From: Nonomuraea typhae
GTDB taxonomy: Bacteria > Actinomycetota > Actinomycetes > Streptosporangiales > Streptosporangiaceae
DNA: 64,000 nucleotides
NCBI RefSeq assembly: GCF_009760925.1
Contig: NZ_VRLV01000002.1
Span: 806,001 to 870,000, forward strand
Direction: 5' to 3'
Of this stretch, positions 1 through 64,000 are shown piece after piece (position 1 is the first letter of the stretch; the number at the start of each line of letters is the position of its first letter). The notes under the pieces were generated by a model. The model saw only the letters and a list, made by a program, of their open reading frames with translations. It was not told the DNA's origin and made no database searches. The translations under genes were made by a program, and so were the position numbers.

Positions 1-278
1 TTGCCGGACGCGGGCGGTGCGTGGACAGCCATACGACTTTTCCCTTGTATGCGCAGGAAAGGGATGTACTTTAAGTGGCTTTTTGAACCTACTTTCGCCT
101 ATCGGATGGATATACCGTTTATTGGCACACAGAACGATTGTGCATGTCAATGCGATGAACGTCGGTTCTGGCACAGGGATAGTAGTTAGCTACGTAAACG
201 GATAGTTGCGCAGCGTGGCTGACCGCATCGCTGACCACGAGTGGGCGATGGATGACTGCCTGTGAAAGTGAGGGCGGT
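1..278. other. Non-coding, lower-GC stretch at window start
   Basis: No convincing gene is seen. Base composition is clearly lower in GC than the flanking genes, and the short open frames have no ribosome-binding site and un-actinomycete-like codon use. A weak inverted repeat (TCCCTT at 41-46, AAGGGA at 59-64) is present. It may be the downstream or regulatory region of a gene outside the window. Confidence 0.5.
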
Positions 279-659
279 CTACGCCAGCCAGTCCTCGGTC
301 CCGAACAGGCGGGCCGTGTCGATCGCGGACGGGGTCCCCTCACCCGGATCCGCCCCCGCCTCGAGCAGAATCGTCACCACGTCCCGCTCCTTCTTGAACA
401 CCGCGCCCGCCAGCGGCGTCTGCCCGCGGTCGTTCTGCCGGCCGGGGTCGGCGCCCAGCTCGGCCAGCATGCGCACGGTCTCCGCGTGCCCGTGGTAGGC
501 GGCCAGCATGAGCAGGGTGTCGCCCTTGCCGTTGGCGAGGTTGACCGGAAGCCCGGCCGCCACGTACGCCCGCAACGTCTCCGTGTCACCGGCCCTGGCC
601 AGGCCGAACATCCTCGTGGCGAACTCTTCGAGCTGCGGGTCCCCGTCCATGGAGCCCAT
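279..659 (-). CDS. Small ankyrin-repeat protein
   Basis: A 126-residue cytoplasmic protein made almost wholly of ankyrin repeats. Typical helix-turn-helix consensus is visible, for example GDTLLMLAAYHGHAETVRML at about residues 46-65, then a second repeat beginning NDRGQTPLAGA. Ankyrin repeats bind partner proteins; no catalytic motif is present and the target is unknown. ATG at 659 follows an AGG-type ribosome site; a second ATG at 650 is possible. It is divergent from the PAC2 gene, with 86 bases between them. Confidence 0.85.
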   Translation of the reverse strand: MGSMDGDPQLEEFATRMFGLARAGDTETLRAYVAAGLPVNLANGKGDTLLMLAAYHGHAETVRMLAELGADPGRQNDRGQTPLAGAVFKKERDVVTILLEAGADPGEGTPSAIDTARLFGTEDWLA

Positions 660-745
660 TCTGCCTCGATAGGGTGCCGTGCACGGAATCGTTCCGGCCC
701 GCCGTAGGTTGCTGGAGAGAGTACCTAAGGGAAAGGCTGTCCAAC

Positions 746-1648
746 GTGTTCGACCCGACGGATCTCTACGAGCTCGCCGACGATGTGCCCGAGCTGGCTG
801 ATCCGGTGCTGCTGTACCACTTCGATGGTTTCGTCGATGCGGGTGGCGCCGGACGACTGGCGCTGGGCCACCTCCTGGCCGAGCTGGAGCACCGGGTCGT
901 GGCCACGTTCGACGTGGACCGCCTCCTGGACTACCGCTCCCGCCGGCCCATCATGACCTTCGACACCGACAAGTGGGTGGACTGCGAGAGCCCCGAGCTG
1001 GCCGTCTACCTGACGACCGACGCCACCGGCACCCCGTTCCTCGTGCTCAGCGGCCCCGAGCCGGACCGCGAGTGGGAGTTGTTCGCCAGGGCCGTGGGGT
1101 CGCTGATCGAGCGCCTCAAGGTGAACAAGATCGTCACCGTGCACGGCATCCCCATGGCCGTGCCGCACACCCGGCCGCTCGGCATCACCATGCACGCCAG
1201 CCGCCCCGAGCTCATCGGCCCGCAGAGCAGCAACTTCGGCCGGGTCCAGGTGCCGGGCAGCGTCGCAGCGCTGCTGGAGTACCGCCTGGGCGGCAAGGGT
1301 CACGACGCCGTGGGCTACGCCGTCCACGTGCCGCACTACCTCTCGCAGGCCGAGTACCCCCACTCGGCGGTCACCGCCCTGGAGGCCGTCACCCGCGGCA
1401 CCGGCCTGGTCTTCCCGATGGACGCGCTGCGCGACGCGGCCGAGCGCACCAACGTGGAGATCGAGGAGCAGATCAGCGGCTCGGCCGAGCTGTCCAGCGC
1501 GATCACCGGGCTCGAGCAGCAGTACGACGCCTTCGCGGCAGGGGCCGGCAAGGAGAGCCTGCTGGCCGAGCCGTCCGCGATGCCGACGGGCGATGAGCTG
1601 GCGGCGCAGTTCGAGCGTTTCCTGGCCGAGCGTGACGAAGATCTCTAA
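746..1648 (+). CDS. PAC2 family protein (proteasome-assembly-chaperone fold)
   Basis: A 300-residue soluble protein matching the actinobacterial PAC2 family, which shares the fold of archaeal and eukaryotic proteasome-assembly chaperones. The biochemical role in actinobacteria is not settled. Visible family signatures are a start running FDPTDLYEL, the segment LVLSGPEPDREW, and the GIPMAVPHTRP stretch in the middle. I chose GTG at 746, since the purine-rich AAGGGAAAGG lies just upstream and the protein then begins at the family's usual position. In-frame sequence further upstream is not PAC2-like. The next gene follows after 14 bases, so co-transcription is likely. Confidence 0.85.
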   Translation: MFDPTDLYELADDVPELADPVLLYHFDGFVDAGGAGRLALGHLLAELEHRVVATFDVDRLLDYRSRRPIMTFDTDKWVDCESPELAVYLTTDATGTPFLVLSGPEPDREWELFARAVGSLIERLKVNKIVTVHGIPMAVPHTRPLGITMHASRPELIGPQSSNFGRVQVPGSVAALLEYRLGGKGHDAVGYAVHVPHYLSQAEYPHSAVTALEAVTRGTGLVFPMDALRDAAERTNVEIEEQISGSAELSSAITGLEQQYDAFAAGAGKESLLAEPSAMPTGDELAAQFERFLAERDEDL

Positions 1649-1662
1649 GTAACCTGGGGGCC

Positions 1663-2703
1663 ATGGACGACATCCAGGTTGGCCTGATCGGCTACGGCCC
1701 CGCCGGGCGGTTCTTCCACGGCCCGCTGATCCACGCCACGCCGGGGCTGCGCCTGGCCGCCGTGGTCACCCGCGATCCCGAGCGCGCCGCCGAGGCCGGG
1801 CAGAGGTACGGCGCGGCCGCGCTGCCCGACGCCGAGCAGGTGTTCCAGCGGTGCGATCTGGTGGTCGTCGCCTCCCCGAACCGCACGCACGTCCCGCTGG
1901 CCACCGAGGCGCTGGCTCTCGGCCTGCCGGTGATCGTGGACAAGCCGCTGGCCGCCACGGCCGAGGAGGCGCGGCGGTTGGTGGCGCTGGCGCGGGAGCG
2001 CGACCGGATGCTGACCGTCTTCCAGAACCGCCGCTGGGACGGTGACTTCCGCACCCTGCGCGCGCTGCTGGAGGAGGGCGCGCTCGGCGAGGTGACCAGG
2101 TTCGAGTCCCGATTCGAGCGCTGGCGGCCGGAGCCCAAGGGCGGCTGGCGCGAGTCCGGCGGCGCCCAGGAGATCGGCGGCCTGCTCTACGACCTGGGCA
2201 GCCATCTCATCGACCAGGCCCTCGAGCTGTTCGGCCCGGTGCGCACCGTCTACGCCGAGAGCGCGGCCCGCCGTCCGGGTGTGGGCTCCGACGACGACAC
2301 CTTCGTGGCGCTCGGCCACGAGAGCGGCGTGCGCTCCCATCTGTGGATGAGCGCGGTCGCCGCCCGGCCGGGCCCGCGCTTCCGGGTGCTCGGCTCGGCC
2401 GGCGCCTACGTCAAGGACGGCCTGGACGTCCAGGAGGACCGCCTGCGCGCCGGCCGTACCCCGGACGAGCCCGGTTTCGGCGAGGAGCCGGAGGGGCGCT
2501 GGGGCGAGATCGGCACCGCCGAGGGGCATCGCCCGCTGCCCACGCTCCCCGGCGCGTACCTCGACTTCTACCGCGGCGTCGAGACGGCGCTGCGGGCCGG
2601 CGGGCCGCCCCCGGTGGACCCGGCCGGCGTGGTGGCGGTGCTGCGGGTGATCGAGGCGGCCCGCCTGTCGGCCGAGCAGGGCACGGTGAGCCATCTGTCG
2701 TGA
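1663..2703 (+). CDS. Gfo/Idh/MocA family NAD(P)-dependent oxidoreductase
   Basis: A 346-residue sugar or polyol dehydrogenase-like enzyme. The N-terminal Rossmann fold shows GLIGYGPAG at about residues 6-14, and the family's EKP-type motif appears as VDKPLA near residue 107. The C-terminal alpha/beta domain carries SHLIDQALELFG, with the His-Asp pair expected at the active site. Family members oxidise or reduce sugars, inositols or related compounds; the substrate cannot be read from sequence. It probably shares an operon with the PAC2 gene and ends 15 bases from the convergent phosphatase gene. Confidence 0.88.
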   Translation: MDDIQVGLIGYGPAGRFFHGPLIHATPGLRLAAVVTRDPERAAEAGQRYGAAALPDAEQVFQRCDLVVVASPNRTHVPLATEALALGLPVIVDKPLAATAEEARRLVALARERDRMLTVFQNRRWDGDFRTLRALLEEGALGEVTRFESRFERWRPEPKGGWRESGGAQEIGGLLYDLGSHLIDQALELFGPVRTVYAESAARRPGVGSDDDTFVALGHESGVRSHLWMSAVAARPGPRFRVLGSAGAYVKDGLDVQEDRLRAGRTPDEPGFGEEPEGRWGEIGTAEGHRPLPTLPGAYLDFYRGVETALRAGGPPPVDPAGVVAVLRVIEAARLSAEQGTVSHLS

Positions 2704-2718
2704 GACCCGGCCGGCGGG

Positions 2719-3501
2719 TCAGCCGAGCAGCCGGGCGCGCAGGGCGGCGCCGTCCTGGTCGGTCCAGCCGTGCGCGCGCAGCCACTCCAGCGGGCCTCCG
2801 AAGCGGTCGTCGAGCACGCCCAGGAACTGCTCCAGGTACTGCGGGCGCGGCATGTGGTCGTCGGCGGGACGCGAGTCGAGGTCGTCCCGGTAGGTGGCGC
2901 TGGCGCGCAGGCGGGCCAGCACCTTCTCCATGCGCTCGCCGGTGGCCACGTAGTCGGCCACGATCGCCTCCCTGGTCACCTCGGCCACCTCCAGGGCCAG
3001 CGCGCAGACCACGCCGGTGCGGTCCTTTCCCGCCGCGCAGTGGACGATCGCCGCGCCGTCGTCCAGCGCCAGCGCGCGCAGTGCCCCCACGACCGAGTCG
3101 GGCCGGTCGCGCAGGTAGCCGTAGTAGAAGCCGCTGACGCGCAGTTCCTCGTCCAGCCGGCGCTCCTGCCAGGGCAGCACCTTGTCGGCGTCGATGGAGT
3201 CGGCCTCGGCGTCGGTGTGCTCGCCGCCTTCGGCGAAGAAACTGTGGTTGTGGTGGGTCACCTCGGCCACGCGGGTCAGCGGGCCGGGCCCCTCCAGCGC
3301 CACTTCGGCGTGCGAGCGCAGGTCCACGATGTGCCTGAGCTTGAGCTCCCCGACCAGCCGCGCGATGTCGCCGCCGGTGAGCCCCTGCAGATTGTCGGAG
3401 CGGAAGATCCGGCCTGGACGGGTGGTCCGGCCGTCCTTGGTGGGCAACCCGCCCAGGTCACGGGCGTTGACTGCACCTTGTAGATCAATCCAGCTGTTCA
3501 T
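2719..3501 (-). CDS. Tyrosine-protein phosphatase (PtpB-like, Y_phosphatase3 family)
   Basis: A 260-residue dual-specificity or tyrosine phosphatase resembling mycobacterial PtpB. The active-site loop HCAAGKDRTG carries nucleophile Cys155 and phosphate-binding Arg161 (C-x5-R). The N-terminal NARDLGGLPTKDGR and FRSDNL segments are also family hallmarks. It removes phosphate from phosphotyrosine, or possibly phosphoinositides, as known for the family. ATG at 3501 follows GGTGAG. It is divergent from the membrane-protein gene at 3554, with an inverted repeat between them. Confidence 0.9.
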   Translation of the reverse strand: MNSWIDLQGAVNARDLGGLPTKDGRTTRPGRIFRSDNLQGLTGGDIARLVGELKLRHIVDLRSHAEVALEGPGPLTRVAEVTHHNHSFFAEGGEHTDAEADSIDADKVLPWQERRLDEELRVSGFYYGYLRDRPDSVVGALRALALDDGAAIVHCAAGKDRTGVVCALALEVAEVTREAIVADYVATGERMEKVLARLRASATYRDDLDSRPADDHMPRPQYLEQFLGVLDDRFGGPLEWLRAHGWTDQDGAALRARLLG

Positions 3502-3530
3502 CTCACCAACCTATATGTGAGCGAATTCTC

Positions 3531-3552
3531 CGTTCATAACGCAACATGAACG
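3531..3552. promoter_or_regulatory. Inverted repeat between divergent genes, operator-like
   Basis: Perfect 7-base arms CGTTCAT (3531-3537) and ATGAACG (3546-3552) flank an 8-base spacer and end one base before the ATG at 3554. The placement suggests an operator over a short-leader or leaderless transcript. The binding protein is unknown. Confidence 0.4.
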
Positions 3553-3553
3553 T

Positions 3554-4426
3554 ATGGATCCGCGAGCTCTTCCCCCGCGGCTGGTGATCGACCCGCACCT
3601 GCCGGCCCACGTCTCCGCCGAGCTGGCGGCCAGCCCGGACGTGCTGACCATGGCCAGAAGAGGGAAGAGCGTGGAACGCACCTTCAGCCCCGCGCTGCTC
3701 GTCGTGCTGCCCGGGTTCCTCCTGCTGATGCTGGTGCTGACCGGCGCGACGGGCATGGTCGTGGCCGGCATCGGCATGACGCTGATCGCGCTGCTCGGGT
3801 GGTCCGCCTCCGACCTGTCCAAGCGCACGGTACGGCGGCGCCTGGAACTGGCCCGCGCCCACGCCGACCACTACGTGCTCCCGAGCGACCTGGACTATCC
3901 CTGCCAGCGGCTGCTGCGCCGGGCGCAGGACGCGGTGCACACGATCCTCGCCTCGGACGTGCAGCGGGCCGGGATGCTCGACGCGGTCAACAACCGGGTG
4001 TCGATGCCGGAGGAGGTGTGGCAGATCGGCAGCCGGCTGGCGAAGCTGTCGCGCATGCACGCCGAGCACGACCGGATCGTGCCCCAGATGCTGCCCTCGG
4101 CCCTGGAGGACGCCTTCAAGCCGTACAGCACCGCGCTGGACGCCGCCTGGACCTCGTTGTCCAAGCGGGTGCGCCGCCTGGAGGAGTACGCGATGCAGGT
4201 CCTCAAGGCCGACGAGGTCTTCCACGCCCACCAGAGGCTGCAGGCGCTGGCCGACCGGACGCCCGACTACCAGCGCCTGATCGCCGACACCGTCCGCGAC
4301 GACCTGGCCCGCAGGCACATCAGGGAACTGGCCACCCAGGCCGAGCACGTGCGCAAACTCTTCGAGGAGAGCATCGCCCAGGCCAGGCAGACCGCCGGCG
4401 AGCTGCTCAGGACTCCGCTCTCCTGA
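3554..4426 (+). CDS. Two-TM membrane protein with helical cytoplasmic domain
   Basis: A 290-residue protein I do not recognise. An N-terminal soluble segment of about 48 residues is followed by two adjacent hydrophobic helices (about residues 49-80, FSPALLVVLPGFLLLMLVL then MVVAGIGMTLIALLGW). A long, charged, mostly helical C-terminal domain follows, probably cytoplasmic and partly coiled coil. No enzymatic motif is visible. There is no clear ribosome site, and the ATG sits next to an inverted repeat. The 3' end overlaps the convergent NB-ARC gene by 20 bases. Confidence 0.75.
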   Translation: MDPRALPPRLVIDPHLPAHVSAELAASPDVLTMARRGKSVERTFSPALLVVLPGFLLLMLVLTGATGMVVAGIGMTLIALLGWSASDLSKRTVRRRLELARAHADHYVLPSDLDYPCQRLLRRAQDAVHTILASDVQRAGMLDAVNNRVSMPEEVWQIGSRLAKLSRMHAEHDRIVPQMLPSALEDAFKPYSTALDAAWTSLSKRVRRLEEYAMQVLKADEVFHAHQRLQALADRTPDYQRLIADTVRDDLARRHIRELATQAEHVRKLFEESIAQARQTAGELLRTPLS

Positions 4427-6917
4427 GCAGTTCCAGGGTCCTGCGCATGCCGGCCTCGTTGCCCAGGCTGCGGTAGAGCGCCCTGGCCTCCTCCAGCGTC
4501 CGTACGGCGGGCTCGCGCGCGCCCGCGTCCAGGTGCGCCTCGCCCAGGTACCGCAGGCACTGCGCCATCCGCCAGCGCTCGCCCAGCTCCTCGAAGGCGG
4601 CGTAGGCGCGGCGCAACTCCTCCTCGGCCTCACGCGCCCGGCCCATGCGGCCCAGCACCCGACCGGCCGACTGGGCGCTCCTGGCCACGCCCCAGGCGTC
4701 GCCGAGCATGGCCAGGATCTCGCCCGACTCGCGCACGTGGTCCAGCTCGACCAGGACGTTGGCCGGGTTGCCCACCTCGCCGGCCGAGCGCAGGCAGCGG
4801 GCCACCTCCCACATCTCGCCGCGCTGCTTGAACATCTCCGTGGCCCGATCCAGGCTGAGGCCGGCCCGGGTGAAGTGGTCCTGGGCGGCTCTGGCCTCGC
4901 CCTCCCTGCGCAGGCCGCGAGCCTGGGCGGCCAGGGCCTCGCCGTACACCCGGAGCGTCTGCGCCTCGGAGTAGCGGTTGCCCTCGCGCTCGAAGACGGC
5001 CAGCGACTCCTCCAGCAGGTCGCGGGCCTCCTCGGGGCGGCGTTCCGCCAGGCGCAGCTCGGCGAGGTTGCGCTGGGTGCGGGCCAGCCACCACACGTCG
5101 TCGACGTCCCTGAATCCGGCGATGGCCGACAGCAGGTAGTCCTGGGCGCGGTCGAGGTTGCCGCCGGAGTAGCGGATCATGCCGATCGTGCGCATCGCCC
5201 GGGCGGCCCACCAGGACTCGCCGAGCTCGGTGAAGATCTCCAGGGCGGTCTCGGCCTCGGCGGTGCTGCCGCCGGCGGCCACGGCCGCCCGGTCCATGAG
5301 GGCGATGCCGTAGGCGCGGCGGTCGCCGGTGCGCAGCGCGGCGTCGCGGCCGATGTCGGCGACGGCCCGCCAGTCGGCCCAGAAGGCGCGCAGGGAGTGG
5401 CACAGGGAGCAGAAGGCGCGGGCCAGGCCCCAGGTCAGCTCCCACAGCTCACGGTCGCGGGCGTGGTGGATCATGGCGACCATGCTGAGGCGCTCGGCGT
5501 TGAGCCAGTCGGCGGCCTGCGACTGACCGGCGGCACTGGTACGGCGGCCGCCCTTGCTCCAGTCCTGCGGCCAGCGGTCCTGCGCGGCGCTCTCGGCGCG
5601 CTGCCGGTAGCCGGTCAGCACCCGCTCCAGCGCGGGCAGCAGGCGCTCCTCGTCCATCTCGGCGGCGAACAGCCGCACCAGGTCGTGCAGGCGGTAGCGC
5701 ATCTCGCCGGTCTGGCCGGTGCCCGAGCACTCGGCGAGCTGGGCGTCGACCAGCGCCTCGAGCTGGTCGCCGCCGTCGAGCTCGGAGGTGTCGAGCAGCG
5801 CCCCGGCCACCCAGCCGGGCACGTCCGGGGCCGACAGCCCGGCCATCAGGCGCAGCAGGCGGCGCTGGATGCCGGTGCAGTCGTCGTAGCTGAGCTGCAC
5901 CGAGGCGCGCACGCTCTTGTCCACCCGCGGCGCGAGTTCGAGCTGGTCCAGGCGGCGGCGCTCGTCGGCCAGCCGCTTGGCCAGCTCGCGTAAGGACCAG
6001 GTGGCGCGGGTGGCCAGCCGGGCGCCGCAGATGCTGATCGCCAGCGGCAGGTGGTCGCAGATGCCCACGATCTTCTTGGCCGACTCCAGATCGTCCACGA
6101 TCCGGGCGCCGCCGGCCAGCCTCGCCAGCAGTTCCACGCTCTGGGCCTCGCTGAAGACCGGGAGCTGGAAGTCGACCGCGTTCATCAGGTAGAGCGGGTG
6201 GCGCGAGGTGACGATCACCGCGCAGCCGGGGTCGGCCGGCAGCAGCGGCTTGACCTGCTCGCCGCTGTCGGCGTTGTCCAGGCCGATGAGGATGCGCCGG
6301 TCCTTGGTCCAGGTGAGCCAGAGCTTGCGCAGCTCCTCCATGCCGCCGGGGTCGGTGGTCAGGCGGACGCCGAGGGCTCGCAGGAAGCCGATCAGCACCT
6401 CTTCCGGGCCCACGCCGCGCAGGTCGGCGTAGAGCCTGCCGTCGGGGAAGCCGCCGGCCACCTCCTGCCCGAAGCGGGCCATGAGGGCGGACTTGCCGAC
6501 GCCGCCCCTGCCGTACACGGAGGCGACGAGCGGCGGCTCGCCCGGCTTCCTGCGCCGGGAGAAGGCCGCGCGCAGCTCGGTCAGCGACTCGGCGCGGCCG
6601 GTGAAGTGCTCGGGCACCGGCGGCCACTGGTCGGGGGCGCGGGTGCCGGCGTCGGGCGCGGCGCTGAGCCGCCGCCGGCGCGTCCGCCCGGCCGCGCCCT
6701 CGGTGGTGGCCCACGTGGTCAGGCCGACCAGGAGCGCGGCGGTCGCGGAGACGCCGATCCGGGCGATGGGCGGGATGTCCCATTCGAGAGAGGCGGCCAG
6801 AATGCTCGCCGCCGCGGCCGCGATGCCCGCCGCGACGGGCGCGGCCAGGATTACCCTGCGCCGCCTGGGTTTGGGTTCGGACACGGGTTCGTCAGGAAGC
6901 CGGTTCGGACCGGTCAA
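4407..6917 (-). CDS. Membrane-anchored NB-ARC / TPR STAND ATPase
   Basis: An 836-residue STAND protein. Two predicted TM helices lie near residues 22-43 and 54-72. An NB-ARC ATPase follows, with Walker A GRGGVGKSA (136-144), a Walker B-like RILIGLDNAD and a GLPL-type motif HLPLAISICG. From about residue 500 to the end are tetratricopeptide-like repeats with consensus such as YLGEAHLDAG. STAND ATPases switch oligomeric state on ligand sensing by the repeats. Here no DNA-binding or enzymatic effector is fused, so output may occur at the membrane. The start is TTG at 6917 behind a GGGGGTG site that lies in an inverted repeat. Confidence 0.85.
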   Translation of the reverse strand: MTGPNRLPDEPVSEPKPRRRRVILAAPVAAGIAAAAASILAASLEWDIPPIARIGVSATAALLVGLTTWATTEGAAGRTRRRRLSAAPDAGTRAPDQWPPVPEHFTGRAESLTELRAAFSRRRKPGEPPLVASVYGRGGVGKSALMARFGQEVAGGFPDGRLYADLRGVGPEEVLIGFLRALGVRLTTDPGGMEELRKLWLTWTKDRRILIGLDNADSGEQVKPLLPADPGCAVIVTSRHPLYLMNAVDFQLPVFSEAQSVELLARLAGGARIVDDLESAKKIVGICDHLPLAISICGARLATRATWSLRELAKRLADERRRLDQLELAPRVDKSVRASVQLSYDDCTGIQRRLLRLMAGLSAPDVPGWVAGALLDTSELDGGDQLEALVDAQLAECSGTGQTGEMRYRLHDLVRLFAAEMDEERLLPALERVLTGYRQRAESAAQDRWPQDWSKGGRRTSAAGQSQAADWLNAERLSMVAMIHHARDRELWELTWGLARAFCSLCHSLRAFWADWRAVADIGRDAALRTGDRRAYGIALMDRAAVAAGGSTAEAETALEIFTELGESWWAARAMRTIGMIRYSGGNLDRAQDYLLSAIAGFRDVDDVWWLARTQRNLAELRLAERRPEEARDLLEESLAVFEREGNRYSEAQTLRVYGEALAAQARGLRREGEARAAQDHFTRAGLSLDRATEMFKQRGEMWEVARCLRSAGEVGNPANVLVELDHVRESGEILAMLGDAWGVARSAQSAGRVLGRMGRAREAEEELRRAYAAFEELGERWRMAQCLRYLGEAHLDAGAREPAVRTLEEARALYRSLGNEAGMRRTLELLRRAES

Positions 6918-6921
6918 AGAG

Positions 6922-6937
6922 CACCCCCTTAGGGGTG
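6922..6937 (-). promoter_or_regulatory. Hairpin overlapping the NB-ARC gene ribosome site
   Basis: CACCCC (6922-6927) and GGGGTG (6932-6937) form perfect 6-base arms around a 4-base loop. The purine-rich ribosome site for the TTG start at 6917 lies inside this structure, so translation could be limited by pairing. The regulatory role is inferred. Confidence 0.35.
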
Positions 6938-6972
6938 ATTCAAGCTGATTTCCCGGGTCTCGCGCCAGTGGG

Positions 6973-7009
6973 CTGATGGGGTACGGCAGGCGCCGCCGTA
7001 CCCCATCAG
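6973..7009 (-). terminator. Strong intrinsic terminator after M6 protease gene
   Basis: Perfect 15-base arms CTGATGGGGTACGGC (6973-6987) and GCCGTACCCCATCAG (6995-7009) surround a 7-base loop and begin 4 bases past the protease stop codon. There is no U-tract, which is common for actinobacterial terminators. It should isolate the protease from the NB-ARC gene downstream. Confidence 0.85.
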
Positions 7010-7013
7010 TGGA

Positions 7014-9122
7014 TCAGACGCCGCCCACGAGGCAGGTGGCCGTCGCCGTCTTGGACGGGTCGCTCTCGGAGGTGGCGGTGAGCTTGACCCGCGCGATGCG
7101 GCTGCCGCCGTCCGCGCGCACCGCGTTGACCGAGACGGTCTCGTTCCGGCCGGCGTCCACCGCGGCCAGGGCGTTGGGCAGCTGGGTACGCCAGCCGCGG
7201 CCCTCGACCTGGGCGCTGAGCCGGTAGACGTCGCCGTTGAGGTAGGCGCTGACGTCCTCGGGGTGCCGGCCCGCGGCCGGGGCGCGCCTGCCGGTGTTGA
7301 GCAGCGGGAACTTGCAGGTGGAGATGCCCTTGCCGGCCGGGAGGCCGATGCTGGGCAGCACCTTCACGCCGCGCTTCTGCGGCCCGGCGCCGTCGAGGGA
7401 GCGGACGGCGACCGTGTAGGACAGGACGCCCTTGCGGTCCCGCTGGACGTCGGTGACGTAGAAGTGCAGGCGGTTGGCCTGGTCGACGAACTCGTACTCG
7501 CTGCCGGAGTCGGTGCCGGCGTGGAAGAGCGCGTCGGACAGCTGGCGGTAGTCGCCGACCGTGATCGGGACCTTGGTGCCGTCGGGCAGGACGTAGTCGG
7601 TCATGCCGATGTCCTGCGGGTTGGCGTCGATCACCCACTCGAACGGAGCCCGGTCCTCGTTCTTGGTCTTGGCCAGCAGGACGCCGGAGTCGGGGGTGAA
7701 GGAGTCGGTGCCCAGGCGGTCGACGACCTCCACGGTGTAGTTCTCGTAGCCGCCGCCGTCGCACAGCGGGTCGCGGGTGACGTCGCAGGCGGGCGCCTTG
7801 TCACCGGTGTCGAACTGCAGGTTGATCCCGGCCAGGCCGTTCGTGCCCGGCTGGACGGCCCGCGCGGTGATCCGCGCCGTGACCAGGCCGGAGTCGTCGA
7901 GGGCCTCGCGCGACAGGCGCAGGACGTTGGCCTCGTCGACCATCTCCAGCTTGATCTTGTTGCGGAGCATGTGTTGGGCGCCCATGGAGGCGCCGGAGGT
8001 GGGCGGGATCAGCCAGCGGCTGTGCGGTCCGCCGGGGCCGTTGAAGCTGCCGCGGCTGAGCATCTCCCAGATGCCGGTGTAGGCCCGTCTGGCCGGCACG
8101 CCGTACGGGTTGTTGTAGTTGTCGGCGATGCCCAGGATGTGGCTGAGCTCGTGGGCGTAGACGGCCATGCCGGAGCTTTCGGCCTGCACGGAGTCGACGC
8201 CGAAGCGGGCGTTGGGCCAGAAGTTGGAGCCGGCCTGCCAGGAGGTCCATTCGACGTAGCGGGTCCTGACCCAGTTGGGCAGGGCGGGGTCGGGCGGGCC
8301 CCACTCGTCCGGCACGTCCTCCTTCAGGGGGAACTTCATCATGCCGAACTCCTGCCAGGTGGACGACTCGTCCTGGCCGGCGCTCAGGTAGAAGATGAAG
8401 TCGAACTTGGCGGCCTCCTCGGGACCGATGTCGCCGATCCACAGGGCGTTGCCCTCGGTGCGCAGGTTCTTGTTGCACGAGTCGCCGGCGGGGCAGCCGG
8501 TGCCGGCCTGGAACTCCATGGCGTACTCGTGGTCCTTGCCGGTCATCGCGTAGGGGCCGAAGCCGGTGAGCTCGACGCCGTAGCGTCCGCCGGAGTCCTC
8601 CATCCAGTACTCGTGGATGGTGTGCCCCCTGTTGAGGGCGTTCGGGGTGTTGAGGAAGTCCTGGTAGAACTTGGCGACCTCGGTGCGCGGGATGTCGTGG
8701 GCCTCGGCGCTGGGGTTGCGGTAGATCGTCGAGCCCTTGGGCTGGGTGACGACGAACGGCTGGTTCGGGTAGTCCAGCAGGACCAGCGCGCCCTTGAAGG
8801 TGCGCTTGGAGCCCTTGACGTTCGGGTCGTTCCAGTTGGTGCCGGGAGGCTTCTTGTAGTCGGCCCACGTCATGTGGTCGGGGTTTTCCCAGTTCTGCGG
8901 GTCGATCGGGCGGAGCGGGCCGTCGGCTGGCCGCGATCGCAGCGCCTGCGCGTCCGCGGGCTCGTCGCGCTGCCACGGCTGGGTCTGCGGCCAGTGGTCC
9001 TGCCGCCAGGGGTGTTCTGGGTCAGCTGAGGGGTCTGCTGAAGCGGGGGTGGCTGTCCAGGCCAGCGGGATCAGCACGACCCCGGCTAACAGGCCCTTAA
9101 GCAGCTTCTTCGGGATTCTCAC
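7014..9122 (-). CDS. Secreted M6-family zinc metalloprotease (immune-inhibitor-A-like)
   Basis: About 702 residues. A Sec signal peptide (RIPKKLLKG followed by a hydrophobic core ending near ATPASA) leads into an M6 peptidase domain. Zinc-binding HELSH lies near residues 324-328 and is followed by GIADNYNNP, giving the HExxHxxGxxD arrangement. The C-terminal third is beta-rich and probably binds substrate or the cell surface. M6 enzymes degrade extracellular proteins. I place the start at GTG 9122, which puts the signal peptide at the N-terminus and sits 9 bases from a TATAGC -10 box. GTG at 9158 would add 12 residues. The gene is divergent from the PucR regulator. Confidence 0.88.
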   Translation of the reverse strand: MRIPKKLLKGLLAGVVLIPLAWTATPASADPSADPEHPWRQDHWPQTQPWQRDEPADAQALRSRPADGPLRPIDPQNWENPDHMTWADYKKPPGTNWNDPNVKGSKRTFKGALVLLDYPNQPFVVTQPKGSTIYRNPSAEAHDIPRTEVAKFYQDFLNTPNALNRGHTIHEYWMEDSGGRYGVELTGFGPYAMTGKDHEYAMEFQAGTGCPAGDSCNKNLRTEGNALWIGDIGPEEAAKFDFIFYLSAGQDESSTWQEFGMMKFPLKEDVPDEWGPPDPALPNWVRTRYVEWTSWQAGSNFWPNARFGVDSVQAESSGMAVYAHELSHILGIADNYNNPYGVPARRAYTGIWEMLSRGSFNGPGGPHSRWLIPPTSGASMGAQHMLRNKIKLEMVDEANVLRLSREALDDSGLVTARITARAVQPGTNGLAGINLQFDTGDKAPACDVTRDPLCDGGGYENYTVEVVDRLGTDSFTPDSGVLLAKTKNEDRAPFEWVIDANPQDIGMTDYVLPDGTKVPITVGDYRQLSDALFHAGTDSGSEYEFVDQANRLHFYVTDVQRDRKGVLSYTVAVRSLDGAGPQKRGVKVLPSIGLPAGKGISTCKFPLLNTGRRAPAAGRHPEDVSAYLNGDVYRLSAQVEGRGWRTQLPNALAAVDAGRNETVSVNAVRADGGSRIARVKLTATSESDPSKTATATCLVGGV

Positions 9123-9131
9123 GTTTTGGAC

Positions 9132-9137
9132 GCTATA
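9132..9137 (-). promoter_or_regulatory. Candidate -10 box for a leaderless M6 protease transcript
   Basis: TATAGC on the minus strand lies 9 bases upstream of the GTG at 9122. The -35 region is weak. The spacing would start transcription at or next to the start codon. Inferred from sequence only. Confidence 0.35.
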
Positions 9138-9191
9138 GACCTTATTGACGGAGATCACCGATCAGTTGTAGGGAAGAGCCCTAGCATTTCA

Positions 9192-9207
9192 TCCGACAAA
9201 TGTCGGA
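9192..9207. promoter_or_regulatory. Palindromic operator upstream of pucR-type gene
   Basis: Perfect arms TCCGACA (9192-9198) and TGTCGGA (9201-9207) are separated by AA. The site lies 15 bases before the PucR start and between it and the divergent protease. It is well placed for autoregulation and joint control. Confidence 0.6.
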
Positions 9208-9222
9208 AAGTCCAGGTGGCTG

Positions 9223-10365
9223 GTGGCTGATCTTCAACGCATCGTGGACGACCTCGCCGCCCGCCTCGACCGGCCCCTCCTTCTGGAGGACCGGCTGCAG
9301 CGGGTGGTCGCCTACACCGAGCAGAGCGGCGCGATGGACGACATCCGCCGCGACTCCATCCTGCGCCGCCACACCACCCCCGAGGTGCGCTCCTGGTTAC
9401 GCGCCGCCGGCATCCTCGACGCCGCCGGCCCGCTGCGCACCCCGGGCGCGCCCTGCCTCGGCCTGCTCCCCCGCGTCTGCGTCCCGGTACGGCACGGCAG
9501 CGCCCTGCTGGGTTTCGTCTGGTTCATCGACGCCGAGCCGGAGATGACCGAGGAGGAGGTCGCCCTGGCCGCGGCCGCGGTCCCGATGCTGGCCCTGGCG
9601 CTCTACCACGAGAGCCTGGCCAGCGAGCTCGCCTCCCACCGGGAGCTGGAGGCCGTCACCGGGGTGCTGCTCGGCCAGCGTGACGCCGCCCGGCAGCTCA
9701 TCGAGGCCGGCGCCTTCCCCCAGGGCCAGCCGGTCACCGTGCTCGTGGCCAGGCCGGCCGCCGCCGAACCCGGCGAGCAACTGCGGATGGCGCTGGAGCA
9801 GGGGCTGCTGGCGTTGCGCCGCCGGTTGTCCGTGCACCATCCGCTGCATCTGGTCCGGTACGACCACGGCGTGCTGCTCGTCGCCGGCCCCGCGATCCCG
9901 GCCGAGGAGGTGCACGCGGCGCTGGCCGTACCCGTGGTGGTGGGGATCGGGCGGACCCGGCCCGAGCTGGCCGAGGCGGCGGGGTCCTACACCGAGGCGC
10001 TGCACGCGGCCGAGGCGGCGGCCCGGGTGCCCGGTCTCGGGCCGTCGGCCGAGTGGGCGCGGCTGGGGGTCTACCGGCTGCTGACCCGGCTGCCCGACCA
10101 CGAGTTGCATCCCGGGCTCGAGCACCTCCTGGCCGATCCGCAACACCTGCCCCTGCTGGAGACGCTGGAGACGTATCTCGATCTCGCCGGGAGCGCGGTG
10201 GCCACCGCCAAGGCGCTGCGCCTGCACCGGACCTCGCTGTACTACCGGTTACAGCGGGTGGAGGAGCTGGCCCAGACCGATCTCAAGGATGGCGGGGAGC
10301 GCCTGGCACTCCATCTTGGCCTGAAATTGGCTCGGCTTTCTGGCAGATATCGCCCCCGTGTCTGA
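9223..10365 (+). CDS. PucR/CdaR family transcriptional regulator
   Basis: A 380-residue regulator. An N-terminal sensory region of about 150 residues (GAF-like, with LLGFVWFIDAEPEMTEEE) precedes a central GGDEF-like domain and a C-terminal PucR-type helix-turn-helix. The HTH hallmark AKALRLHRTSLYYRLQRVEE lies near residue 330. Family members sense metabolites such as purines, proline or sugar acids. The GTG start has only a weak ribosome site. A perfect palindrome just upstream is the likely operator. The next gene may be co-transcribed, and the divergent protease may be a target. Confidence 0.85.
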   Translation: MADLQRIVDDLAARLDRPLLLEDRLQRVVAYTEQSGAMDDIRRDSILRRHTTPEVRSWLRAAGILDAAGPLRTPGAPCLGLLPRVCVPVRHGSALLGFVWFIDAEPEMTEEEVALAAAAVPMLALALYHESLASELASHRELEAVTGVLLGQRDAARQLIEAGAFPQGQPVTVLVARPAAAEPGEQLRMALEQGLLALRRRLSVHHPLHLVRYDHGVLLVAGPAIPAEEVHAALAVPVVVGIGRTRPELAEAAGSYTEALHAAEAAARVPGLGPSAEWARLGVYRLLTRLPDHELHPGLEHLLADPQHLPLLETLETYLDLAGSAVATAKALRLHRTSLYYRLQRVEELAQTDLKDGGERLALHLGLKLARLSGRYRPRV

Positions 10366-10426
10366 TTGCATGGGCTACGTGGGCTGCCGTTTAATGCCAA
10401 AAGGGAAGATTTCGACGGGAGAGTTG

Positions 10427-11479
10427 ATGCCACCTGCAGCGCGAGCCGGACGAGTCCTTCGAAGCCGCACGCCTGCGCCACCGGTGATAGTGCATTCCGC
10501 ACCGATAGTTTTGCCGATATGTGAAGAACCGATCCGCGAGGGGGCCGTCGCCGTCCGTGGCGATCGGGTGCTCCGGGCCGGCTCGCGCGCCACCGTCCTG
10601 TCGGCCTTCCCGCACGCCGCCGAGACCCGCTGGCCTGGGATGATCACCCCCGGCCTGGTCGACGCCTGCTTCCCCGCCTCCCCTCCCGCGCCCGGCGTCA
10701 CCGCCGCCGCCACCGTCGTGGCCGAGCCCGGCTGTTCCGTGGCGCTGGGCGGTGTCACCTATATCGCGGTCCGATCGGAATCAGAGGAGGAATGGGAGGA
10801 TATTGGAAGAGATGCTCTGATTACTGCGATTCGCGAGGTTGATGTCCCTGGCGCGGTGGGGATCGCGGCGCACACCGGTGATCTCGTCGTCCTCGAAGAT
10901 CTCGCCGTCCTGGCCCGGACCTTCGGGCTGCGCATTCTCGTCGACCTCGAGCGCCATTCCGTCACCACCCTCGACGAGGCCGGGGCACTCGGCCCGCACT
11001 GTCACGTCGCCTGCGCCTGCGGCCTCACTCCCGGCGAGCGCAAGCTGCTGCGCCTGCGCAAGAGCGTCGTCGCCATCTGCCCGGCGCTGCGGCCCGAGGA
11101 CGCCCTGGCCCTCCTGGACGAGGGCAACCCGATCGCACTCGGCAGCCGTGGCGGCGGGAGCCTGCTGGGCCAGGCCGCGAAGCTGCGCGAGCACGCGCGC
11201 GGCCGCGGGGCGCGGGCCACGGGCCTGGATCGCCGCCTCGTCGACGCGGCCACGCTGGGCGGGGCCCGGGCGCTGGGCATGGACACCGGAGCGGGACGGC
11301 TCGGCGCCCTCGCCCCCGGGGCGCGGGCCGACCTCGCCGTCTTCGACGCCCGCGGGCGTTACCCCTACGCCGCGCTGCTGGCCGGGCCGCCGTGCCTGGG
11401 CACGGTCGCCGGCGGCGCCCCGCCCGTTCCGCCCGTCAGCGCGTCAGGGCTCGTCGACCAGAGCGAGCAGCTCGCGTAG
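10427..11479 (+). CDS. Amidohydrolase-superfamily protein lacking the HxH metal motif
   Basis: About 350 residues. The C-terminal part is typical of cytosine-deaminase or aminodeoxyfutalosine-deaminase-like amidohydrolases: AATLGGARALGMD, GRLGALAPGARADLAVFDA. The N-terminal beta-sandwich (EGAVAVRGDRVLRAG) leads into TPGLVDACF, where active members have ITPGLVNAHTH. The first metal-binding His-x-His is therefore missing, and no replacement is obvious. It is probably not a normal hydrolase and may be regulatory, decayed, or retain a binding role. ATG at 10427 follows GGGAGAG; a GTG at 10358 overlapping pucR is an alternative. Its 3' end overlaps the marR gene by 36 bases. Confidence 0.7.
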   Translation: MPPAARAGRVLRSRTPAPPVIVHSAPIVLPICEEPIREGAVAVRGDRVLRAGSRATVLSAFPHAAETRWPGMITPGLVDACFPASPPAPGVTAAATVVAEPGCSVALGGVTYIAVRSESEEEWEDIGRDALITAIREVDVPGAVGIAAHTGDLVVLEDLAVLARTFGLRILVDLERHSVTTLDEAGALGPHCHVACACGLTPGERKLLRLRKSVVAICPALRPEDALALLDEGNPIALGSRGGGSLLGQAAKLREHARGRGARATGLDRRLVDAATLGGARALGMDTGAGRLGALAPGARADLAVFDARGRYPYAALLAGPPCLGTVAGGAPPVPPVSASGLVDQSEQLA

Positions 11480-11860
11480 CGCCTCCCGCCGCTCCGGCGG
11501 CAGGGGGGCGAACAACTCCGCGGCCACCTCGGCCCGCACCTTCTTCACCTGCCCGAAGGCGGCGTGGCCCGCGTCGGTCAGCACGAGCAGCGTCGAACGC
11601 CGGTTGGCCGGATCCACCTCCCGCCTGACCAGCCCCGATTCCTCCAGCGCGTCCACCACCGGCGTCACCGAGCGCGGCGCGATGCGCAGGGCCTCGGCCA
11701 GGCGCACCATGCGCAGCGGCTCGCCCGCCTCCATGAGCACCTTCAGCGCCCTGGCCTGGCCCGGGCTCAGCCCGAGCGGCTCCAGGCGGGCCCGGTAGCC
11801 GCGCCGGAAGCGGTGGCTGATCCGGTGCACGAGTTCCAGCAGTTCGGCGGCGTCCTCCAC
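11444..11860 (-). CDS. MarR family transcriptional regulator
   Basis: A 138-residue winged-helix repressor. The family pattern is clear: SPGQARALKVLMEAGEP, the recognition region LAEALRIAPRSVTPVVDALE, and the wing with EVDPANRRSTLLVLTDAG. MarR proteins usually bind palindromes in their own promoter and release on binding lipophilic compounds. It is divergent from the ABC exporter gene, and two palindromes lie in the 78-base gap. The likely role is control of that exporter. The C-terminal end overlaps the convergent amidohydrolase-like gene. Confidence 0.9.
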   Translation of the reverse strand: MEDAAELLELVHRISHRFRRGYRARLEPLGLSPGQARALKVLMEAGEPLRMVRLAEALRIAPRSVTPVVDALEESGLVRREVDPANRRSTLLVLTDAGHAAFGQVKKVRAEVAAELFAPLPPERREALRELLALVDEP

Positions 11861-11890
11861 GGGCCTGAGCTTATCTCACTGTTGATGGAA

Positions 11891-11909
11891 ATAATTATGA
11901 GGTAACCTC
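11891..11909. promoter_or_regulatory. Tandem palindromes between marR-type gene and ABC exporter
   Basis: ATAATTAT (11891-11898) is a perfect 8-base palindrome. It abuts GAGGTAACCTC (11899-11909), a perfect palindrome about a central base. Their position between the divergent regulator and exporter suggests MarR-type operators. Confidence 0.5.
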
Positions 11910-11938
11910 CGTTTGAGCGAACATCTGAAAGGAGCCTC

Positions 11939-13672
11939 GTGACAGAGGAACCCCGAGCGCCCATGCGGCGCATCATCCGGCTCTTCCGCCCCTACCACGG
12001 CCGCCTGGGCGTGGTCCTCGGCCTCATCGCCCTGTCCTCGCTGGTCGGCCTGGCCTCGCCGTTCCTCCTGCGCGAGGTCCTGGACGCGGCCATCCCCCAG
12101 CGCGACCTCTCCCTGCTGTCCCTGCTCGTCCTCGGCATGCTGGCCGTCGCCGTGGCCACGAGCGTCTTCGACGTCCTGCAGACGCTGATCTCCACGACCG
12201 TCGGCCAGCGCGTCATGCACGACCTGCGCACCCGGGTCTACGCCCACCTGCAGCGCATGTCCCTGGCCTTCTTCACCCGCACGCGCACCGGCGAGGTGCA
12301 GTCACGCCTGGCCAACGACATCGGCGGCATGCAGTCGGTGGTGACCAGCACCGCGACCTCGATCGTCTCCAACCTCACCACCGTGGTGGCCAGCGTCGTC
12401 GCGATGCTCGTCCTGGACTGGCGGCTGACCCTCGCCTCCCTGACGCTGCTGCCCGTCTTCGTGTGGATCAGCCGGAAGGTCGGCGACGAGCGCAAGCGCA
12501 TCACCGCCCAGCGGCAGCGCAAGCTGGCCGTCATGTCGTCGATGGTGCAGGAGTCGCTGTCGGTCAGCGGCATCCTGCTCGGCCGCACGATGGGCCAGTC
12601 CCCCGAGCTCACCCGCCGCTTCACCGAAGCCTCCGGCGAACTGGCCGACCTCGGCGTGCAGTCGAGCATGGCCGGACGCTGGCGCCAGTCCACGATCCAG
12701 ATCGTCATGGCCGCGATGCCGGCGCTGATCTACTGGGTCTCCGGGATGACCTCCGTGGTCTCCATCGGCACCGTCGTGGCCTTCACCACCCTGCAGGCCG
12801 GCCTGTTCCGGCCGACCGTCTCGCTGCTGCGCACGGGCGTGGAGGTGCAGAGCTCGCTGGCGCTGTTCGGGCGCATCTTCGAGTACCTCGACCTGCCCGT
12901 GGACATCACCCCCGGCCCCCGCGCGCTGGAGCGCCCCCGCGGCGACGTGCGCTTCGAGAACGTCACCTTCTCGTACGGCGAGGCGCCCACCTTGACCGGG
13001 GTCGATCTGACCGTCCCCGCGGGCACCAGCCTGGCCGTGGTGGGCGAGACCGGATCGGGCAAGACGACGCTCAGTTACCTGCTCCCCCGCCTGTACGACG
13101 TGGACGGCGGCCGGGTCACCATCGACGGCGTGGACGTGCGCGAGCTCACCTTCGAGGCGCTGGCCGAGACCGTAGGCGTGGTCTCCCAGGAGACCTACCT
13201 CTTCCACACCTCGATCGCGGAGAACCTGCGGTTCGCCAAGCCGGACGCCACCGAGGAGGAACTCGTGGCGGCCGCCCGCGCGGCGCGGATCCACGACCAC
13301 ATCGCCGCCCTGCCCGACGGCTACGACACCGTGGTGGGCGAGCGCGGGTACCGTTTCTCCGGCGGCGAGAAGCAGCGCCTGGCCATCGCCCGCACCCTGC
13401 TGCGCAACCCGCCGGTCCTCATCCTGGACGAGGCCACCAGCGCGCTGGACACCCAGACCGAGCACGCCGTCCAGGAGGCATTGGACGACCTGGCGGCCGG
13501 CCGTACCACGATCACCATCGCGCACCGCCTCTCGACGGTCCGCGACGCCGGCCAGATCGCCGTGCTCGACGGCGGCCGGGTGGTGGAGCTGGGCACGCAC
13601 GAGGACCTTCTGGCGCTGGGCGGCGCGTACGCGGCGCTGGTGTCGCGCGACAGCGACGTCGTTCTGGCCTGA
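11939..13672 (+). CDS. ABC exporter, fused permease-ATPase (ABCB-type)
   Basis: A 577-residue half-transporter expected to act as a dimer in the cytoplasmic membrane. The N-terminal six-helix ABC_membrane domain (about residues 20-300) is followed by the nucleotide-binding domain. The latter has Walker A GETGSGKTT near 366, signature FSGGEKQR near 473, and Walker B with D-loop LILDEATSALD. Family members export drugs, lipids or peptides; the substrate is unknown. The GTG start follows GAAAGGAGCC. Divergence from a MarR regulator favours inducible efflux. Confidence 0.9.
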   Translation: MTEEPRAPMRRIIRLFRPYHGRLGVVLGLIALSSLVGLASPFLLREVLDAAIPQRDLSLLSLLVLGMLAVAVATSVFDVLQTLISTTVGQRVMHDLRTRVYAHLQRMSLAFFTRTRTGEVQSRLANDIGGMQSVVTSTATSIVSNLTTVVASVVAMLVLDWRLTLASLTLLPVFVWISRKVGDERKRITAQRQRKLAVMSSMVQESLSVSGILLGRTMGQSPELTRRFTEASGELADLGVQSSMAGRWRQSTIQIVMAAMPALIYWVSGMTSVVSIGTVVAFTTLQAGLFRPTVSLLRTGVEVQSSLALFGRIFEYLDLPVDITPGPRALERPRGDVRFENVTFSYGEAPTLTGVDLTVPAGTSLAVVGETGSGKTTLSYLLPRLYDVDGGRVTIDGVDVRELTFEALAETVGVVSQETYLFHTSIAENLRFAKPDATEEELVAAARAARIHDHIAALPDGYDTVVGERGYRFSGGEKQRLAIARTLLRNPPVLILDEATSALDTQTEHAVQEALDDLAAGRTTITIAHRLSTVRDAGQIAVLDGGRVVELGTHEDLLALGGAYAALVSRDSDVVLA

Positions 13673-13730
13673 AAAGTACTGAGATAAGATCGTCTTCCGG
13701 ACATTTCAGCGCCCGTGCATCGGGGGTGCT

Positions 13731-15152
13731 TTGAGACGCAAAATCAGCGCGGTGTTGGTGCTGGCTGCGGTCTGGGGCTACCTCTACCTGATCAGCCGTC
13801 CCGTCGGATATGCCGGGCAGGTCCTTGAGTGGGTGCACTGCCTGGGCGGCCCGCAGTGCGCGACCGTGAAGGTGCCGCTGGACCACGACGCGCCCGGCAG
13901 CCCCACCCTCGAGATCGCGCTGGCCCGCCTGTCCGCCACCGATCCGGCCCGCCGGATCGGCACGCTGGTGGTCAACTACGGCGGTCCCGGCATCTCGAGC
14001 GTCGCCGCCCTGGCCGAGGGGCCCGGGCTCTTCACCGAGTTGCGCGAGCGCTACGACATCGTCGCCTTCGACCCTCGGGGCGCCGGGTCCAGCACGGCTC
14101 TGGTCTGCCGTGAGCCCGGCGAGACGGCTCCCGTGTTCGCCGCCGACCAGACGCCCGAGACCCCGCAGGAACAGGCCCGGTTCGTCGCCGCGCAGCGCGA
14201 GCAGTTCACCCAGTGCGAGCGGCGCTTCGGCTGGCTGATGCCCCACCTGACCACCCGGGCCGCCGCCAACGACCTCGACATCATCCGATCCGCCCTCGGC
14301 GAGGAGCGCCTGACCTACCTCGGCTGGTCCTACGGCGGGCAACTGGGCGCCGACTACAGCCGGGTCCACCCCGGCCGGGTCGGGCGCATGGTGCTCGACT
14401 CCCCCGCCGCCGGCGCCATCGGCGCCTACCACCTCGACTCGCTCCTCAGCGGCATCCAGGCGATGCAGGACGCCTTCGACGCCTTCACCCGGGACTGCGT
14501 GCAGCGCCGCCGCGGCTGCCCGCTCGGCAAGGTCTTCCTGGACCCGGCCGTCGAACTGGACAACATCATCGACGACCTCGACTTCCGGCCGCTGCGGGTG
14601 AAGGGCGGGCAGCTCGACGACAGCCGGGCCATCATCGGGATCGTCGGCCACCTCTACGACACCGGCTCCTGGCCGGACCTGCGCGAGGCGGTGCGGGCGC
14701 TGATGCGCGGCGACGGCCAGCCGCTCTACGACGCGGCGGTGGCCATGCAGGCGCCCGGCGAGATCGACGCCCGTCTGGCCGTCAACTGCGCCGACACCCC
14801 GGCCCGGATCGACCCGCAGCGCATCGTGAAGGACGGCGCCGCGATCCACGATGCCTCGGACCTGTTCGGCAGCTGGATCGCCTGGGACTCGGCCGGCTGT
14901 CAAGGCTGGCCCGCCAACCCGGGCCCCGATCCCTGGGTGCCGCCGGCCACCCCGCCGATCCTGCTCGTCGGCACCACGGAGGACCCCATCACCTCGTACG
15001 GCGACGCCCAGTTCCTCAACGAGAACCTGGCCAACGCCACCCTCCTGAAGGTGGAGGGCAAGGACCACACGGCCTACGGCAACAACGACTGCGCGAAACG
15101 GGCGATCGACAGCTACCTGTTCGACGGGACCATGCCGGCCCGGCCCTGCTGA
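13731..15152 (+). CDS. Secreted or anchored alpha/beta-hydrolase peptidase (TAP-like)
   Basis: A 473-residue protein with an N-terminal hydrophobic signal or anchor (ISAVLVLAAVWGYLYLI), an alpha/beta-hydrolase fold and a TAP-like C-terminal domain. It resembles Streptomyces tripeptidyl aminopeptidases SlpD/SlpE. The visible catalytic set is GWSYGG (Ser near 199), Asp in VGTTEDPITSYG, and His in GKDHTAYG. The oxyanion region NYGGPG is present. It probably removes N-terminal peptides outside the cell. TTG is the chosen start, behind GGGGGTGC. The gamma-glutamyltransferase-like gene follows after 25 bases, suggesting an operon for peptide use. Confidence 0.85.
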   Translation: MRRKISAVLVLAAVWGYLYLISRPVGYAGQVLEWVHCLGGPQCATVKVPLDHDAPGSPTLEIALARLSATDPARRIGTLVVNYGGPGISSVAALAEGPGLFTELRERYDIVAFDPRGAGSSTALVCREPGETAPVFAADQTPETPQEQARFVAAQREQFTQCERRFGWLMPHLTTRAAANDLDIIRSALGEERLTYLGWSYGGQLGADYSRVHPGRVGRMVLDSPAAGAIGAYHLDSLLSGIQAMQDAFDAFTRDCVQRRRGCPLGKVFLDPAVELDNIIDDLDFRPLRVKGGQLDDSRAIIGIVGHLYDTGSWPDLREAVRALMRGDGQPLYDAAVAMQAPGEIDARLAVNCADTPARIDPQRIVKDGAAIHDASDLFGSWIAWDSAGCQGWPANPGPDPWVPPATPPILLVGTTEDPITSYGDAQFLNENLANATLLKVEGKDHTAYGNNDCAKRAIDSYLFDGTMPARPC

Positions 15153-15177
15153 CCTCGACCGGGCGTACCCTCTATGG

Positions 15178-16716
15178 GTGCAGAACACCAGATATGCCCG
15201 CTCCGGCATGGTGTGCAGCGTGGACCACCTCGCCTCCTCGGCCGGGATCACCATGCTCGACCGGGGCGGCTCCGCGGCCGACGCCGCCATCGCCACCAAC
15301 GCCGTGCTCACCGTCACCGCGCCGCACATGTGCGGCCTGGGCGGCGACCTGTTCGCCCTCGTCCACGACGGCCGGGTCGCCACGTTGAACGCCTCCGGGC
15401 GGGCCGGGTCCGGCGCCGACGCCGCGCGGCTGCGCGCAGAAGGGCACACCCGGATGCCGCACCTGCACGACATCAGGTCCGTCCCGGTGCCCGGCTGCGT
15501 GGACGGCTGGACGGCCCTGCACGGCAGGTACGGCAGGCTGCCGCTGGCCGACGTGCTCGCCCCGGCGATCCGGCTGGCCGAGGGCGGTTTCCCCGCCTCC
15601 CCGCTCATGCTGGCCGGGGCCAGGGCCGCGGCCCAGCGGCCGGGCGGCGGCGACTTCGCATCCGCCGGCGCCGCGGGCGACCTGGTCACCCGGCCGGGCG
15701 TGGCCCGCACGCTGAAGGCGATCGCCGCATCCGGGCGCGACGGCTTCTACCTCGGCGAGTTCGGGCAAGGACTGCTCGAGACGGGCGCCGGCGAATACCT
15801 CGAAGCCGACCTGGCCCGGGTCAACGCCGACTGGGTGGAGCCGCTGCGCGTGCGCGCCTTCGGCCACGACGTCTGGTCCGCGCCGCCCAACTCCCAGGGC
15901 TACCTGCTCCTGCTCGCGCTCGGCATCGCCGACGGCCTGGACCTGCCGGTGGAGCCCGGCCGCTCGGCGTGGGCGCACCTGCTCACCGAGGCCGCCCGGG
16001 TCGCCGGGCACGACCGCCTCGCCGTACTGCACGAGGACGCCAAGGACCTGCTCGGCGAGCACGAGATCGCGCGGCGGCGGGCGCTGGTGAACCCGTCCGC
16101 GCGCGTCAGGCTCGCCGCCCCCGCCGCCGACGGCGACACCACCTATCTGTGCGCCGTGGACGAGCAGGGCATGGGCGTCTCGCTCATCCAGTCGAACGCG
16201 TCGGGATTCGGCAGCATGGTCTTCGAGCCGCGCACCGGGATCAACCTCCACAACCGCGGCATCGGCTTCTCGCTGACGCCGGGGCATCCGGCCGAGTACG
16301 CGCCCGGCCGCAGGCCACCGCACACGCTCACGCCCGCCCTCATCACCCGCCCCGACGGCTCGCTGCGCTCGGTCGTCGGCACCATGGGCGGCGACGCGCA
16401 ACCGCAGATCCTGCTGCAGGTCGTCACCCGGCTGCTGCGGTACGGCCAGGCGCCCGGCGAGGCCGTCTCCGCGCCCCGCTGGAAGCTCGGCGGCACCACC
16501 GGCTTCGACACCTGGGACGCGCCCGACGAGAGCGTCGTGGAGGTCGAGGAGGGCACCCACTGGCCCGACGGGCTGGAGGCGCTGGGCCACCCGGTCGCCC
16601 GCCGGCCGTACGGCACCGGGTTCGGCCACGCGCACCTCATCGACGTACGGCCGGACGGCACGCTGGCCGGGGCGGCCGACCCGCGCTCCCTGATCGGCGC
16701 CGCGATAGGTCGTTGA
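15178..16716 (+). CDS. Gamma-glutamyltransferase family protein
   Basis: A 512-residue Ntn-hydrolase of the gamma-glutamyltranspeptidase family. These are made as one chain that self-cleaves before a threonine, which then acts as nucleophile. The family landmarks are LDRGGSAADAAIATN, PHMCGLGGDLFAL and GDTTYLCAVDEQG. The candidate catalytic Thr is near residue 320, with SLIQSNASGFGS downstream. No signal peptide is evident, so it may be cytoplasmic, as in the YwrD-like subfamily. Substrate could be glutathione analogues or gamma-glutamyl compounds. It starts at GTG 15178. Confidence 0.85.
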   Translation: MQNTRYARSGMVCSVDHLASSAGITMLDRGGSAADAAIATNAVLTVTAPHMCGLGGDLFALVHDGRVATLNASGRAGSGADAARLRAEGHTRMPHLHDIRSVPVPGCVDGWTALHGRYGRLPLADVLAPAIRLAEGGFPASPLMLAGARAAAQRPGGGDFASAGAAGDLVTRPGVARTLKAIAASGRDGFYLGEFGQGLLETGAGEYLEADLARVNADWVEPLRVRAFGHDVWSAPPNSQGYLLLLALGIADGLDLPVEPGRSAWAHLLTEAARVAGHDRLAVLHEDAKDLLGEHEIARRRALVNPSARVRLAAPAADGDTTYLCAVDEQGMGVSLIQSNASGFGSMVFEPRTGINLHNRGIGFSLTPGHPAEYAPGRRPPHTLTPALITRPDGSLRSVVGTMGGDAQPQILLQVVTRLLRYGQAPGEAVSAPRWKLGGTTGFDTWDAPDESVVEVEEGTHWPDGLEALGHPVARRPYGTGFGHAHLIDVRPDGTLAGAADPRSLIGAAIGR

Positions 16717-16746
16717 CCTGCGCCGCTCCCGGGTAGGGAAGCGCGT

Positions 16747-17049
16747 ATGAAAGATGGATACAGCGACGAGCAGGAGATCGAGGTCCAGGAGTGGACCGAC
16801 GACCTCGGCCTGAACCACGAGATCCGCGAGGACGACCCGGCACGCGGCGACACGCTCGGCGAGCGGCTGCGGCGGGAGCTGCCCGACGGCCCGGAGCGCG
16901 ACCCGCGCGCCGGGCACCGGCTCACCGCGCCCGACGAAGGGCTCGGGCCCGACGAGGACGACGAGGAAGTGGGCGAGGACTGGGGTGACGAGGCGGGCGC
17001 GGACCTCTCTGCCGAGGAACGCGCCATCCACATCGAACCCGACCGCTGA
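16747..17049 (+). CDS. DUF5709-like acidic small protein
   Basis: A 100-residue, strongly acidic protein. The pattern GDTLGERLRRELPD, then RLTAPDEG and LSAEERAIHIEPDR, matches the actinobacterial DUF5709 family; function is unknown. The ATG follows AGGGAAG. The last codons and stop lie within a 21-base tandem repeat that continues past the gene, so the C-terminus may have been altered by repeat expansion. Confidence 0.7.
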   Translation: MKDGYSDEQEIEVQEWTDDLGLNHEIREDDPARGDTLGERLRRELPDGPERDPRAGHRLTAPDEGLGPDEDDEEVGEDWGDEAGADLSAEERAIHIEPDR

Positions 17050-17103
17050 ACCGTCGAACCCGACCGCTGAACCGTCGAACCCGGCCACTGAACCGTCGAA
17101 CCC
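17041..17103 (+). repeat. 21-base tandem repeat across the stop of the DUF5709-like gene
   Basis: Three near-identical 21-base units start at 17041, 17062 and 17083, each close to GACCGCTGAACCGTCGAACC plus one C. Degenerate further units run to about 17165. The first unit contains the stop codon. Read in the other forward frame the unit encodes PTAEPSN-type heptads, but that frame has no credible start. Confidence 0.85.
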
Positions 17104-17171
17104 GGCAGCCGAGCCATCGCGCCGGCCGCCGAGCTATGCGGCCGTCGAGCCATCGAGCCGGCCGGTGAGCC

Positions 17172-17825
17172 TCAGAGGCCGGGCAGGGCGGGCAGCAGGG
17201 CGTGCAGGTCGTCGATCACCAGGTCGGCCTGATCGGCGGCCGCGGGGTCCGCGGCGTGCAGGAAGCCCCACGGGCCGCGCCGGAGCAGGGCGGTGCGCAT
17301 GCCGGCCGCGCGGGCGGGCCGGATGTCGTTGTCCAGGCGGTCGCCGACGTACAGGATCTCGGCCGGCTCGCGCCCGGCCACCGAGGCCGCCTTGGCGAAG
17401 AAGGACGGCGCCGGCTTGGCCACCCCCCAGCCGTCGGAGGTGTGGATGGAGTCCGCGGGCAGGTCCATGGCCACCAGCGCGTCATACGCCTCGACCGGCT
17501 GGTTCCCGGCGATCACCACCTGGTACCCCGCCGCCCGCAGGGCGCTCAGCGCCGGGCGCACATCGGGGTAAAGGTCATCGGCGTCGAAGTGGTTGCGCAG
17601 CCCGGCAGGGTCGTCGCGCTTCCACGCGGCGGCCTCCGCGTCCACGTCGAGGCCGGGCCGGAGGATCGCGAACACGTCACGGTGGGAGCGCTCGAGCGCG
17701 GCCACGCCCCCGAGCACGCCCATGAACGTCAGCCGCGGCACGCCCAGCCGGTCGGCCCAGCGGCTCCAGATGCGGGTCTCATCGATGAGCGTCTCTCCGA
17801 CGTCGAACACCAGCGCCTTGATCAT
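17172..17825 (-). CDS. HAD-superfamily hydrolase
   Basis: A 217-residue haloacid-dehalogenase-type phosphatase. Motif I FDVGETLID has Gly-Glu in place of the more usual Asp-Gly. Motif II lies in VVIAGNQP, motif III lysine in GVAKPAPSFF, and motif IV in YVGDRLDNDI. It likely dephosphorylates a small metabolite; the substrate is unknown. It is last in a leftward run (tetR, YvaD-like, DUF1992, HAD), 42 bases after DUF1992. Confidence 0.85.
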   Translation of the reverse strand: MIKALVFDVGETLIDETRIWSRWADRLGVPRLTFMGVLGGVAALERSHRDVFAILRPGLDVDAEAAAWKRDDPAGLRNHFDADDLYPDVRPALSALRAAGYQVVIAGNQPVEAYDALVAMDLPADSIHTSDGWGVAKPAPSFFAKAASVAGREPAEILYVGDRLDNDIRPARAAGMRTALLRRGPWGFLHAADPAAADQADLVIDDLHALLPALPGL

Positions 17826-17867
17826 CTGCCTCTTCCCTCACGTGTGAACCACGCCAAGGGTATGGCG

Positions 17868-18269
17868 TCAGTCCCGCGCCGCCCGCCAGCGTTCGATGAC
17901 CCGTTCGACGTCGAAGGGGAAGAGATCGACGGGCGGACCGGACACCCCGCGCCTGATCGCCGCGTTGATCTTCTCGTTCACGCCCTCGATGAGCTGCCGG
18001 ACCTCTCCCTCGGACCCGGCGTTCAGCGCCAGCTCCAGCACCTCGTCGGCTTCCTTGCGCAGCGCCAGGACCGGCGGCAGCGGCATGGTCAGGCCCTCTT
18101 CCGCCAGCTTGTTCTTGAGCCACCAGTTGTCGTCGTGGGGACGGCCCGCGCCCGGCAGCGGCTTGCCCGCACCCGGCAGGTCATCGAACTCGCCGCGCTC
18201 CTGGGCCTCTCGGATCTGCCGGTCGATGAAGGATTCGAACGGCATGCCCGCTGGTTTGCGATCCGTCAT
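17868..18269 (-). CDS. DUF1992 domain protein (DnaJC28 conserved domain)
   Basis: A 133-residue protein of the DUF1992 family, also found in eukaryotic DNAJC28. The signature IDRQIREAQERGEFDDLPG is followed by GAGKPL and then the NWWLKNKLAEEGL helix. The function is not established. The ATG overlaps the stop of the preceding membrane-protein gene (ATGA), so translation is coupled. Confidence 0.9.
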   Translation of the reverse strand: MTDRKPAGMPFESFIDRQIREAQERGEFDDLPGAGKPLPGAGRPHDDNWWLKNKLAEEGLTMPLPPVLALRKEADEVLELALNAGSEGEVRQLIEGVNEKINAAIRRGVSGPPVDLFPFDVERVIERWRAARD

Positions 18270-18679
18270 GATTCCATGCTACGCAGGCGTGCCGCCGCCC
18301 CCGTGATCAGGCAGACGACGGCCGGGAGCGGGAAGAGCATCAGGTAGAGGTTGGGGATCCACCAGGCCGGGGAGAAGTCGCCGCGCAACGTCCAGAAGGC
18401 GATGGCCATGAGCCCCGAGGCCATGGTCAGCACCAGCGACACCAGCATGAGCGGCGGCCCGCCCGGCCCGCCCTTCCGGAGCAGCCACAGGCTGGTCAGC
18501 CCGGTCGCGCTGGCCAGCAGGTCGATCCACAGGAACGACCAGTTCCAGGCGGCCATGAGCGGGTTGCCGTAGTCGGCGAACGCCCACTCGGGCGGGATCA
18601 GGCCGAGGCCCGTCACGCCGAAGTAGACGATGAAGCCGACGTCGGTGGCGAGCATCAATGCCTTAGTCGTGCGCAGCAC
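18266..18679 (-). CDS. Four-TM membrane protein, YvaD/DUF5360-like
   Basis: A 137-residue integral membrane protein with four hydrophobic helices. The arrangement of TDVGFIVYFGVT, NWSFLWIDLLAS, LVLTMASGLMAIAFW and WWIPNLYLMLFPLP recalls Bacillus YvaD (DUF5360); the match is from memory, so moderate. GTG 18679 overlaps the end of the tetR gene by 17 bases, suggesting TetR controls it. No catalytic residues are apparent. Confidence 0.75.
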   Translation of the reverse strand: MLRTTKALMLATDVGFIVYFGVTGLGLIPPEWAFADYGNPLMAAWNWSFLWIDLLASATGLTSLWLLRKGGPGGPPLMLVSLVLTMASGLMAIAFWTLRGDFSPAWWIPNLYLMLFPLPAVVCLITGAAARLRSMES

Positions 18680-19214
18680 GCTCGATCAACTCCAGGAGGT
18701 AGCGGCGGGTGTCCTCGTGCAGTCCCGGCTCCGGCTCACCGAGCCCCAGCAGCCGCGCCGCCCACCATCCGTCCACGGCCAGCCGTACGGCTGTCGCCAC
18801 GGCCGGATCGATGCCGTCGCCGGCCAGCCGGGCCTGCCAGGCGGCATAACGCTGCCGCAGCGGCTCCAGCCCGGCCGGATCGACGAGCACCCCCGCCAGC
18901 AGCGCCACGGTGACCCGGTCGGCGGGCGCCTCGGGCCCGGTGTGCCGCTCGGGGATGGTGGCGTCGATGTAGGCGCGCAGGTAGTCACCCGGCCGCTCCC
19001 CGGCCTCGGCCAGCGCGGCGTCGAAGGCGCCGGTCAGCCGCTCGACCATGCCGGCCACCAGGGCCTGCTTCGTGGGGAAGTGGTAGAACAGGCCGCCCTT
19101 CGACACGCCGGCCCGCCTGGCCACGGCTTCCAGCGTGAGCGCCTCGGCCCCGTCGGTGAGCAGGACGTCGGCGGCGGCGTCCAGCAGGCGTTCGCGGGAG
19201 CTCGGTCTTGGCAT
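18663..19214 (-). CDS. TetR/AcrR family transcriptional regulator
   Basis: A 183-residue repressor. The N-terminal helix-turn-helix contains LTLEAVARRAGVSKGGLFYH and the typical FPTKQALVAGM continuation. The C-terminal ligand domain has a conserved aromatic segment AVDGWWAARLLGLGE. It heads a coupled operon with the membrane protein. An 11-of-12-base inverted repeat lies 6-34 bases upstream and is the probable autoregulatory operator; it may also act on the divergent uma2 gene. Confidence 0.9.
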   Translation of the reverse strand: MPRPSSRERLLDAAADVLLTDGAEALTLEAVARRAGVSKGGLFYHFPTKQALVAGMVERLTGAFDAALAEAGERPGDYLRAYIDATIPERHTGPEAPADRVTVALLAGVLVDPAGLEPLRQRYAAWQARLAGDGIDPAVATAVRLAVDGWWAARLLGLGEPEPGLHEDTRRYLLELIERAAHD

Positions 19215-19220
19215 GGCTCG

Positions 19221-19248
19221 AAACTGTACCGGTCGGCCGGTAAAGTTT
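19221..19248. promoter_or_regulatory. TetR operator candidate
   Basis: The core arms TACCGG (19227-19232) and CCGGTA (19237-19242) surround TCGG. The symmetry extends outward to AAACT on the left and AGTTT on the right with one mismatch, giving 11 of 12 paired positions. It lies immediately upstream of the tetR start at 19214. Confidence 0.65.
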
Positions 19249-19322
19249 CAAGGTTTGCCTATGAGACGTAGCGACGTGATGCAATACTTAGCGTGCCCGC
19301 TCGAATACGAAGGGACAGGTTC

Positions 19323-19922
19323 ATGGTCATCACCGAGCATCGGCCGCGCGTGAAGCCCTACACCGCTCCCGCAGACCAACTACCGACGACGGTGCGGGAA
19401 CTGTTCGATGCCCTACCCCCCCTCCCCGGTCTCCGGGTCGAGGTCATCGAAGGGACGCTTCGCGTGAGCCCCATGGGAAAGCCCAAGCATCAGGCGATCG
19501 CCTGGCGGCTGAGCCGTCTGTTCATACCCGTAATCGACAGAGAGGACTGGGAGTGCTACGGAGGCGTCAACATCTGCATCGATGGGCCTCGAGATACTCT
19601 CGTACCCGATTTCGCACTCGCGCCAAAGGATTGCCCTTTGTGGGGTGATTCGGAATTGCGCTCCACCGGCGTGATCCTGGCTGCGGAAGTGGTCTCTCCC
19701 GGTAGCGCACACGATGACCGAGTCATCAAGCCAGATCTCTACGCGGCCGGCGGCGTGCCCATCTACCTCCTGATCGACCCGTTGGAGGGGTCTGTAAGCG
19801 TCCATTACGAGATCGTCGACGAGCTGTACAACAAGAAGGCCCTTCAGCCCCTCGGTTGCACGCTGCCTCTACCCGCGCCGATCGACTTCGATCTGGACAC
19901 CAGTACCTTGCTCATGGACTGA
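19323..19922 (+). CDS. Uma2 family protein (PD-(D/E)XK nuclease fold)
   Basis: A 199-residue member of the Uma2/DUF820 family, which has a restriction-endonuclease-like fold and is multiplied in actinobacteria and cyanobacteria. Motifs are VIEGTLRVSPMGKPKHQ, the acidic VPDFALAP, and AEVVSPGSAHDDRVIKPD, where the Glu and Lys form the candidate active site. The native role is unclear. The ATG follows AGGGACAGG. Codon use is somewhat less GC-biased than its neighbours, as often seen in this mobile family. The end overlaps hrpA by 11 bases, convergently. Confidence 0.85.
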   Translation: MVITEHRPRVKPYTAPADQLPTTVRELFDALPPLPGLRVEVIEGTLRVSPMGKPKHQAIAWRLSRLFIPVIDREDWECYGGVNICIDGPRDTLVPDFALAPKDCPLWGDSELRSTGVILAAEVVSPGSAHDDRVIKPDLYAAGGVPIYLLIDPLEGSVSVHYEIVDELYNKKALQPLGCTLPLPAPIDFDLDTSTLLMD

Positions 19923-22900
19923 GCTTTTCCAGGGCCCTCGTGATCCGCTTCTCCGACACCGGCGTGGGCGTCCCGAGGGTCTGGGCGAAGAAGCTGACCC
20001 GCAACTCCTCGATCATCCACCGGATCTCCCGCACCTCCGCATCCCCCCGCCGCGCAGGGGGCAGCCGGTCCAGGGCGTCGTAGTAGTCGTCCTCCACCTT
20101 GTGCACCCGGCCCATCCACTCCTCGTCCCGCCACGGCTCCTCGGGCAGCTTGGTCAGCCGCCGCTCGATCGCCCGGATGTAGCGGGAAACGTCGGGTAGC
20201 CGCTTCACTCCCGTCGCCGTGACGAAACCGGCGAACACCAGCCTGTCCAACTGCTCGCGGACGTCGTCCGTCGAAGCGCTCTGCCGTAGCGCGGCCAGTT
20301 GCGTGCCCACCGTGTGCCACGCGCTCAGGATCTGCTCCACCTTGCCCAGGACGTCCCGCGCCGTGTCGTACAGCTCGGCCCGCACGTGCTGGTAGAGGCG
20401 GTCGAAGGCGACGGGCTCCCAGGCGGGGCCGCCCACGTCGGTCATCAGCTTGTCCACGGCGGCGTTGACCACGTCGTCGAACAACGCCACCGCGCCGCCG
20501 TGCGGGCTGCGTGACAGGGCCAGCTTGGCCTGGTTGGACAGGCCGCCGAGCAGCGACCTGGCCGGGTTGGTGACGTTGAGCAGCAGCAGGCGGCGGGTGC
20601 CGGTCCACATGGAGCGGCGCTGCTCGGCCTGCGTCTCGAAGATCTTGACGCCGACGCTCGTGCCTTCATCCACCAAGGCCGGGTAGCCCTTCATGCGGCC
20701 CTGCTCGAACACCTTGGGCAGGGCGCCGAAGCTCCACGTGTGCAGGCCGGTGCGCTCGACGTCGTCGCCGGCCGCCGAGAGCGTCTTGCGCAGGCGCGGG
20801 GCGAGCTGCTTCTTCAGCGCGTCGATGTCCTTGCCCTCGGCGATCGTGCGCTTGCGCTCGTCGATCACCCGGTAGGTGATGCGCAGGTGGTCGGGGACCT
20901 GGTCGAGCTGCCAGGCGTCGCGCGGGACGCGGATCCCGGTCAGCCGCAGCAGCTCCCGCTCGACCGCCTCCAGCAGCGGCTCACCGGTCGGCTTGACGCC
21001 GGCCAGCACCTGCTTGGCGTAGTTGGGCGCGGGCACGAAGTTGCGGCGGACGTTCTTGGGCAACGCCCGGATCAGCGCGGTGATCAGCTCTTCGCGCAGG
21101 CCGGGGATCTGCCAGTCGAAGCCGTCGCCGTTGACCTGGTTGAGCACCTGCAGCGGCACGTGGACGGTGACGCCGTCGGCGTCCGCGCCGGGCTCGAACT
21201 GGTAGGTCAGCTTCATCCGCTGGCCGAGCTGCCGCCAGGTGTCGGGGTAGTCGCGGGCGCTGACGTCGGCGCCCTCGTTGACCAGCATCTCCGGTGTGAA
21301 CGTCAGGACGGTCTTGTCCTCGACCTTCTTCCACCAGGAGTCGAAGTGCCGGGCGGAGACCACGTCGGCGGGCACCCGCTGGTCGTAGAAGTCGAACAAC
21401 GCCTCGTCGTCGACCATGATGTCGCGCCTGCGGGCCCGCGCCTCCAGTTCCTCGACCTCGCCGAGCAGCTTGCGGTTCTCCTTGAGGAAGGCGTGGTGGC
21501 TGTCCCAGTCGCCCTCGACCAGGGCGTGCCGGATGAACAGCTCCCGCGACAGCTCCGGATCGATGCGCCCGTAGTTCACCTTGCGCCCGACCACGAGCGG
21601 CACGCCGTACAGCGTGACCTTCTCCAGCGCGATCACCGCGCCCTGGTTCTTCTCCCAGTGCGGCTCGGAGTAGGTGCGTTTGACCAGGTGCTGGGCGAGC
21701 GGCTCCACCCAGTCGGGCTCGATCTTGGCGTTGACCCTGGCCCACAGCCGAGAGGTCTCGACGAGCTCGGCGGACATGAGCCACTGCGGCTGCTTCCTGG
21801 CCAGCGCGGAGCCGGGGAAGATCGCGAAGCGGGCGTTGCGCGCCCCGACGTACTCCTGGATGGGCCGCCGGCCGTCCTGCCCGCGCTGCTTCTCCACGAC
21901 GTCCTTGACGCCGATGTGGGAGAGCAGGCCGACGAGGAGCGAGCCGTGGATCTGGTACGGCGAGGCCGGGGTGCTGTTCGGCTGGACGCCGAGGGTCTGC
22001 CGGATCTGGCTGTAGATGTCCTGCCACTCGCGCACGCGCAGGTAGTTGAGGAACTCGGCCTTGCACAGGCGGCGGAAGGCGCTGGAGGACAGTTCCTTCT
22101 GCTTGTCCTTGAGGTAGTTCCAGAGGTTGAGGTAGGTCAGGAAGTCGGATTCGGGGTCGGCGAAGCGGCGGTGCTTCTCGTCGGCCTGCTGCTGCTTGTC
22201 GGCCGGGCGCTCGCGCGGGTCCTGGATGGACAGGGCGGCGGCGATGACCATGACCTCGCGCAGGCAGCCGTTCTTGTCGGCCTCCAGCACCATGCGGGCC
22301 AGGCGCGGGTCGACCGGCAGCCCGGCGAGCTTGCGGCCGACGCCGGTGAGCGTGCCGTGGGCGTCGAAGGCGCCGAGCTCGACCAGCAGGTTGACGCCGT
22401 CGCGCACCTGGCGTTTGTCCGGCGGCTCGACGAACGGGAATGCCTCGATGTCGCCGAGGCCGATCGAGGTCATCTGCAGGATGACGCTGGCGAGGTTGGT
22501 GCGCAGGATCTCGGGGTCGGTGAACTCCGGCCGGTTGAGGAAGTCCTCCTCCTCGTACAGGCGGATGCAGATGCCGTCGGAGGTCCGGCCGGAGCGTCCC
22601 TTGCGCTGGTTGGCGCTGGCCTGGGAGATGGCCTCGATGGGCAGGCGCTGGACCTTGGTGCGGTGGCTGTAGCGGGAGATGCGGGCGAAGCCGGGGTCCA
22701 CGACGTACTTGATGCCGGGCACGGTCAGCGAGGTCTCGGCCACGTTGGTGGCCAGCACGATGCGGCGGCCGGTGTGGCGCTGGAAGACGCGGTGCTGCTC
22801 GGCGGCGCTGAGGCGGGCGTAGAGCGGGAGCACTTCGGTGTTGCGGAAGTCGGCCTTGCCCAGGGCGTCGGCGGCGTCGCGGATCTCGCGCTCGCCGCTG

Positions 22901-23778
22901 AGGAAGACGAGGATGTCGCCGGGCCCTTCCAGGACGAGTTCCCTGCACGCCTCGACGATGCCCTGCGTCTGGTCGTCCTCGTCGTTGAGCGGCCGGTAGC
23001 GGACCTCGACCGGGTAGGTGCGGCCGGAGACCTCGACGATCGGGGCGTCGCCGAAGTGGCGGGAGAAGCGCTCGGGGTCGATCGTGGCGCTGGTGATGAT
23101 GATCTTGAGGTCGGGGCGGCGGGGCAGCAGCTGTTTGAGGTAGCCGAGGATGAAGTCGATGTTGAGGCTGCGCTCGTGGGCCTCGTCGATGATCAGCGTG
23201 TCGTACTGCTCCAGCAGCCGGTCGTTCTGCAGCTCGGCCAGCAGGATGCCGTCGGTCATGAGCTTGACCAGGGTCCGGTCACTGGCCTGGTCGGTGAAGC
23301 GGACCTTGTAGCCGACGGTCTGCCCCAGCTCGGTGCCGAGTTCTTCGGCGATGCGCTCGGCGACGGTCCTGGCGGCGATCCGGCGGGGCTGGGTGTGCCC
23401 GATGACGCCGCGCACGCCGCGCCCGAGCTCGAGGCAGATCTTGGGGATCTGGGTGGTCTTGCCGGAGCCGGTCTCGCCCGCGATGATCACGACCTGGTGG
23501 TCGCGGATGGCCTCGAGGATGTCGTCCCTGCGCTGGGAGACGGGCAGCTCTTCCGGATAGGTCACCGCGGGTACGGCTTCGCGGCGCCGGACCAGGCGCT
23601 GCTCGGCGCGTTCGACGTCGGCGAGGATCTCCGCGGTGATCTTGTCACGCGCCTCGCGGGAGCGTACCCGGCGCACGCCGTCGAGCCTGCGCCGAAGGCG
23701 CCGCTGGTCGCGCGGCATGAGTTCGGGCAGGCGGCTCTGGAGCTCGGACAGTGGAGAGGACAACGACGAGGTTCCCAT
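19912..23778 (-). CDS. hrpA: ATP-dependent RNA helicase HrpA (DEAH box)
   Basis: About 1288 residues, close to the usual length of HrpA. Walker A GETGSGKT lies at about 101-108, with DEAH in LIIDEAHERS near 198. SAT is present (IITSATI), as is motif VI with QRKGRSGR. The helicase-associated and OB domains are followed by the long DUF3418 C-terminal region. HrpA unwinds RNA and resolves stalled ribosomes in E. coli. I chose ATG 23778, preceded by GAAAG. A longer frame to 23904 adds residues that do not fit the family. Confidence 0.93.
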   Translation of the reverse strand: MGTSSLSSPLSELQSRLPELMPRDQRRLRRRLDGVRRVRSREARDKITAEILADVERAEQRLVRRREAVPAVTYPEELPVSQRRDDILEAIRDHQVVIIAGETGSGKTTQIPKICLELGRGVRGVIGHTQPRRIAARTVAERIAEELGTELGQTVGYKVRFTDQASDRTLVKLMTDGILLAELQNDRLLEQYDTLIIDEAHERSLNIDFILGYLKQLLPRRPDLKIIITSATIDPERFSRHFGDAPIVEVSGRTYPVEVRYRPLNDEDDQTQGIVEACRELVLEGPGDILVFLSGEREIRDAADALGKADFRNTEVLPLYARLSAAEQHRVFQRHTGRRIVLATNVAETSLTVPGIKYVVDPGFARISRYSHRTKVQRLPIEAISQASANQRKGRSGRTSDGICIRLYEEEDFLNRPEFTDPEILRTNLASVILQMTSIGLGDIEAFPFVEPPDKRQVRDGVNLLVELGAFDAHGTLTGVGRKLAGLPVDPRLARMVLEADKNGCLREVMVIAAALSIQDPRERPADKQQQADEKHRRFADPESDFLTYLNLWNYLKDKQKELSSSAFRRLCKAEFLNYLRVREWQDIYSQIRQTLGVQPNSTPASPYQIHGSLLVGLLSHIGVKDVVEKQRGQDGRRPIQEYVGARNARFAIFPGSALARKQPQWLMSAELVETSRLWARVNAKIEPDWVEPLAQHLVKRTYSEPHWEKNQGAVIALEKVTLYGVPLVVGRKVNYGRIDPELSRELFIRHALVEGDWDSHHAFLKENRKLLGEVEELEARARRRDIMVDDEALFDFYDQRVPADVVSARHFDSWWKKVEDKTVLTFTPEMLVNEGADVSARDYPDTWRQLGQRMKLTYQFEPGADADGVTVHVPLQVLNQVNGDGFDWQIPGLREELITALIRALPKNVRRNFVPAPNYAKQVLAGVKPTGEPLLEAVERELLRLTGIRVPRDAWQLDQVPDHLRITYRVIDERKRTIAEGKDIDALKKQLAPRLRKTLSAAGDDVERTGLHTWSFGALPKVFEQGRMKGYPALVDEGTSVGVKIFETQAEQRRSMWTGTRRLLLLNVTNPARSLLGGLSNQAKLALSRSPHGGAVALFDDVVNAAVDKLMTDVGGPAWEPVAFDRLYQHVRAELYDTARDVLGKVEQILSAWHTVGTQLAALRQSASTDDVREQLDRLVFAGFVTATGVKRLPDVSRYIRAIERRLTKLPEEPWRDEEWMGRVHKVEDDYYDALDRLPPARRGDAEVREIRWMIEELRVSFFAQTLGTPTPVSEKRITRALEKLSP

Positions 23779-23875
23779 ACTGCTTTCAGGATATTTGAGC
23801 CCCGCGTGCCGGGTGCCAACCGCCCATCGTGCCCGAGCGCGGCGGGCCGCGCATCCCAATATCGCCCCACGTGTG

Positions 23876-23937
23876 GTCCGTGGCCGGCCGCGGTGTGTCA
23901 GCACTCTCCCCAGAGTTCACCACGGTCGGCCACGGAC
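23876..23937. repeat. Long inverted repeat able to form an extended hairpin
   Basis: Perfect 11-base arms GTCCGTGGCCG (23876-23886) and CGGCCACGGAC (23927-23937). Pairing continues inward through CCG/CGG and GGTG/CACC with a G-T pair and one mismatch. That makes a stem of roughly 20 base pairs and a loop of about 22 bases. It may be an RNA structure, a protein site or a relic of a mobile element. Confidence 0.6.
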
Positions 23938-24166
23938 ACTAGTGAGACTCCTGAGACGGCCGATGGGTTGCATGCCTCCCGGGAGATTTTTGATCACGAC
24001 CGGCCTGTGGGACGCCGGTGCCGGGGCAGCGCCCGGTCCGGCCTCGCGAGTGGTACGGCCGGCGAGTCCTGAGACCAGTGTGGCAGGTGTGCTTCAGCGG
24101 GATTGGCGTTATATGAAAAGAATCTTGCCCATTTCGTTTAAATCGTGAGAAGTCAAGAAATAGCCC

Positions 24167-24172
24167 TATACT
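24167..24172 (+). promoter_or_regulatory. Candidate -10 box for the Crp-family gene
   Basis: TATACT matches the sigma-70-type -10 consensus at five of six positions, 43 bases before the ATG and in an AT-rich patch. The -35 region is poor. Confidence 0.4.
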
Positions 24173-24215
24173 CAACGCCCTCCACGTAGTCTTCGTTAGA
24201 ACGAGGGCGACAGCC

Positions 24216-24923
24216 ATGCGCGAATACCCGGAAGAACGTCGCGAACGAGGCTGGCCTCCCGGAACATTCATGGCCAAGCTTCCCCCCGCGGACCGGCGCG
24301 AGTTTCTTGATCTAGGACGGCACCGGATGCATCCGGCCGACACGACGCTCATCCGCCAGGGCGACCCGGCAGGCGACGTCTATTTACTCATCGACGCGCT
24401 CGTGAAGGTGACGGCGACCGTCGAGAACGGCGCGCAGACGCTGCTCGCCATCCGCCTGTCCGGCGACCTGGTCGGGGAGATGGCGGTCCTCGACAACACC
24501 GCCCGCTTCGCGACGGTCACGACCTGCCGCAGGTCGTTGATCAGTCACATCCCCGGGCCGGTGTTCCTGGCGCACCTCGACGCCAGGCCCGCGACCGCGC
24601 TGACGCTCAACCGGATGTTCAGCTCCCGGCTGCGCTACGCCAACCAGCGGCGGCTCGACATCGGCGGCTATCCGGTGGCGGTGCGCCTGGGCAGGGTGCT
24701 GCTGGAGCTGGCCGAGCTCCACGGCACCAGGACGGGCGAGTGCGCCAGCGTGGGCGTGACGCTGACGCAGGCGGAGTACGCGGCGCTCATCGGCGCCGCA
24801 CCCGATTCGGTCAACCGCGCGATGCGCCAGCTGGCGGGGCTGGGGTATCTCGATTCGCGGTCCCGGCCCGTCAAGATCACTAAATACACAGAGCTAGCCA
24901 CATTCTCCGATATTTCAACATAA
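24216..24923 (+). CDS. Crp/Fnr family transcriptional regulator
   Basis: A 235-residue regulator with an N-terminal cyclic-nucleotide-binding beta-roll. DVYLLIDALVKVTATVENG and the phosphate-binding-cassette-like SGDLVGEMAVLDNTARFATV are visible. A C-terminal helix-turn-helix includes LTQAEYAALIGAAPDSVNRA. The Arg and acidic residue of the cassette are compatible with nucleotide binding, but the ligand is not certain. It lies directly upstream of the five-gene cyclase-homology operon, in the same direction. The gap holds three 11-base repeats. The ATG follows GAGGG. Confidence 0.88.
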   Translation: MREYPEERRERGWPPGTFMAKLPPADRREFLDLGRHRMHPADTTLIRQGDPAGDVYLLIDALVKVTATVENGAQTLLAIRLSGDLVGEMAVLDNTARFATVTTCRRSLISHIPGPVFLAHLDARPATALTLNRMFSSRLRYANQRRLDIGGYPVAVRLGRVLLELAELHGTRTGECASVGVTLTQAEYAALIGAAPDSVNRAMRQLAGLGYLDSRSRPVKITKYTELATFSDIST

Positions 24924-24968
24924 ATCGCGCAAAAACTACGCACTCCCGGCGAATCGCATCACCCTGTC

Positions 24969-25002
24969 TTGAACGCTCAATGAACGTTCAATGAACACGT
25001 GT
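24969..25002. promoter_or_regulatory. Three 11-base direct repeats with internal palindrome
   Basis: Units TGAACGCTCAA (24970-24980), TGAACGTTCAA (24981-24991) and TGAACACGTGT (24992-25002) are in register at 11 bases, about one helical turn. TTGAACG (24969-24975) and CGTTCAA (24985-24991) also form an inverted pair. It is probably an operator array controlling the downstream operon. Confidence 0.55.
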
Positions 25003-25111
25003 GCGATCGGGCCCCACCATGCCCAAGCACCGTCGAACAACATTCTGAAATACCGCTCTACCGGATCTCCCGAAATATCGCCCGAAACCCGGATTTTGAC
25101 GGAATCCAATT

Positions 25112-25135
25112 GGCACACCCCTGGCAGGGTGTGCC
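25112..25135 (+). promoter_or_regulatory. Leader hairpin before the cyclase-homology operon
   Basis: Perfect 9-base arms GGCACACCC (25112-25120) and GGGTGTGCC (25127-25135) with a 6-base loop. It ends 14 bases before the GGAGG ribosome site at 25150-25154. It could be an attenuator, a terminator of upstream transcription or a stability element. Confidence 0.5.
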
Positions 25136-25160
25136 CACAGCCCACTTACGGAGGTAGCGA

Positions 25161-25940
25161 ATGCCTGATCTCGGCATGCCCAAACACCGGCCGATGATGA
25201 CGGTCGACCTGGAGGCGTACAGCCTGCGCACCAACTCCCAGCAGGCCACCGCCCAGGAGAACCTCAGCAGCGTCCTGGCCATCGCCGCCGCGGCCGCGGG
25301 CCTGGCCCGCGAAGGCTGGCTGATCCAGCAGACCGGCGACGGCGAGTTCTCGGTCCTGCCCGGCGGCACCCCGGTCGGGACGCTGGCCGAAACGTTCATC
25401 CCGGAGCTCTGCCTGGCCCTGGCCGCCCACAACCACCGGCCCAAGCCCTCCCCCTGGACCCGCCTGCGGCTGCGCCTGGCCCTGCACGAGGGCCCGATCC
25501 GCACCGACGGCGCCATGGGAGTCCCGGGCGGGCACGCGGTCCAGGTCAACCGCCTGGCGGACGCGCAGGCCGTACGCGACGCCCTGCGGCTCTGCCCGGG
25601 CGCCGACCTGGCCGTGATCGTCTCCGACCGGGTGTTCAACGACTACCTCAGCGACGGCTACGGCTCGCTGAGCCCGGCGGAGTTCCGGCAGGTGCACGTG
25701 CGCGCCAAGTCCGACACCTACACCGCCTACCTCTACGTCGCCGGCTGCGACCTGCACGAGCTCGCCGACCTGGACGCCTACGCCCCCGGACCGCCCGCCG
25801 CCGAGGAACCCCGCCCGCTGCCCGCCGGCCCCGGCACGCTCGTGTACGGCTCGGCCCACAAGATCACCGACTCCGTGGTCAACGAGACCCACGAGGGTGA
25901 CATCAACGTCGGGGACATCAGCCTGGGCGGGAAGCACTGA
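25161..25940 (+). CDS. Class III nucleotide-cyclase-homology protein with C-terminal adaptor motif
   Basis: A 259-residue protein resembling the class III adenylate/guanylate cyclase homology domain. MTVDLEAYS (Asp16) and QTGDGEFSVLP (Asp60) match the two metal-binding aspartates. The later Asn/Arg region (GHAVQVNRLADA) deviates from active cyclases, so catalysis is uncertain. After a Pro-rich linker the protein ends with a motif at about residues 230-256, containing SVVNETHEGDINVGDIS. A closely similar motif occurs near residues 95-117 of the next protein. The ATG follows GGAGGTAGCG. It is first of five coupled genes. Confidence 0.75.
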   Translation: MPDLGMPKHRPMMTVDLEAYSLRTNSQQATAQENLSSVLAIAAAAAGLAREGWLIQQTGDGEFSVLPGGTPVGTLAETFIPELCLALAAHNHRPKPSPWTRLRLRLALHEGPIRTDGAMGVPGGHAVQVNRLADAQAVRDALRLCPGADLAVIVSDRVFNDYLSDGYGSLSPAEFRQVHVRAKSDTYTAYLYVAGCDLHELADLDAYAPGPPAAEEPRPLPAGPGTLVYGSAHKITDSVVNETHEGDINVGDISLGGKH

Positions 25941-25941
25941 G

Positions 25942-28191
25942 ATGACCGAGCCCCACCCCGCGGGGGACCCGGAGCCGGAGCCTCCGGAACCGCCGTCCTC
26001 CCCCGCCGCGCCCCCTGCCCAGGACCCCGGTCCGGAGGCGGACGGCGCGGCCGAGCCGACGCCGGAGCCTCCGGCTCCCGCGGACAGCACGCCGGAGGAG
26101 CAGCCGCGGCGCGTCTCGCTGGACGAGGAGGAGACCGACGACGACCTCCCCCTGAACCATCGCATGGTGGCCGAGGAGCGCGAGCGCAGCATGCGCGAGC
26201 TCAACCTGGCCACGCTCGCCCTGGGCTCGTCCCACCAGGTCAAGGACTCGGTGTACGCCGAGACCCACGGCGGCGACATCTTCATCGGGAGCACGGTTCC
26301 GCGCGCCCGCGCCCACCCGGTCGCCCGGCACGTGGTCGAGGCGACGCTGGTCCCGACCGAGTCCTACTGGGAGCTGGTGAAGCGCCTCGACCACGAGAGC
26401 CTGGTCGTGATCGGCGGCGGCGCCAGGAGCGGGCGCGAGTTCGCCGCCCTGGCCGCGCTGCTGTATCCGCGCACCGGGCGGAACGACGAGCCGGAGGCCG
26501 CGGTCCTCATGCTCGACGCCGACCCCTCTGAGCTGCGCGAGTCCGACCTGTCCAGAGGCGTGGGCTACGTGGTGGACGCGACCGGCGCAGGCTGGCGCAG
26601 GCGGCCGGAGCGGGCCCTGCGGCAGCTCGCCGATCTGGCCAGGCGGCTGTCGTGCCGGTTCGTGGTGCTGGCCGGGCCCGAGGGCCTGGCCGAGCAGATC
26701 GCGGTGCCGCACGACAGGCCGGAGCCGGAGCGCGTGTTCGCCCGGTGGCTGCGCCACGAGCTGCGCGACCAGGCCGGCGCGCTGCCCGCCGGGGTGGTGG
26801 CCGCGCTGGGCCTGGACGGGCACGACAGCACGCGCTCGACCGGCTACGACACCTTCGACCTGGCCCTGCTGGCCAAGCTGCCCGGCTACGAGAAGCTCGA
26901 CGTGGCCGAACTCACCCCGGGCGAGAGCGCCCGGCTGGCGAGGGAGGCGGCGAAGGTCCTGGTCAGGACGGGTGACCTGGCCAGCCTGTCCGAGCTGCAG
27001 CCGAGGCAGTTGCGGGAGAAGGCGCAGCGGCTCCTCGACGACCGCGACGTGGCGCTGGTCTGCTTCACGCTCAGCGCGGCGGTGCTCAACGGCCTGTCCG
27101 TGGTCACGGTCACCCGGGCCGCGGCCGGGCTGGCCGAGCTGATCGGCACCGGCGGTGAGGGTGCCGAGCCCCGGTCGTGGGCGTGGCTGGAGAAGGCGCT
27201 GGACCACGCGGAGGCCGAGACGGAGGAGAGCGAGTCCGGCGACAAGGGGCGCGTGGTCCGGCTGCGCCAGCCGCTCATGGCCGCCGCCATCCTGGAGGTG
27301 GCCTGGCGCGAGGGACAGAGCATCCGCGACCCGCTGCAGGGCTGGCTGAGCCACCTGTCGGAGCACCGCCAGCGCGAGGTCCGCATCAAGGCCGCGCACG
27401 CGATCGGGCGGCTGGCCGCCTTCGACTTCGACGTCGTCGACCACGCGTTCCTGAAGAAATGGAGCGGCGCCAAGGCCACGTGGCGGACCCGGTGGCTGGC
27501 GGCCTGGACGCTGGAGGCCGGCGCCCGCGTCGAGGAGATCGCGCCGCTGATCACCCGGCGGCTGGCCGACTGGTCGAAGGGCACCCGGGCGCAGCGCTCG
27601 ATCGTGGTCAAGGCGTACGGCTCCTGGATCGGCGAGCAGCGCGTGGAGGAGGCGATGAACGCCTTCCGGCGGGTGCTGGTCAAGGAGGCGCCGCCGTACA
27701 TGCAGGAAGCCGTGGCGCGGTCGGTGACCGAGATCCTCACCCCGGCCAGCGCGGCCCCGATCCTCGCGCACGCCGACGAGTGGGCCCGGCTGGGCAGCTG
27801 GGAGCTGAGCCGGACGGCGGCGCTGGTGCTGACCCGGCTGGTGGTGGCCGCGGGCGGGCTGCGGGTGGAGTGGTTCGACTCGGCCGAATGGGCGCTGGCC
27901 CGGCCGAGGCTGGTGCGGCTGTGGGTGAACGCGCTCGCCCACGGCCTGGGCAGGGGGTTCTCGGCCGAGCGCCCGGTGATCGAGGCGTGGTCGGCGCTGA
28001 CCGCGTGGGTGACGGGCTGGACGGATCTCGACGAGCGCAGGCGTGGCGTCGTCGAGGAGGTCTTCCGGCTGAGCGACAGCGCGCTGGACGCGCCGCTGCG
28101 GATGCACATGAAGCACTGGTACCTGCGCGAGGAGCTGAGCGCCGACCTCGCCAGGCACCTGGACCGGCTGATGAAGGAGCCCAAGGCATGA
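25942..28191 (+). CDS. Large helical-repeat protein with degenerate P-loop and shared adaptor motif
   Basis: A 749-residue protein of unrecognised family. Residues 1-70 are Pro/Glu-rich and disordered. The motif with DSVYAETHGGDIFIGS (about 103-117) resembles the tail of the preceding protein. Near residue 155, VVIGGGARSGREFAA looks like a P-loop region without the usual GK[ST], so ATPase activity is doubtful. From about residue 420 on the chain is helical and HEAT-like (EVRIKAAHAIGRLAAF is typical). This suggests a sensor or scaffold with STAND-like ancestry. The ATG at 25942 is one base after the previous stop. Confidence 0.7.
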   Translation: MTEPHPAGDPEPEPPEPPSSPAAPPAQDPGPEADGAAEPTPEPPAPADSTPEEQPRRVSLDEEETDDDLPLNHRMVAEERERSMRELNLATLALGSSHQVKDSVYAETHGGDIFIGSTVPRARAHPVARHVVEATLVPTESYWELVKRLDHESLVVIGGGARSGREFAALAALLYPRTGRNDEPEAAVLMLDADPSELRESDLSRGVGYVVDATGAGWRRRPERALRQLADLARRLSCRFVVLAGPEGLAEQIAVPHDRPEPERVFARWLRHELRDQAGALPAGVVAALGLDGHDSTRSTGYDTFDLALLAKLPGYEKLDVAELTPGESARLAREAAKVLVRTGDLASLSELQPRQLREKAQRLLDDRDVALVCFTLSAAVLNGLSVVTVTRAAAGLAELIGTGGEGAEPRSWAWLEKALDHAEAETEESESGDKGRVVRLRQPLMAAAILEVAWREGQSIRDPLQGWLSHLSEHRQREVRIKAAHAIGRLAAFDFDVVDHAFLKKWSGAKATWRTRWLAAWTLEAGARVEEIAPLITRRLADWSKGTRAQRSIVVKAYGSWIGEQRVEEAMNAFRRVLVKEAPPYMQEAVARSVTEILTPASAAPILAHADEWARLGSWELSRTAALVLTRLVVAAGGLRVEWFDSAEWALARPRLVRLWVNALAHGLGRGFSAERPVIEAWSALTAWVTGWTDLDERRRGVVEEVFRLSDSALDAPLRMHMKHWYLREELSADLARHLDRLMKEPKA

Positions 28192-29096
28192 GATTTCTCC
28201 GCCGACTGTGGACCAGGATCCGGCGCGGGCCCGTCCCCGAGAGCGCGGTGCCGCACGCCTGCACGGCGGAGGAACCGCCGAACCCGATCATGTACACCCA
28301 GCGTGTCCTCCAGCCGCCGCCGATGGTCTGCACGCACTCCCAGAGCGAGGGCCTGCACGTCACCGACGAGGCGCTGACGCTGGTGACACCCGCCGAGGGC
28401 GACGCCCTGCACTTCGAGGTCTCGGTCTGGGTCACCTGGTGCGCCCAGCCGGCGACGCCGCAGAACGACGACGAGGCGCTGCTGCGGACGGAGATCGCCA
28501 CCCTGCGCAGCCGGGTCAGGCGCGAGGTGCACGACCTGGTGCGCGCGGCGGCGCGGACGATCCCGGCGCACCGGCCGGAGCTGGCCGAGGAGGAGATCCA
28601 GCGCGCGCTGAACGGCCGCTACACCCGGGCCGTGCACGACTGCGACCGGGTGATCGTCAAGGTCGCCGCACGCACCTGGGTCACGCTGACCGAGGACGTG
28701 CGCGAGCGCCAGCGGAAGCTGGCCTACCTGATCATGGATGAGCACGCGCGCCTGCAGCTCACCAAGGCGCGGGTGGAGCGGCTGGGCGCGGAGCGCGACG
28801 TGTGGATGGACTTCCTCATCGCCAGCGACCAGTCGTGGCGCGGCCGCTTCGCCGTCCTCCTGGCCGAGCACGGCACGAACGCGGCCGAGGTCATCCTCAC
28901 CATGCAGCAGGCCCGCAAGGGCGAGCTCGAGCACTTCGTCAGCGTGCTGCAGATGGTGGACAACGCGCAGAAGGCCGCCAACGTCAACATCTTCGACCTG
29001 GTCACCGGCAGCGACAAGGTGATCCGCGAGGCGTTCGAACGGCTGGGCGTCGAGCTGTCCCCGGCGGGCGCCATGCCGTGGGAGGAGCAGGGATGA
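28188..29096 (+). CDS. Unrecognised 302-aa protein, possibly SPFH/band-7-like
   Basis: A soluble-looking protein with a basic N-terminus (FLRRLWTRIRR). The order of a beta segment (LHFEVSVWVTW), a helix with EVHDLVRAAARTIP, and then VIVKVAARTWVTLTEDV followed by a long charged helix recalls the SPFH/band-7 fold. Similarity is too weak to be sure. SPFH proteins organise membrane microdomains and partner with membrane proteins, which would fit the 4-TM protein two genes on. The start overlaps the previous stop (ATGA). Confidence 0.6.
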   Translation: MRFLRRLWTRIRRGPVPESAVPHACTAEEPPNPIMYTQRVLQPPPMVCTHSQSEGLHVTDEALTLVTPAEGDALHFEVSVWVTWCAQPATPQNDDEALLRTEIATLRSRVRREVHDLVRAAARTIPAHRPELAEEEIQRALNGRYTRAVHDCDRVIVKVAARTWVTLTEDVRERQRKLAYLIMDEHARLQLTKARVERLGAERDVWMDFLIASDQSWRGRFAVLLAEHGTNAAEVILTMQQARKGELEHFVSVLQMVDNAQKAANVNIFDLVTGSDKVIREAFERLGVELSPAGAMPWEEQG

Positions 29097-30385
29097 GAGC
29101 ACACGCCTGCGCGGGCCTGTCGGTCCTCGCGATTCTGGTCTCGGGCTGCTCGGTGCTCGGTGGCGCACAGGCCACGACCGCCGACCCGGACGCCGCCTGC
29201 ACCGCCCTCAAAGGGCTCGAGGGCGATGGCACGGCGACCGCCGAGCAGCTCGTCATCATGGTGGACCGCAGCGCCTCGATGCGGAACAAGGACAGCGGTG
29301 AGGTGCCCGACTGGTACGCCGCGATCTTCGCCGGGGACGGCACCCCGCTGCCGGACGGCTCGGTCGGCTTCGGCTCGGGCGGCCTGATCCCGTCGCTGCG
29401 CACACCCGCGACGATCAGCGTCGGCGCCTTCGACGGCGGCAACCGGGTCACGGCCGCGGAGATCTCCCTGCCCCGCATGAGCGGCGGCGAGGTCAACCGC
29501 AGGGACTTCGCCGCCAACACCGGGTCCTGCCTGCGCTTCCACCTCGGGGAGAAGACGCTGTCGGCCCCGGACACGGAGGGCAGCAACGTGCTGGCCGCCT
29601 TCCAGCCCACCGTCACCGGCGCGGGACGGGACACCCGGCGCACCCTGGTCGTGGCCTCCGACGGATTGTCCACCACGGGCTGCGCCGGGCTGCTCACCAC
29701 CGCCATGCGCGACCCCGGCCACGCCGACCGGATCGTCAGGGCGTGCAGGGCCCAGAAGGCCGTTCCCGCGCTGCGCGGCTGGAGCGTGCGGATGCCCTGG
29801 GTCGGCAGTTCCGGCAAGGGCCACTCCCAGCCCCAGCAGGGCCATCTCACCTGGCTCGAACGGCTCTGGAGCGGCCTGTGCGCGGCGGCCACCGGCGAGG
29901 CCGGCTCGTGCGAGATCGGCGTGCGCCAGCAGCCCGGCGCGCTGCCGGCGACGGACGGCAGGCAGCCGACCGTGAAGGAGGGCGCCGCCGACGTGGCGGT
30001 GGCCTTCCAGCAGAGCGAGCACCCGCCCAGCTCGGTGCGGACCAAGGAGTTCCCCGGCGACCTGCTGTTCGCGACCGACTCGGCGACGTTGTCGGCCGGG
30101 GGGACGCGGCGGCTCAAGGAGTTCGCCGTGGAACTGGCCGCGCAGGGCCCGGAGACCGTCACCGTGATCGGCCACACCGATCGCCGCGGCAGCTCGGGCC
30201 ACAACGCCGCGCTGTCGGGAAGGCGGGCGGAAAGCGTCGCGGCGCTGCTTCAGGAGGAAGGGCTGCGCGGCGTCGCCGCCGAGGGCGCGGGAGAGGAACG
30301 GCCCAAGCCGGGCTGTCGCGGCGACAGCGCGGCGGACTACACGTGCAACCGCAGGGTGGAGATCGTTTACAAGGTGCGTGGATGA
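29093..30385 (+). CDS. Lipoprotein with vWA-like and OmpA-like domains
   Basis: A 430-residue predicted lipoprotein. The signal ends in lipobox VSGC (Cys19). A von Willebrand A-like domain follows, with MIDAS sequence DRSAS at 58-62. A C-terminal OmpA-like domain (about 323-425) contains FATDSATLSAGG, VIGHTDRRGSSGHN and LSGRRAESV, the expected peptidoglycan-binding pattern. It would sit on the outer face of the membrane and contact the wall. The vWA half suggests a protein ligand. The ATG overlaps the previous stop. Confidence 0.8.
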   Translation: MRAHACAGLSVLAILVSGCSVLGGAQATTADPDAACTALKGLEGDGTATAEQLVIMVDRSASMRNKDSGEVPDWYAAIFAGDGTPLPDGSVGFGSGGLIPSLRTPATISVGAFDGGNRVTAAEISLPRMSGGEVNRRDFAANTGSCLRFHLGEKTLSAPDTEGSNVLAAFQPTVTGAGRDTRRTLVVASDGLSTTGCAGLLTTAMRDPGHADRIVRACRAQKAVPALRGWSVRMPWVGSSGKGHSQPQQGHLTWLERLWSGLCAAATGEAGSCEIGVRQQPGALPATDGRQPTVKEGAADVAVAFQQSEHPPSSVRTKEFPGDLLFATDSATLSAGGTRRLKEFAVELAAQGPETVTVIGHTDRRGSSGHNAALSGRRAESVAALLQEEGLRGVAAEGAGEERPKPGCRGDSAADYTCNRRVEIVYKVRG

Positions 30386-30386
30386 C

Positions 30387-31661
30387 ATGAACGAAGACGC
30401 CGAGGAGCCGGTCGAGGGCGAGCTGGTCGAGGCCGGCGCGGCGCGGCCCGTGCACATGTGCCATCACGGGTGCGACTGCTGGCAGACCAACTTCGACCGG
30501 TACCTGACCGGCACACCGGCCCGGGCGCCGGAACAGCTCGACAACGTCGAGTCGCAGGCCCTGCTCGATGCCAAGAACCGGGCGACCCGCCTGGTCAGGC
30601 AGCACGAGGAGAGAATGGCGAGCGAACGCCGCCGGGTGATCACCACCGACGAGGACGCGCGGGCCGCCCTGGCCGTGCTGCGCTCGGTGGCCGAAGGCGG
30701 CGAGGTCGGCCGGGCCGTACAGGATCGGCGGCGGTTGCGCGAGGAGCGGGTCACGGCGGGCGTGCCGCAGCGGCCCCTGTGGGTGCGCGTGATCGTCTGG
30801 CCGACGATCATCGCGGTGGGCGCGTTCGACACGTGGTACTTCCAGAGCATCTTCCAGCGGTTCGTCGGCAACGCCGACGTGTCCTGGCGGGAGCAGGTGA
30901 TCACGTTCGCGCCCGGGCTGGCGCTCACCGTGGGCATCGTCGTGGCGGGCACGCTGCTGGGCGGGCCGGTCTTCCGCGCCGTCCGGCTGCACGGCGCGCG
31001 CCAGCGCAAGCGCGCCGGATTCCGGCGGGCCGCGGCGGCGATTCTGCACTGGACGATGCGGCTGGCCCTGCCGCTGCTGCTGATCGTGCTGATCGGCGGC
31101 TGGGCGCTCTACCGCGTACAGGACGTCAACGACGGCCCGCTCTCGAGGCCGCTGCCGCCGGACCTCATCACGATCCTGATGGTCACGCTGACGCTGTCGG
31201 CCATGGCGCTGAAGATCGTGGCCTACGACCCGTACGCGGCGCGCGAGGCGGAGGTCAAGCGCCGGGGCCGGCTGCTGAGGGCGCGGGCGGCGCTGCGGCT
31301 GCGCCGGGCGGGCAGCGCGGTCCGCCGGCACAGCCTGGCCCACAGCGACCTCAGCGCCCTGCGCGACGACCTGGTCAGCCGGGTCTCCGAGCAGTACGGC
31401 ACCGCCTACCAGTTCATGTTGTACGCCAGAGGCTTCCACGACCAGGCCGGTCCCCTGCCTCCGGACTTCGCCGACGGCACGCGCGGATCCGGCCTGCGGG
31501 ACCGGATCCGGCCGGAGCTGGCCGGAATCACCGGGCCGGAGCCCGAGTTCGGCGCGTTGCTGCAGGTGCAGGAGGTCCTGGAGCGCCATCCGGCCCTGCG
31601 GGCCCGCGAGGAGCTGGACCGGCTGGCGGAGCTGCTGGCCGGGCAGAGGGCGGCCCCGTGA
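30387..31661 (+). CDS. Four-TM membrane protein with Cys/His-rich N-terminus
   Basis: About 424 residues with four predicted TM helices near 131-150, 170-192, 222-242 and 258-278. The N-terminal cytoplasmic region has a compact CHHGCDCW cluster that could bind metal, then a helical stretch. The C-terminal 140 residues are charged and helical. I do not recognise the family. ATG 30387 is 10 bases after AAGGTG; GTG 30378, overlapping the lipoprotein gene, is an alternative. It is the last gene of the five-gene unit and would place the system at the membrane. Confidence 0.7.
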   Translation: MNEDAEEPVEGELVEAGAARPVHMCHHGCDCWQTNFDRYLTGTPARAPEQLDNVESQALLDAKNRATRLVRQHEERMASERRRVITTDEDARAALAVLRSVAEGGEVGRAVQDRRRLREERVTAGVPQRPLWVRVIVWPTIIAVGAFDTWYFQSIFQRFVGNADVSWREQVITFAPGLALTVGIVVAGTLLGGPVFRAVRLHGARQRKRAGFRRAAAAILHWTMRLALPLLLIVLIGGWALYRVQDVNDGPLSRPLPPDLITILMVTLTLSAMALKIVAYDPYAAREAEVKRRGRLLRARAALRLRRAGSAVRRHSLAHSDLSALRDDLVSRVSEQYGTAYQFMLYARGFHDQAGPLPPDFADGTRGSGLRDRIRPELAGITGPEPEFGALLQVQEVLERHPALRAREELDRLAELLAGQRAAP

Positions 31662-31699
31662 GCCGCGGGGTGGGCTGGGGCTGATCCCCGGGAGGCCGG

Positions 31700-32437
31700 C
31701 TACGCCGCCGGTGGCGGTCCCGCGGGGGCGGCCACCAGTGCGGCGCCGATGATGCCCGCCTCGTTCTGGAGCGCGGCGGGCACGATCGGCGTGTCGATCT
31801 TCACGTGCGGCAGGAACTTGTCCGCCTTTTTGCTGACTCCGCCGCCGATGATGAACAGCGTGGGCGAGAAGAGCTTCTCCACGTGCTTCAGGTAGGTCTC
31901 GACGCGTTCCGCCCACTCCTTCCAGCCGAGGTCCTCCTCCTCGCGGGCCCGGTCGGAGGCGCGGTGCTCGGCGTCCTTGCCGTGCAGCTCCAGGTGCCCG
32001 AGTTCGGTATTGGGGACCAGCACGCCGTCGGCGAACAGCGCGCTGCCGATGCCGGTGCCGAACGTCAGCATGAGGACGGTGCCCTTGCGCGAGCGCCCCT
32101 CTCCGAACCTGAGCTCGGCCAGGCCGGCGGCGTCGGCGTCGTTGACGACCCGGGCGCCGCCGAACAGATCCGCGGCGTCCACGCCGACCCACGAGTGGTG
32201 GACGTTGGCGGCGCTCCTGACCACCCCGTCCATGATCACGCCGGGAAAGGTCACGCCGACGGGACCGGTCCAGGAGAAGTGATCGACGATCTGCGCGACG
32301 GTTTCCGCCATGGGCGCGGGCTTGGCGGGCTGGGGCGTCGGGATGCGCAGGCGCTCCTGCGTGAGGCGGCCCGCCACCACGTCCACGGGCGCTCCCTTGA
32401 TCCCCGAACCGCCGATATCGATGCCCAGAACTTCCAT
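31700..32437 (-). CDS. ppgK: Polyphosphate glucokinase (ROK family)
   Basis: A 245-residue ROK-family kinase, close to actinobacterial PpgK, which phosphorylates glucose using polyphosphate or ATP. It shows the phosphate-binding [20 protein letters not shown]-type [21 protein letters not shown] in the glucose site, and the actinobacterial [13 protein letters not shown] segment. ATG 32437 follows GGGA; a longer start at 32464 has poorer support. It would feed glucose, including that released from cellobiose, into glycolysis. It is divergent from the TIGR03118 gene. Confidence 0.9.
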
Positions 32438-32527
32438 ATATGTCCCATTCCCGGTGGTAAACAACGCTGAACCAGTCTCCCGCCTCCCGCGTATCTCGCG
32501 TCACAAGCGCACACCAAGGAGGCACGG

Positions 32528-33643
32528 ATGCGGCACCCCTATAGACGCGGCATCATCACGCTCGGCGCTGTCGCGGTCGTGCTGGGAGCTACCCTCACCA
32601 CCCCCGCGCAATCCACCCCCCGCGCCCGCTTCGACGTGGTCAACCTCGTCTCCGACGTCCGCGGCAAGGCCCCCGTCACCGATCCCAAGGTCGTCAACCC
32701 CTGGGGCCTGGCCATGGGCAAGACCCTGTGGGTCTCCAACACCGGCACCGGCAGCGCCACCGTCTACTCGGGCAACGGCAAGAAGGAGCAGACCGAGGTC
32801 GCCATCCCCGGCGGCGCGCCCACCGGCCAGGTCGTCAACACCGGCCAGGGCTTCACGGTCAAGGGCAAGCCCGCCACGTTCATCTTCGCCAGCCCCAGCG
32901 GCGCCATCAGCGGCTGGAACGCCGAGGCCGACCCGGCCAACGCCATCATCGCCGCCTTCACCCGGGGCGCCGACTACAAGGGCCTGACCCTGCTGGAGAC
33001 CGACGACGGCGCGTTCCTGCTGGCCGCCGACTTCGCCGGTGGCCGCATCCACGCCTTCGACGACGACTTCAAGCGGGTACGGCTGGCCCGCTGGCAGTTC
33101 CGCGACCCGGCGCTGCCCCAGAACTACCACCCGTTCAACGTCGCGGTGGCCAACGGCAACGTCTGGGTGGCCTCGGCCCTGCGCGACCCGGACACCGGCA
33201 AGGCGGTCCCCGGGCGCGGTAAGGGCTTCCTCAGCCGCTTCACCGCCGACGGCAGGCTGACCGGCCGCGTCTCCCGCGGCCCGCTGAACGCCCCCTGGGC
33301 GATCACCACCGCCCCGCGCGGCTTCGGCGCCCTCGCCGGCTCGCTGCTCGTCGGCAACTTCGGCGACGGCACCGTCCACGCCATCAAGCGCGGCCGCCAC
33401 CAGGGCGCGCTGCGCACCGCCAACGGCCGCCCGATCGTCCTGCCCGGCCTCTGGGACCTGGAGCCCGGCACCGCGGCCAACGGCGGCGAGAACGCCGTCT
33501 GGTTCTCCGCCGGCATCGACGGCGCCAAGCACGGCCTCATCGGACTCATCCGCCCCGCGGGCGCCCGCCCGGCCACCACCACCCCGGCGCCCTCCGGCGA
33601 TCCCTCACCGACTCCGACCCGGACGAGCGGAGGTGGTTACTAG
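32528..33643 (+). CDS. Secreted TIGR03118 family protein
   Basis: A 371-residue exported protein, with a signal peptide ending near TTPAQS. A beta-propeller-like TIGR03118 body is recognisable from VVNPWGLAMG, ATFIFASPSGAISGWN, FAGGRIHAFDDDF and LLVGNFGDGTVHA. The last 25 residues are a Thr/Pro/Ser tail. The role of the family is unknown. The ATG follows an excellent AAGGAGG. Confidence 0.88.
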   Translation: MRHPYRRGIITLGAVAVVLGATLTTPAQSTPRARFDVVNLVSDVRGKAPVTDPKVVNPWGLAMGKTLWVSNTGTGSATVYSGNGKKEQTEVAIPGGAPTGQVVNTGQGFTVKGKPATFIFASPSGAISGWNAEADPANAIIAAFTRGADYKGLTLLETDDGAFLLAADFAGGRIHAFDDDFKRVRLARWQFRDPALPQNYHPFNVAVANGNVWVASALRDPDTGKAVPGRGKGFLSRFTADGRLTGRVSRGPLNAPWAITTAPRGFGALAGSLLVGNFGDGTVHAIKRGRHQGALRTANGRPIVLPGLWDLEPGTAANGGENAVWFSAGIDGAKHGLIGLIRPAGARPATTTPAPSGDPSPTPTRTSGGGY

Positions 33644-33773
33644 AGCCTTGGAGCCCGGCGCGGGCGGCGCGGCCCGCGCCCGGGCGGTGAACCTCTCCCC
33701 AGGTACGACGTCCTGCCCGCGCCACGCCTCCCCGCCCGACCGGTACGGCCCGGCCGCGGCGGGGAGTGCCGTC

Positions 33774-34547
33774 ATGGCTAGAGTCGCCCGCATGAGCGAG
33801 GAATCCTTCAGCGCGTGGCTGCGCGCCCAGTGCGCGGACGAGTGGGAGGCGGTGGCCGGGCACCCGTTCGCCGCCGCCATCACGACCGGCGACGCCGACA
33901 TGCGGCACTACCTGGAGCAGGACTTCCTGTTCGTCGACTCCTTCACCGCGCTGCTCGGGGCGGCCGTGGCCAGTGCGGACACCTTCGCCGCCCGCGTGCC
34001 GTACGGGCAGTTCCTCGGGCAGGTGGCCACGGCCGAGGAGAAGACGTATTTCCATCGCGCGCTGGCCGCGCTCGGCGGCAGCACCGAGGCGGCGCCCGAG
34101 CCGGTCACGGCGGAGTTCCGGGCGCTCATGGACGAGGTGCGCGCCGCGCAGGACTACCCGCTGATCGTGGCGGTGCTGTGCGTGGCCGAGTGGAGCTACC
34201 TGAGCTGGGCGGAGCGGGCGGAGGAGCCGCTGCCGGCGACGTTCGTGCACCGGGAGTGGATCGACCTGCACGAGGGGCCGGAGTTCCGGGCGTGGGTGGA
34301 CTTCCTGCGCGGCGAACTGGACCGCCTCGGGCCCGCCCTGCCGGAGGAGCGCGCGGCTCAGGTGCTGGCGACGTTCCGGCGCGCGGTCGCGCTGGAACGA
34401 CGCTTCTTCGACATGGCCGACGCGGACATGGCCGTCACAGACATGGCCGTCACAGACATGGCCGACGCGGACGTGGCCGACGCGGACGTGGCCGACGCGG
34501 ACGTGGCCGACGCGGACGTGGCCGACGCGGACGTGGCTAGCCGATGA
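33774..34547 (+). CDS. TenA/thiaminase-II-like protein with pentapeptide-repeat tail
   Basis: About 257 residues. The TenA-like all-helical domain is recognisable from YLEQDFLFVDSF, SAD-rich helices and VLCVAEWSYLSWA, where Cys and Glu occupy the usual active-site region. TenA enzymes hydrolyse thiamine breakdown products; some paralogues have other substrates. The final 44 residues are eight copies of a five-residue unit (MADAD, MAVTD or VADAD), then VASR. ATG 33774 follows GGGGAG. The repeat overlaps the end of the convergent HAD gene. Confidence 0.8.
   Translation: MARVARMSEESFSAWLRAQCADEWEAVAGHPFAAAITTGDADMRHYLEQDFLFVDSFTALLGAAVASADTFAARVPYGQFLGQVATAEEKTYFHRALAALGGSTEAAPEPVTAEFRALMDEVRAAQDYPLIVAVLCVAEWSYLSWAERAEEPLPATFVHREWIDLHEGPEFRAWVDFLRGELDRLGPALPEERAAQVLATFRRAVALERRFFDMADADMAVTDMAVTDMADADVADADVADADVADADVADADVASR
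34413..34532 (+). repeat. Eight 15-base tandem repeats at the 3' end of the tenA-like gene
   Basis: Eight in-frame units of 15 bases run from 34413 to 34532. The last four are identical copies of GTGGCCGACGCGGAC. They encode an acidic, alanine-rich tail. Identical copies suggest recent expansion by slippage, so copy number may vary between strains. Confidence 0.9.
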
Positions 34548-35112
34548 GGGGCGCGAGGTCGGCGACGGCCCGGTAGTGGATGCCGGTCATGCCGAGCGCC
34601 CGGGCGCCCTCGACGTTCTCCAGGCGGTCGTCGATGAACACGCAGCGCTCGGGCGCCACCCCGGCCAGTTCGGCGCCGATCTCGTAGATGCGCCGGTCGG
34701 GCTTGGCGACGCCGACCTTGGCGCTGCTGACCACGGCGTCGGCGAAGTAGGTGAGGCCGAGGCGGTCGAGGTGCTCGTCGAGGGTGTCCATGGCGTTGGT
34801 GACGATGATCAGCGGCACGGTCTCCTGGAGCTTGGCCAGGATGGCCCTGACCTCCTCGTCCACCCGGAACGGCACCTCGCCGAACTCCCGCGCCGCCTGC
34901 CTGGCCCGCTCGTCGCCGCCGAGCTCGGCCGTGAGCGCCTCGATCCACTGCCGCTCGGTGATCCGGCCGAGCGTGGCGGGCATGATGAGGTCGGGCCGGA
35001 ACGCGGTCTTCCGCATGGGCAGGCCGTAGCGGGCCTCGATCTCGTCCTGGACCTTGTCATCGAAGATCCGGATGACTCCATCGAGATCACTGAGTACCGC
35101 GTCAAAGCTCAT
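34537..35112 (-). CDS. HAD-IA family hydrolase
   Basis: A 191-residue HAD phosphatase. Motif I LSDLDGVI has the nucleophile Asp and the acid/base Asp, motif II is IIVTNA, and the lysine is in GVAKPDRRIYE. Motif IV FIDDRLENVEGA is also present. The cap is the small helical type. The ATG at 35112 overlaps the stop of the response-regulator gene (TGATG), so they are translationally coupled. Substrate unknown. Confidence 0.88.
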   Translation of the reverse strand: MSFDAVLSDLDGVIRIFDDKVQDEIEARYGLPMRKTAFRPDLIMPATLGRITERQWIEALTAELGGDERARQAAREFGEVPFRVDEEVRAILAKLQETVPLIIVTNAMDTLDEHLDRLGLTYFADAVVSSAKVGVAKPDRRIYEIGAELAGVAPERCVFIDDRLENVEGARALGMTGIHYRAVADLAPLIG

Positions 35113-35720
35113 CACAGCCACCCATTGTGCCGTGCCAGCCGGGCTGCCTCGATCCGGTTGCGGGTGTGCGTCTTGCCGATCGCCGACGACAGGTGGTTGC
35201 GCACGGTCGACTCCGACAGGTGCAGCCGGGCCGCCACGTCGGCGATCGTGGAGCCGTCGAGCGCGGCGGCGAGCACGTCGCGTTCACGCCCGGTCAGCGG
35301 GCTGGGCCCGGCGGTCAGCGCGGCGGCGGCCAGCGTGGGATCGACCACCCGCTCCCCCGCCACCGCCCGCCGGATCGCCGCGGCCAGCTCCTCCACGGGC
35401 CCGTCCTTGACCAGGAACCCGGCCGCCCCCGCCTCCATCGCCCGGCGCAGGTACCCGGGCCGGGCGAAGGTGGTCAGCACCAGCACCGCGCAGCCGGGCA
35501 GCGCCGCACGCAGCTCGGGCAGCGCCTCCAGGCCGCTGCGGCCGGGCAGTTCGATGTCCAGCAGCGCCACGTCCGGCGCGTGCTCCCTGGCCGCCGGGAC
35601 GATCTCCTCCCCCGAGGCGACCTGGGCGACGATCTCCAGGTCGTCCTCCAGGCCGAGCAGCAGCGCGAGGGCGTCGCGCATCATGCCCTGGTCCTCGGCG
35701 ATCAGCACGCGCACGGTCAT
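35112..35720 (-). CDS. NarL/FixJ-type response regulator (LuxR HTH)
   Basis: A 202-residue two-component regulator. The receiver domain has the acidic pocket (AED), phospho-acceptor Asp55 in LLDIELPG, Thr in VLVLTTFARP and Lys in FLVKDGP. The C-terminal LuxR helix-turn-helix reads LTGRERDVLAAALDGSTIAD and LHLSESTVRNHL. It resembles DesR-like regulators. No histidine kinase is adjacent; the gene upstream is a carboxylesterase, and a HAD phosphatase is coupled downstream. Confidence 0.9.
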   Translation of the reverse strand: MTVRVLIAEDQGMMRDALALLLGLEDDLEIVAQVASGEEIVPAAREHAPDVALLDIELPGRSGLEALPELRAALPGCAVLVLTTFARPGYLRRAMEAGAAGFLVKDGPVEELAAAIRRAVAGERVVDPTLAAAALTAGPSPLTGRERDVLAAALDGSTIADVAARLHLSESTVRNHLSSAIGKTHTRNRIEAARLARHNGWL

Positions 35721-35729
35721 GGGGCCACG

Positions 35730-37217
35730 TTAGTTCCAGAAGTCCAGCCGGTGCTCGGCGGCGTAGTCGATCGGCCGGATCTTGCCGGGCTCCAGCGAGA
35801 GGGTGCCGCCCTTGCCGAGCCTGGGCCAGGCGGGCAGGCCCGTGCCGTTGGGGTCGCCGGTGCGGGCGAAGTTCGTCCAGTAGGCGACCATCTGGCCGGA
35901 CAGCTTCCACTGGGCCGGGCTCAGCTTCTCCTTCTTGCCGGGGAAGAGGTACGGCAGGTCGCCCGCATGGTAGGCGCCCAGGTCGAAGTCTGCCGGGACG
36001 GGCAGGAACATGGGCGCGTCCCGGTCGGCGAACTCGTAGCCGTAGACGGGCGCGCGCCTGGCCAGCGCGGTGTTCTGGGCGTGGGTGGCGACGGCCCACA
36101 GGCGGTCGGTCATGACCGCGCTCCAGGCAACGGCCGGGTGACCGTACCTCTCGAGCGGGTACTCCTTCGCCACCGCCCCCGCGCGCTCCCCGAACGTCTC
36201 CTTGAGCGCGTCCGGATAGGAGATTTTCCCGCGCATGGCGGCGAAGAGCCGGTGCTCGTCCTTGGTGGCCCCGGCCAGGACCGGCACCGGGTGGAAGCGG
36301 CCCGCCGCGATCGCCTTGGCCGGCACCTCGGGCAGCACCTCGTTGCCGTAGGCGAGGCCCTGGAAGGCGTTCATGATCTGCGGGACGGCCAGGATCTTCT
36401 TGACCGGCAGCTTCCTCAGGCAGTCGAGGTCGGCGCAGCCGAGCTGGGCGGCGAACGCCTTGCCGGTCTCCTCGACCTCGGCCGTGCTGCGCCACAGCAG
36501 GTACGGCGCGGCCGGCAGACCGGGCAGTATGCTGCCGGCGGGCATGTCCATCATGGCCTCCCCGCTCTGCAGCGCGGCCTTGTGGAACAGGCCCTTGGCG
36601 CCCGGCGAGGTGAGGTGGCCGCCGATGGCCGAGGCGCCGTAGGAGACGCCGAACACCGTCACGTTGCCCGGGTCGCCGCCGAAGGCCGCCGCGTTGCGCC
36701 TGACCCAGCGCAGCGCCTCCTGCTGGTCCTGAAGGCCGAACGTGCCGGAGTTGCGCAGGCCGGGGTAGCCGAAGCCGCCGAACACCCCGAGCCGGTAGTT
36801 GATCGTGACCACGACCGCGCCGCCCTCGCGGGCCAGTCTGCGCGGGTCGGAGAAGTGGCCGGCGCCGACCGCGCCGTCGCCGTGGATCCACACCATGACG
36901 GGGCGTTTGGTCCCGGGCCGGGCCGGGGTGGTGACGTTGAGGAACAGGCAGTCCTCGTTCTCACTGGTGACGTTGGCGTAGTCGGCGCCGACCTGCGGGC
37001 AGGGGCTGCCGGGTTTGGTGGCGTCCTTGACGCCCTTCCAGGGGGCGGCGGGCTTCGGGGCCTCCCAGCGTCCGGCGGTGGCATACCGGATCCCAGAAAA
37101 GATCCGGACATCTCCTGACACCTTCCCCCGGACGGCGCCGGCGTCCGTCGTGACGACAGGCGCCCCCGCGTCCACGCTTCCGGTCAGCAGTACGGCTGCC
37201 GCGAGCAGAATCTTCAT
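35730..37217 (-). CDS. Secreted type-B carboxylesterase
   Basis: A 495-residue carboxylesterase/lipase of the cholinesterase-like family with an N-terminal signal peptide. The ENEDCLFLNV signature and YRLGVFGGF are clear. The nucleophile elbow is GVSYGA (Ser192), whereas the family usually has GESAG. The oxyanion segment is HGDG rather than HGGG. The acid is probably in TKDEHRLF and the His in YHAGDLPYLF. It likely hydrolyses esters outside the cell. It lies 9 bases before the response-regulator gene and may be co-transcribed. Confidence 0.88.
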   Translation of the reverse strand: MKILLAAAVLLTGSVDAGAPVVTTDAGAVRGKVSGDVRIFSGIRYATAGRWEAPKPAAPWKGVKDATKPGSPCPQVGADYANVTSENEDCLFLNVTTPARPGTKRPVMVWIHGDGAVGAGHFSDPRRLAREGGAVVVTINYRLGVFGGFGYPGLRNSGTFGLQDQQEALRWVRRNAAAFGGDPGNVTVFGVSYGASAIGGHLTSPGAKGLFHKAALQSGEAMMDMPAGSILPGLPAAPYLLWRSTAEVEETGKAFAAQLGCADLDCLRKLPVKKILAVPQIMNAFQGLAYGNEVLPEVPAKAIAAGRFHPVPVLAGATKDEHRLFAAMRGKISYPDALKETFGERAGAVAKEYPLERYGHPAVAWSAVMTDRLWAVATHAQNTALARRAPVYGYEFADRDAPMFLPVPADFDLGAYHAGDLPYLFPGKKEKLSPAQWKLSGQMVAYWTNFARTGDPNGTGLPAWPRLGKGGTLSLEPGKIRPIDYAAEHRLDFWN

Positions 37218-37334
37218 GCGTCAACGGTGCCGGGCGGCACCCGGCGCCCGGAAGGAACGTCGATCCAGGTTCGCCCAGGACAAATGTCCCGCCCCTCGAA
37301 GCGATGTCACCATTCGGCACTACCATCTCCCCCG

Positions 37335-38153
37335 ATGGGCGTGAACGATCTGAGGCTGCCGCAGGAGCTGCGCGAGCTGTTCGCCGACGGCGGCATGGGG
37401 CGCAGGCTCGCTCTCGCCATGCCCGGAGGCGAGCTGATCTGGCCCGATCCGGGATTCACCCAGCAGGCCGTCCGGCCGGCGTTCTGGATGAGCGACGAGC
37501 CCGTCACCGGCCGGGAGTGGGCCGCCTTCCGCGCCGAGCACGCGCGCAGCGGGTTATGGCCGGTCCTTCTCGACGAATCGGCCCAGCCGTGGGCGTCCGG
37601 TCAGGTCGTGCCCGACGACGCCACCCAGATCGAGCACTTCACCGCCGAGGGTTTCATGGCCGAGGTGTGGCAGGAGTGGGTCGCGCAGGTTCCCCCCGAA
37701 GCGCTGGCCGAGCTGGAGCCCTTCGGCGCGCTCTGTCCCGGTCTGGCCCCGCCGGGCGCGCTGGTGGCCGAGCCGGGCGCGGTCGCCGACTGGTACGCCG
37801 GCCAGCTCGCCGCCCGCGGCATGCCGCTGGGGCTGGCCGCCGTCGATCGCGGCGCCGACACGCTGGCCGTCATGGGCTGGCAGGGCGCGCTGCACCACAA
37901 CGAATGGATGGTTCCCCTGGCCGCGGTCGTGCGCAGCTGGGAGGACCGGTTCGGAGCGCGGGTGGTCAGCCTCGGCTTCAACACCCTCGACGTCAGCGTG
38001 GCCGCGCCGCCCGCCGACCTGGAGCACGCGCTGCACGTGGCGGCCGAGCACTGGGCCTTCTGCCCCGACAACGTCGTCCAGGGCCCCGGTGACCTCTTCG
38101 GCTACGCCGAGCAGCTGGTGGGCGCGCACACCTGGTCGTTCTGGTGGGACTGA
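37335..38153 (+). CDS. DUF4253 domain protein
   Basis: A 272-residue cytoplasmic protein. The C-terminal domain matches DUF4253: VVRSWEDRFGARVVSLGFNT, then EHWAFCPDNVVQG and the ending TWSFWWD. The N-terminal half is less conserved. No function is known for the family, which is often found near toxin-immunity or SMI1-type genes in actinobacteria; no such partner is present here. The ATG lies after a weak ribosome site. Confidence 0.85.
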   Translation: MGVNDLRLPQELRELFADGGMGRRLALAMPGGELIWPDPGFTQQAVRPAFWMSDEPVTGREWAAFRAEHARSGLWPVLLDESAQPWASGQVVPDDATQIEHFTAEGFMAEVWQEWVAQVPPEALAELEPFGALCPGLAPPGALVAEPGAVADWYAGQLAARGMPLGLAAVDRGADTLAVMGWQGALHHNEWMVPLAAVVRSWEDRFGARVVSLGFNTLDVSVAAPPADLEHALHVAAEHWAFCPDNVVQGPGDLFGYAEQLVGAHTWSFWWD

Positions 38154-38191
38154 GGGGCACGGCTCCGTCGCCACACCCCGGCTCAGTCTCA

Positions 38192-39022
38192 TCAGCGCAC
38201 CAGAGCGACCGCTCCGTAGTTGCCGGACGATTCAGGCGGGATCGCGCTGCCGCCGGGTTCCTCCGGCCGCCACTGCGACACCCACACCAGGCCGGGATCC
38301 AGCAGGTCGAGGCCGTCCAGGACGGCGGCCAGCCGGTCGCGGGCGCGGGTGGCGTAGCCGGGCATGGTCATCGCGATCAGGTCGTAGACGGTGGGCAGCA
38401 GCTCCGTGGGGATGCCGTCGAGCGTGGCCTGGAGGACGGCCAGGTGGCTGCCTGACGCGGCGGCCAGGCCGAGGCGTTTGAACACGTACCTGAACTCCTC
38501 GTCGTCCAGGATGCTGTGACCGGAGACGACCAGGATGCCCACCGGGCGGTCCCAGTCGATGAACGTGGTCACGACCCGGTCGGCGAGCAGGGCGTCGATC
38601 TCCCGCACGTCGCCCTCGACGACGCGCACGAGGTCGCTGATCGGCTCGATGGTGGCGCGCGCGTTGGCCAGGATCATCGGGTCCGACTCGGCGTAGACGA
38701 CGCGCGTGCCAGCGGTGAGCGGGTGGGTGCGGGCGACGTCGTGGAGCTGACGGCCGGCTGGCAGGCCGCTGGGCACACCACTGCCGATCACCAGAAGCTG
38801 GTCGATCAGCTCGTCCGAGAGGTGGCGGACGACGCGCGTCAGGAAACCGTGGACTTCCCTGGCGGCGGTGGCGGTGACGGCGGCCGCGCTGTCATAGCGG
38901 CGGAGAGCGTCGCGGTCGACGAGGAAATTGTTCTTCCCGCCGGCGGCGGCGTCCAGGACTCTGGTCGGCGTGGCAGTCTCGGTTACGAGATTGGCCAGGT
39001 TTCGGATGGCGCGTTGACGCAT
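38192..39022 (-). CDS. SAM-dependent methyltransferase, DUF574/Methyltransf_19 type
   Basis: A 276-residue member of an actinobacteria-specific methyltransferase-like family. Typical features are RVLDAAAGGKNNFLVDRDA, VIGSGVPSG (SAM-binding loop), RVVYAESDPMILANA, and TVYDLIAMTMPGY. Members are frequently adjacent to XRE/DUF397 regulators, as here with the XRE gene upstream; the methyl acceptor is unknown. ATG 39022 follows GGGGAAAGGG; GTG 39049 is an alternative with no ribosome site. Confidence 0.85.
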   Translation of the reverse strand: MRQRAIRNLANLVTETATPTRVLDAAAGGKNNFLVDRDALRRYDSAAAVTATAAREVHGFLTRVVRHLSDELIDQLLVIGSGVPSGLPAGRQLHDVARTHPLTAGTRVVYAESDPMILANARATIEPISDLVRVVEGDVREIDALLADRVVTTFIDWDRPVGILVVSGHSILDDEEFRYVFKRLGLAAASGSHLAVLQATLDGIPTELLPTVYDLIAMTMPGYATRARDRLAAVLDGLDLLDPGLVWVSQWRPEEPGGSAIPPESSGNYGAVALVR

Positions 39023-39049
39023 TGGGTGTGGGCCCTTTCCCCTCGCCAC

Positions 39050-39290
39050 ATAACAATCACGGGAAAGTTGGCACCTGACCCCACGCGGTGACCGAAGTCA
39101 ATATGATCCATAATCACGGCCCTCGGCAATAGCTCTTCCAAGAAATAGTTGGTTTTGTTTCACCGCTCGCGCCCGCCGCGCAAAAGACCAGGCAGGACGC
39201 TCGCGATGACCCATACCCGTCAGGCCTGTTTAGCGTTCCCCCGCAGTGGACAAGGCCCCGGGCCGCCGATGCCCGAAATGCCGTTAAAGA
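39050..39290. other. Intergenic region before methyltransferase gene
   Basis: About 240 bases, with a lower-GC part at roughly 39100-39165. No gene or clear repeat is seen. It probably holds the promoter of the leftward methyltransferase gene. Confidence 0.5.
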
Positions 39291-40529
39291 TCATGGATCG
39301 AGCCGCTTCCGGTGGACATGAAGAAGATCAAGAGTTTCGTCGCGGGTCGTGGTGATCACCGATAGCTTGGCGAACGCCTGATGGAAAACCTCGATCGAGG
39401 CGGTGTCGGCGATCAGCTCGTCGGACTCGATCCCGTGCGCGCACGCCAGATCCGGCTCGTACGGCTCGGCGAAGCGCCACAGCGTGAACGGCCCGGTGCG
39501 CGGCAGATAGGCCGGATCCTCCAGCGGCGCGATGTGCAGCGAGACGTTGGGCCGCTTGGCGTGCTGGATGAGCAGGTCGAGCTGGGCCAGCTGCACGTCG
39601 GGGCCGGCGATCGCGCGCAGCAGCGCGCTCTCGTCCACCACGGTCCAGAAGACCGGCGCGTCGGGCCTGGTCAGCAGCGCCTGGCGGGTCATCAGGACCC
39701 TGACCGCCTCGTCCACCGAGGTGAGGCCCGGCGTGGCCAGGCCCGCCACCTGGATCGCCGCGCGGGCGTACGCCTCGGTCTGCAGCAGCGGGGGCACGAC
39801 CTGGCTCTGGTAGGTGCGGATGACCGAGGCCCGCTCCTCCAGCGCGTAGGCGGTGGCGGCCGGCGGCGAGACGTCGGCGGCGTCGTACCAGGAGGGCTCC
39901 CGCTCGCCCCTGGCCAGCGTCATCAGGTGCTCGCGCAGGTGCGCCGAGGTCACGCCGTACAAGGTGAGCAGGCGGGCGACCGTGGCCGGAGCCGGGGTCA
40001 GCTTGCCCTCCTCGATGGCCGAGACCGCGGCCACGCCGCGCCCCAGCGCGAACTCGACGTCGGCCGGTGACATCCGGGCCGAGACCCGCAGTCCGCGCAG
40101 CCGTTCGGCCAGGACGCCACGCGCCTCGTCGCTGAGCCTGGTGGCGTCGGGCAGGTCGGTGACCGCGGCGCGGGCGGGCAGCCCCTCGGCGCGGCGGGCC
40201 AGGTCGACGACGTCCCGCAGGAGGTCGAGCGAGCCCTCCGACAGGCCGGAGGCGGAGGCGCCTATGGCCGCGGCACGCAGCTGGAGATCCTGCATGGCCC
40301 CGGACTCGAGATAGTCCTCACCCAGAAGCCAGCCAACACTCACCTGAAGGTAACTGGCCAGGGCCTGGAGCACCTGAAGCGTCGGGTTGGTCTGTTTACC
40401 GGTGCGCAGCTGGCTGACGTAGGCGCGGGTGATCGGGATGCCGGCCGTGGTCAAGGCGGCGGCCACCTGCGCACCCGTGTATCCGCGCTTGCTGAGCGCG
40501 TGATCGAGACGCTCGGCGAAATTGGCCAC
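39291..40529 (-). CDS. XRE-family regulator with two HTH domains and DUF5753
   Basis: A 412-residue DNA-binding protein. Two helix-turn-helix units are visible. One is N-terminal, near residues 5-70 (TRAYVSQLRTGKQTNPTLQV). A second, near 125-190, has AERLRGLRVSARMSPADVEF and AVSAIEEGKLTP. The DUF5753 ligand-like domain follows (SWYDAADV, VPPLLQTEAYARA, WTVVDESALLRAI). Most DUF5753 regulators have one HTH and a DUF397 partner; no DUF397 gene is nearby. The start is GTG 40529 behind GGGAGG. It is divergent from the nine-gene operon and may control it. Confidence 0.85.
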   Translation of the reverse strand: MANFAERLDHALSKRGYTGAQVAAALTTAGIPITRAYVSQLRTGKQTNPTLQVLQALASYLQVSVGWLLGEDYLESGAMQDLQLRAAAIGASASGLSEGSLDLLRDVVDLARRAEGLPARAAVTDLPDATRLSDEARGVLAERLRGLRVSARMSPADVEFALGRGVAAVSAIEEGKLTPAPATVARLLTLYGVTSAHLREHLMTLARGEREPSWYDAADVSPPAATAYALEERASVIRTYQSQVVPPLLQTEAYARAAIQVAGLATPGLTSVDEAVRVLMTRQALLTRPDAPVFWTVVDESALLRAIAGPDVQLAQLDLLIQHAKRPNVSLHIAPLEDPAYLPRTGPFTLWRFAEPYEPDLACAHGIESDELIADTASIEVFHQAFAKLSVITTTRDETLDLLHVHRKRLDP

Positions 40530-40613
40530 CACACCTCCCGTCGGAAGCGGACTTTTCACAGCGTAAAGGAAGGCTCGCTGACCTGCGTAATCTTCCCATG
40601 ATGAAAGTGACAG

Positions 40614-40643
40614 TTGACACGCTAGAACACGACTGAGCACTAT
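40614..40643 (+). promoter_or_regulatory. Candidate promoter of the nine-gene operon
   Basis: A consensus -35 TTGACA (40614-40619) is followed after 18 bases by CACTAT (40638-40643), a partial -10. It is 50-80 bases upstream of the GTG at 40693 in the divergent gap with the XRE gene. Confidence 0.4.
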
Positions 40644-40692
40644 CAAAGCGGCATCCGATAACTGGCACTTAACAGCGAGAGGCGGCCGGGTC

Positions 40693-41415
40693 GTGATCCA
40701 GGGCAGCTCATGGTTCGTCAGAGACCAGACAGGACAGGGAACGCTGTCGCTCGCCATCCAGCGGATCTGCGCTCGCACCGCCGGTCCCGACGCCCTGATC
40801 CATACCGCTGACCTGCCGCTCGGCGGTGTTCAGGTGTGGGCGGAACCGGAAACCGTCCCCGAGGACCGGCTGTGGGTCCTCCACCACAGGATGGCCCGCG
40901 AGATCAACCTCGGCGGCTGGCACACCGAGACCGGGCCGGAGCGCCTGCTCGTGCTCGGCTGGAGCGGCAGCCATCTCGACCACCGCGCCCGCGTCCTGTC
41001 GGCCGCGCTCGTCAACCGGCTCGCCGACCACGAGCGCACCGCCTCCCTCGCGCTCAGGACCGCCGCCCAGTTGCTGGGCCGGCCCGCCACCGACCCGGTC
41101 GAGGTCGCCGCCGACACGCTCACCCTCGTCGCGCACGACCTGCGCTGGCCGGCCCGGCTGGCCTTACTCGACGACCTCGAGCGCACCAGCGAGATCGAGA
41201 ACGTCCGGCACAAGCTGGCCCGGGTCGCCGGGCTGGAGGCGCGCGTCCGCCGGCGCTGCGCCGCGCACCTCAACGTGGCCCTGCGCACCATCCACACCCT
41301 GGCCGGTCTCCCCGCAGGGTTCCAGGCCGCGCACGCCCTGCCCCGGCTGGTGGGCACCGAGCGCCTGGTCGCTGCGACCATCCCGAACCGTCCCCTGACG
41401 GGGAGCACTCGATGA
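40693..41415 (+). CDS. Unrecognised 240-aa protein, first gene of tetrapyrrole-enzyme-like operon
   Basis: A soluble 240-residue protein with no motif I recognise. The N-terminal third has mixed alpha/beta character. The rest is helical and Arg/Leu-rich, and includes two Cys-containing stretches around RRRCAAHLNV. There is no TM segment or signal peptide. The GTG start has no strong ribosome site. Its stop overlaps the start of the MFS gene (ATGA). Position makes it part of the same expression unit; function unknown. Confidence 0.65.
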   Translation: MIQGSSWFVRDQTGQGTLSLAIQRICARTAGPDALIHTADLPLGGVQVWAEPETVPEDRLWVLHHRMAREINLGGWHTETGPERLLVLGWSGSHLDHRARVLSAALVNRLADHERTASLALRTAAQLLGRPATDPVEVAADTLTLVAHDLRWPARLALLDDLERTSEIENVRHKLARVAGLEARVRRRCAAHLNVALRTIHTLAGLPAGFQAAHALPRLVGTERLVAATIPNRPLTGSTR

Positions 41416-43103
41416 CCCTGGCGCCGATCCGCGAGCACGCCACCATCCCGCCCGAGGCCAAGAAGGCGGTCCAGAAAGCCGCCAAGAAACAGGCCGGAAA
41501 GCCGGCTCCCCAGAAGAAGATCACCAAGCGGTTACGCCCGCACCGCCATCGGGCGCGCAGCAGGTTCGTGCTGCTGCGGCTGGTCGCCTCCGGCTCCGTC
41601 GTGGCGATCATGGCGGACAGCACGGCGACGACGCTGGCCGTACCGCTGCTGAGTGCCGACCCGATGACGACCGGGCTGCCCCTCGCGGAGATCACGTGGG
41701 TGAGCACCGGCAACTTCGCCGCGGTCGCCGCGCTGCTGGCCACGGCGGGACGCTTCGCCGACCTGTTCGGCCGGCGCAGCGTGCTCGCCCTCGGCCTGCT
41801 GCTCTACGGCCTGGGCGCGACCGCGGTGATCATGGCGCCCACCTGGCCCATCCTGCTCGCCGGACGGCTCGCGGAGGGACTCGGCGCCGCGATGATGTTC
41901 CCCGCGTCGCTGGGACTGCTGCTCGGTGAGCTCCCACCCTCGCGCCGTGCCGGGGCGGTCGCGCTGTGGGGCGCGTCGTCGGGTATCGGCGCGCTCGCCC
42001 TGCAGGGCGGGGGCGGCTGGCTGATGGAGGCGTACGGCTGGCGCGGGTTGTACCTGCCGGGGGCCATCCTGGCGGCCGCACTGCTCTGCCTCACCCCCGC
42101 CCTGCCCCGCTCGCTCGGCACCGGACGCCGCGTCCCGGACATCGTGGGCGCCTTCGCCCTCGTGGGGGCGATCGCCACCGCGGTGATCGCCATCTCGCGC
42201 GGCGACGTGTGGGGCTGGACCTCGGTTCAGACGCTCACCTGCGCCGGAGCGGCCGTCGTGCTGCTGTGCGCGGCGCTGGCCACCTCGTGGCGGCATCCGG
42301 CCGGGGCCGTCGACATGTCGCTGTGGCGGCGGCCCGGGTTCCTGTGGGGCGGCGCCGCCTCCTTCCTCTACGGCGCCATGTCGTTCATCGTGCTCGCCAC
42401 CGGCCCGCTCTACCTGCGGGAAAGCGGCTTCGACCCGGCGCAGATCGGCTGGTGGCTGACGCCCATCTCCATCGCGATGATCGTGGCCAGCCCGATGGCC
42501 ACGCTGGTCAGCCGCCGCCTCAGCCTCAACGGCGTGATCTACCTCGGGGCGCTGATCCTCGGCGGCGGATGCGCGCTGCTGCTGGCCCAGCCGACGCCCA
42601 CCGCCTGGAGCCTGCTGGGCGCGGTCCTGCTGGGGACCGGATTCGGGCTCCTGTCCACCGGCACGTTCACCGCCGGCACGATCGCCGCCGACCCCACCCA
42701 GTACGCCTCGGCCGTCGGCGCGATCAACACCGCCCGGATGCTCGGCGGCGCCATCGGGGTCGCCGCCGCCTCCGTGCTCATCGAACATCCGTTCCTGCGC
42801 GGGCCCACACCCGGGTTCGCCTCGGTCTTCACCGCCTGTCTTGGGGCCACGGCGGTGATCGGCACGGCCGCGCTCATCCGCGCCGCCCGCGGGGCCGGCC
42901 GGGCGCCCATGCCCGGTGTGCTCGCCCTCGAAGAGGAGGTGGCGATGCTCCGCCACCTGCTCGCCGAACTACGTGCCAGCTTCGTCCAGGTCCGCGCGGA
43001 GGCCGAGGAGGAACTGGCCAGGTTCGGCATCCACGATCCGTCCGGGATACGGGCCGGCTGGTCGCCCGTGCCCGGACAGCGGCAACCCGCTGACCAGCGC
43101 TGA
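41412..43103 (+). CDS. MFS exporter, DHA2-type with 14 predicted TM helices
   Basis: A 563-residue major-facilitator protein. A Lys/Arg-rich cytosolic N-terminus of about 50 residues precedes the helices. The motif A region GRFADLFGRRSVLALG and the DHA2-style motif C region near GLLLGE are seen. A helical C-terminal extension is coiled-coil-like (LEEEVAMLRHLLAELRAS). DHA2 exporters use proton motive force to expel drugs or metabolites. In this operon it probably exports the pathway product and gives self-resistance. Confidence 0.88.
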   Translation: MTLAPIREHATIPPEAKKAVQKAAKKQAGKPAPQKKITKRLRPHRHRARSRFVLLRLVASGSVVAIMADSTATTLAVPLLSADPMTTGLPLAEITWVSTGNFAAVAALLATAGRFADLFGRRSVLALGLLLYGLGATAVIMAPTWPILLAGRLAEGLGAAMMFPASLGLLLGELPPSRRAGAVALWGASSGIGALALQGGGGWLMEAYGWRGLYLPGAILAAALLCLTPALPRSLGTGRRVPDIVGAFALVGAIATAVIAISRGDVWGWTSVQTLTCAGAAVVLLCAALATSWRHPAGAVDMSLWRRPGFLWGGAASFLYGAMSFIVLATGPLYLRESGFDPAQIGWWLTPISIAMIVASPMATLVSRRLSLNGVIYLGALILGGGCALLLAQPTPTAWSLLGAVLLGTGFGLLSTGTFTAGTIAADPTQYASAVGAINTARMLGGAIGVAAASVLIEHPFLRGPTPGFASVFTACLGATAVIGTAALIRAARGAGRAPMPGVLALEEEVAMLRHLLAELRASFVQVRAEAEEELARFGIHDPSGIRAGWSPVPGQRQPADQR

Positions 43104-43122
43104 ACCCTCGTAGGAGCTCCTC

Positions 43123-43350
43123 ATGTCGCACGACGAAGAACCCCGCCGGCCGTACCACCACCCCTACCTGAGCCCCGAGCAACCCGGCCTCGAGCCGGAG
43201 CCGTACCTGAGCCCGGACGACACGCCCACGGCCGGGATGCCGTCGATGCCGGCGGCCAGCGCCCGCACCGTGCACCGGCTGCGCCACATCCGCCAGGTGT
43301 CCGACACCGCCATTTCCGTCATCGACCAGGCATTGGAGCGGGCCTCGTGA
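43123..43350 (+). CDS. 75-aa Pro-rich small protein
   Basis: A small protein of unknown family. The N-terminal half contains two PYLSP units (HPYLSPEQPG and EPYLSPDD) and is probably disordered. The C-terminal 35 residues are a likely amphipathic helix (RTVHRLRHIRQVSDTAISVI). The ATG follows AGGAG. Its stop overlaps the next start (GTGA). It could be an accessory or carrier protein; evidence for a precursor peptide is lacking. Confidence 0.6.
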   Translation: MSHDEEPRRPYHHPYLSPEQPGLEPEPYLSPDDTPTAGMPSMPAASARTVHRLRHIRQVSDTAISVIDQALERAS

Positions 43351-43550
43351 AGCGCGACGAGCAGCGGCTGACCGTCACCGTGAAGCCCGGCTGCACCCGG
43401 GAGCAGCGTGACGAGCTGGCCGACAAGATCGGCGGAGCGGCCCGCGAGGTGCTCGGCGACGTGCGCGTCGAGGTGACGGCCGACCCCCCGCAGGATGCCA
43501 AGGCGCGCAGGGAGGCGGCGATGCTTGCTGCCTCATGGTCGGGCTGCTGA
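43347..43550 (+). CDS. 67-aa small protein ending in Cys
   Basis: A small protein with a predicted beta-alpha-beta body (RLTVTVKPGCTREQRDELAD, then VRVEVTADPP) and a tail ending SGC. The family is not recognised. GTG 43347 overlaps the previous stop and its own stop overlaps the next ATG (TGATG), so it is firmly within a coupled translation chain. Confidence 0.55.
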   Translation: MKRDEQRLTVTVKPGCTREQRDELADKIGGAAREVLGDVRVEVTADPPQDAKARREAAMLAASWSGC

Positions 43551-43876
43551 TGAGCGCACCGACGCTGCTGTCGCCGCGTCCGGCCCCCACCCCCGCTCCC
43601 GCGCGGGCCACCCCCGCTCCGGCGCGGGGCAGCTCCGCGGTCCTGATGGCCCTGCGCGACCGCGCCGCGCTGGTGTGCGACGCGGAGCTGCGCCGGCTGG
43701 CCACCCGCGTGCCCGAACTGGACGCCCGCTCGCACGACGAGGTGGGCCGCGCCGTCCAGCGGGTCGTGGACGCCTTCTTCGGCGGCGACCTCGGCAGACG
43801 CGTCGCCCGTGACGCGCGCCTCGCCGACGCGCTGCGCGTGCTGTTCTCACTCGACCCCTCGGGAGGCAGATCGTGA
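43550..43876 (+). CDS. Stand-alone glutamyl-tRNA reductase dimerisation-domain-like protein
   Basis: A 108-residue protein with a Pro/Ala-rich lead of about 30 residues. A helical domain follows that resembles the C-terminal dimerisation domain of glutamyl-tRNA reductase (HemA): DAELRRLATRVPELD, EVGRAVQRVVDAFF, ADALRVLFSLDP. The catalytic and NADPH-binding domains are absent. It may mediate protein contacts or be a HemA remnant. ATG 43550 overlaps the preceding stop; ATG 43535 is possible. Confidence 0.65.
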   Translation: MSAPTLLSPRPAPTPAPARATPAPARGSSAVLMALRDRAALVCDAELRRLATRVPELDARSHDEVGRAVQRVVDAFFGGDLGRRVARDARLADALRVLFSLDPSGGRS

Positions 43877-44589
43877 CCAGAGTGGGTGTCGTCGTGCCGC
43901 CGGCGAACCCGGCCGTGGAGCCGGAGTTCGCGCGCCTGCTGGGCGCCCAGGCGGACCTGCACGTCACCCGCTTCCCCGTACGGCCCGGCCGGCCGCTGGC
44001 CGAGCGCCTGGATTCCTACAACGAGGCGCTGCCCGACATGATCCGCTCGTTCGGCGGCCTGCCGCTGGACGCGCTGGTCATGGCCTGCAGCGGCGCGCGC
44101 TACCTGCTGGGCCCGGAGGAGGACCGCAAGCGCTGCGACGCGCTGAGCACGGAGTCCGGGTTCCCGATCGCCTCGGCCACCGAGGCCACGCGCGCGGCGC
44201 TGGAGCATCTGGGCACCAAGGAGATCACGCTGGTCTCGCCGTACCAGCCGTGGCTGACCGATCTGGCCGAGCGTTTCTGGGCGGCGGCCGGGATCCGGGT
44301 GACCCGGGTGGTTCCGGTGAAGGCGGGCGACGAGTTCGCCCCGTACGACGTGACCACGGAGGAGCTCGTCGGCCAGGTCGAGGCGGCGCGCGTGGCGCCC
44401 GGGGCGGTGCTGCTGCTGACCGGCACCGGCATGCCCACGCTGCGCGCGATCGGCAAGCTGGCCGAGGGCGACGAGCGGGTCGTGCTGACCTCGAACCTGT
44501 GCGGCGCGTGGTGGGCGCTGACCAGCGCGGGCCAGCCCGTCACGCTCGGCCGCAGGAAGCCGCGCGACGGTGAGCGGGTGCCGACGTGA
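43873..44589 (+). CDS. Maleate-isomerase / arylmalonate-decarboxylase-like protein
   Basis: A 238-residue member of the Asp/Glu racemase superfamily, closest in pattern to maleate cis-trans isomerase and arylmalonate decarboxylase: VGVVVPPANPAVEPEF, and ALVMACSGARYLL with the first catalytic cysteine (Cys72). At the second catalytic position the sequence is LTGTGMPTL (about 182-190), without the usual Cys. One-cysteine arrangements occur in decarboxylases, so isomerase activity should not be assumed. GTG overlaps the previous stop. Confidence 0.8.
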   Translation: MTRVGVVVPPANPAVEPEFARLLGAQADLHVTRFPVRPGRPLAERLDSYNEALPDMIRSFGGLPLDALVMACSGARYLLGPEEDRKRCDALSTESGFPIASATEATRAALEHLGTKEITLVSPYQPWLTDLAERFWAAAGIRVTRVVPVKAGDEFAPYDVTTEELVGQVEAARVAPGAVLLLTGTGMPTLRAIGKLAEGDERVVLTSNLCGAWWALTSAGQPVTLGRRKPRDGERVPT

Positions 44590-45731
44590 ACGGGGTCATC
44601 GTGGCCGGCGCCGGGCCGGTGGGACTGACGGCGGCGCTCACGCTGGCGAGGGCCGGCGTGCGCGTGCTCGTGATGGAGCGGGAGTACGCGCTCAGCACGC
44701 GCTCGCGCGCCTCCACGATCCATCCGGCCACCCTCGACCTGCTGGAGGAGCTGGACCTCGCGGACGAGCTGATCGCCCGCGGCACGGTCGTGGACCGGGT
44801 GCAGTGGCGTGATCTGGCCGGCGCGATCCTGGCGGAGATGTCGATGTCCGGCCTGGCCGGGATGACCCGGCACCCGTTCCGCCTGCACGCCGAGCAGACG
44901 GTGCTCACGCCGCTGCTGCTGGACGAACTCCGGGCGCATCCGGGGGCCGAGGTCCGGTTCGGGGCTCCGGTCGAGGACGTGGCCATGACGGGCACCGCCG
45001 TACGGGTCCGGTCCGGCGACCGCTGGGAGCGGGCGCGTTACCTGGTCGCGGCCGACGGGGCGCACAGCAGTGTCAGAGCGGCGCTGGGCGTGCCCTTTCC
45101 GCAGGCCGGCTACCCCACCAGGGCGTTGCGGATCTTCACCGGCTCGCCGCTGGAGGAGCTGCTGCCCGGGGTGGCGCCGCTCACGTATGTCCGCGATCCC
45201 GCGCAGTCGTGCAGCCTGCTGCGCCTGCCCGACCACTGGCGCGTCGTCCTCCGGCTGGGGCCGGGGACGCCGGCGCCGGAGTGGGTGGCCGGGCTCAACC
45301 TCGCCGATCTGGAGGTGCTCGGCACACACCGCTACGACCTGGTCCGCGGTGTGCTCGCCTCCTTCCGCCACGGCCGGGTGCTGTTCGCCGGTGACGCCGC
45401 GCACGTCACCTCCACCGCCGGCGGGCTCAACATGAACGCCGGCATCCACGACGCGATCGATCTCGGCAGGACCCTGGCCGAGGTGTTCGGCGGCCACGCG
45501 CCGCCGGCGGCGCTGGAGACCTGGGCGCGCCGCCGTCGCGCCGTACTGGTCGACCACGTCATCCCGGCCAGCGAGGCCAGGGTCGCGGGCGTGCAGGACG
45601 CCCGTGCCGCCCGGCTGCCCGCCGCCGTGGCCGCGCTGCGCGCGATCGCCGCGGACGGGGAGGCGACCCGTGCCTACCTGGCCAAGGCATCCATGCTCGA
45701 CACCGTCCCGCTTCCCGTGAGGCACACCTGA
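44586..45731 (+). CDS. FAD-dependent monooxygenase (group A, PHBH fold)
   Basis: A 381-residue flavoprotein hydroxylase. Motifs are the GxGxxG dinucleotide site VAGAGPVGLTAAL, the DG motif ADGAHSSVRAAL, and the GD motif FAGDAAHVTSTAGG followed by GLNMNAGIHDA. Such enzymes use NAD(P)H and oxygen to hydroxylate aromatic or electron-rich rings; a pyrrole-like substrate would fit the operon, but this is inference. GTG overlaps the preceding stop. Confidence 0.88.
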   Translation: MNGVIVAGAGPVGLTAALTLARAGVRVLVMEREYALSTRSRASTIHPATLDLLEELDLADELIARGTVVDRVQWRDLAGAILAEMSMSGLAGMTRHPFRLHAEQTVLTPLLLDELRAHPGAEVRFGAPVEDVAMTGTAVRVRSGDRWERARYLVAADGAHSSVRAALGVPFPQAGYPTRALRIFTGSPLEELLPGVAPLTYVRDPAQSCSLLRLPDHWRVVLRLGPGTPAPEWVAGLNLADLEVLGTHRYDLVRGVLASFRHGRVLFAGDAAHVTSTAGGLNMNAGIHDAIDLGRTLAEVFGGHAPPAALETWARRRRAVLVDHVIPASEARVAGVQDARAARLPAAVAALRAIAADGEATRAYLAKASMLDTVPLPVRHT

Positions 45732-45732
45732 G

Positions 45733-46524
45733 ATGCGAATCTGGTTCCAGAAGCATGCCGTCGAGGGCCGTGCGCCGCTGCTCGACAAGCTGTACGCGGA
45801 ACATCTCGGCAAGGTGGCCGGCCCCGGCACCACCGTCGAGATCCACACGTTGCCGCCCCAGACCTACGCCACCGAGCTGCCCGAGGAACTGGTCGGCTTC
45901 GGCCCCATCGGGTTGTTGTTCGGCGAATACTTCGCCCGCACCGCCGCCGCCGCGGAACGCGACGGCTGCGCCGCCTGGATCACCGGCGCCGGCCAGGACC
46001 CCGGCCTGACCTCCGCCCGCGTGCGCGCGACCATCCCCGTCGTCGGGTACGGCGACGCCACCTGGCAGGCCGCCCGCCAGGAACGCCACCGGCTGGGCCT
46101 GATCGGGTTCATCCCGCACCTGGCCGAGCCGATCACCGACAACATCCAGGCCGCCGGCGCCACCCTGTCGGCCTACGAGCTGATCGACGAGGGCGCGGCC
46201 GTGGTGAGCCGGGCGCTGTCCGGTGACTTCGACCCGTTCGTCCGCGCCTACACGGCGGCCGCGCGCCGGGCCGCCTACCGGGGCGCCCAGTGGCTCGTGC
46301 CCGCCGAGGGCATCCCGAACGAGATCCTGGTCCATCTCGGCATCCGCGACCTGCACGGGCTGCCGGTGATCGACCCGGGCGGCCTGGCCGTCAAGACCGC
46401 CGAGCACCTGGTCCGTCTGCGGGACCTGGGCATCACCGCACGCGCCGAGACCGGCTACTGGTACCGGCGTCCTCCGGAGGTCGTGCTGGAGCACGCGGAG
46501 CGGGTCCTCGGGGGGCGGCTATGA
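45733..46524 (+). CDS. Asp/Glu/hydantoin-racemase-like protein lacking catalytic cysteines
   Basis: A 263-residue protein of the HyuE-type racemase family by pattern: RIWFQKHAVEGR start, GTTVEIHTLPP, and IPVVGYGDA. The first catalytic segment reads ITGAGQDPGL (83-92), where active racemases have Cys before the DPGL. The second reads WLVPAEGIPNE (187-197) instead of LGCT. Both cysteines are missing, so it probably does a different reaction or acts structurally. Glu192 could act as base. It lies one base after the monooxygenase stop. Confidence 0.75.
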   Translation: MRIWFQKHAVEGRAPLLDKLYAEHLGKVAGPGTTVEIHTLPPQTYATELPEELVGFGPIGLLFGEYFARTAAAAERDGCAAWITGAGQDPGLTSARVRATIPVVGYGDATWQAARQERHRLGLIGFIPHLAEPITDNIQAAGATLSAYELIDEGAAVVSRALSGDFDPFVRAYTAAARRAAYRGAQWLVPAEGIPNEILVHLGIRDLHGLPVIDPGGLAVKTAEHLVRLRDLGITARAETGYWYRRPPEVVLEHAERVLGGRL

Positions 46525-47498
46525 GCTTCCCCGTCGATCGGCCGCGGCGGCTGCGCCGTACGGCCGCGTTGCGCTCCCTCGTCGCCGAGACGAGGCTGCA
46601 CCCGGCGGACCTGGTGCAGCCGTTGTTCGTGCGCGAGGGCATCGAGGAGCCCCGGCCCATCCCGTCGATGCCGGGCCAGGTCCAGCACACGCGCGAGAGC
46701 CTGCGCAAGGCCGCCGCCGCGGCGGCGCAGGCCGGCGTGGGCGGGATCATGATCTTCGGGGTGCCCTGCGCCAAGCACCCGGACGGGCGCGGCGCCTGGG
46801 ACGAGGAGGGCATCGCCCAGCTCGCCCTCGCCGACGTCGCGGCCGAGGTCGGCGAGGCCACCGTGGTGATCGGCGACATCAACCTGGACGAGTACACCGA
46901 CCACGGCCACGTCGGCCTGCTCGGGCCGGACGGCGACGTCGACAACGACGCCACCGTGCGCGCCTACGCCGAGGTCGCGGTCGCGCAGGCGACGGCCGGC
47001 GCGACCATGGTGGCGCCCAGCGGCATGATGGACGGCCAGGTCGCCGCCATCCGCGCCGGGTTGGACGCCGCCGGGTTCGAGCGCGTGCCCATCCTCGCCT
47101 ACGCCGCCAAGTACGACTCCGCCTTCTACGGGCCCTTCCGGAGCGCGGTGGAGTCGTCGCTGGTCGGCACCCGATCCACCCACCAGCAGAATCCGGCCAA
47201 CCTGTGCGAGGCGCTGCGCGAGGTCGGGCTCGACGTCGAGGAGGGCGCCGACCTGGTCATGGTCAAACCGGCCGGGCTCTACCTGGACGTGGTGCGCCGG
47301 GTGGCCGACGCGGTCCACGTGCCGGTCGCGGCCTATCAGGTGTCGGGCGAGTACGCGGCGATCGAGGCCGCGGCCGCGAACGGCTGGCTGCAACGAGAAC
47401 GGGCCATCGAGGAGAGCCTCACGTCGATCCGGCGGGCCGGCGCCCGGATCGTCCTCACCTACTGGGCCACCGAGGTCGCCCAAAGACTGCACCGCTAG
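46521..47498 (+). CDS. Porphobilinogen synthase paralogue (HemB-like, zinc cysteines absent)
   Basis: A 325-residue 5-aminolevulinate dehydratase. Both Schiff-base lysines are present: Lys197 in YAAKYDSAFYGPFR and Lys249 in MVKPAGLYLD. The metal-binding loop reads DINLDEYTDHGHV. The three positions that are Cys in zinc-dependent enzymes are Asn121, Asp123 and Val131, so it is not a classic zinc type. It should condense two aminolevulinates to porphobilinogen or a related reaction. The absence of other heme genes and the presence of tailoring enzymes suggest a specialised paralogue. The ATG overlaps the previous stop. Confidence 0.88.
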   Translation: MSFPVDRPRRLRRTAALRSLVAETRLHPADLVQPLFVREGIEEPRPIPSMPGQVQHTRESLRKAAAAAAQAGVGGIMIFGVPCAKHPDGRGAWDEEGIAQLALADVAAEVGEATVVIGDINLDEYTDHGHVGLLGPDGDVDNDATVRAYAEVAVAQATAGATMVAPSGMMDGQVAAIRAGLDAAGFERVPILAYAAKYDSAFYGPFRSAVESSLVGTRSTHQQNPANLCEALREVGLDVEEGADLVMVKPAGLYLDVVRRVADAVHVPVAAYQVSGEYAAIEAAAANGWLQRERAIEESLTSIRRAGARIVLTYWATEVAQRLHR

Positions 47499-47533
47499 CC
47501 CTGGTCCCCCTCACCCCCTCCGGAGGAGCGACT

Positions 47534-49972
47534 GTGTCCCGCGAACTGTGTGAGCAATACGGGCCACACCTGTACGACTACTGCAGAACCGAGCTGGGCG
47601 AGTCCGACGCCGAGCTGGCCGCCGCGGGCACCCTGCTGACGGCGTCGGCCCGCGCGGCGGGCGTGGCCGACCCGGCGGCGCTGCGGCCCTGGTTGTACGC
47701 GCTGGCCCGCGCACATCGCGCGACGCTGTCGGCGGCCCGGCCCGCCAGCATCGGCTCGTGGGCCCGGCCGGGCCAATCCGGCCTGCTGCCGGAGGCGCTG
47801 ATCGCCCTGGACGCACCGCACCGGGAGCTCCTCGACCTTTCGGTACGGCACGGCCTGCCGCACACCGAGCTGGCCCTGCTCTTCGACGTGTCCGTGTCCT
47901 TGATCGACGCCACCGTGCGGGAGGCGGCGTGGCGGCTGGAGACCTGGCTGGGCGCGGTGACCGCGGCCAGGGCCGCCGACGGTTGCGTCCAGCTGGCTGC
48001 GTGGGTGGCGGAGTGGGCCGCCTCCCCCAGCCGCAGCACCCGTGCCCGGCTCGGGCGGCACCTGTACGGCTGCCCGTCCTGTCTTGCCGTGGCCAGGGGC
48101 TTACCCGCGGCCACCTTGCTGACCCGCCTGCCGATCGCCACGCCACGCCGGCCGCTGGCCGGACTGCTGCCGCTCGCCGCCCCGCTGCCCGGCGACGCGG
48201 TCGCCTGGCGGGCCGACGGCTTCCCCGTGCAGACGCACGACCTGGACGACGTTCCCCCGGCACGACTTGCTGACGGTGCGGCTCTGGCGGCGACCCCCGA
48301 CCCCGTTGCACAATCAGCTCAGGACCCTCGACCCTCGCCTGGCATCCACGCCCGGCCGCACTCTCGCCAGACCTCCACCCGGGCGGCGCACGCCGCCCAA
48401 CGCCCAAGCACCCCGGTCGCCGACCCCACGACGGCGACCGGGGCCCGGGTCTGGCCGGGGGCGGGCGCGGCTGCCTCCGGCCGGATCCTCCTGTCGGCGC
48501 CCACCCCTTTCGACGTCGAGCCCGACCCTCCGGACAAGGACGCGGCGGTCTCCGGATACCTGGACGCGTTGATCGCCCTGGGCGCGGATCGCGACTCCGG
48601 CCCCTCTCATGGGACGGGCCCGGAAATCCCTCGCGGGTCTAACCAGGACATCTCTCGTGGGTCGAACCCGGACATCGAGGACACCGATCCTTCCATCGGG
48701 CCGCCGGCGGCGTTCGGCGGCAGGCGCGAACGCCCCACGTCGCCCGGCAGGGCCCACCCTTACGCGACCCACATCGGGACCGGCCCGGCCGGTGACGCCC
48801 AGGACGCGACGGCCAGGCCGTACGGGATCCCGGCGACGGCTGACCGGCCGTACGGGATCCCCGAGAGCGAGGCGGGGCCGTCCGGTCCGCGCGAGTCCGG
48901 GCCGGACGCCGCGGCCGGGGCGTACGACGTGCCCGGCTCCGCGATCAAGCCCTATGGCGAGCCCTTCGACGGCGCCTCCTACGAGCTGCCCGCCTCGGAG
49001 GTGCCGCTGGCCGAGGACGAGTTCCGGGCCTGGGAGCAGCGGGGCGGCAAGTGGGAGGAGTTCTGGGAGGACCGCCCGGACGAGGCCGATCCCGAGGCGC
49101 GCATCACGGTCCGCTCGGTGGCCAGGGTCACCCTGCTGGTCGGCGCGGGGGTGCTGGTGGCGGGGCTGGCCTGGTCGGGGATCCACTCACGGCCCCGGCC
49201 GGTGTCGGTCAACGAGGCCGCGGTCCCCCAGCCGCATCCGGTGATCACCTTGACCGACCAGCCGGTCGGCGATTCGGAGGTCGAGGTGCCGCCGGAGGAG
49301 GCCCAGCGCGAGCCGGCGCCCGAGGAGGGGCAGCCGGTCAGGACCCCGCCGCCGACGAAGCGCCCGGTCACCTCCCGGGTCACGACCGACTCCGGCCCGC
49401 AGCCCTCCTCCACGAGGAAGCCCACCACCAAGGCCGAGGACGACGACGGACCCCGCGAGCCGACCGGCCGGCCCACCACGCGCGAGCCGGTCAAGGAGCC
49501 GACCCGGCAGCCGGAGAGGGATTCCGAGAAGCAGATGAAGACCACGCAGCCGCTGGCCAAGCAGGCGCTGCCCAAACCGCCGGCGCCCACCGCGCGGTTG
49601 TCGTCGGCGTCGGCGTCGCTGGGCTCGGGCCGGTCGGGTTCGCTCGCGCTCGACTGCGACGGCACCTGCCAGGTCACCTCCGCCTCCGGCAGCCCCGGCA
49701 TCAGCGTCGCCGGCACCACCTACACGGTCGAGGCGCCGGAAAGCCGTCCCGGCTGCCCGGGGCCGCCGACCGGCGAGTCCGGCACGGTCACCGTCTCCTG
49801 GTCCGGCACGAAGACCGGCGACGGCACCACCACCGAGGGCACCACCACCGGCGGCGGCACGCTGACCTTGAGCGTGTCGTGGACGGTGAGCAAGGACAAG
49901 GGCACGTTCGTGCCCGACATGAAGGGCGGCGGCTACTGGAGCAACTGCAGCCCGCTCAGCGCCAACGGCTAA
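47534..49972 (+). CDS. Membrane-tethered sigma-factor-like protein with extracellular beta domain
   Basis: An 812-residue chimera. Residues 1-140 resemble an ECF sigma factor; the region-4-like part has ALDAPHRELLDLSVRHGLPH and ALLFDVSVSLIDATVREAAW. A CPSC near 180-183 suggests a zinc-finger-type anti-sigma segment. A long Pro/Gly-rich linker, one TM helix near 529-551 (VTLLVGAGVLVAGLAWSGI), a Pro/Thr-rich stalk and a Ser/Thr/Gly-rich beta domain with four Cys follow. It may pass a surface signal to transcription. The GTG follows GGAGGAG. Confidence 0.7.
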   Translation: MSRELCEQYGPHLYDYCRTELGESDAELAAAGTLLTASARAAGVADPAALRPWLYALARAHRATLSAARPASIGSWARPGQSGLLPEALIALDAPHRELLDLSVRHGLPHTELALLFDVSVSLIDATVREAAWRLETWLGAVTAARAADGCVQLAAWVAEWAASPSRSTRARLGRHLYGCPSCLAVARGLPAATLLTRLPIATPRRPLAGLLPLAAPLPGDAVAWRADGFPVQTHDLDDVPPARLADGAALAATPDPVAQSAQDPRPSPGIHARPHSRQTSTRAAHAAQRPSTPVADPTTATGARVWPGAGAAASGRILLSAPTPFDVEPDPPDKDAAVSGYLDALIALGADRDSGPSHGTGPEIPRGSNQDISRGSNPDIEDTDPSIGPPAAFGGRRERPTSPGRAHPYATHIGTGPAGDAQDATARPYGIPATADRPYGIPESEAGPSGPRESGPDAAAGAYDVPGSAIKPYGEPFDGASYELPASEVPLAEDEFRAWEQRGGKWEEFWEDRPDEADPEARITVRSVARVTLLVGAGVLVAGLAWSGIHSRPRPVSVNEAAVPQPHPVITLTDQPVGDSEVEVPPEEAQREPAPEEGQPVRTPPPTKRPVTSRVTTDSGPQPSSTRKPTTKAEDDDGPREPTGRPTTREPVKEPTRQPERDSEKQMKTTQPLAKQALPKPPAPTARLSSASASLGSGRSGSLALDCDGTCQVTSASGSPGISVAGTTYTVEAPESRPGCPGPPTGESGTVTVSWSGTKTGDGTTTEGTTTGGGTLTLSVSWTVSKDKGTFVPDMKGGGYWSNCSPLSANG

Positions 49973-49981
49973 GGGATCGTG

Positions 49982-51685
49982 ATGAGAGATTTCTTCAGTG
50001 GTATCACGCGGCGTGAAAAGCAGTTCGCGGTCGTCGGGATCGTGATCGCGCTCGTGTTCTTCATGCCGTTCCTCGCCTTGGCGGATCCGGGCAGCGTCCC
50101 GGGTTCCGACGCCTCCGGCGAGCGGCCCTCCATGGCGGCGGAGACGCCCGTCGACGTACGGCAGGGCGACTCGTGTGCGGATCTGATGCCCGCCGACACG
50201 CCGTCGTACGTGGTGTGCGACTGGCTCACCCCGCCGCAGGACGCGGCGAAGGTGGCGGCGTTCTGGGCGGCCGACGGCGGGGCCAACATGGAGAAGGCCC
50301 AGCCGCTGCCGCAGAGCTATGTGCGCTGCAACCAGAAGACGGACCTGTCCAAGGAGCCGGACTGCAGAGGCGGCCAGACGTTCTGCGAGGAGTTGCCCAG
50401 CGGGTGGTACAAGTGCACGAACATGGTGAACAGGAAGGTCACCTACGAGCGCTACGTCAACGGCGAGAAGCAGGTGCTGACCAGCCCGCCTCCGGGCGTG
50501 AACCAGCCGGCCGAACCCGCCGGGGACGCCTCGGCGCCCGACGCCCAGGGTTCCCAGCCCGATCCCGCTCCGTCGCAGCCTGCCGGCGAGGAGCGCAGCG
50601 CCCCGCCCGGCGCCAGGACGGCGGCGCCGGCCGTACCCAAGGACGCCGGACCCAGCACGGCCCCTAGCACGGACCCCGGGTCGGAGCCCAGCACGGACCC
50701 TAGGTCGGAGCCCAGCACGGACCCCGGGGCGGAGCCCAGGTCGGAGCCCAGCCCGAGCCCGTCGGCCGACCTCGGTCCCGGGCCCACCGTCAGCTCGGGC
50801 AACCCGGTCGGCCACGCGCTGGCCGCGGCCGGGAAGGCGGGCCTGCGCATCTGGGTGGAGAACGATCTGGCCGACGACTACCGGGCCGGTGAGGCCCAGT
50901 TCCGGGCGGCGGTGAGCAAGCTGGTGGCGGCGGCGGGCAAGCCGGGCGTGGTGGGCGTGAAGTTCGCCGACTACCTGGGCTTCCGTGACTTCACCTCGGC
51001 GGCGCAGGTCAAGAAGTTCGTCGCGGAGGCGACCGCCGCGCTGCGGGCCAAGCTGCCGGGCAAGCGGCTGGCCATGGGGGTCGTGGTGCCCGAGCTGGGG
51101 TGCGGCTCCTCCCAGGCGTGTGTGACGGACATGCGCTCGCGCTACCCGGTGGTGACGCGCTCGCGGGTGGACGACTACATCCGCACCTCGGGCGTGGACC
51201 GGGTGTATGTGGCCTCCGGGCTGTTCGGCAAGTCGTACGGCACCTTCAAGGTCACCCTCGACGGCCAGGAGAGCGCGATCACCCCGGCCATCGCGGCGCA
51301 GGCGCAGTGGATGGCGGTCAAGGCGCTCGGCTGGGACGCCGTGGTGCAGGTCGGCTCGCGCGAGTACGGCCTGACGCACGGCGACCAGAGCTCTCCGTGG
51401 GGGGCCGAGCGCGCGCGGGCCGAGGTCGACGCCCGGGTCGGCAACGCGATCGGGCTCGGCGCCCAGACCGTGACGCTGTGGGGACACCGGATCAGCTACG
51501 ACGCCGACCACCGCCGCATCCTCGACGCCGGGCTGCAGCCGAACGAGGTGTGGAAGGCGCTGATCGCCAAGGGCATGCGGGAGCGGCTCTCCGTGCTCTT
51601 CGACCCGGCCAACCCGGAGGTGAGCGTGAGCGCGGACATCGGGGCGCTGGCGAAGGGGGTCAGCGAGATCTTCGTGCTGGTGTGA
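49982..51685 (+). CDS. Secreted or anchored protein with C-terminal alpha/beta (TIM-barrel-like) domain
   Basis: A 567-residue protein. An N-terminal hydrophobic helix (VVGIVIALVFFMPFLAL) is followed by a Cys-containing domain of about 140 residues. A Pro-rich repeat with PSTDPGSEPSTDP units comes next, then a C-terminal domain of about 290 residues whose alternating strands and helices suggest a glycosidase-like barrel (VVGVKFADYLGF, LAMGVVVPELGCG). No catalytic pair is certain. The ATG is 9 bases after the sigma-like gene, with AAGGGA. Confidence 0.65.
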   Translation: MRDFFSGITRREKQFAVVGIVIALVFFMPFLALADPGSVPGSDASGERPSMAAETPVDVRQGDSCADLMPADTPSYVVCDWLTPPQDAAKVAAFWAADGGANMEKAQPLPQSYVRCNQKTDLSKEPDCRGGQTFCEELPSGWYKCTNMVNRKVTYERYVNGEKQVLTSPPPGVNQPAEPAGDASAPDAQGSQPDPAPSQPAGEERSAPPGARTAAPAVPKDAGPSTAPSTDPGSEPSTDPRSEPSTDPGAEPRSEPSPSPSADLGPGPTVSSGNPVGHALAAAGKAGLRIWVENDLADDYRAGEAQFRAAVSKLVAAAGKPGVVGVKFADYLGFRDFTSAAQVKKFVAEATAALRAKLPGKRLAMGVVVPELGCGSSQACVTDMRSRYPVVTRSRVDDYIRTSGVDRVYVASGLFGKSYGTFKVTLDGQESAITPAIAAQAQWMAVKALGWDAVVQVGSREYGLTHGDQSSPWGAERARAEVDARVGNAIGLGAQTVTLWGHRISYDADHRRILDAGLQPNEVWKALIAKGMRERLSVLFDPANPEVSVSADIGALAKGVSEIFVLV

Positions 51686-51686
51686 G

Positions 51687-52391
51687 CTAGAAGTCGGGCG
51701 GCAGGTCGTGGCAGTCCACCCAGTTGTCGCAGGTGGGCTCGGGCTCGCCGCCCGTCGGCTGCGCGGGTGGCTGTGTCGGGGGCCGTGTCGTGGAGGGCTT
51801 TTCCGACGGCTTGGGGGACGGCTCGGGTGTCGGCTTGCGGGTGGCCGACGGCTTGGCGCTGGGCTTCGCGGAGGTCTTGGCCGTCGGCTTGCGCGACGGC
51901 CTGGTGGACGGCTTGACCGAGGGCCGGGCGGACGGCTCGGCGACGGGTTTCACACTCGGCTCCCGGGTCGCCGGCCGCGGGGTCGGTTTCGCCCGCACGG
52001 GCTGGGCGGTCGCCGGTGGTTGCGCCCTGTCGGTGGTACGGCCCGGCGAAGGGGTGATCACGACCTCCTGGCCCGGCACCTGCATGCGGCTCACGCCCGG
52101 CGACCCCGCGGCCACGGGGACCGGGTCCGGGGCGCCGGTACCGTTGCCGAGGCCGAGCCAGACGCCGGCCCCGGCCAGCGCCACCACCGCGGCGGCGACC
52201 GGCGCGGCCGCCCGCAGCCTGAGCAGCCCGCCGTCCGGCCGGTCCGCGAGCTCGTCGGGCTCGTCGTAGCGGTCGTCCCCCTGCCCCGGCCATGAGGTGC
52301 GCGGGCGGCTCTCCCACAGGTCGGGTCGCGCTTCCTCCGGCTGTCCCCCGGCTGGTTCCCGGCGGCGGCCGGCGTCGTACGGGTGTGTCAT
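51687..52391 (-). CDS. Single-TM protein with Lys/Pro/Ser-rich extracellular stalk
   Basis: A 234-residue protein. An acidic/Arg-rich cytosolic segment precedes one TM helix at about 62-82 (AAPVAAAVVALAGAGVWLGLG). A long low-complexity stretch of KPS, RPS and KPT units follows, and the end is CDNWVDCHDLPPDF with two Cys. It is likely a wall-spanning protein of unknown role. The ATG follows GGGGAG. It ends one base from the convergent barrel-like gene. Confidence 0.65.
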   Translation of the reverse strand: MTHPYDAGRRREPAGGQPEEARPDLWESRPRTSWPGQGDDRYDEPDELADRPDGGLLRLRAAAPVAAAVVALAGAGVWLGLGNGTGAPDPVPVAAGSPGVSRMQVPGQEVVITPSPGRTTDRAQPPATAQPVRAKPTPRPATREPSVKPVAEPSARPSVKPSTRPSRKPTAKTSAKPSAKPSATRKPTPEPSPKPSEKPSTTRPPTQPPAQPTGGEPEPTCDNWVDCHDLPPDF

Positions 52392-52453
52392 CGGACTCCC
52401 CACAACGCGGAAAGAGGGGCCCGGGGCCGTGCTCGGCCCCGGGCCGGGGTGGG

Positions 52454-54370
52454 CTAGAAGAAGGTGTTCTCCGGTTCCGGCAGGTCCAGCAGCGCCGGGC
52501 CGCGGAACGTCGAGGTGTCCTTCGGCACGCTGGTCAGCGGGGTGCCGGCCACCAGCGGCACCAGCACCCGGCTCTTGGCCAGGTCCACGGTCACCCGCGC
52601 GCCCGTGCCGGCCTCGCCGCTGTAGTTGGCGTCGGTGCCGGCGATCACCAGGCCGAGCCGATGGCCCTTCCTGAAGGTGTAGTCGTGGGGCAGGGTGTCC
52701 CACGAGACCTTCGCGAACGTGCCGGGCGGCAGCGGCTTCTGCTCGGTGAGCGAGTCGCGGTTCTGCACGTCGATCCAGCCGCGGGCGACGATCTCCAGCG
52801 GGCGGGTGGCCACGTTGGTGATCGTCTTCTTGTAGCAGGCGTCGTCCTGCGCCGTGCTCTCACCGTGGCAGCTCTCCTCGGCGATCGTGGTGATGCCGAG
52901 GCCGCGCCGCCAGTCGACGCGGGTGTCCTCGCCGAAGTCGACGAGCAGGGCGGTCAGGTTCGACGTCGGCTTGTCCAGCGCCACCCGCAGGTCCACGGTC
53001 GGCGTGCCGGACAGGCGCAGGTCGAGCGGGAGCGCGCCGGTGGTGAACGCCACCCGGCCGGGCTGGGGGGTGCCGATGTCGGCGACCATCTGCTCCTCCG
53101 ACAGCCGGAGGTCGGTGAACGCGGCCGTCGTGCCGCGCCGGGCCGGGATCAGGCCGAGCGAGCCGTCGGCGGCCGGGCTGAGGGGCACCTTGACCGCGTG
53201 CGGCGCCGGCCAGTCGCGCTGGGTGACCCACTGCGTGGGCGAGAGCTGGACGTCGGCCCTGGGCTCGTTCATGATGCCGTTCCGCACGCCGTACAGCCAG
53301 TGGTCGAACCAGCGGTGCAGCGTGTCCACCCACAGGTCGCGGCGCCCCTCGAAGTCGAACGGGTCCACGTGCTGGTAGTGGCCGACCCAGATCTTGCGCG
53401 GGACGTTGCGCTGGGCCAGCTTCTGCCACCAGATGGAGAAGTTGTCCGGCTTGACGTTGAGGTCGTTGCTGGTGTGGGCGACGAAGACGCTGGCCTTGAC
53501 CTTGGAGACGTCGCCGAGCAGGCCCTTGATGTAGTCGCGCTCGGCCCAGAAGGCGTTGTAGTTGCCGGTGTCGTCGCCGTCCTCGGCGTCCATCTTGTCG
53601 CGGACGGCCTGGCACTTCGCCTCGGGGTCGGTGTCGACGTAGTTGGCCAGCCAGGAGGCGTAGTTGTAGTTGTAGATCACGCCGTTGGAGCGCTGGTACT
53701 TGTACCAGGAGCTGATCGCCGAGATCGGGACGATGGTCTTCAGGCCGTCCACGCCGGTGGCGGCGACGGCGTTGGCCAGCGTGCCGTCGTACGACTTGCC
53801 GATCATCGCGGCCTTGCCGCTGGTCCAGTCGGCCACGGCGGGGCTGCCGTCGGCGCGGAAGGCTCTGGCGCGCCCGTTGAGCCAGTCGATGACGGCCTTG
53901 CCGCCGAGCACGTCCGCCTTGCCGCCGACGTCGGGGCAGCCGTCGGAGCGCGTGGTGCCGAGCATGTCCACGTTGAGGACGGCGTAGCCGCGTGGCACGA
54001 AGAAGTTGTCATAGAAGAGCGGGAACTTCACGACATTCCCGGCGGCATCGTAGACCTTCCGCTCCGCCTCGTTTCCGCGCCCGGAATTGTCGTAGTAGGG
54101 GCTCTCGTCGATGATGACCGGGACTTTCAGCCCGGGGCCCGACTCCTTGGGGCGGATGATGTCCACCCGGACCCGGTCGAGCTTGCCGTCGGCGTCGCCG
54201 TCCAGGGGCGATTCGACGTAGACGTGTTCGCGCACGGCGTCCGCGTACGAGAAGACCGGCTGGGTGCGGCCGTTCGCCACGGTGACGGCCGGGTCGGCGG
54301 CCGCCTGGGCGGGGGTGGCGAGCGCCAGGGTGACGGCGACCGCGGTGATGACTGGGGCTAATTGTGGCAC
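52454..54370 (-). CDS. Secreted X-Pro dipeptidyl-peptidase (S15 / CocE-NonD)
   Basis: A 638-residue exported serine peptidase with a signal peptide ending near TPAQAAA. The alpha/beta-hydrolase core carries GKSYDGTLANA with the nucleophile Ser. The family landmarks DESPYYDNSGRGNE, YAVLNVDMLGTTRSDGC and GHYQHVDPF (catalytic His) are present, and the C-terminal jelly-roll is typical of PepX. It would release X-Pro dipeptides from peptides outside the cell. The GTG start follows GAGGAC. Confidence 0.9.
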   Translation of the reverse strand: MPQLAPVITAVAVTLALATPAQAAADPAVTVANGRTQPVFSYADAVREHVYVESPLDGDADGKLDRVRVDIIRPKESGPGLKVPVIIDESPYYDNSGRGNEAERKVYDAAGNVVKFPLFYDNFFVPRGYAVLNVDMLGTTRSDGCPDVGGKADVLGGKAVIDWLNGRARAFRADGSPAVADWTSGKAAMIGKSYDGTLANAVAATGVDGLKTIVPISAISSWYKYQRSNGVIYNYNYASWLANYVDTDPEAKCQAVRDKMDAEDGDDTGNYNAFWAERDYIKGLLGDVSKVKASVFVAHTSNDLNVKPDNFSIWWQKLAQRNVPRKIWVGHYQHVDPFDFEGRRDLWVDTLHRWFDHWLYGVRNGIMNEPRADVQLSPTQWVTQRDWPAPHAVKVPLSPAADGSLGLIPARRGTTAAFTDLRLSEEQMVADIGTPQPGRVAFTTGALPLDLRLSGTPTVDLRVALDKPTSNLTALLVDFGEDTRVDWRRGLGITTIAEESCHGESTAQDDACYKKTITNVATRPLEIVARGWIDVQNRDSLTEQKPLPPGTFAKVSWDTLPHDYTFRKGHRLGLVIAGTDANYSGEAGTGARVTVDLAKSRVLVPLVAGTPLTSVPKDTSTFRGPALLDLPEPENTFF

Positions 54371-54507
54371 GCGTGTCCTCCGTGACGTTTGACGAAAAGC
54401 ATCCGCAATGTGTCACGAAGCCCCCGACCTATCAACCCCCTCCGCCGGCCGGGACCACGCGATGGCTCTGCTGCTCCCGCCGGACGGTCGTGTGCTAATT
54501 TGGCCGT

Positions 54508-55095
54508 ATGACTAACTTGGCCGATCGGCCAACTTCGCCACGTGGCGACAGAAGGCGCGACGAGCTGGTGGCGGCGGGCATCGCCCTCCTCTGCGAGAAC
54601 GGCTGGCCCGCCGTGACCACACGGGGTGTCGCCGAGCGCGCCGGGACCAACCCGGGCCTGATCCACTACCACTTCGGCGGCCTGCCCGGCCTGCACGCGG
54701 CGATCGCCCGCGCGGCCGGGGACCTCATCATCGGGCCGCTGGTGGAGCAGGTGCTCGCCGCCGGGGACGAGCGGGCCGCGTTGGACGCGATCAGGCGGCT
54801 GATGGGCGAGGCCACCACCGGAGACGAGCGGGCCACGCGCCTGGCGGTCGAGGTGATCGCCGGGGCGGCCCGCGACCCGGAGCTCGGGGACGTGCTGCGC
54901 GAGCAGCTCCGCGAGGCCAGGGAGCAGGTCGCGCGGTGGCTCGGGCGGATCCGGCCGGAGTGGGGCGAGGAGCGGTGTGCGGGCGTGGCGGTGCTGGTCA
55001 CCGCGGCGGTGGACGGGCTGATGCTGCACTACCTGCTCGACCCGGAGCTGGGTGTCGGAAAGGCGGTCAACGCGGTGGAAGGGATGCTGGGATGA
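54508..55095 (+). CDS. TetR family transcriptional regulator
   Basis: A 195-residue regulator with an N-terminal helix-turn-helix (AVTTRGVAERAGTNPGLIHY then HFGG). The helical ligand-binding domain contains EVIAGAARDPELGDVLREQL, typical of the actinobacterial group that controls a neighbouring oxidase. The ATG overlaps the palindromic element, so the transcript may be leaderless. Its stop overlaps the start of the fused oxidoreductase (ATGA), which it probably controls. Confidence 0.9.
   Translation: MTNLADRPTSPRGDRRRDELVAAGIALLCENGWPAVTTRGVAERAGTNPGLIHYHFGGLPGLHAAIARAAGDLIIGPLVEQVLAAGDERAALDAIRRLMGEATTGDERATRLAVEVIAGAARDPELGDVLREQLREAREQVARWLGRIRPEWGEERCAGVAVLVTAAVDGLMLHYLLDPELGVGKAVNAVEGMLG
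54514..54535. promoter_or_regulatory. TetR-type operator overlapping the start of its gene
   Basis: A perfect 16-base palindrome TTGGCCGATCGGCCAA (54517-54532) is flanked by AAC and CTT, extending symmetry with one mismatch. A further half-site CTAATTTGGCC lies just upstream at 54495-54505. The element begins 6 bases into the reading frame. Confidence 0.65.
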
Positions 55096-56699
55096 GGGTG
55101 CTGATCTGCGGGGGCGGAGTCTCGGGACTCACGCTCGCCTACTGGTTGCGCAGGTTCGGGATGGAACCGGTCGTCGTGGAGCACTCGGCACGCGGGCGGC
55201 TGGGCGTCTACGAGATCAGCTTCTACGGCACCGGCTACGACGTGGCCTCGCGCATGGGGATCAGCGACCGGCTGGCGCGGGAGCGGCTGCCGATCGACTC
55301 GATCGGCCTCGTGGACGCCTCGGGCCGGGCTCATGCGCACCTGTCCAAGCCGCTGCTCGAGCGGGTGGTCAAAGGCCCCTATCTCATGCTCATGCACAGC
55401 ACCCTGGAAGGTGCGCTGATGGAGGCGGTTCAGGACGACGTCGACATCCGTTTCGAGGAGAGCATCGCGCAGGTACGGCCCGGCGCGACCGGGGTCGACG
55501 TGACGCTGGCCTCCGGCGGCCAGGAGCACTACGACGCGCTGATCGGCGCGGACGGCATCCACTCGGTGACCAGGGAGCTGGCCTTCGGCGCCGAGGAGCG
55601 CTTCGCCCGCTACCTGGGATACAAGCTGGCGTCGTACCCGGTGCCCGACCGCTACGACCTGGGGCCGATCAGGGCGCACTACACCGAGCCCGGCCGGATG
55701 ACGGTGGTCCATCCGACGGGGCGCCCGGGCGAGGTGGTGGCGCTGTTCATCTTCCGGTCCAGGGCCCGTGCCGCCGTACCCAGGGCGGAGCGGCTGGATC
55801 TGCTCAGGAGCACCTTCGACGGGATGGGATGGATCACCCCGTCCCTGCTGGAGGACGCGCCGGCCGGCGAGGAGATCTTCATGGACACGATGACGCAGAT
55901 CGTCATGCCCTCCTGGCACCGCGGCAGGGTGGCGCTGGTGGGCGACGCCTGCGGGTCGATGACCATGGTCTCGGAGCAGGGCGTCTCGATGGCCATGGGC
56001 GGGGCCTACCTGCTGGCCGAGGCGCTGCGGGACGAGGACAGCCCCGAGCGCGCCTTCGCCCGCTATGAGCGGCGGATGCGCCCGGAGGTGGCCAGGCGGC
56101 AGCGCAACGCGCTGTTGTTCACCAAGACGCTGATCCCGGCTTCCCGGGCGGGGCTCGTGGCGCAGCGGACGGTCATGCGCGTGGTCACCAGGAAGGCGTT
56201 CGCGCCGGTGCTGCGACGGCAGTTCGGAGCCGGCACGATCCTGCCGGTCCGCGCGCGGCCGCCGAAGGGCTGGCGGCGCCGGCTCTGGCGGCTGCCGATC
56301 GCGCTCTACCGTGCCGGGCTCGGGTGGCTGATGCCGCGCCGGGTGATGTTGCTGACGCACACCGGGCGCGGTTCCGGGCTGCCGCGGCAGGCCGTCGTCG
56401 AGGTCGTGGCCCACGAGGGCAGCGCGGTGATCGCGGTCTCCGGGTTCGGGGCGGGGTCCGACTGGTACCGGAACGTGCGCAAGACGCCGGAGGTGACGAT
56501 CCAGATCGGCGCCCATGCCCGCCGGGCGCGTGCCGTACCGCTGACCGCCGACGAGGGGGCGGACATCATGGAGACGTATGCCTCGATGCACCCGGCGGCG
56601 GCCCGGCGGCTGTGCAGGTTCCTGGGCTTCGACGAGGACCAGGACTTCCGGCGGATCGGAGCGCAGATCCCGTTCGTGCGGTTCAGTGCGCGACGTTGA
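55092..56699 (+). CDS. FAD monooxygenase fused to a deazaflavin-dependent nitroreductase-like domain
   Basis: A 535-residue two-domain protein. Residues 1-390 are a PHBH-fold FAD monooxygenase with VLICGGGVSGLTLAYWL, ALIGADGIHSVTREL and ALVGDACGSMTMVSEQG. Residues of about 400-530 match the DDN/DUF385 family: LLTHTGRGSGLPRQ, VSGFGAGSDWYRNVRK and the helix ending PLTADE. Free-standing DDN proteins use F420. The fusion could couple two flavin types or place the domain as a membrane-facing partner. It is coupled to the TetR gene. Confidence 0.85.
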   Translation: MRVLICGGGVSGLTLAYWLRRFGMEPVVVEHSARGRLGVYEISFYGTGYDVASRMGISDRLARERLPIDSIGLVDASGRAHAHLSKPLLERVVKGPYLMLMHSTLEGALMEAVQDDVDIRFEESIAQVRPGATGVDVTLASGGQEHYDALIGADGIHSVTRELAFGAEERFARYLGYKLASYPVPDRYDLGPIRAHYTEPGRMTVVHPTGRPGEVVALFIFRSRARAAVPRAERLDLLRSTFDGMGWITPSLLEDAPAGEEIFMDTMTQIVMPSWHRGRVALVGDACGSMTMVSEQGVSMAMGGAYLLAEALRDEDSPERAFARYERRMRPEVARRQRNALLFTKTLIPASRAGLVAQRTVMRVVTRKAFAPVLRRQFGAGTILPVRARPPKGWRRRLWRLPIALYRAGLGWLMPRRVMLLTHTGRGSGLPRQAVVEVVAHEGSAVIAVSGFGAGSDWYRNVRKTPEVTIQIGAHARRARAVPLTADEGADIMETYASMHPAAARRLCRFLGFDEDQDFRRIGAQIPFVRFSARR

Positions 56700-57291
56700 T
56701 GCGCTGGGACGGGGTGGTCGGGTTCTCCAGTTCGTCCACCAGCGCCACGGCGTAGTCCTCGGCGGAGATGAACAGGCCGACCAGGGTGTCGCCGCCCTTG
56801 CGGTAGGCGCCGGTGCGCTCGCCGGGGGCGATCTGGGCGGCCGGGGAGACGTAGGTCCAGCGCAGGTCGCCGGCCTCGGCCCGGATCACGTCGAGCAGCG
56901 CGGCCTGGGAGAGCGCTTCCTTCTTGTAGATCTCGGGGAAGTCGGGGGTGTCGACGAGGCGGGTGCCGGGGGCGACCTCCAGGCTGCCGGCGCCGCCGAC
57001 GATCACCAGGCGGTCCACGCCGGCGGTGCGCAGGGCCGCGAGCACCGCGCGACCGGCGGCCAGCAGCGGGGCCTCGGGCTCTGAGCCGTCCCTGGGCGGG
57101 GCGATGGACAGCACCACCGCGTCCTGGCCCTTGGCCAGGGCGGCGACGGCCTCGGCGTTGGCGGCGTCGGCGACATGGGTGCCGCCGGCTCCGGAGCGGG
57201 TCACACCGGTCACCTGGTGGCCGCGGCCGGTGGCTTCGGCGGCGACCCGGCTGCCGATCATTCCACTGGCGCCGATCAGCAAGATGTTCAT
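56683..57291 (-). CDS. NAD(P)-binding atypical SDR oxidoreductase
   Basis: A 202-residue NAD(P)H-binding protein of the YwnB-like atypical SDR group. The glycine-rich LLIGASGMIGSRVA starts the Rossmann fold. RLVIVGGAGSLEVAPG and WTYVSPAAQIAPGERTG fit the family. It may reduce quinone-like or electrophilic compounds. It is divergent from an HxlR regulator with an inverted repeat between, a common arrangement for stress-induced reductases. Its 3' end overlaps the fusion gene by 17 bases. Confidence 0.87.
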   Translation of the reverse strand: MNILLIGASGMIGSRVAAEATGRGHQVTGVTRSGAGGTHVADAANAEAVAALAKGQDAVVLSIAPPRDGSEPEAPLLAAGRAVLAALRTAGVDRLVIVGGAGSLEVAPGTRLVDTPDFPEIYKKEALSQAALLDVIRAEAGDLRWTYVSPAAQIAPGERTGAYRKGGDTLVGLFISAEDYAVALVDELENPTTPSQRINVAH

Positions 57292-57331
57292 GGTGGGCCT
57301 CCTCGAGAGCGGTAGCGGTTGCGAAGAGGAA

Positions 57332-57348
57332 AGTATCCGTTGGATACT
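57332..57348. promoter_or_regulatory. HxlR operator candidate
   Basis: Perfect 7-base arms AGTATCC (57332-57338) and GGATACT (57342-57348) flank GTT. The site lies in the gap between the divergent hxlR-type and SDR genes and resembles TACT/AGTA-type HxlR-family sites. Confidence 0.65.
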
Positions 57349-57385
57349 GGTTACTTCAACGTGCCATTGCTACCTTTGGGAAACC

Positions 57386-57745
57386 ATGAAGAACGGCGAT
57401 GCCTTTGACCCGGATTGCCCCACCCGGCTGGTCCTCGACCGGATCGGCGACAAGTGGTCGGTCCTGGTCGTGCTCAGCCTCCGCGAGGGGCCCAAGCGCT
57501 TCACCGAACTGCGCGACATGATCGGCGGGGTGACGCCCAAGGTGCTGACCCAGACCCTGCGGGCCATGGCCGCCGACGGGCTGGTCACCCGGAAGGTCTT
57601 CGCCGAGGTGCCGCCCCGGGTGGAGTACACACTGACCCCGCTCGGGCACTCCCTTCAGGAGCCCATCCAGGCGATCACCGACTGGGCCGAGCAGTACGTC
57701 CAGGATGTCATGGCCGCGCGGGCGGTCGGCGACGGCCGGGCGTGA
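57386..57745 (+). CDS. HxlR family transcriptional regulator
   Basis: A 119-residue winged-helix regulator. Family features include the conserved N-terminal Cys in DPDCPTRLVLDRIGDKWSVL, then GPKRFTELRDMIGGVTPKVL and the wing EVPPRVEYTLTPLG. The single Cys can act as redox or electrophile sensor in related proteins such as YodB. Here it likely represses the divergent SDR gene through the AGTATCC repeat. The gene ends one base before a bidirectional terminator. Confidence 0.9.
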   Translation: MKNGDAFDPDCPTRLVLDRIGDKWSVLVVLSLREGPKRFTELRDMIGGVTPKVLTQTLRAMAADGLVTRKVFAEVPPRVEYTLTPLGHSLQEPIQAITDWAEQYVQDVMAARAVGDGRA

Positions 57746-57746
57746 G

Positions 57747-57779
57747 GGTGTGCCCCTCCCCCCGCGGAAGGGGCACACC
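57747..57779. terminator. Bidirectional terminator between hxlR-type and GH6 genes
   Basis: Perfect 11-base arms GGTGTGCCCCT (57747-57757) and AGGGGCACACC (57769-57779) with an 11-base loop. It fills the gap between two convergent stop codons. Confidence 0.85.
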
Positions 57780-57785
57780 GGTCCG

Positions 57786-59228
57786 TCACGGGTTGCCGTT
57801 GATCAGAGCCATCGCGAGGCTGGGGCTGAACTGCCCGGCGGGGGTGTCCGGCGCGATGCCGCACCTGCCGTCGGAGTCGCCGGGGACCTTGACCCAGAAG
57901 TGGTGTTCGGCGCCTGAGGCGGGCTTGGCCGGAACCGCGCCGAGCTTGCGCTTGGGCGGGTTGCACCAGTCGTCGCCGGGATCGGCGTCGCCGCCGTAGG
58001 GGCCGTTGCCGTTGCGGCTGGTGTCGATCACGAACGTCTTGGTCCCGTGGGCCGGCGCCAGCAGGTTCTTGACGTCCGTGCCGTAGGCGGTGGTGTCGGC
58101 GGTCCATTTGTAGTTGGAGACGTTCAGCGAGAAGCCGCGCGTGTTGGCGATACCGGCCTTGCCCAGCCGGGTGACCAGGTTGTTCTTGTCGGTCACCCAC
58201 CCGGAGTTGCCCGCGTCGAGGTAGACCCAGGCGTTGGGCGCGTTCGCCTTGAGCACCTGGGTGGCGTCGAGAAGGATCTTGTACTGGTCGTCCTCCTTCC
58301 CGCCGACCCGCGTCACGCACGGGGCGGCGGCGACGGCGTCCGGCTCCAGGATCACGACCGCGTGCCGGCTGCCGATCGCCTTGGCGAACGTCGTGATCCA
58401 GGTATGGTACGCGGCCGCGTCAGGGGCGCCGCCGTTGGACTCGGTCGCGCAGGCGTCGCGGTAGGGGATGTTGTAGGCGACCAGCATGGGCAGCTTGTCG
58501 GCCTTCTGCGCGGCGCCCACGTAGTCGTCCACCGCCTTGGTCAGGTCGCCGAACCAGCCGCCGAACCACATGAAGATCGGCTTGGTCGCGATGCCGTTGT
58601 TGATCGCCTCGGCCCGGGTCCGGTCGGCGTTCCAGTTGTTCCTGACCCACACCGCCGGGTTGGACTCGCCGTAGACGAACAGACCGGCCGGCCGGGCCGA
58701 CGAGGTCTCCATCAGCGAGACGTTGTCGAACCACACCGTCGGCGTCAGGTTCGGCCGGCCGATCTGGAAGGTGACCTCGACGGTCAGGTCCGAGGTGTCG
58801 ATCGGCGCCTTGGCCGTGAACGTGTACAGGTAGCGCCTGCTGCCGGTGGTGACCGGGAAGGCGGTGCCCAGCGACTGGTTCTGACCGGGCGTCTTGAGGT
58901 ACTGCACGGTCGTGGTGGCCTCGAAGGCGGCCGAGCCCTGGGCGTCGAAGGAGAGCGTGTAGGTCTTGCCCGGGTTCAGCGTGGCGGTGGTGTCGGCCGC
59001 GGTCATGGCCTGCCACGGGTTGGTGACGGCGGCCTTGGCCCGGACCTTCATCCGGCCCGCGTCGGCGGTGACCTCGGCCTGGTCGATCTGCTTCCAACCG
59101 GCGACGCCGCCGTCGAACGTGCTGTTGCCGACGAGCTGGGCGGCGGCGGAGGCCGGGGCGGGCGCCACTAAGACGGCCGCGGCGACCGAGATCAGCGCCA
59201 CTGTGGCTTTGACTGCGAAAAATCGCAC
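57786..59228 (-). CDS. Secreted GH6 cellulase with N-terminal CBM4/9-like domain
   Basis: A 480-residue exported enzyme. The signal peptide ends near PAPASA. A beta-sandwich carbohydrate-binding-like module (about 33-175) has VGNSTFDGGVAGW and WFDNVSLME. A GH6 domain follows, with YNIPYRDACATESNGG and VILEPDAVA bearing the conserved Asp acids. The ending PDTPAGQFSPSLAMALINGN is typical. It hydrolyses beta-1,4-glucan by inversion. GTG 59228 follows AAGGGTG, 21 bases after the GH9 stop, so both are co-transcribed. Confidence 0.92.
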   Translation of the reverse strand: MRFFAVKATVALISVAAAVLVAPAPASAAAQLVGNSTFDGGVAGWKQIDQAEVTADAGRMKVRAKAAVTNPWQAMTAADTTATLNPGKTYTLSFDAQGSAAFEATTTVQYLKTPGQNQSLGTAFPVTTGSRRYLYTFTAKAPIDTSDLTVEVTFQIGRPNLTPTVWFDNVSLMETSSARPAGLFVYGESNPAVWVRNNWNADRTRAEAINNGIATKPIFMWFGGWFGDLTKAVDDYVGAAQKADKLPMLVAYNIPYRDACATESNGGAPDAAAYHTWITTFAKAIGSRHAVVILEPDAVAAAPCVTRVGGKEDDQYKILLDATQVLKANAPNAWVYLDAGNSGWVTDKNNLVTRLGKAGIANTRGFSLNVSNYKWTADTTAYGTDVKNLLAPAHGTKTFVIDTSRNGNGPYGGDADPGDDWCNPPKRKLGAVPAKPASGAEHHFWVKVPGDSDGRCGIAPDTPAGQFSPSLAMALINGNP

Positions 59229-59249
59229 TACATCACCCTTCTTTGGGTC

Positions 59250-61478
59250 TCAGGTGGTGGTGTCGGCGTAGGCGGTCAGCCACGCCAGGGCGGAGTTCCA
59301 GTTCACGGCGACCTCGTTGGTCGCATACGAGCCGATGTCGTCGATATAACACGTCGCCGGAGCGCATCCCCGCAGGTTGCGCTGGGCGACCGGATCCTGC
59401 AGGCCGCTGTTCGGCCCGCCGGCGAGCGATCCCGGCGCGGGGTACGGCAGGGCGGGGTCGAGCTGGTGCGCCCAGAACCGGTGATGCTGGTTCTTGCTGG
59501 CCCGCTCGCCGTACCCGGTGACGTACGACTGGTTGAGCGCGTTGCGGCCGAGCAGGTAGTCCAGCGATTCGAGCGCCCCTTCCCGATATTTCGGCAGACG
59601 GGTGAGCTCGTGGGCGTACGCCAGCACCAGCGCCGTGTTGGCCGTGGCGCTGCTGGAGCCCCAGACGTACCTGCCGTCCGCGGGCAGGAACGGGTTGGCG
59701 TACCCCTGCGCCCGCAGATCGGCCAGATGCCCGTCGGCGACCTTGACCAGCCGCGCAGCCAGCCGGAGACGGCTGACCACATCGAGCCTGCCGCGCACTC
59801 TGACCAGCGCCAGGTCGGCCAGCCCGCCCGTCTCCTTCCAGGAGAAGTTCTCCGCGGTGAGCCCGGTGGTGACCTCCTTGAGGTAGGAGCGCCGCCCGGT
59901 GGCCGCGAACAGCTCGGCCGCCGCCCAGGAGAACTCGTCGCTCACCTTCGTGTCGTCGTACGGCCCGCCGCCCACGCTCTCGGCGGGGGCGTACAGCGCC
60001 GGGTTCCGGTGCGCGGCGGCCCACGCCTTCGTCGCCGCCGCGAGGCAGCGGGCTGCGAACGCGCGGTCGAAGCGCCGGTAGACGCGGTGGCAGCGGGCGC
60101 CGGCGGCGGCCAGGTTCAGCGTCGCCGCCGTGCTGACCGGGAAGAGCAGGCGCGCCTGCGGATCGGCCTCCGGCCGCAGCGGCAGCCCGGTCCACGCGGC
60201 GTCGTGGATCTTGTGGTGGACCATCCCGTCCGGGCGCTGCATGCGCAGCAGGAAGTCCAGCTCCCACCTGGCCTCGTCGAGGACGTCGGGCATCCCGCCG
60301 CCGGTCTCCGGGATGGCCAGCCGTACGTCACCCGCCTGCTCGTAGGCGTCGATGAGCTGCCAGGCGGCCAGGGCGCCGTTGACCACGTATTTGCCGTGGT
60401 CGCCCGCGTCGTACCAGCCGCCGCGCACGTCCATGCGGTAGTCGCAGGCGCCGGGGGCGCAGGGGACGTCGAGGTCGCCCCGATTGGGTGCCACGCCGGC
60501 GTGCCCGGCCGGGCGGGCGTAGGCGGCGCCGGCGTACTTCGCCTCGATCGGGATGCCGGACCTGTTGTGGTAGAAGTACGCGAGCGCGTCCGTGCGCAGC
60601 CGGCCGTACAGGCTCTCGCTGATCTCGAAGGGCTCGCTGACGTCCGCGCCGACCGCGAGACGGAAGGTGCCGCGCGTCCGGTATCGGGTGAAGTCGGCGG
60701 TGTGGACGTGGTCGCCGGACATCGCGTCGGCGCCGAAGACCCGCGTCGTGCCGGTGGCGGCCGCCCGGCCCGAGGCGTCCAGGAGCCGCCAGGTCAGGGG
60801 CCGGGTCCCGGGGGTGACGATCGTCGCCCGCTTGGGCCCGCCCGGCAGGTAGCCGACCTGGTTGACGCGCACCGGCGAGCCGAGGTCGCGCACGCCGCCG
60901 GGCGGGATCACGCCGCCGGTGAAGGAGATGTCGTCGAGGCAGAGCGTGTACGCCTCGGCGGCGCCGCCCATCTGGAAGGCGATCTGCGACTTGGTCTCGG
61001 CGATCGTGGACGTGCCGGTGATCTCGAAGGCGCGCGGGCTCGTGCCGACCTGCGCCTCACCCGCGATCGGGGTCGTGTACGGCGGGCCGCTCATCTGGGC
61101 GATCGCCTTGATCGTGACGCTCCTCGTGGCCACCGCGGTGAAGGTCAGCTTGTACGGCTGGCCGTTCTCCAGCGGGATGTCGTTCTGGCCGATCATCGAG
61201 TCCCACGGGTTGGCGGTGCCCGCCGGGACGTCGGCGCACAGCCTGCCGCCCTCGGCCCGGGAGGGCGTGGTCTCGCTGCTCCACCACGGTTCCTTGGAGC
61301 CGCCGTCGAAGGTGCCGTTGAGCACGCGCTCGTAGGGGGTGGCGGCCGGAGTCGTGACGGTCAGGGCGGCGGCCGGGATTGCGGCCGGGGTTACGGCCAG
61401 GATTGCGGCCAGAATTGCGGTCAGTGTTGCGGTCAGGCCCATGGTCAGCGCGCACGCCGGCCGCGAACGAAAGGACAT
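59250..61478 (-). CDS. Secreted GH9 cellulase (CBM4/9 - Ig-like - GH9)
   Basis: A 742-residue exported endoglucanase. A long Ala/Thr-rich signal peptide (about 1-40) is followed by a CBM4/9 domain (about 50-190, LNGTFDGG to LDDISFTGG). An Ig-like CelD_N domain (VRVNQVGYLPGGPKRA) precedes the GH9 catalytic domain. That domain has GGWYDAGDHGKYVVNGA with the catalytic base Asp near 360, and NEVAVNWNSALAW with the acid Glu near 724. It cuts beta-1,4-glucan. The ribosome site lies within a hairpin, and a CebR box is 142 bases upstream. Confidence 0.92.
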   Translation of the reverse strand: MSFRSRPACALTMGLTATLTAILAAILAVTPAAIPAAALTVTTPAATPYERVLNGTFDGGSKEPWWSSETTPSRAEGGRLCADVPAGTANPWDSMIGQNDIPLENGQPYKLTFTAVATRSVTIKAIAQMSGPPYTTPIAGEAQVGTSPRAFEITGTSTIAETKSQIAFQMGGAAEAYTLCLDDISFTGGVIPPGGVRDLGSPVRVNQVGYLPGGPKRATIVTPGTRPLTWRLLDASGRAAATGTTRVFGADAMSGDHVHTADFTRYRTRGTFRLAVGADVSEPFEISESLYGRLRTDALAYFYHNRSGIPIEAKYAGAAYARPAGHAGVAPNRGDLDVPCAPGACDYRMDVRGGWYDAGDHGKYVVNGALAAWQLIDAYEQAGDVRLAIPETGGGMPDVLDEARWELDFLLRMQRPDGMVHHKIHDAAWTGLPLRPEADPQARLLFPVSTAATLNLAAAGARCHRVYRRFDRAFAARCLAAATKAWAAAHRNPALYAPAESVGGGPYDDTKVSDEFSWAAAELFAATGRRSYLKEVTTGLTAENFSWKETGGLADLALVRVRGRLDVVSRLRLAARLVKVADGHLADLRAQGYANPFLPADGRYVWGSSSATANTALVLAYAHELTRLPKYREGALESLDYLLGRNALNQSYVTGYGERASKNQHHRFWAHQLDPALPYPAPGSLAGGPNSGLQDPVAQRNLRGCAPATCYIDDIGSYATNEVAVNWNSALAWLTAYADTTT
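61377..61437 (-). repeat. Imperfect 12-base repeats in the GH9 signal-peptide region
   Basis: Several degenerate units around ATTGCGGCCAG and GTTGCGGTCAG encode the Ala/Ile/Leu/Thr-rich hydrophobic core of the signal peptide. The repeat may vary in length without loss of export. Confidence 0.6.
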
Positions 61479-61504
61479 GCCGGACCTCTCTCGTGCGGTC
61501 CGGC
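61479..61504 (-). promoter_or_regulatory. Inverted repeat enclosing the GH9 ribosome site
   Basis: Perfect 8-base arms GCCGGACC (61479-61486) and GGTCCGGC (61497-61504) directly abut the GH9 ATG. In the mRNA the ribosome site GAGAGAGG lies across the loop and proximal arm. It could limit translation or be a DNA operator. Confidence 0.5.
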
Positions 61505-61619
61505 GGCGTCGGCGCGATCATTACTGACGCGACAGGTCAGGGTCAAGCCCCACCTAATCGGTAAATTTTCTGTTATGTCGGACCTCTTTTGCGCGACCGG
61601 AACCATGGTCTAACGTCGA

Positions 61620-61633
61620 TGGGAGCGCTCCCA
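61620..61633. promoter_or_regulatory. CebR operator (CebR box)
   Basis: TGGGAGCGCTCCCA is an exact match to the 14-base palindrome bound by the LacI-family cellobiose repressor CebR in Streptomyces. It lies between the divergent GH9/GH6 operon and the sugar-binding-protein gene and can control both. Cellobiose or cellotriose is the known inducer in that system. Confidence 0.92.
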
Positions 61634-61708
61634 ACGGGAGACCGACACCGGTGCCGGCGGCGTCAAACGCAGGTCCTCGGTGCATTTTCCCAGAGAGGTA
61701 CCCCCCAC

Positions 61709-63007
61709 ATGACGACACAGGTTCGCCGTGGCCTCTTCGCGGCGGTCGCGATCACCGGGCTCGTGGCCACGGCCGCGTGCGGCGGCGGCACGGCCAAGCA
61801 GGAAGGCACCCCGCAGGCGGGCGAGAAGATCGAGCTGGTCGTCAAGACCTTCAGCAAGTTCGGCTACGACGAGCTGTACAAGAAGTACGAAGCCACGCAT
61901 CCGGACATCACCATCAAGGAAGAGAACATCGCCCAGCTCGGCGACTACCTCCCCAAGCTCCAGCAGTGGATGGCCGCGGGCAGCGGCGCCGGTGACATCG
62001 TCGCGCTGGAGGAGGGGATCCTCGTCCAGTTCATGGCCAAACCGGAGAACTTCGTCAACCTGCTCGACCACGGCGCCGGCCCGCTCCAGGACAAGTTCCT
62101 GGACTGGAAGTGGAAGCAGGCCCTGACCCCCGACGGCAAGACGCTCATCGGCCTCGGCACCGACGTCGGCGCCCAGGGCATGTGCTACCGCCGCGACCTG
62201 TTCGAACAGGCCGGCCTGCCCGCCGGCCGCGAGGAGGTCGGCAAGCTCTGGCCCACCTGGCAGGCATACCTCGAGACCGGCAAGAAGTTCGTGGCCGCGA
62301 GCAAGGAGGCCAAGTTCTTCGACTCGGCCGGCGGCATCTTCCAGAACGTCCTCATGCAGCAGGGCGACCACACCTACTTCGACACCGCGAACAAACTCGT
62401 CATCGACACCAACCCCGGCGTCAAGGCCGCCTGGGACACCACCACCGCCATGGTCACGGCCGGGCTGTCGGCCAAGCTCCAGATGTGGGGCCCGCAGTGG
62501 AACGCCGGCTTCAAGAAGGGCTCCTTCGCCACCATCGCCTGCCCGGCGTGGATGCTCGGCCTCATCAAGGAGCAGGCGGGGCCCGGCCTGGCCGGGAAGT
62601 GGGACGTGGCCCGCGTGCCCGGCTCCGGCGCGGTGCGCGGCGGCTCGTTCCTGGCCGTGCCCAAGCAGAGCAAGCACCCGAAGGAGGCCGCCGAACTGGC
62701 CGCGTTCCTCACCGGCCCGGAGGGGCAGCTCGCGGCGTTCAAGGCCGAGAGCAACTTCCCGTCCTCGCCGCAGGCCATCGACGACCCGGCGGTGCAGGCG
62801 TTCACCAACGAGTACTTCAACGGCGCGCCGGTCGGCAAGATCTTCGGTGAGTCGGCCAAGACGCTCAAACCGGTCTACCTCGGGCCGGACAACCAGGCGG
62901 TGGGCGACCGCGTGGGCGAGGCGCTGCAGGCTCTGGAGCAGGGGAAACTGGATGTCTCCGCCGCCTGGTCCAAGGCCCTCGAAGACGCCAAGCGATCCGC
63001 CAAGTGA
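61709..63007 (+). CDS. cebE: Cello-oligosaccharide ABC transporter, substrate-binding lipoprotein
   Basis: A 432-residue extracytoplasmic solute-binding protein of the sugar (family 1) type. The lipoprotein signal ends at lipobox ATAAC. The body has GDYLPKLQQWMAAGSGAGDI, ALEEG and GLGTDVGAQGMCYRRDLFEQ, as in CebE-like proteins. It would capture cellobiose and cellotriose and deliver them to the CebF/CebG permeases, with MsiK as the usual ATPase. The name rests on the CebR box and the cellulase neighbours. The ATG follows AGAGAGG. Confidence 0.88.
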   Translation: MTTQVRRGLFAAVAITGLVATAACGGGTAKQEGTPQAGEKIELVVKTFSKFGYDELYKKYEATHPDITIKEENIAQLGDYLPKLQQWMAAGSGAGDIVALEEGILVQFMAKPENFVNLLDHGAGPLQDKFLDWKWKQALTPDGKTLIGLGTDVGAQGMCYRRDLFEQAGLPAGREEVGKLWPTWQAYLETGKKFVAASKEAKFFDSAGGIFQNVLMQQGDHTYFDTANKLVIDTNPGVKAAWDTTTAMVTAGLSAKLQMWGPQWNAGFKKGSFATIACPAWMLGLIKEQAGPGLAGKWDVARVPGSGAVRGGSFLAVPKQSKHPKEAAELAAFLTGPEGQLAAFKAESNFPSSPQAIDDPAVQAFTNEYFNGAPVGKIFGESAKTLKPVYLGPDNQAVGDRVGEALQALEQGKLDVSAAWSKALEDAKRSAK

Positions 63008-63301
63008 CTGTGCGCACTCGCCGTGACGCGCCTTTCCGCGCGATCTCTTACGGCGGAGCCAAGCCGCCGCCACCCGCCGCCGCCGGTCAGCGTGTCGTGG
63101 GGATCGCTTCTCACGTCGGACGTGGTCCCCGCCGTCACGGCCTGTCGTCGGCCCGCGCCGTGGTGAACGCATCCAGGCCGGAACGCGCCTCGGGGCCGCC
63201 TCCCGGATCCAAAGCACACGACCCCTGCCGGAGGCGCACGAATCCGGTGGAGGACCCGGCCCCCGGTCTGCTCCCTTCTCCGGCGCGGGCGGTGAGTCCT
63301 G
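63008..63301 (+). other. 294-base spacer between cebE and cebF, with hairpin
   Basis: No gene is convincing. A 102-residue frame overlapping the cebE stop has low-complexity Pro/Arg-rich content and no family. A GC hairpin with perfect arms CGGCGG (63051-63056) and CCGCCG (63064-63069), plus a weaker pair CACGGC/GCCGTG at 63136-63162, could stabilise cebE mRNA and lower permease expression. Confidence 0.5.
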
Positions 63302-64000
63302 ATGGGCCTTGACCTGCAGGTGCCGCCCTCTGTCCGGGGGGCACATGTGAAGAAGGTGCCCCGGGGCCGGCTGGGGTCGCGGGTGGATCGGGCGGTGGCG
63401 CCGTACCTCTACATCGTGCCCTTTTTCGTGATCTTCGCGGTCTTCGGGCTGTTCCCGCTGGGCTACACGGCCTGGGTGGCGCTGCACAAGTGGGATCTGG
63501 TCAGCGGGAACCAGGGGTTCGTCGGGCTGGACAACTTCGCCGGGCTGCTCGCCGATCCGGACTTCTGGAACGCGGTCGGCAACACCGTGGGGATGCTGGT
63601 CGTCGCCGGCGTGCCGCAGCTGCTGATCGCGCTGGTGCTGGCCGGCCTGCTCAACCGGCCGCTGCGCGGGCTGACGTTCCTGCGGATGGGCGTGCTGGCG
63701 CCGATGATCACCTCGATCGCGGCGGTGGCCATCGTGTTCTCGCAGCTGTTCTCGCGGGACGCGGGCCTGGCCAACTGGGCGATCGGGCTCGCCGGCGTGG
63801 ACCCGATCGACTGGCAGGCCGACAAGTGGTCGTCGTGGACGGCGATCGCGGTCATGGTCGACTGGCGCTGGACCGGCTACAACGCGCTGATCTACCTGGC
63901 GGCCATGCAGTCGATCCCGCGTGACCTGTACGAGGCGGCCGAGCTGGACGGGGCGTCGAAGGCGCGGCAGTTCTGGCAGATCACGATTCCGATGATCAAA
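63302..64000 (+). CDS. cebF: Cello-oligosaccharide ABC transporter permease (partial, runs off window)
   Basis: The first 233 residues of a sugar ABC permease. TM helices include YLYIVPFFVIFAVFGLFPLG, then helices near 90-110 and 125-145. The EAA loop with DLYEAAELDGASKARQFW near 205-225 docks the ATPase. ATG 63302 is the first possible in-frame ATG, since an in-frame TGA lies at 63293; GTG 63347 is an internal alternative. The 3' end is beyond the window. Confidence 0.88.
   Translation, partial: MGLDLQVPPSVRGAHVKKVPRGRLGSRVDRAVAPYLYIVPFFVIFAVFGLFPLGYTAWVALHKWDLVSGNQGFVGLDNFAGLLADPDFWNAVGNTVGMLVVAGVPQLLIALVLAGLLNRPLRGLTFLRMGVLAPMITSIAAVAIVFSQLFSRDAGLANWAIGLAGVDPIDWQADKWSSWTAIAVMVDWRWTGYNALIYLAAMQSIPRDLYEAAELDGASKARQFWQITIPMIK

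What the first reader, a model, noticed from the sequence alone, without database searches (positions are those of the whole stretch)
25161..31661. Five-gene coupled module: cyclase-homology protein, repeat scaffold, SPFH-like protein, vWA-OmpA lipoprotein, 4-TM protein
Genes are separated by -4 to +1 bases and run from a cytoplasmic sensor-like protein to surface and membrane proteins. A Crp/Fnr regulator with an adjoining operator array precedes them. The architecture resembles modular conflict or envelope-stress systems, but I do not recognise it as described.
Basis: partly seen in the sequence, partly recalled or inferred. Interest (0 to 1): 0.8.

Follow-up and report, generated by a model that had tools for sequence, protein, structure and literature searches.

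The report
Matched-tail cyclase and NLR-like receptor operon
A chromosomal gene set in a filamentous soil bacterium pairs a nucleotide-cyclase-like protein with an immune-receptor-like ATPase through a short matching tag that differs from system to system, and usually places them beside a cyclic-nucleotide-type gene regulator, which suggests a prion-like switch wired to a second messenger.

Summary
The five coupled genes are real, at the stated coordinates. They belong to a larger recurring system: a Crp/Fnr regulator (R), a cyclase-fold protein (A) and an NTPase-HEAT protein (B), followed by exchangeable modules. A-B-C-D-E recurs uninterrupted in three other genomes and interrupted in a fourth. 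Of 36 non-redundant A-B pairs, C-D-E follows B directly in 4, C without D-E in 13, and another module (X plus a DUF4407-type membrane protein) in 12.

The C-terminus of A and the N-terminus of B, both of low model confidence, share a short motif that differs between loci but matches within a locus (mean score 59.6 own versus 27.0 foreign; 0 of 100,000 permutations reach it). This is the layout of bacterial amyloid signalling sequences (BASS): motif on effector C-terminus and NLR N-terminus. A has the class III cyclase fold with both metal Asp; B resembles an AAA+/STAND NTPase with HEAT-like repeats.

Best reading: an NLR-like signalosome whose effector is a cyclase-fold enzyme, probably read out by R. 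Amyloid formation, cyclase activity and ligand binding are inferred. SPFH identity of C was not confirmed, the operator repeat was not found at other loci, and the ten scanned neighbours are not defence genes.

The parts
24216..24923 (+). R: Crp/Fnr-type regulator (cNMP-binding domain + HTH_Crp)
   Evidence: Pfam; R within two genes of A in 27 of 36 non-redundant A-B pairs
24970..24990 (.). two adjoining TGAACG(C/T)TCA repeats, possible R operator
   Evidence: not found with up to one mismatch in 40 distinct R-A spacers of other loci
25161..25940 (+). A: class III cyclase-fold protein with a low-confidence (probably disordered) C-terminal tail
   Evidence: AF2 model; all 50 Foldseek rows shown are cyclases, best E 1.1e-7; VIA-align Z 16.5 to Ma1120, rmsd 2.2, 155 aligned
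25836..25913 (+). A-side paired motif, residues 226-251
   Evidence: score 79 against B; next best called protein in the window 34; pLDDT below 50
25942..28191 (+). B: NTPase-like (about residues 119-359) plus HEAT-like (about 355-749) protein
   Evidence: VIA-align 3whk_D Z 9.9, rmsd 3.7, 197 aligned at 113-359, and helical repeats at 355-749; P-loop column G164 55 of 55, R165 R/K 47 of 55
26212..26289 (+). B-side paired motif, residues 91-116
   Evidence: pLDDT below 50 at 91-118
28188..29096 (+). C: conserved protein, unknown fold (SPFH not confirmed)
29093..30385 (+). D: lipoprotein-like, vWA (DxSxS) + OmpA
30387..31661 (+). E: four-TM-like protein with no recognised family

Best explanation
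The operon encodes an NLR-like signalosome. B is the receptor: an AAA+/STAND-type NTPase with a HEAT-like sensor, carrying the motif near its N-terminus. A is the effector: a cyclase-fold enzyme carrying the matching motif at its C-terminus. Shown here: the matched motif, the gene order and the predicted folds. Inferred: (1) a trigger oligomerises B; (2) clustered B motifs template the same fold in A tails (amyloid-like, as in BASS, HET-s and RHIM); (3) this brings A domains together, and class III cyclases need a dimer (recalled); (4) A makes a cyclic nucleotide; (5) R binds it and changes transcription of the operon or other targets; (6) C, D and E carry the response to, or report from, the membrane and cell wall. 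Motif diversification would keep co-resident systems from cross-firing.
For: Pairing: 36 non-redundant A-B pairs, own mean 59.6, foreign 27.0, best of 100,000 permutations 36.6; own B ranked first in 24 of 36 and in the top three in 33 of 36. Controls with A residues 101-155 or B residues 251-420 show nothing (25.9 v 26.8; 26.1 v 25.9). In the window no other called protein shares the motif (79 v 34; the query was cut from the A-B alignment, which favours B). A: fold; of 80 A-labelled sequences (72 distinct domains) D16 is kept in 71, D60 in 73, R131 in 75, K183 in 69. B; nSTAND3 weak in 3 of 15 members, best 0.0063, and 0.0011 in L145, below Pfam's cut-off. R: near A in 27 of 36 pairs; cNMP-pocket signature G87 50, E/D88 50, R97 46, S/T98 37, A99 47 of 50. 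Some members carry a RHIM/BASS3-like core as I recall it (GQVVQAG in L145, GQVVQGG in L144).
Against: Amyloid formation not tested. The position of the catalytic Asn (column 127, mapped through Ma1120) is Asn in only 8 of 80, mostly Val or Ile, and the positions of Ma1120's base-contact Lys and Asp are mostly Q (58 of 80) and G (69 of 80), so A could be a nucleotide sensor or have another substrate. R was not found within two genes in 9 of 36 pairs, and the window's R has Phe where 37 of 50 have Ser/Thr. Most B have R for the Walker A Lys (30 R, 17 K of 55), so ATPase activity is doubtful. L024, L115 and L139 rank 4, 9 and 22 in the pairing test. Low pLDDT may only reflect 11-sequence alignments. 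Codons of identical residues agree more often than expected (296 of 456 v 262 with each locus's codon usage; 294 of 445 v 229 with pooled usage), so some DNA-level copying between the two sites is possible.
Confidence: 0.55

Rival explanations
1. The motif is an ordinary docking peptide (beta-augmentation or a small heterodimer) between A and B; no amyloid templating, but the same receptor-effector logic.
For: Pairing is shown only at sequence level; nothing here measures assembly.
Against: The same short stretch on both partners, with RHIM/BASS3-like cores in L134, L144, L145 (by recall), fits homotypic assembly better than a lock and key.
Confidence: 0.25
2. A is a pseudo-cyclase: it binds a nucleotide and acts as a sensor or brake on B, rather than being an effector enzyme.
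For: Asn position changed and base-contact positions changed; PMC7159879 passages report inactive cNMP cyclase domains in conflict systems.
Against: Both metal Asp, the Arg and the Lys conserved in 69-75 of 80; usual proximity to a cNMP-binding-type regulator. Ma1120, crystallised with nucleotides as an adenylyl cyclase, also has Ala at the Asn position.
Confidence: 0.3
3. Envelope-stress module: D and E sense cell-wall damage and signal inward through C to A-B.
For: D (vWA-OmpA lipoprotein) and E (TM) sit in the operon; DUF4407-type membrane protein in the alternative module.
Against: C-D-E directly follows B in only 4 of 36 pairs, while A-B occurs without D-E elsewhere, so D-E look like accessories.
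Confidence: 0.15
4. A member of the described VMAP/iSTAND MoxR-vWA conflict systems.
For: Similar parts list (cyclase, Band-7, HEAT, vWA, inactive STAND); PMC8195603 passages mention infrequent cNMP cyclases with iSTAND2 that share adaptor domains.
Against: No MoxR-type match in the operon and ten neighbours scanned (VMAP itself has no dedicated test here); the shared element is a short motif, not a helical adaptor domain.
Confidence: 0.08

Closest known systems
Bacterial amyloid signalling (BASS) Bell-NLR pairs
   Same: Adjacent genes; matched short motif at effector C-terminus and receptor N-terminus; many motif types; filamentous actinobacteria (PMC7889193 passages)
   Different: Effector is a cyclase fold rather than BELL, CHAT or TIR; usual Crp-type regulator nearby; degenerate P-loop receptor with HEAT-like repeats; C/D/E or X/DUF4407-type modules
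Pycsar (PycC cyclase + cyclic-nucleotide effector)
   Same: Cyclase-fold protein encoded with a cNMP-binding-type protein
   Different: A has no PADLOC hit at E up to 1; PycC and PycTIR models hit only R, over its cNMP-binding part; readout would be transcription rather than TIR or TM killing (Pycsar architecture recalled)
iSTAND2 / VMAP ternary conflict systems (Kaur et al.)
   Same: Effector and STAND-like NTPase share a tag; cyclases occur as effectors (passages)
   Different: No MoxR match found in the window; tag is a short diversified motif
Ma1120-type class III adenylyl cyclases
   Same: Fold (Z 16.5), metal Asp, Arg, Lys
   Different: Asn and base-contact positions changed (Ma1120 itself has Ala at the Asn position); C-terminal motif tail

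Membership tests
BASS amyloid signalosome | matched motif on effector C-terminus and adjacent receptor N-terminus | tested here: met
BASS amyloid signalosome | motif forms amyloid and templates its partner | not testable with these tools
   needs peptide or in vivo seeding assays
BASS amyloid signalosome | match to published BASS1-10 profiles | not tested
   profiles not held; RHIM/BASS3-like core in L134/L144/L145 judged by eye from recall
STAND/NLR NTPase | AAA+/STAND P-loop NTPase core followed by repeats | tested here: inconclusive
   NTPase-like Z 9.9 and HEAT-like repeats; first Foldseek row SAMD9, E 8e-5 but TM below 0.2; Pfam nSTAND3 below cut-off
STAND/NLR NTPase | canonical Walker A GxxxxGK[ST] | tested here: not met
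   window has GxxxxGRE; K in 17 of 55, with GKT in L146 and L148
Class III nucleotidyl cyclase | cyclase fold | tested here: met
   (predicted model)
Class III nucleotidyl cyclase | two metal Asp | tested here: met
   D16 71 of 80, D60 73 of 80; both present in the window
Class III nucleotidyl cyclase | transition-state Asn | tested here: not met
   column 127 is V in the window, N in 8 of 80; Ma1120 also has Ala there (alignment)
Class III nucleotidyl cyclase | enzymatic activity | not testable with these tools
   needs a biochemical assay
Crp/Fnr regulator (R) | cNMP-binding domain + HTH | tested here: met
SPFH/Band_7 (C) | match to Band_7 profile | tested here: not met
   no Band_7 in 12 members; HHalign probability 0.2 percent, at control level
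SPFH/Band_7 (C) | SPFH fold | not tested
VMAP ternary system | MoxR AAA+ partner in the neighbourhood | tested here: not met
   operon and ten window neighbours; not checked at other loci
Pycsar | PycC-family cyclase | tested here: not met
   A has no PADLOC hit

The most novel reading that the evidence does not exclude
A prion-like (amyloid-gated) second-messenger switch: receptor assembly templates the cyclase tail, clustering turns on nucleotide synthesis, and a co-encoded Crp-type factor converts it to transcription. I found no described amyloid signalosome with a second-messenger and transcriptional output; this one would be diversified into many mutually insulated channels.
Probability: 0.35. 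Interest if true: 0.9.

Novelty: new variant of a known kind. Interest (0 to 1): 0.72.

Why it matters
Amyloid signalling in bacteria is known chiefly from sequence pairs with BELL-type (and less often CHAT or TIR) effectors, and its outcome in filamentous bacteria is stated to remain unexplored (PMC7889193 passages). A cyclase-fold effector next to a cNMP-type regulator offers a measurable readout, a nucleotide and a promoter, for testing what such switches do. It also adds a widespread cyclase-fold family: the profile finds it in 83 of 394 genomes of the class, while Pfam matches none of the 15 members scanned (E up to 0.1).

Tried and rejected
Gene-family scans name only R, the OmpA part of D and weak HEAT/nSTAND3 in B; Pfam gave no family for A in L134, L144 or L145 at E up to 10. 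SPFH for C: rejected at profile level. Conserved operator: none in 40 distinct spacers at up to one mismatch. Phage or plasmid carriage: no phage hit with A; two records with B in the plasmid collection, one an 11.85 Mb Nonomuraea record. A 45-residue L145 tail against plasmids: no match. B against PDB sequences by profile: nothing at E up to 0.1. Defence island: ten window flank genes scanned, only weak RecD-like matches to the helicase; other loci not scanned. A script regex for Walker A matched nothing and was replaced by the alignment. Literature: searches showed no described cyclase-effector amyloid pair in their listings; only open-licence PMC papers are held, and Dyrka et al. 2020 itself was not read.

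Full report
OBSERVATION. The five genes exist as described, with spacings of +1, -4, -4 and +1. R precedes them. The R-A spacer is 237 bases and holds two adjoining TGAACG(C/T)TCA repeats, a pattern seen nowhere else in the window (0.2 expected). Of 40 distinct R-A spacers from other loci none has it with up to one mismatch; 5 have it with two, against 2.4 in shuffles (an inverted-repeat scan is). So the operator may be real in the window but is not a conserved feature that I can detect.

SYNTENY. Counts include the window's own genome. With A as query, 9 of 41 relatives match. With C, 13 of 54 genomes of the genus match and 6 of 394 in a class-wide sample. An A profile finds 83 of 394 (up to six candidates per genome were scored there). 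With E, 9 of 394 match, several only in part. The same genus search with B failed twice. Gene maps show that A and B are the core and R usually lies beside A. Downstream of B, in 36 non-redundant A-B pairs including the window: C-D-E directly in 4 (window, L106, L107, L109); C without D-E directly after it in 13 (one of these, L034, has D-E after one opposite-strand gene); X plus a DUF4407-type protein in 12; other arrangements in 7 (DUF4407 identified by Pfam only for L122, the others by similarity to it). L047 has B-C-D-E without A or R. So the five-gene order is conserved but rare, and D-E is an accessory. My C label is loose in L026, L147 and L148, whose proteins are longer.

SELECTION OF PAIRS. 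The loci that I fetched were found by A, C or E hits, so they are not a random sample. They hold 79 A-labelled genes besides the window. Of these, 54 have a B-labelled gene and 54 an R-labelled gene within two genes; 14 have neither. 51 pass the filter (A under 340 aa, B over 550 aa, adjacent, same strand); with the window there are 52 pairs, reduced to 36 at 75 percent identity over the first 190 residues of A. Some genomes were fetched twice under different locus ids (for example L032 and L054), which the reduction removes; the residue counts over 80 A, 50 R and 55 B sequences below are not reduced (72 of 80 A domains, 46 of 53 R and 48 of 55 B are distinct).

PAIRED MOTIF. Reading the A ends and B starts side by side shows the same short motif on both, locus by locus: in the window GSAHKITDSVVNETHEGDINVG on A and GSSHQVKDSVYAETHGGDIFIG on B. 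A first 16-locus test ranked the own B first in 11 of 16. On 36 pairs: own 61.7, foreign 32.0, rank 1 in 23, 0 of 100,000 permutations. After masking proline and extending B to the upstream stop, because several B starts were called late: own 59.6, foreign 27.0, rank 1 in 24, top three in 33, 0 of 100,000 permutations (maximum 36.6). The three outside the top three are L024 (4), L115 (9) and L139 (22). Two control regions show nothing. With the A segment cut from the A-B alignment (which favours B), the own B scores above every other called protein of the stretch in 34 of 36 loci, narrowly in L139; the exceptions are L115 and L144, whose B starts were called late. Between ten chosen loci, A domains are 34-58 percent identical while only 4 of 45 tail-tail scores exceed 40, which suggests that motifs change faster than domains while pairs stay matched. 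Codons of identical residues agree in 296 of 456 against 262 expected from each locus's codon usage and in 294 of 445 against 229 expected from pooled usage: most of the match is what protein-level similarity would give, with an excess that leaves room for some DNA copying.

A. The model (pLDDT 77.7, tail 219-259 below 50) matches class III cyclases in all 50 Foldseek rows shown and reaches Z 16.5, rmsd 2.2 over 155 residues, with Ma1120. Sequence profiles alone give only weak hits (E 0.15-0.26, but all four are named cyclases). Over 80 sequences D16 is kept in 71, D60 in 73, R103 and R105 in 79, R131 in 75, K183 in 69. Through the Ma1120 alignment R131 falls on the transition-state Arg, V127 on the Asn position (N in 8 of 80), Q56 on the base-contact Lys (Q in 58 of 80) and G120 on the base-contact Asp (G in 69 of 80). 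The roles of these residues, and K183 as the phosphate Lys, are recalled.

B. The model (pLDDT 74.7) has an NTPase-like part at about 119-359 (VIA-align rows with PAN, Hsp104, FtsH, ClpC, TRIP13, Z 9-10) and a HEAT-like solenoid at about 355-749. Its first Foldseek row is human SAMD9 (E 8e-5, TM below 0.2); most other rows are HEAT or armadillo proteins. The tool warns that Z values of this size can reflect a common arrangement for helical repeats. The P-loop Gly is invariant in 55 sequences, with the Lys mostly replaced by Arg.

R. R is within two genes of A in 27 of 36 pairs. Of the nine without, L113 begins its stretch with A, and L026 and L028 have an R a few genes further off. The phosphate-binding-cassette pattern is kept, consistent with ligand binding but not proof; in the window the residue after the Arg is Phe, where 37 of 50 have Ser or Thr.

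SITE. All 15 other genomes of the genus have the HrpA-type helicase; I read the site in 9. In 8 of the 9, helicase and ROK glucokinase flank the site without this block, with zero to three other called genes between them; the ninth (L156) has a different arrangement beside the helicase. The block is therefore a presence/absence unit on the chromosome. R-A-B-C lies directly beside the same helicase gene in L030 and L033 (76 percent identical to the window's). Phages gave no hit with A.

LITERATURE (passages only unless said). BASS motifs occur with BELL and less often CHAT and TIR domains, mainly in filamentous bacteria, with outcome unexplored (PMC7889193). BASS families and peptide tests are described in PMC8086366. 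PMC12261475 and PMC9815663 contain no occurrence of 'cyclase' in their main text. PMC7159879 and PMC8195603 describe cyclases, Band-7, HEAT, vWA and STAND parts in other conflict systems. A 2004 survey abstract reports a single adenylyl cyclase in the Streptomyces genomes then known (PMC2447327).

VERDICT. A real and widespread system, most likely a BASS-like receptor-effector pair with a new effector class, usually with its own Crp-type regulator. The pairing is strong; the mechanism beyond pairing is inferred.

Noticed in passing
window 23718-31700: The site between the HrpA-type helicase and the ROK glucokinase is variable among congeners: without this block, and with zero to three other called genes, in 8 of 9 read.
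   Followed up: partly
L118-L123, L130, L024, L025, L115, L116, L139: Alternative downstream module: an unknown protein X of about 280-430 aa plus a DUF4407-type membrane protein; these systems seem to share one motif type ending mostly in FG or (I/V)G plus a hydrophobic residue.
   Followed up: partly
L028 (window's own genome, C23 about 299-309 kb): A second A-B system in the same genome with a different motif, a vWA-like (DVSKSMK) protein and two more A-like genes beside another R.
   Followed up: partly
L047 6871-12457: B-C-D-E without A and R, with an unrelated 300-aa gene directly upstream of B.
   Followed up: no
window 33792-34547: TENA/THI-4-type protein whose C-terminus ends in tandem repeats (VADADVADAD...).
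   Followed up: no
L134, L144, L145: A-family tails with a RHIM/BASS3-like core (by recall), suggesting that classical and new motif types occur in one effector family.
   Followed up: partly
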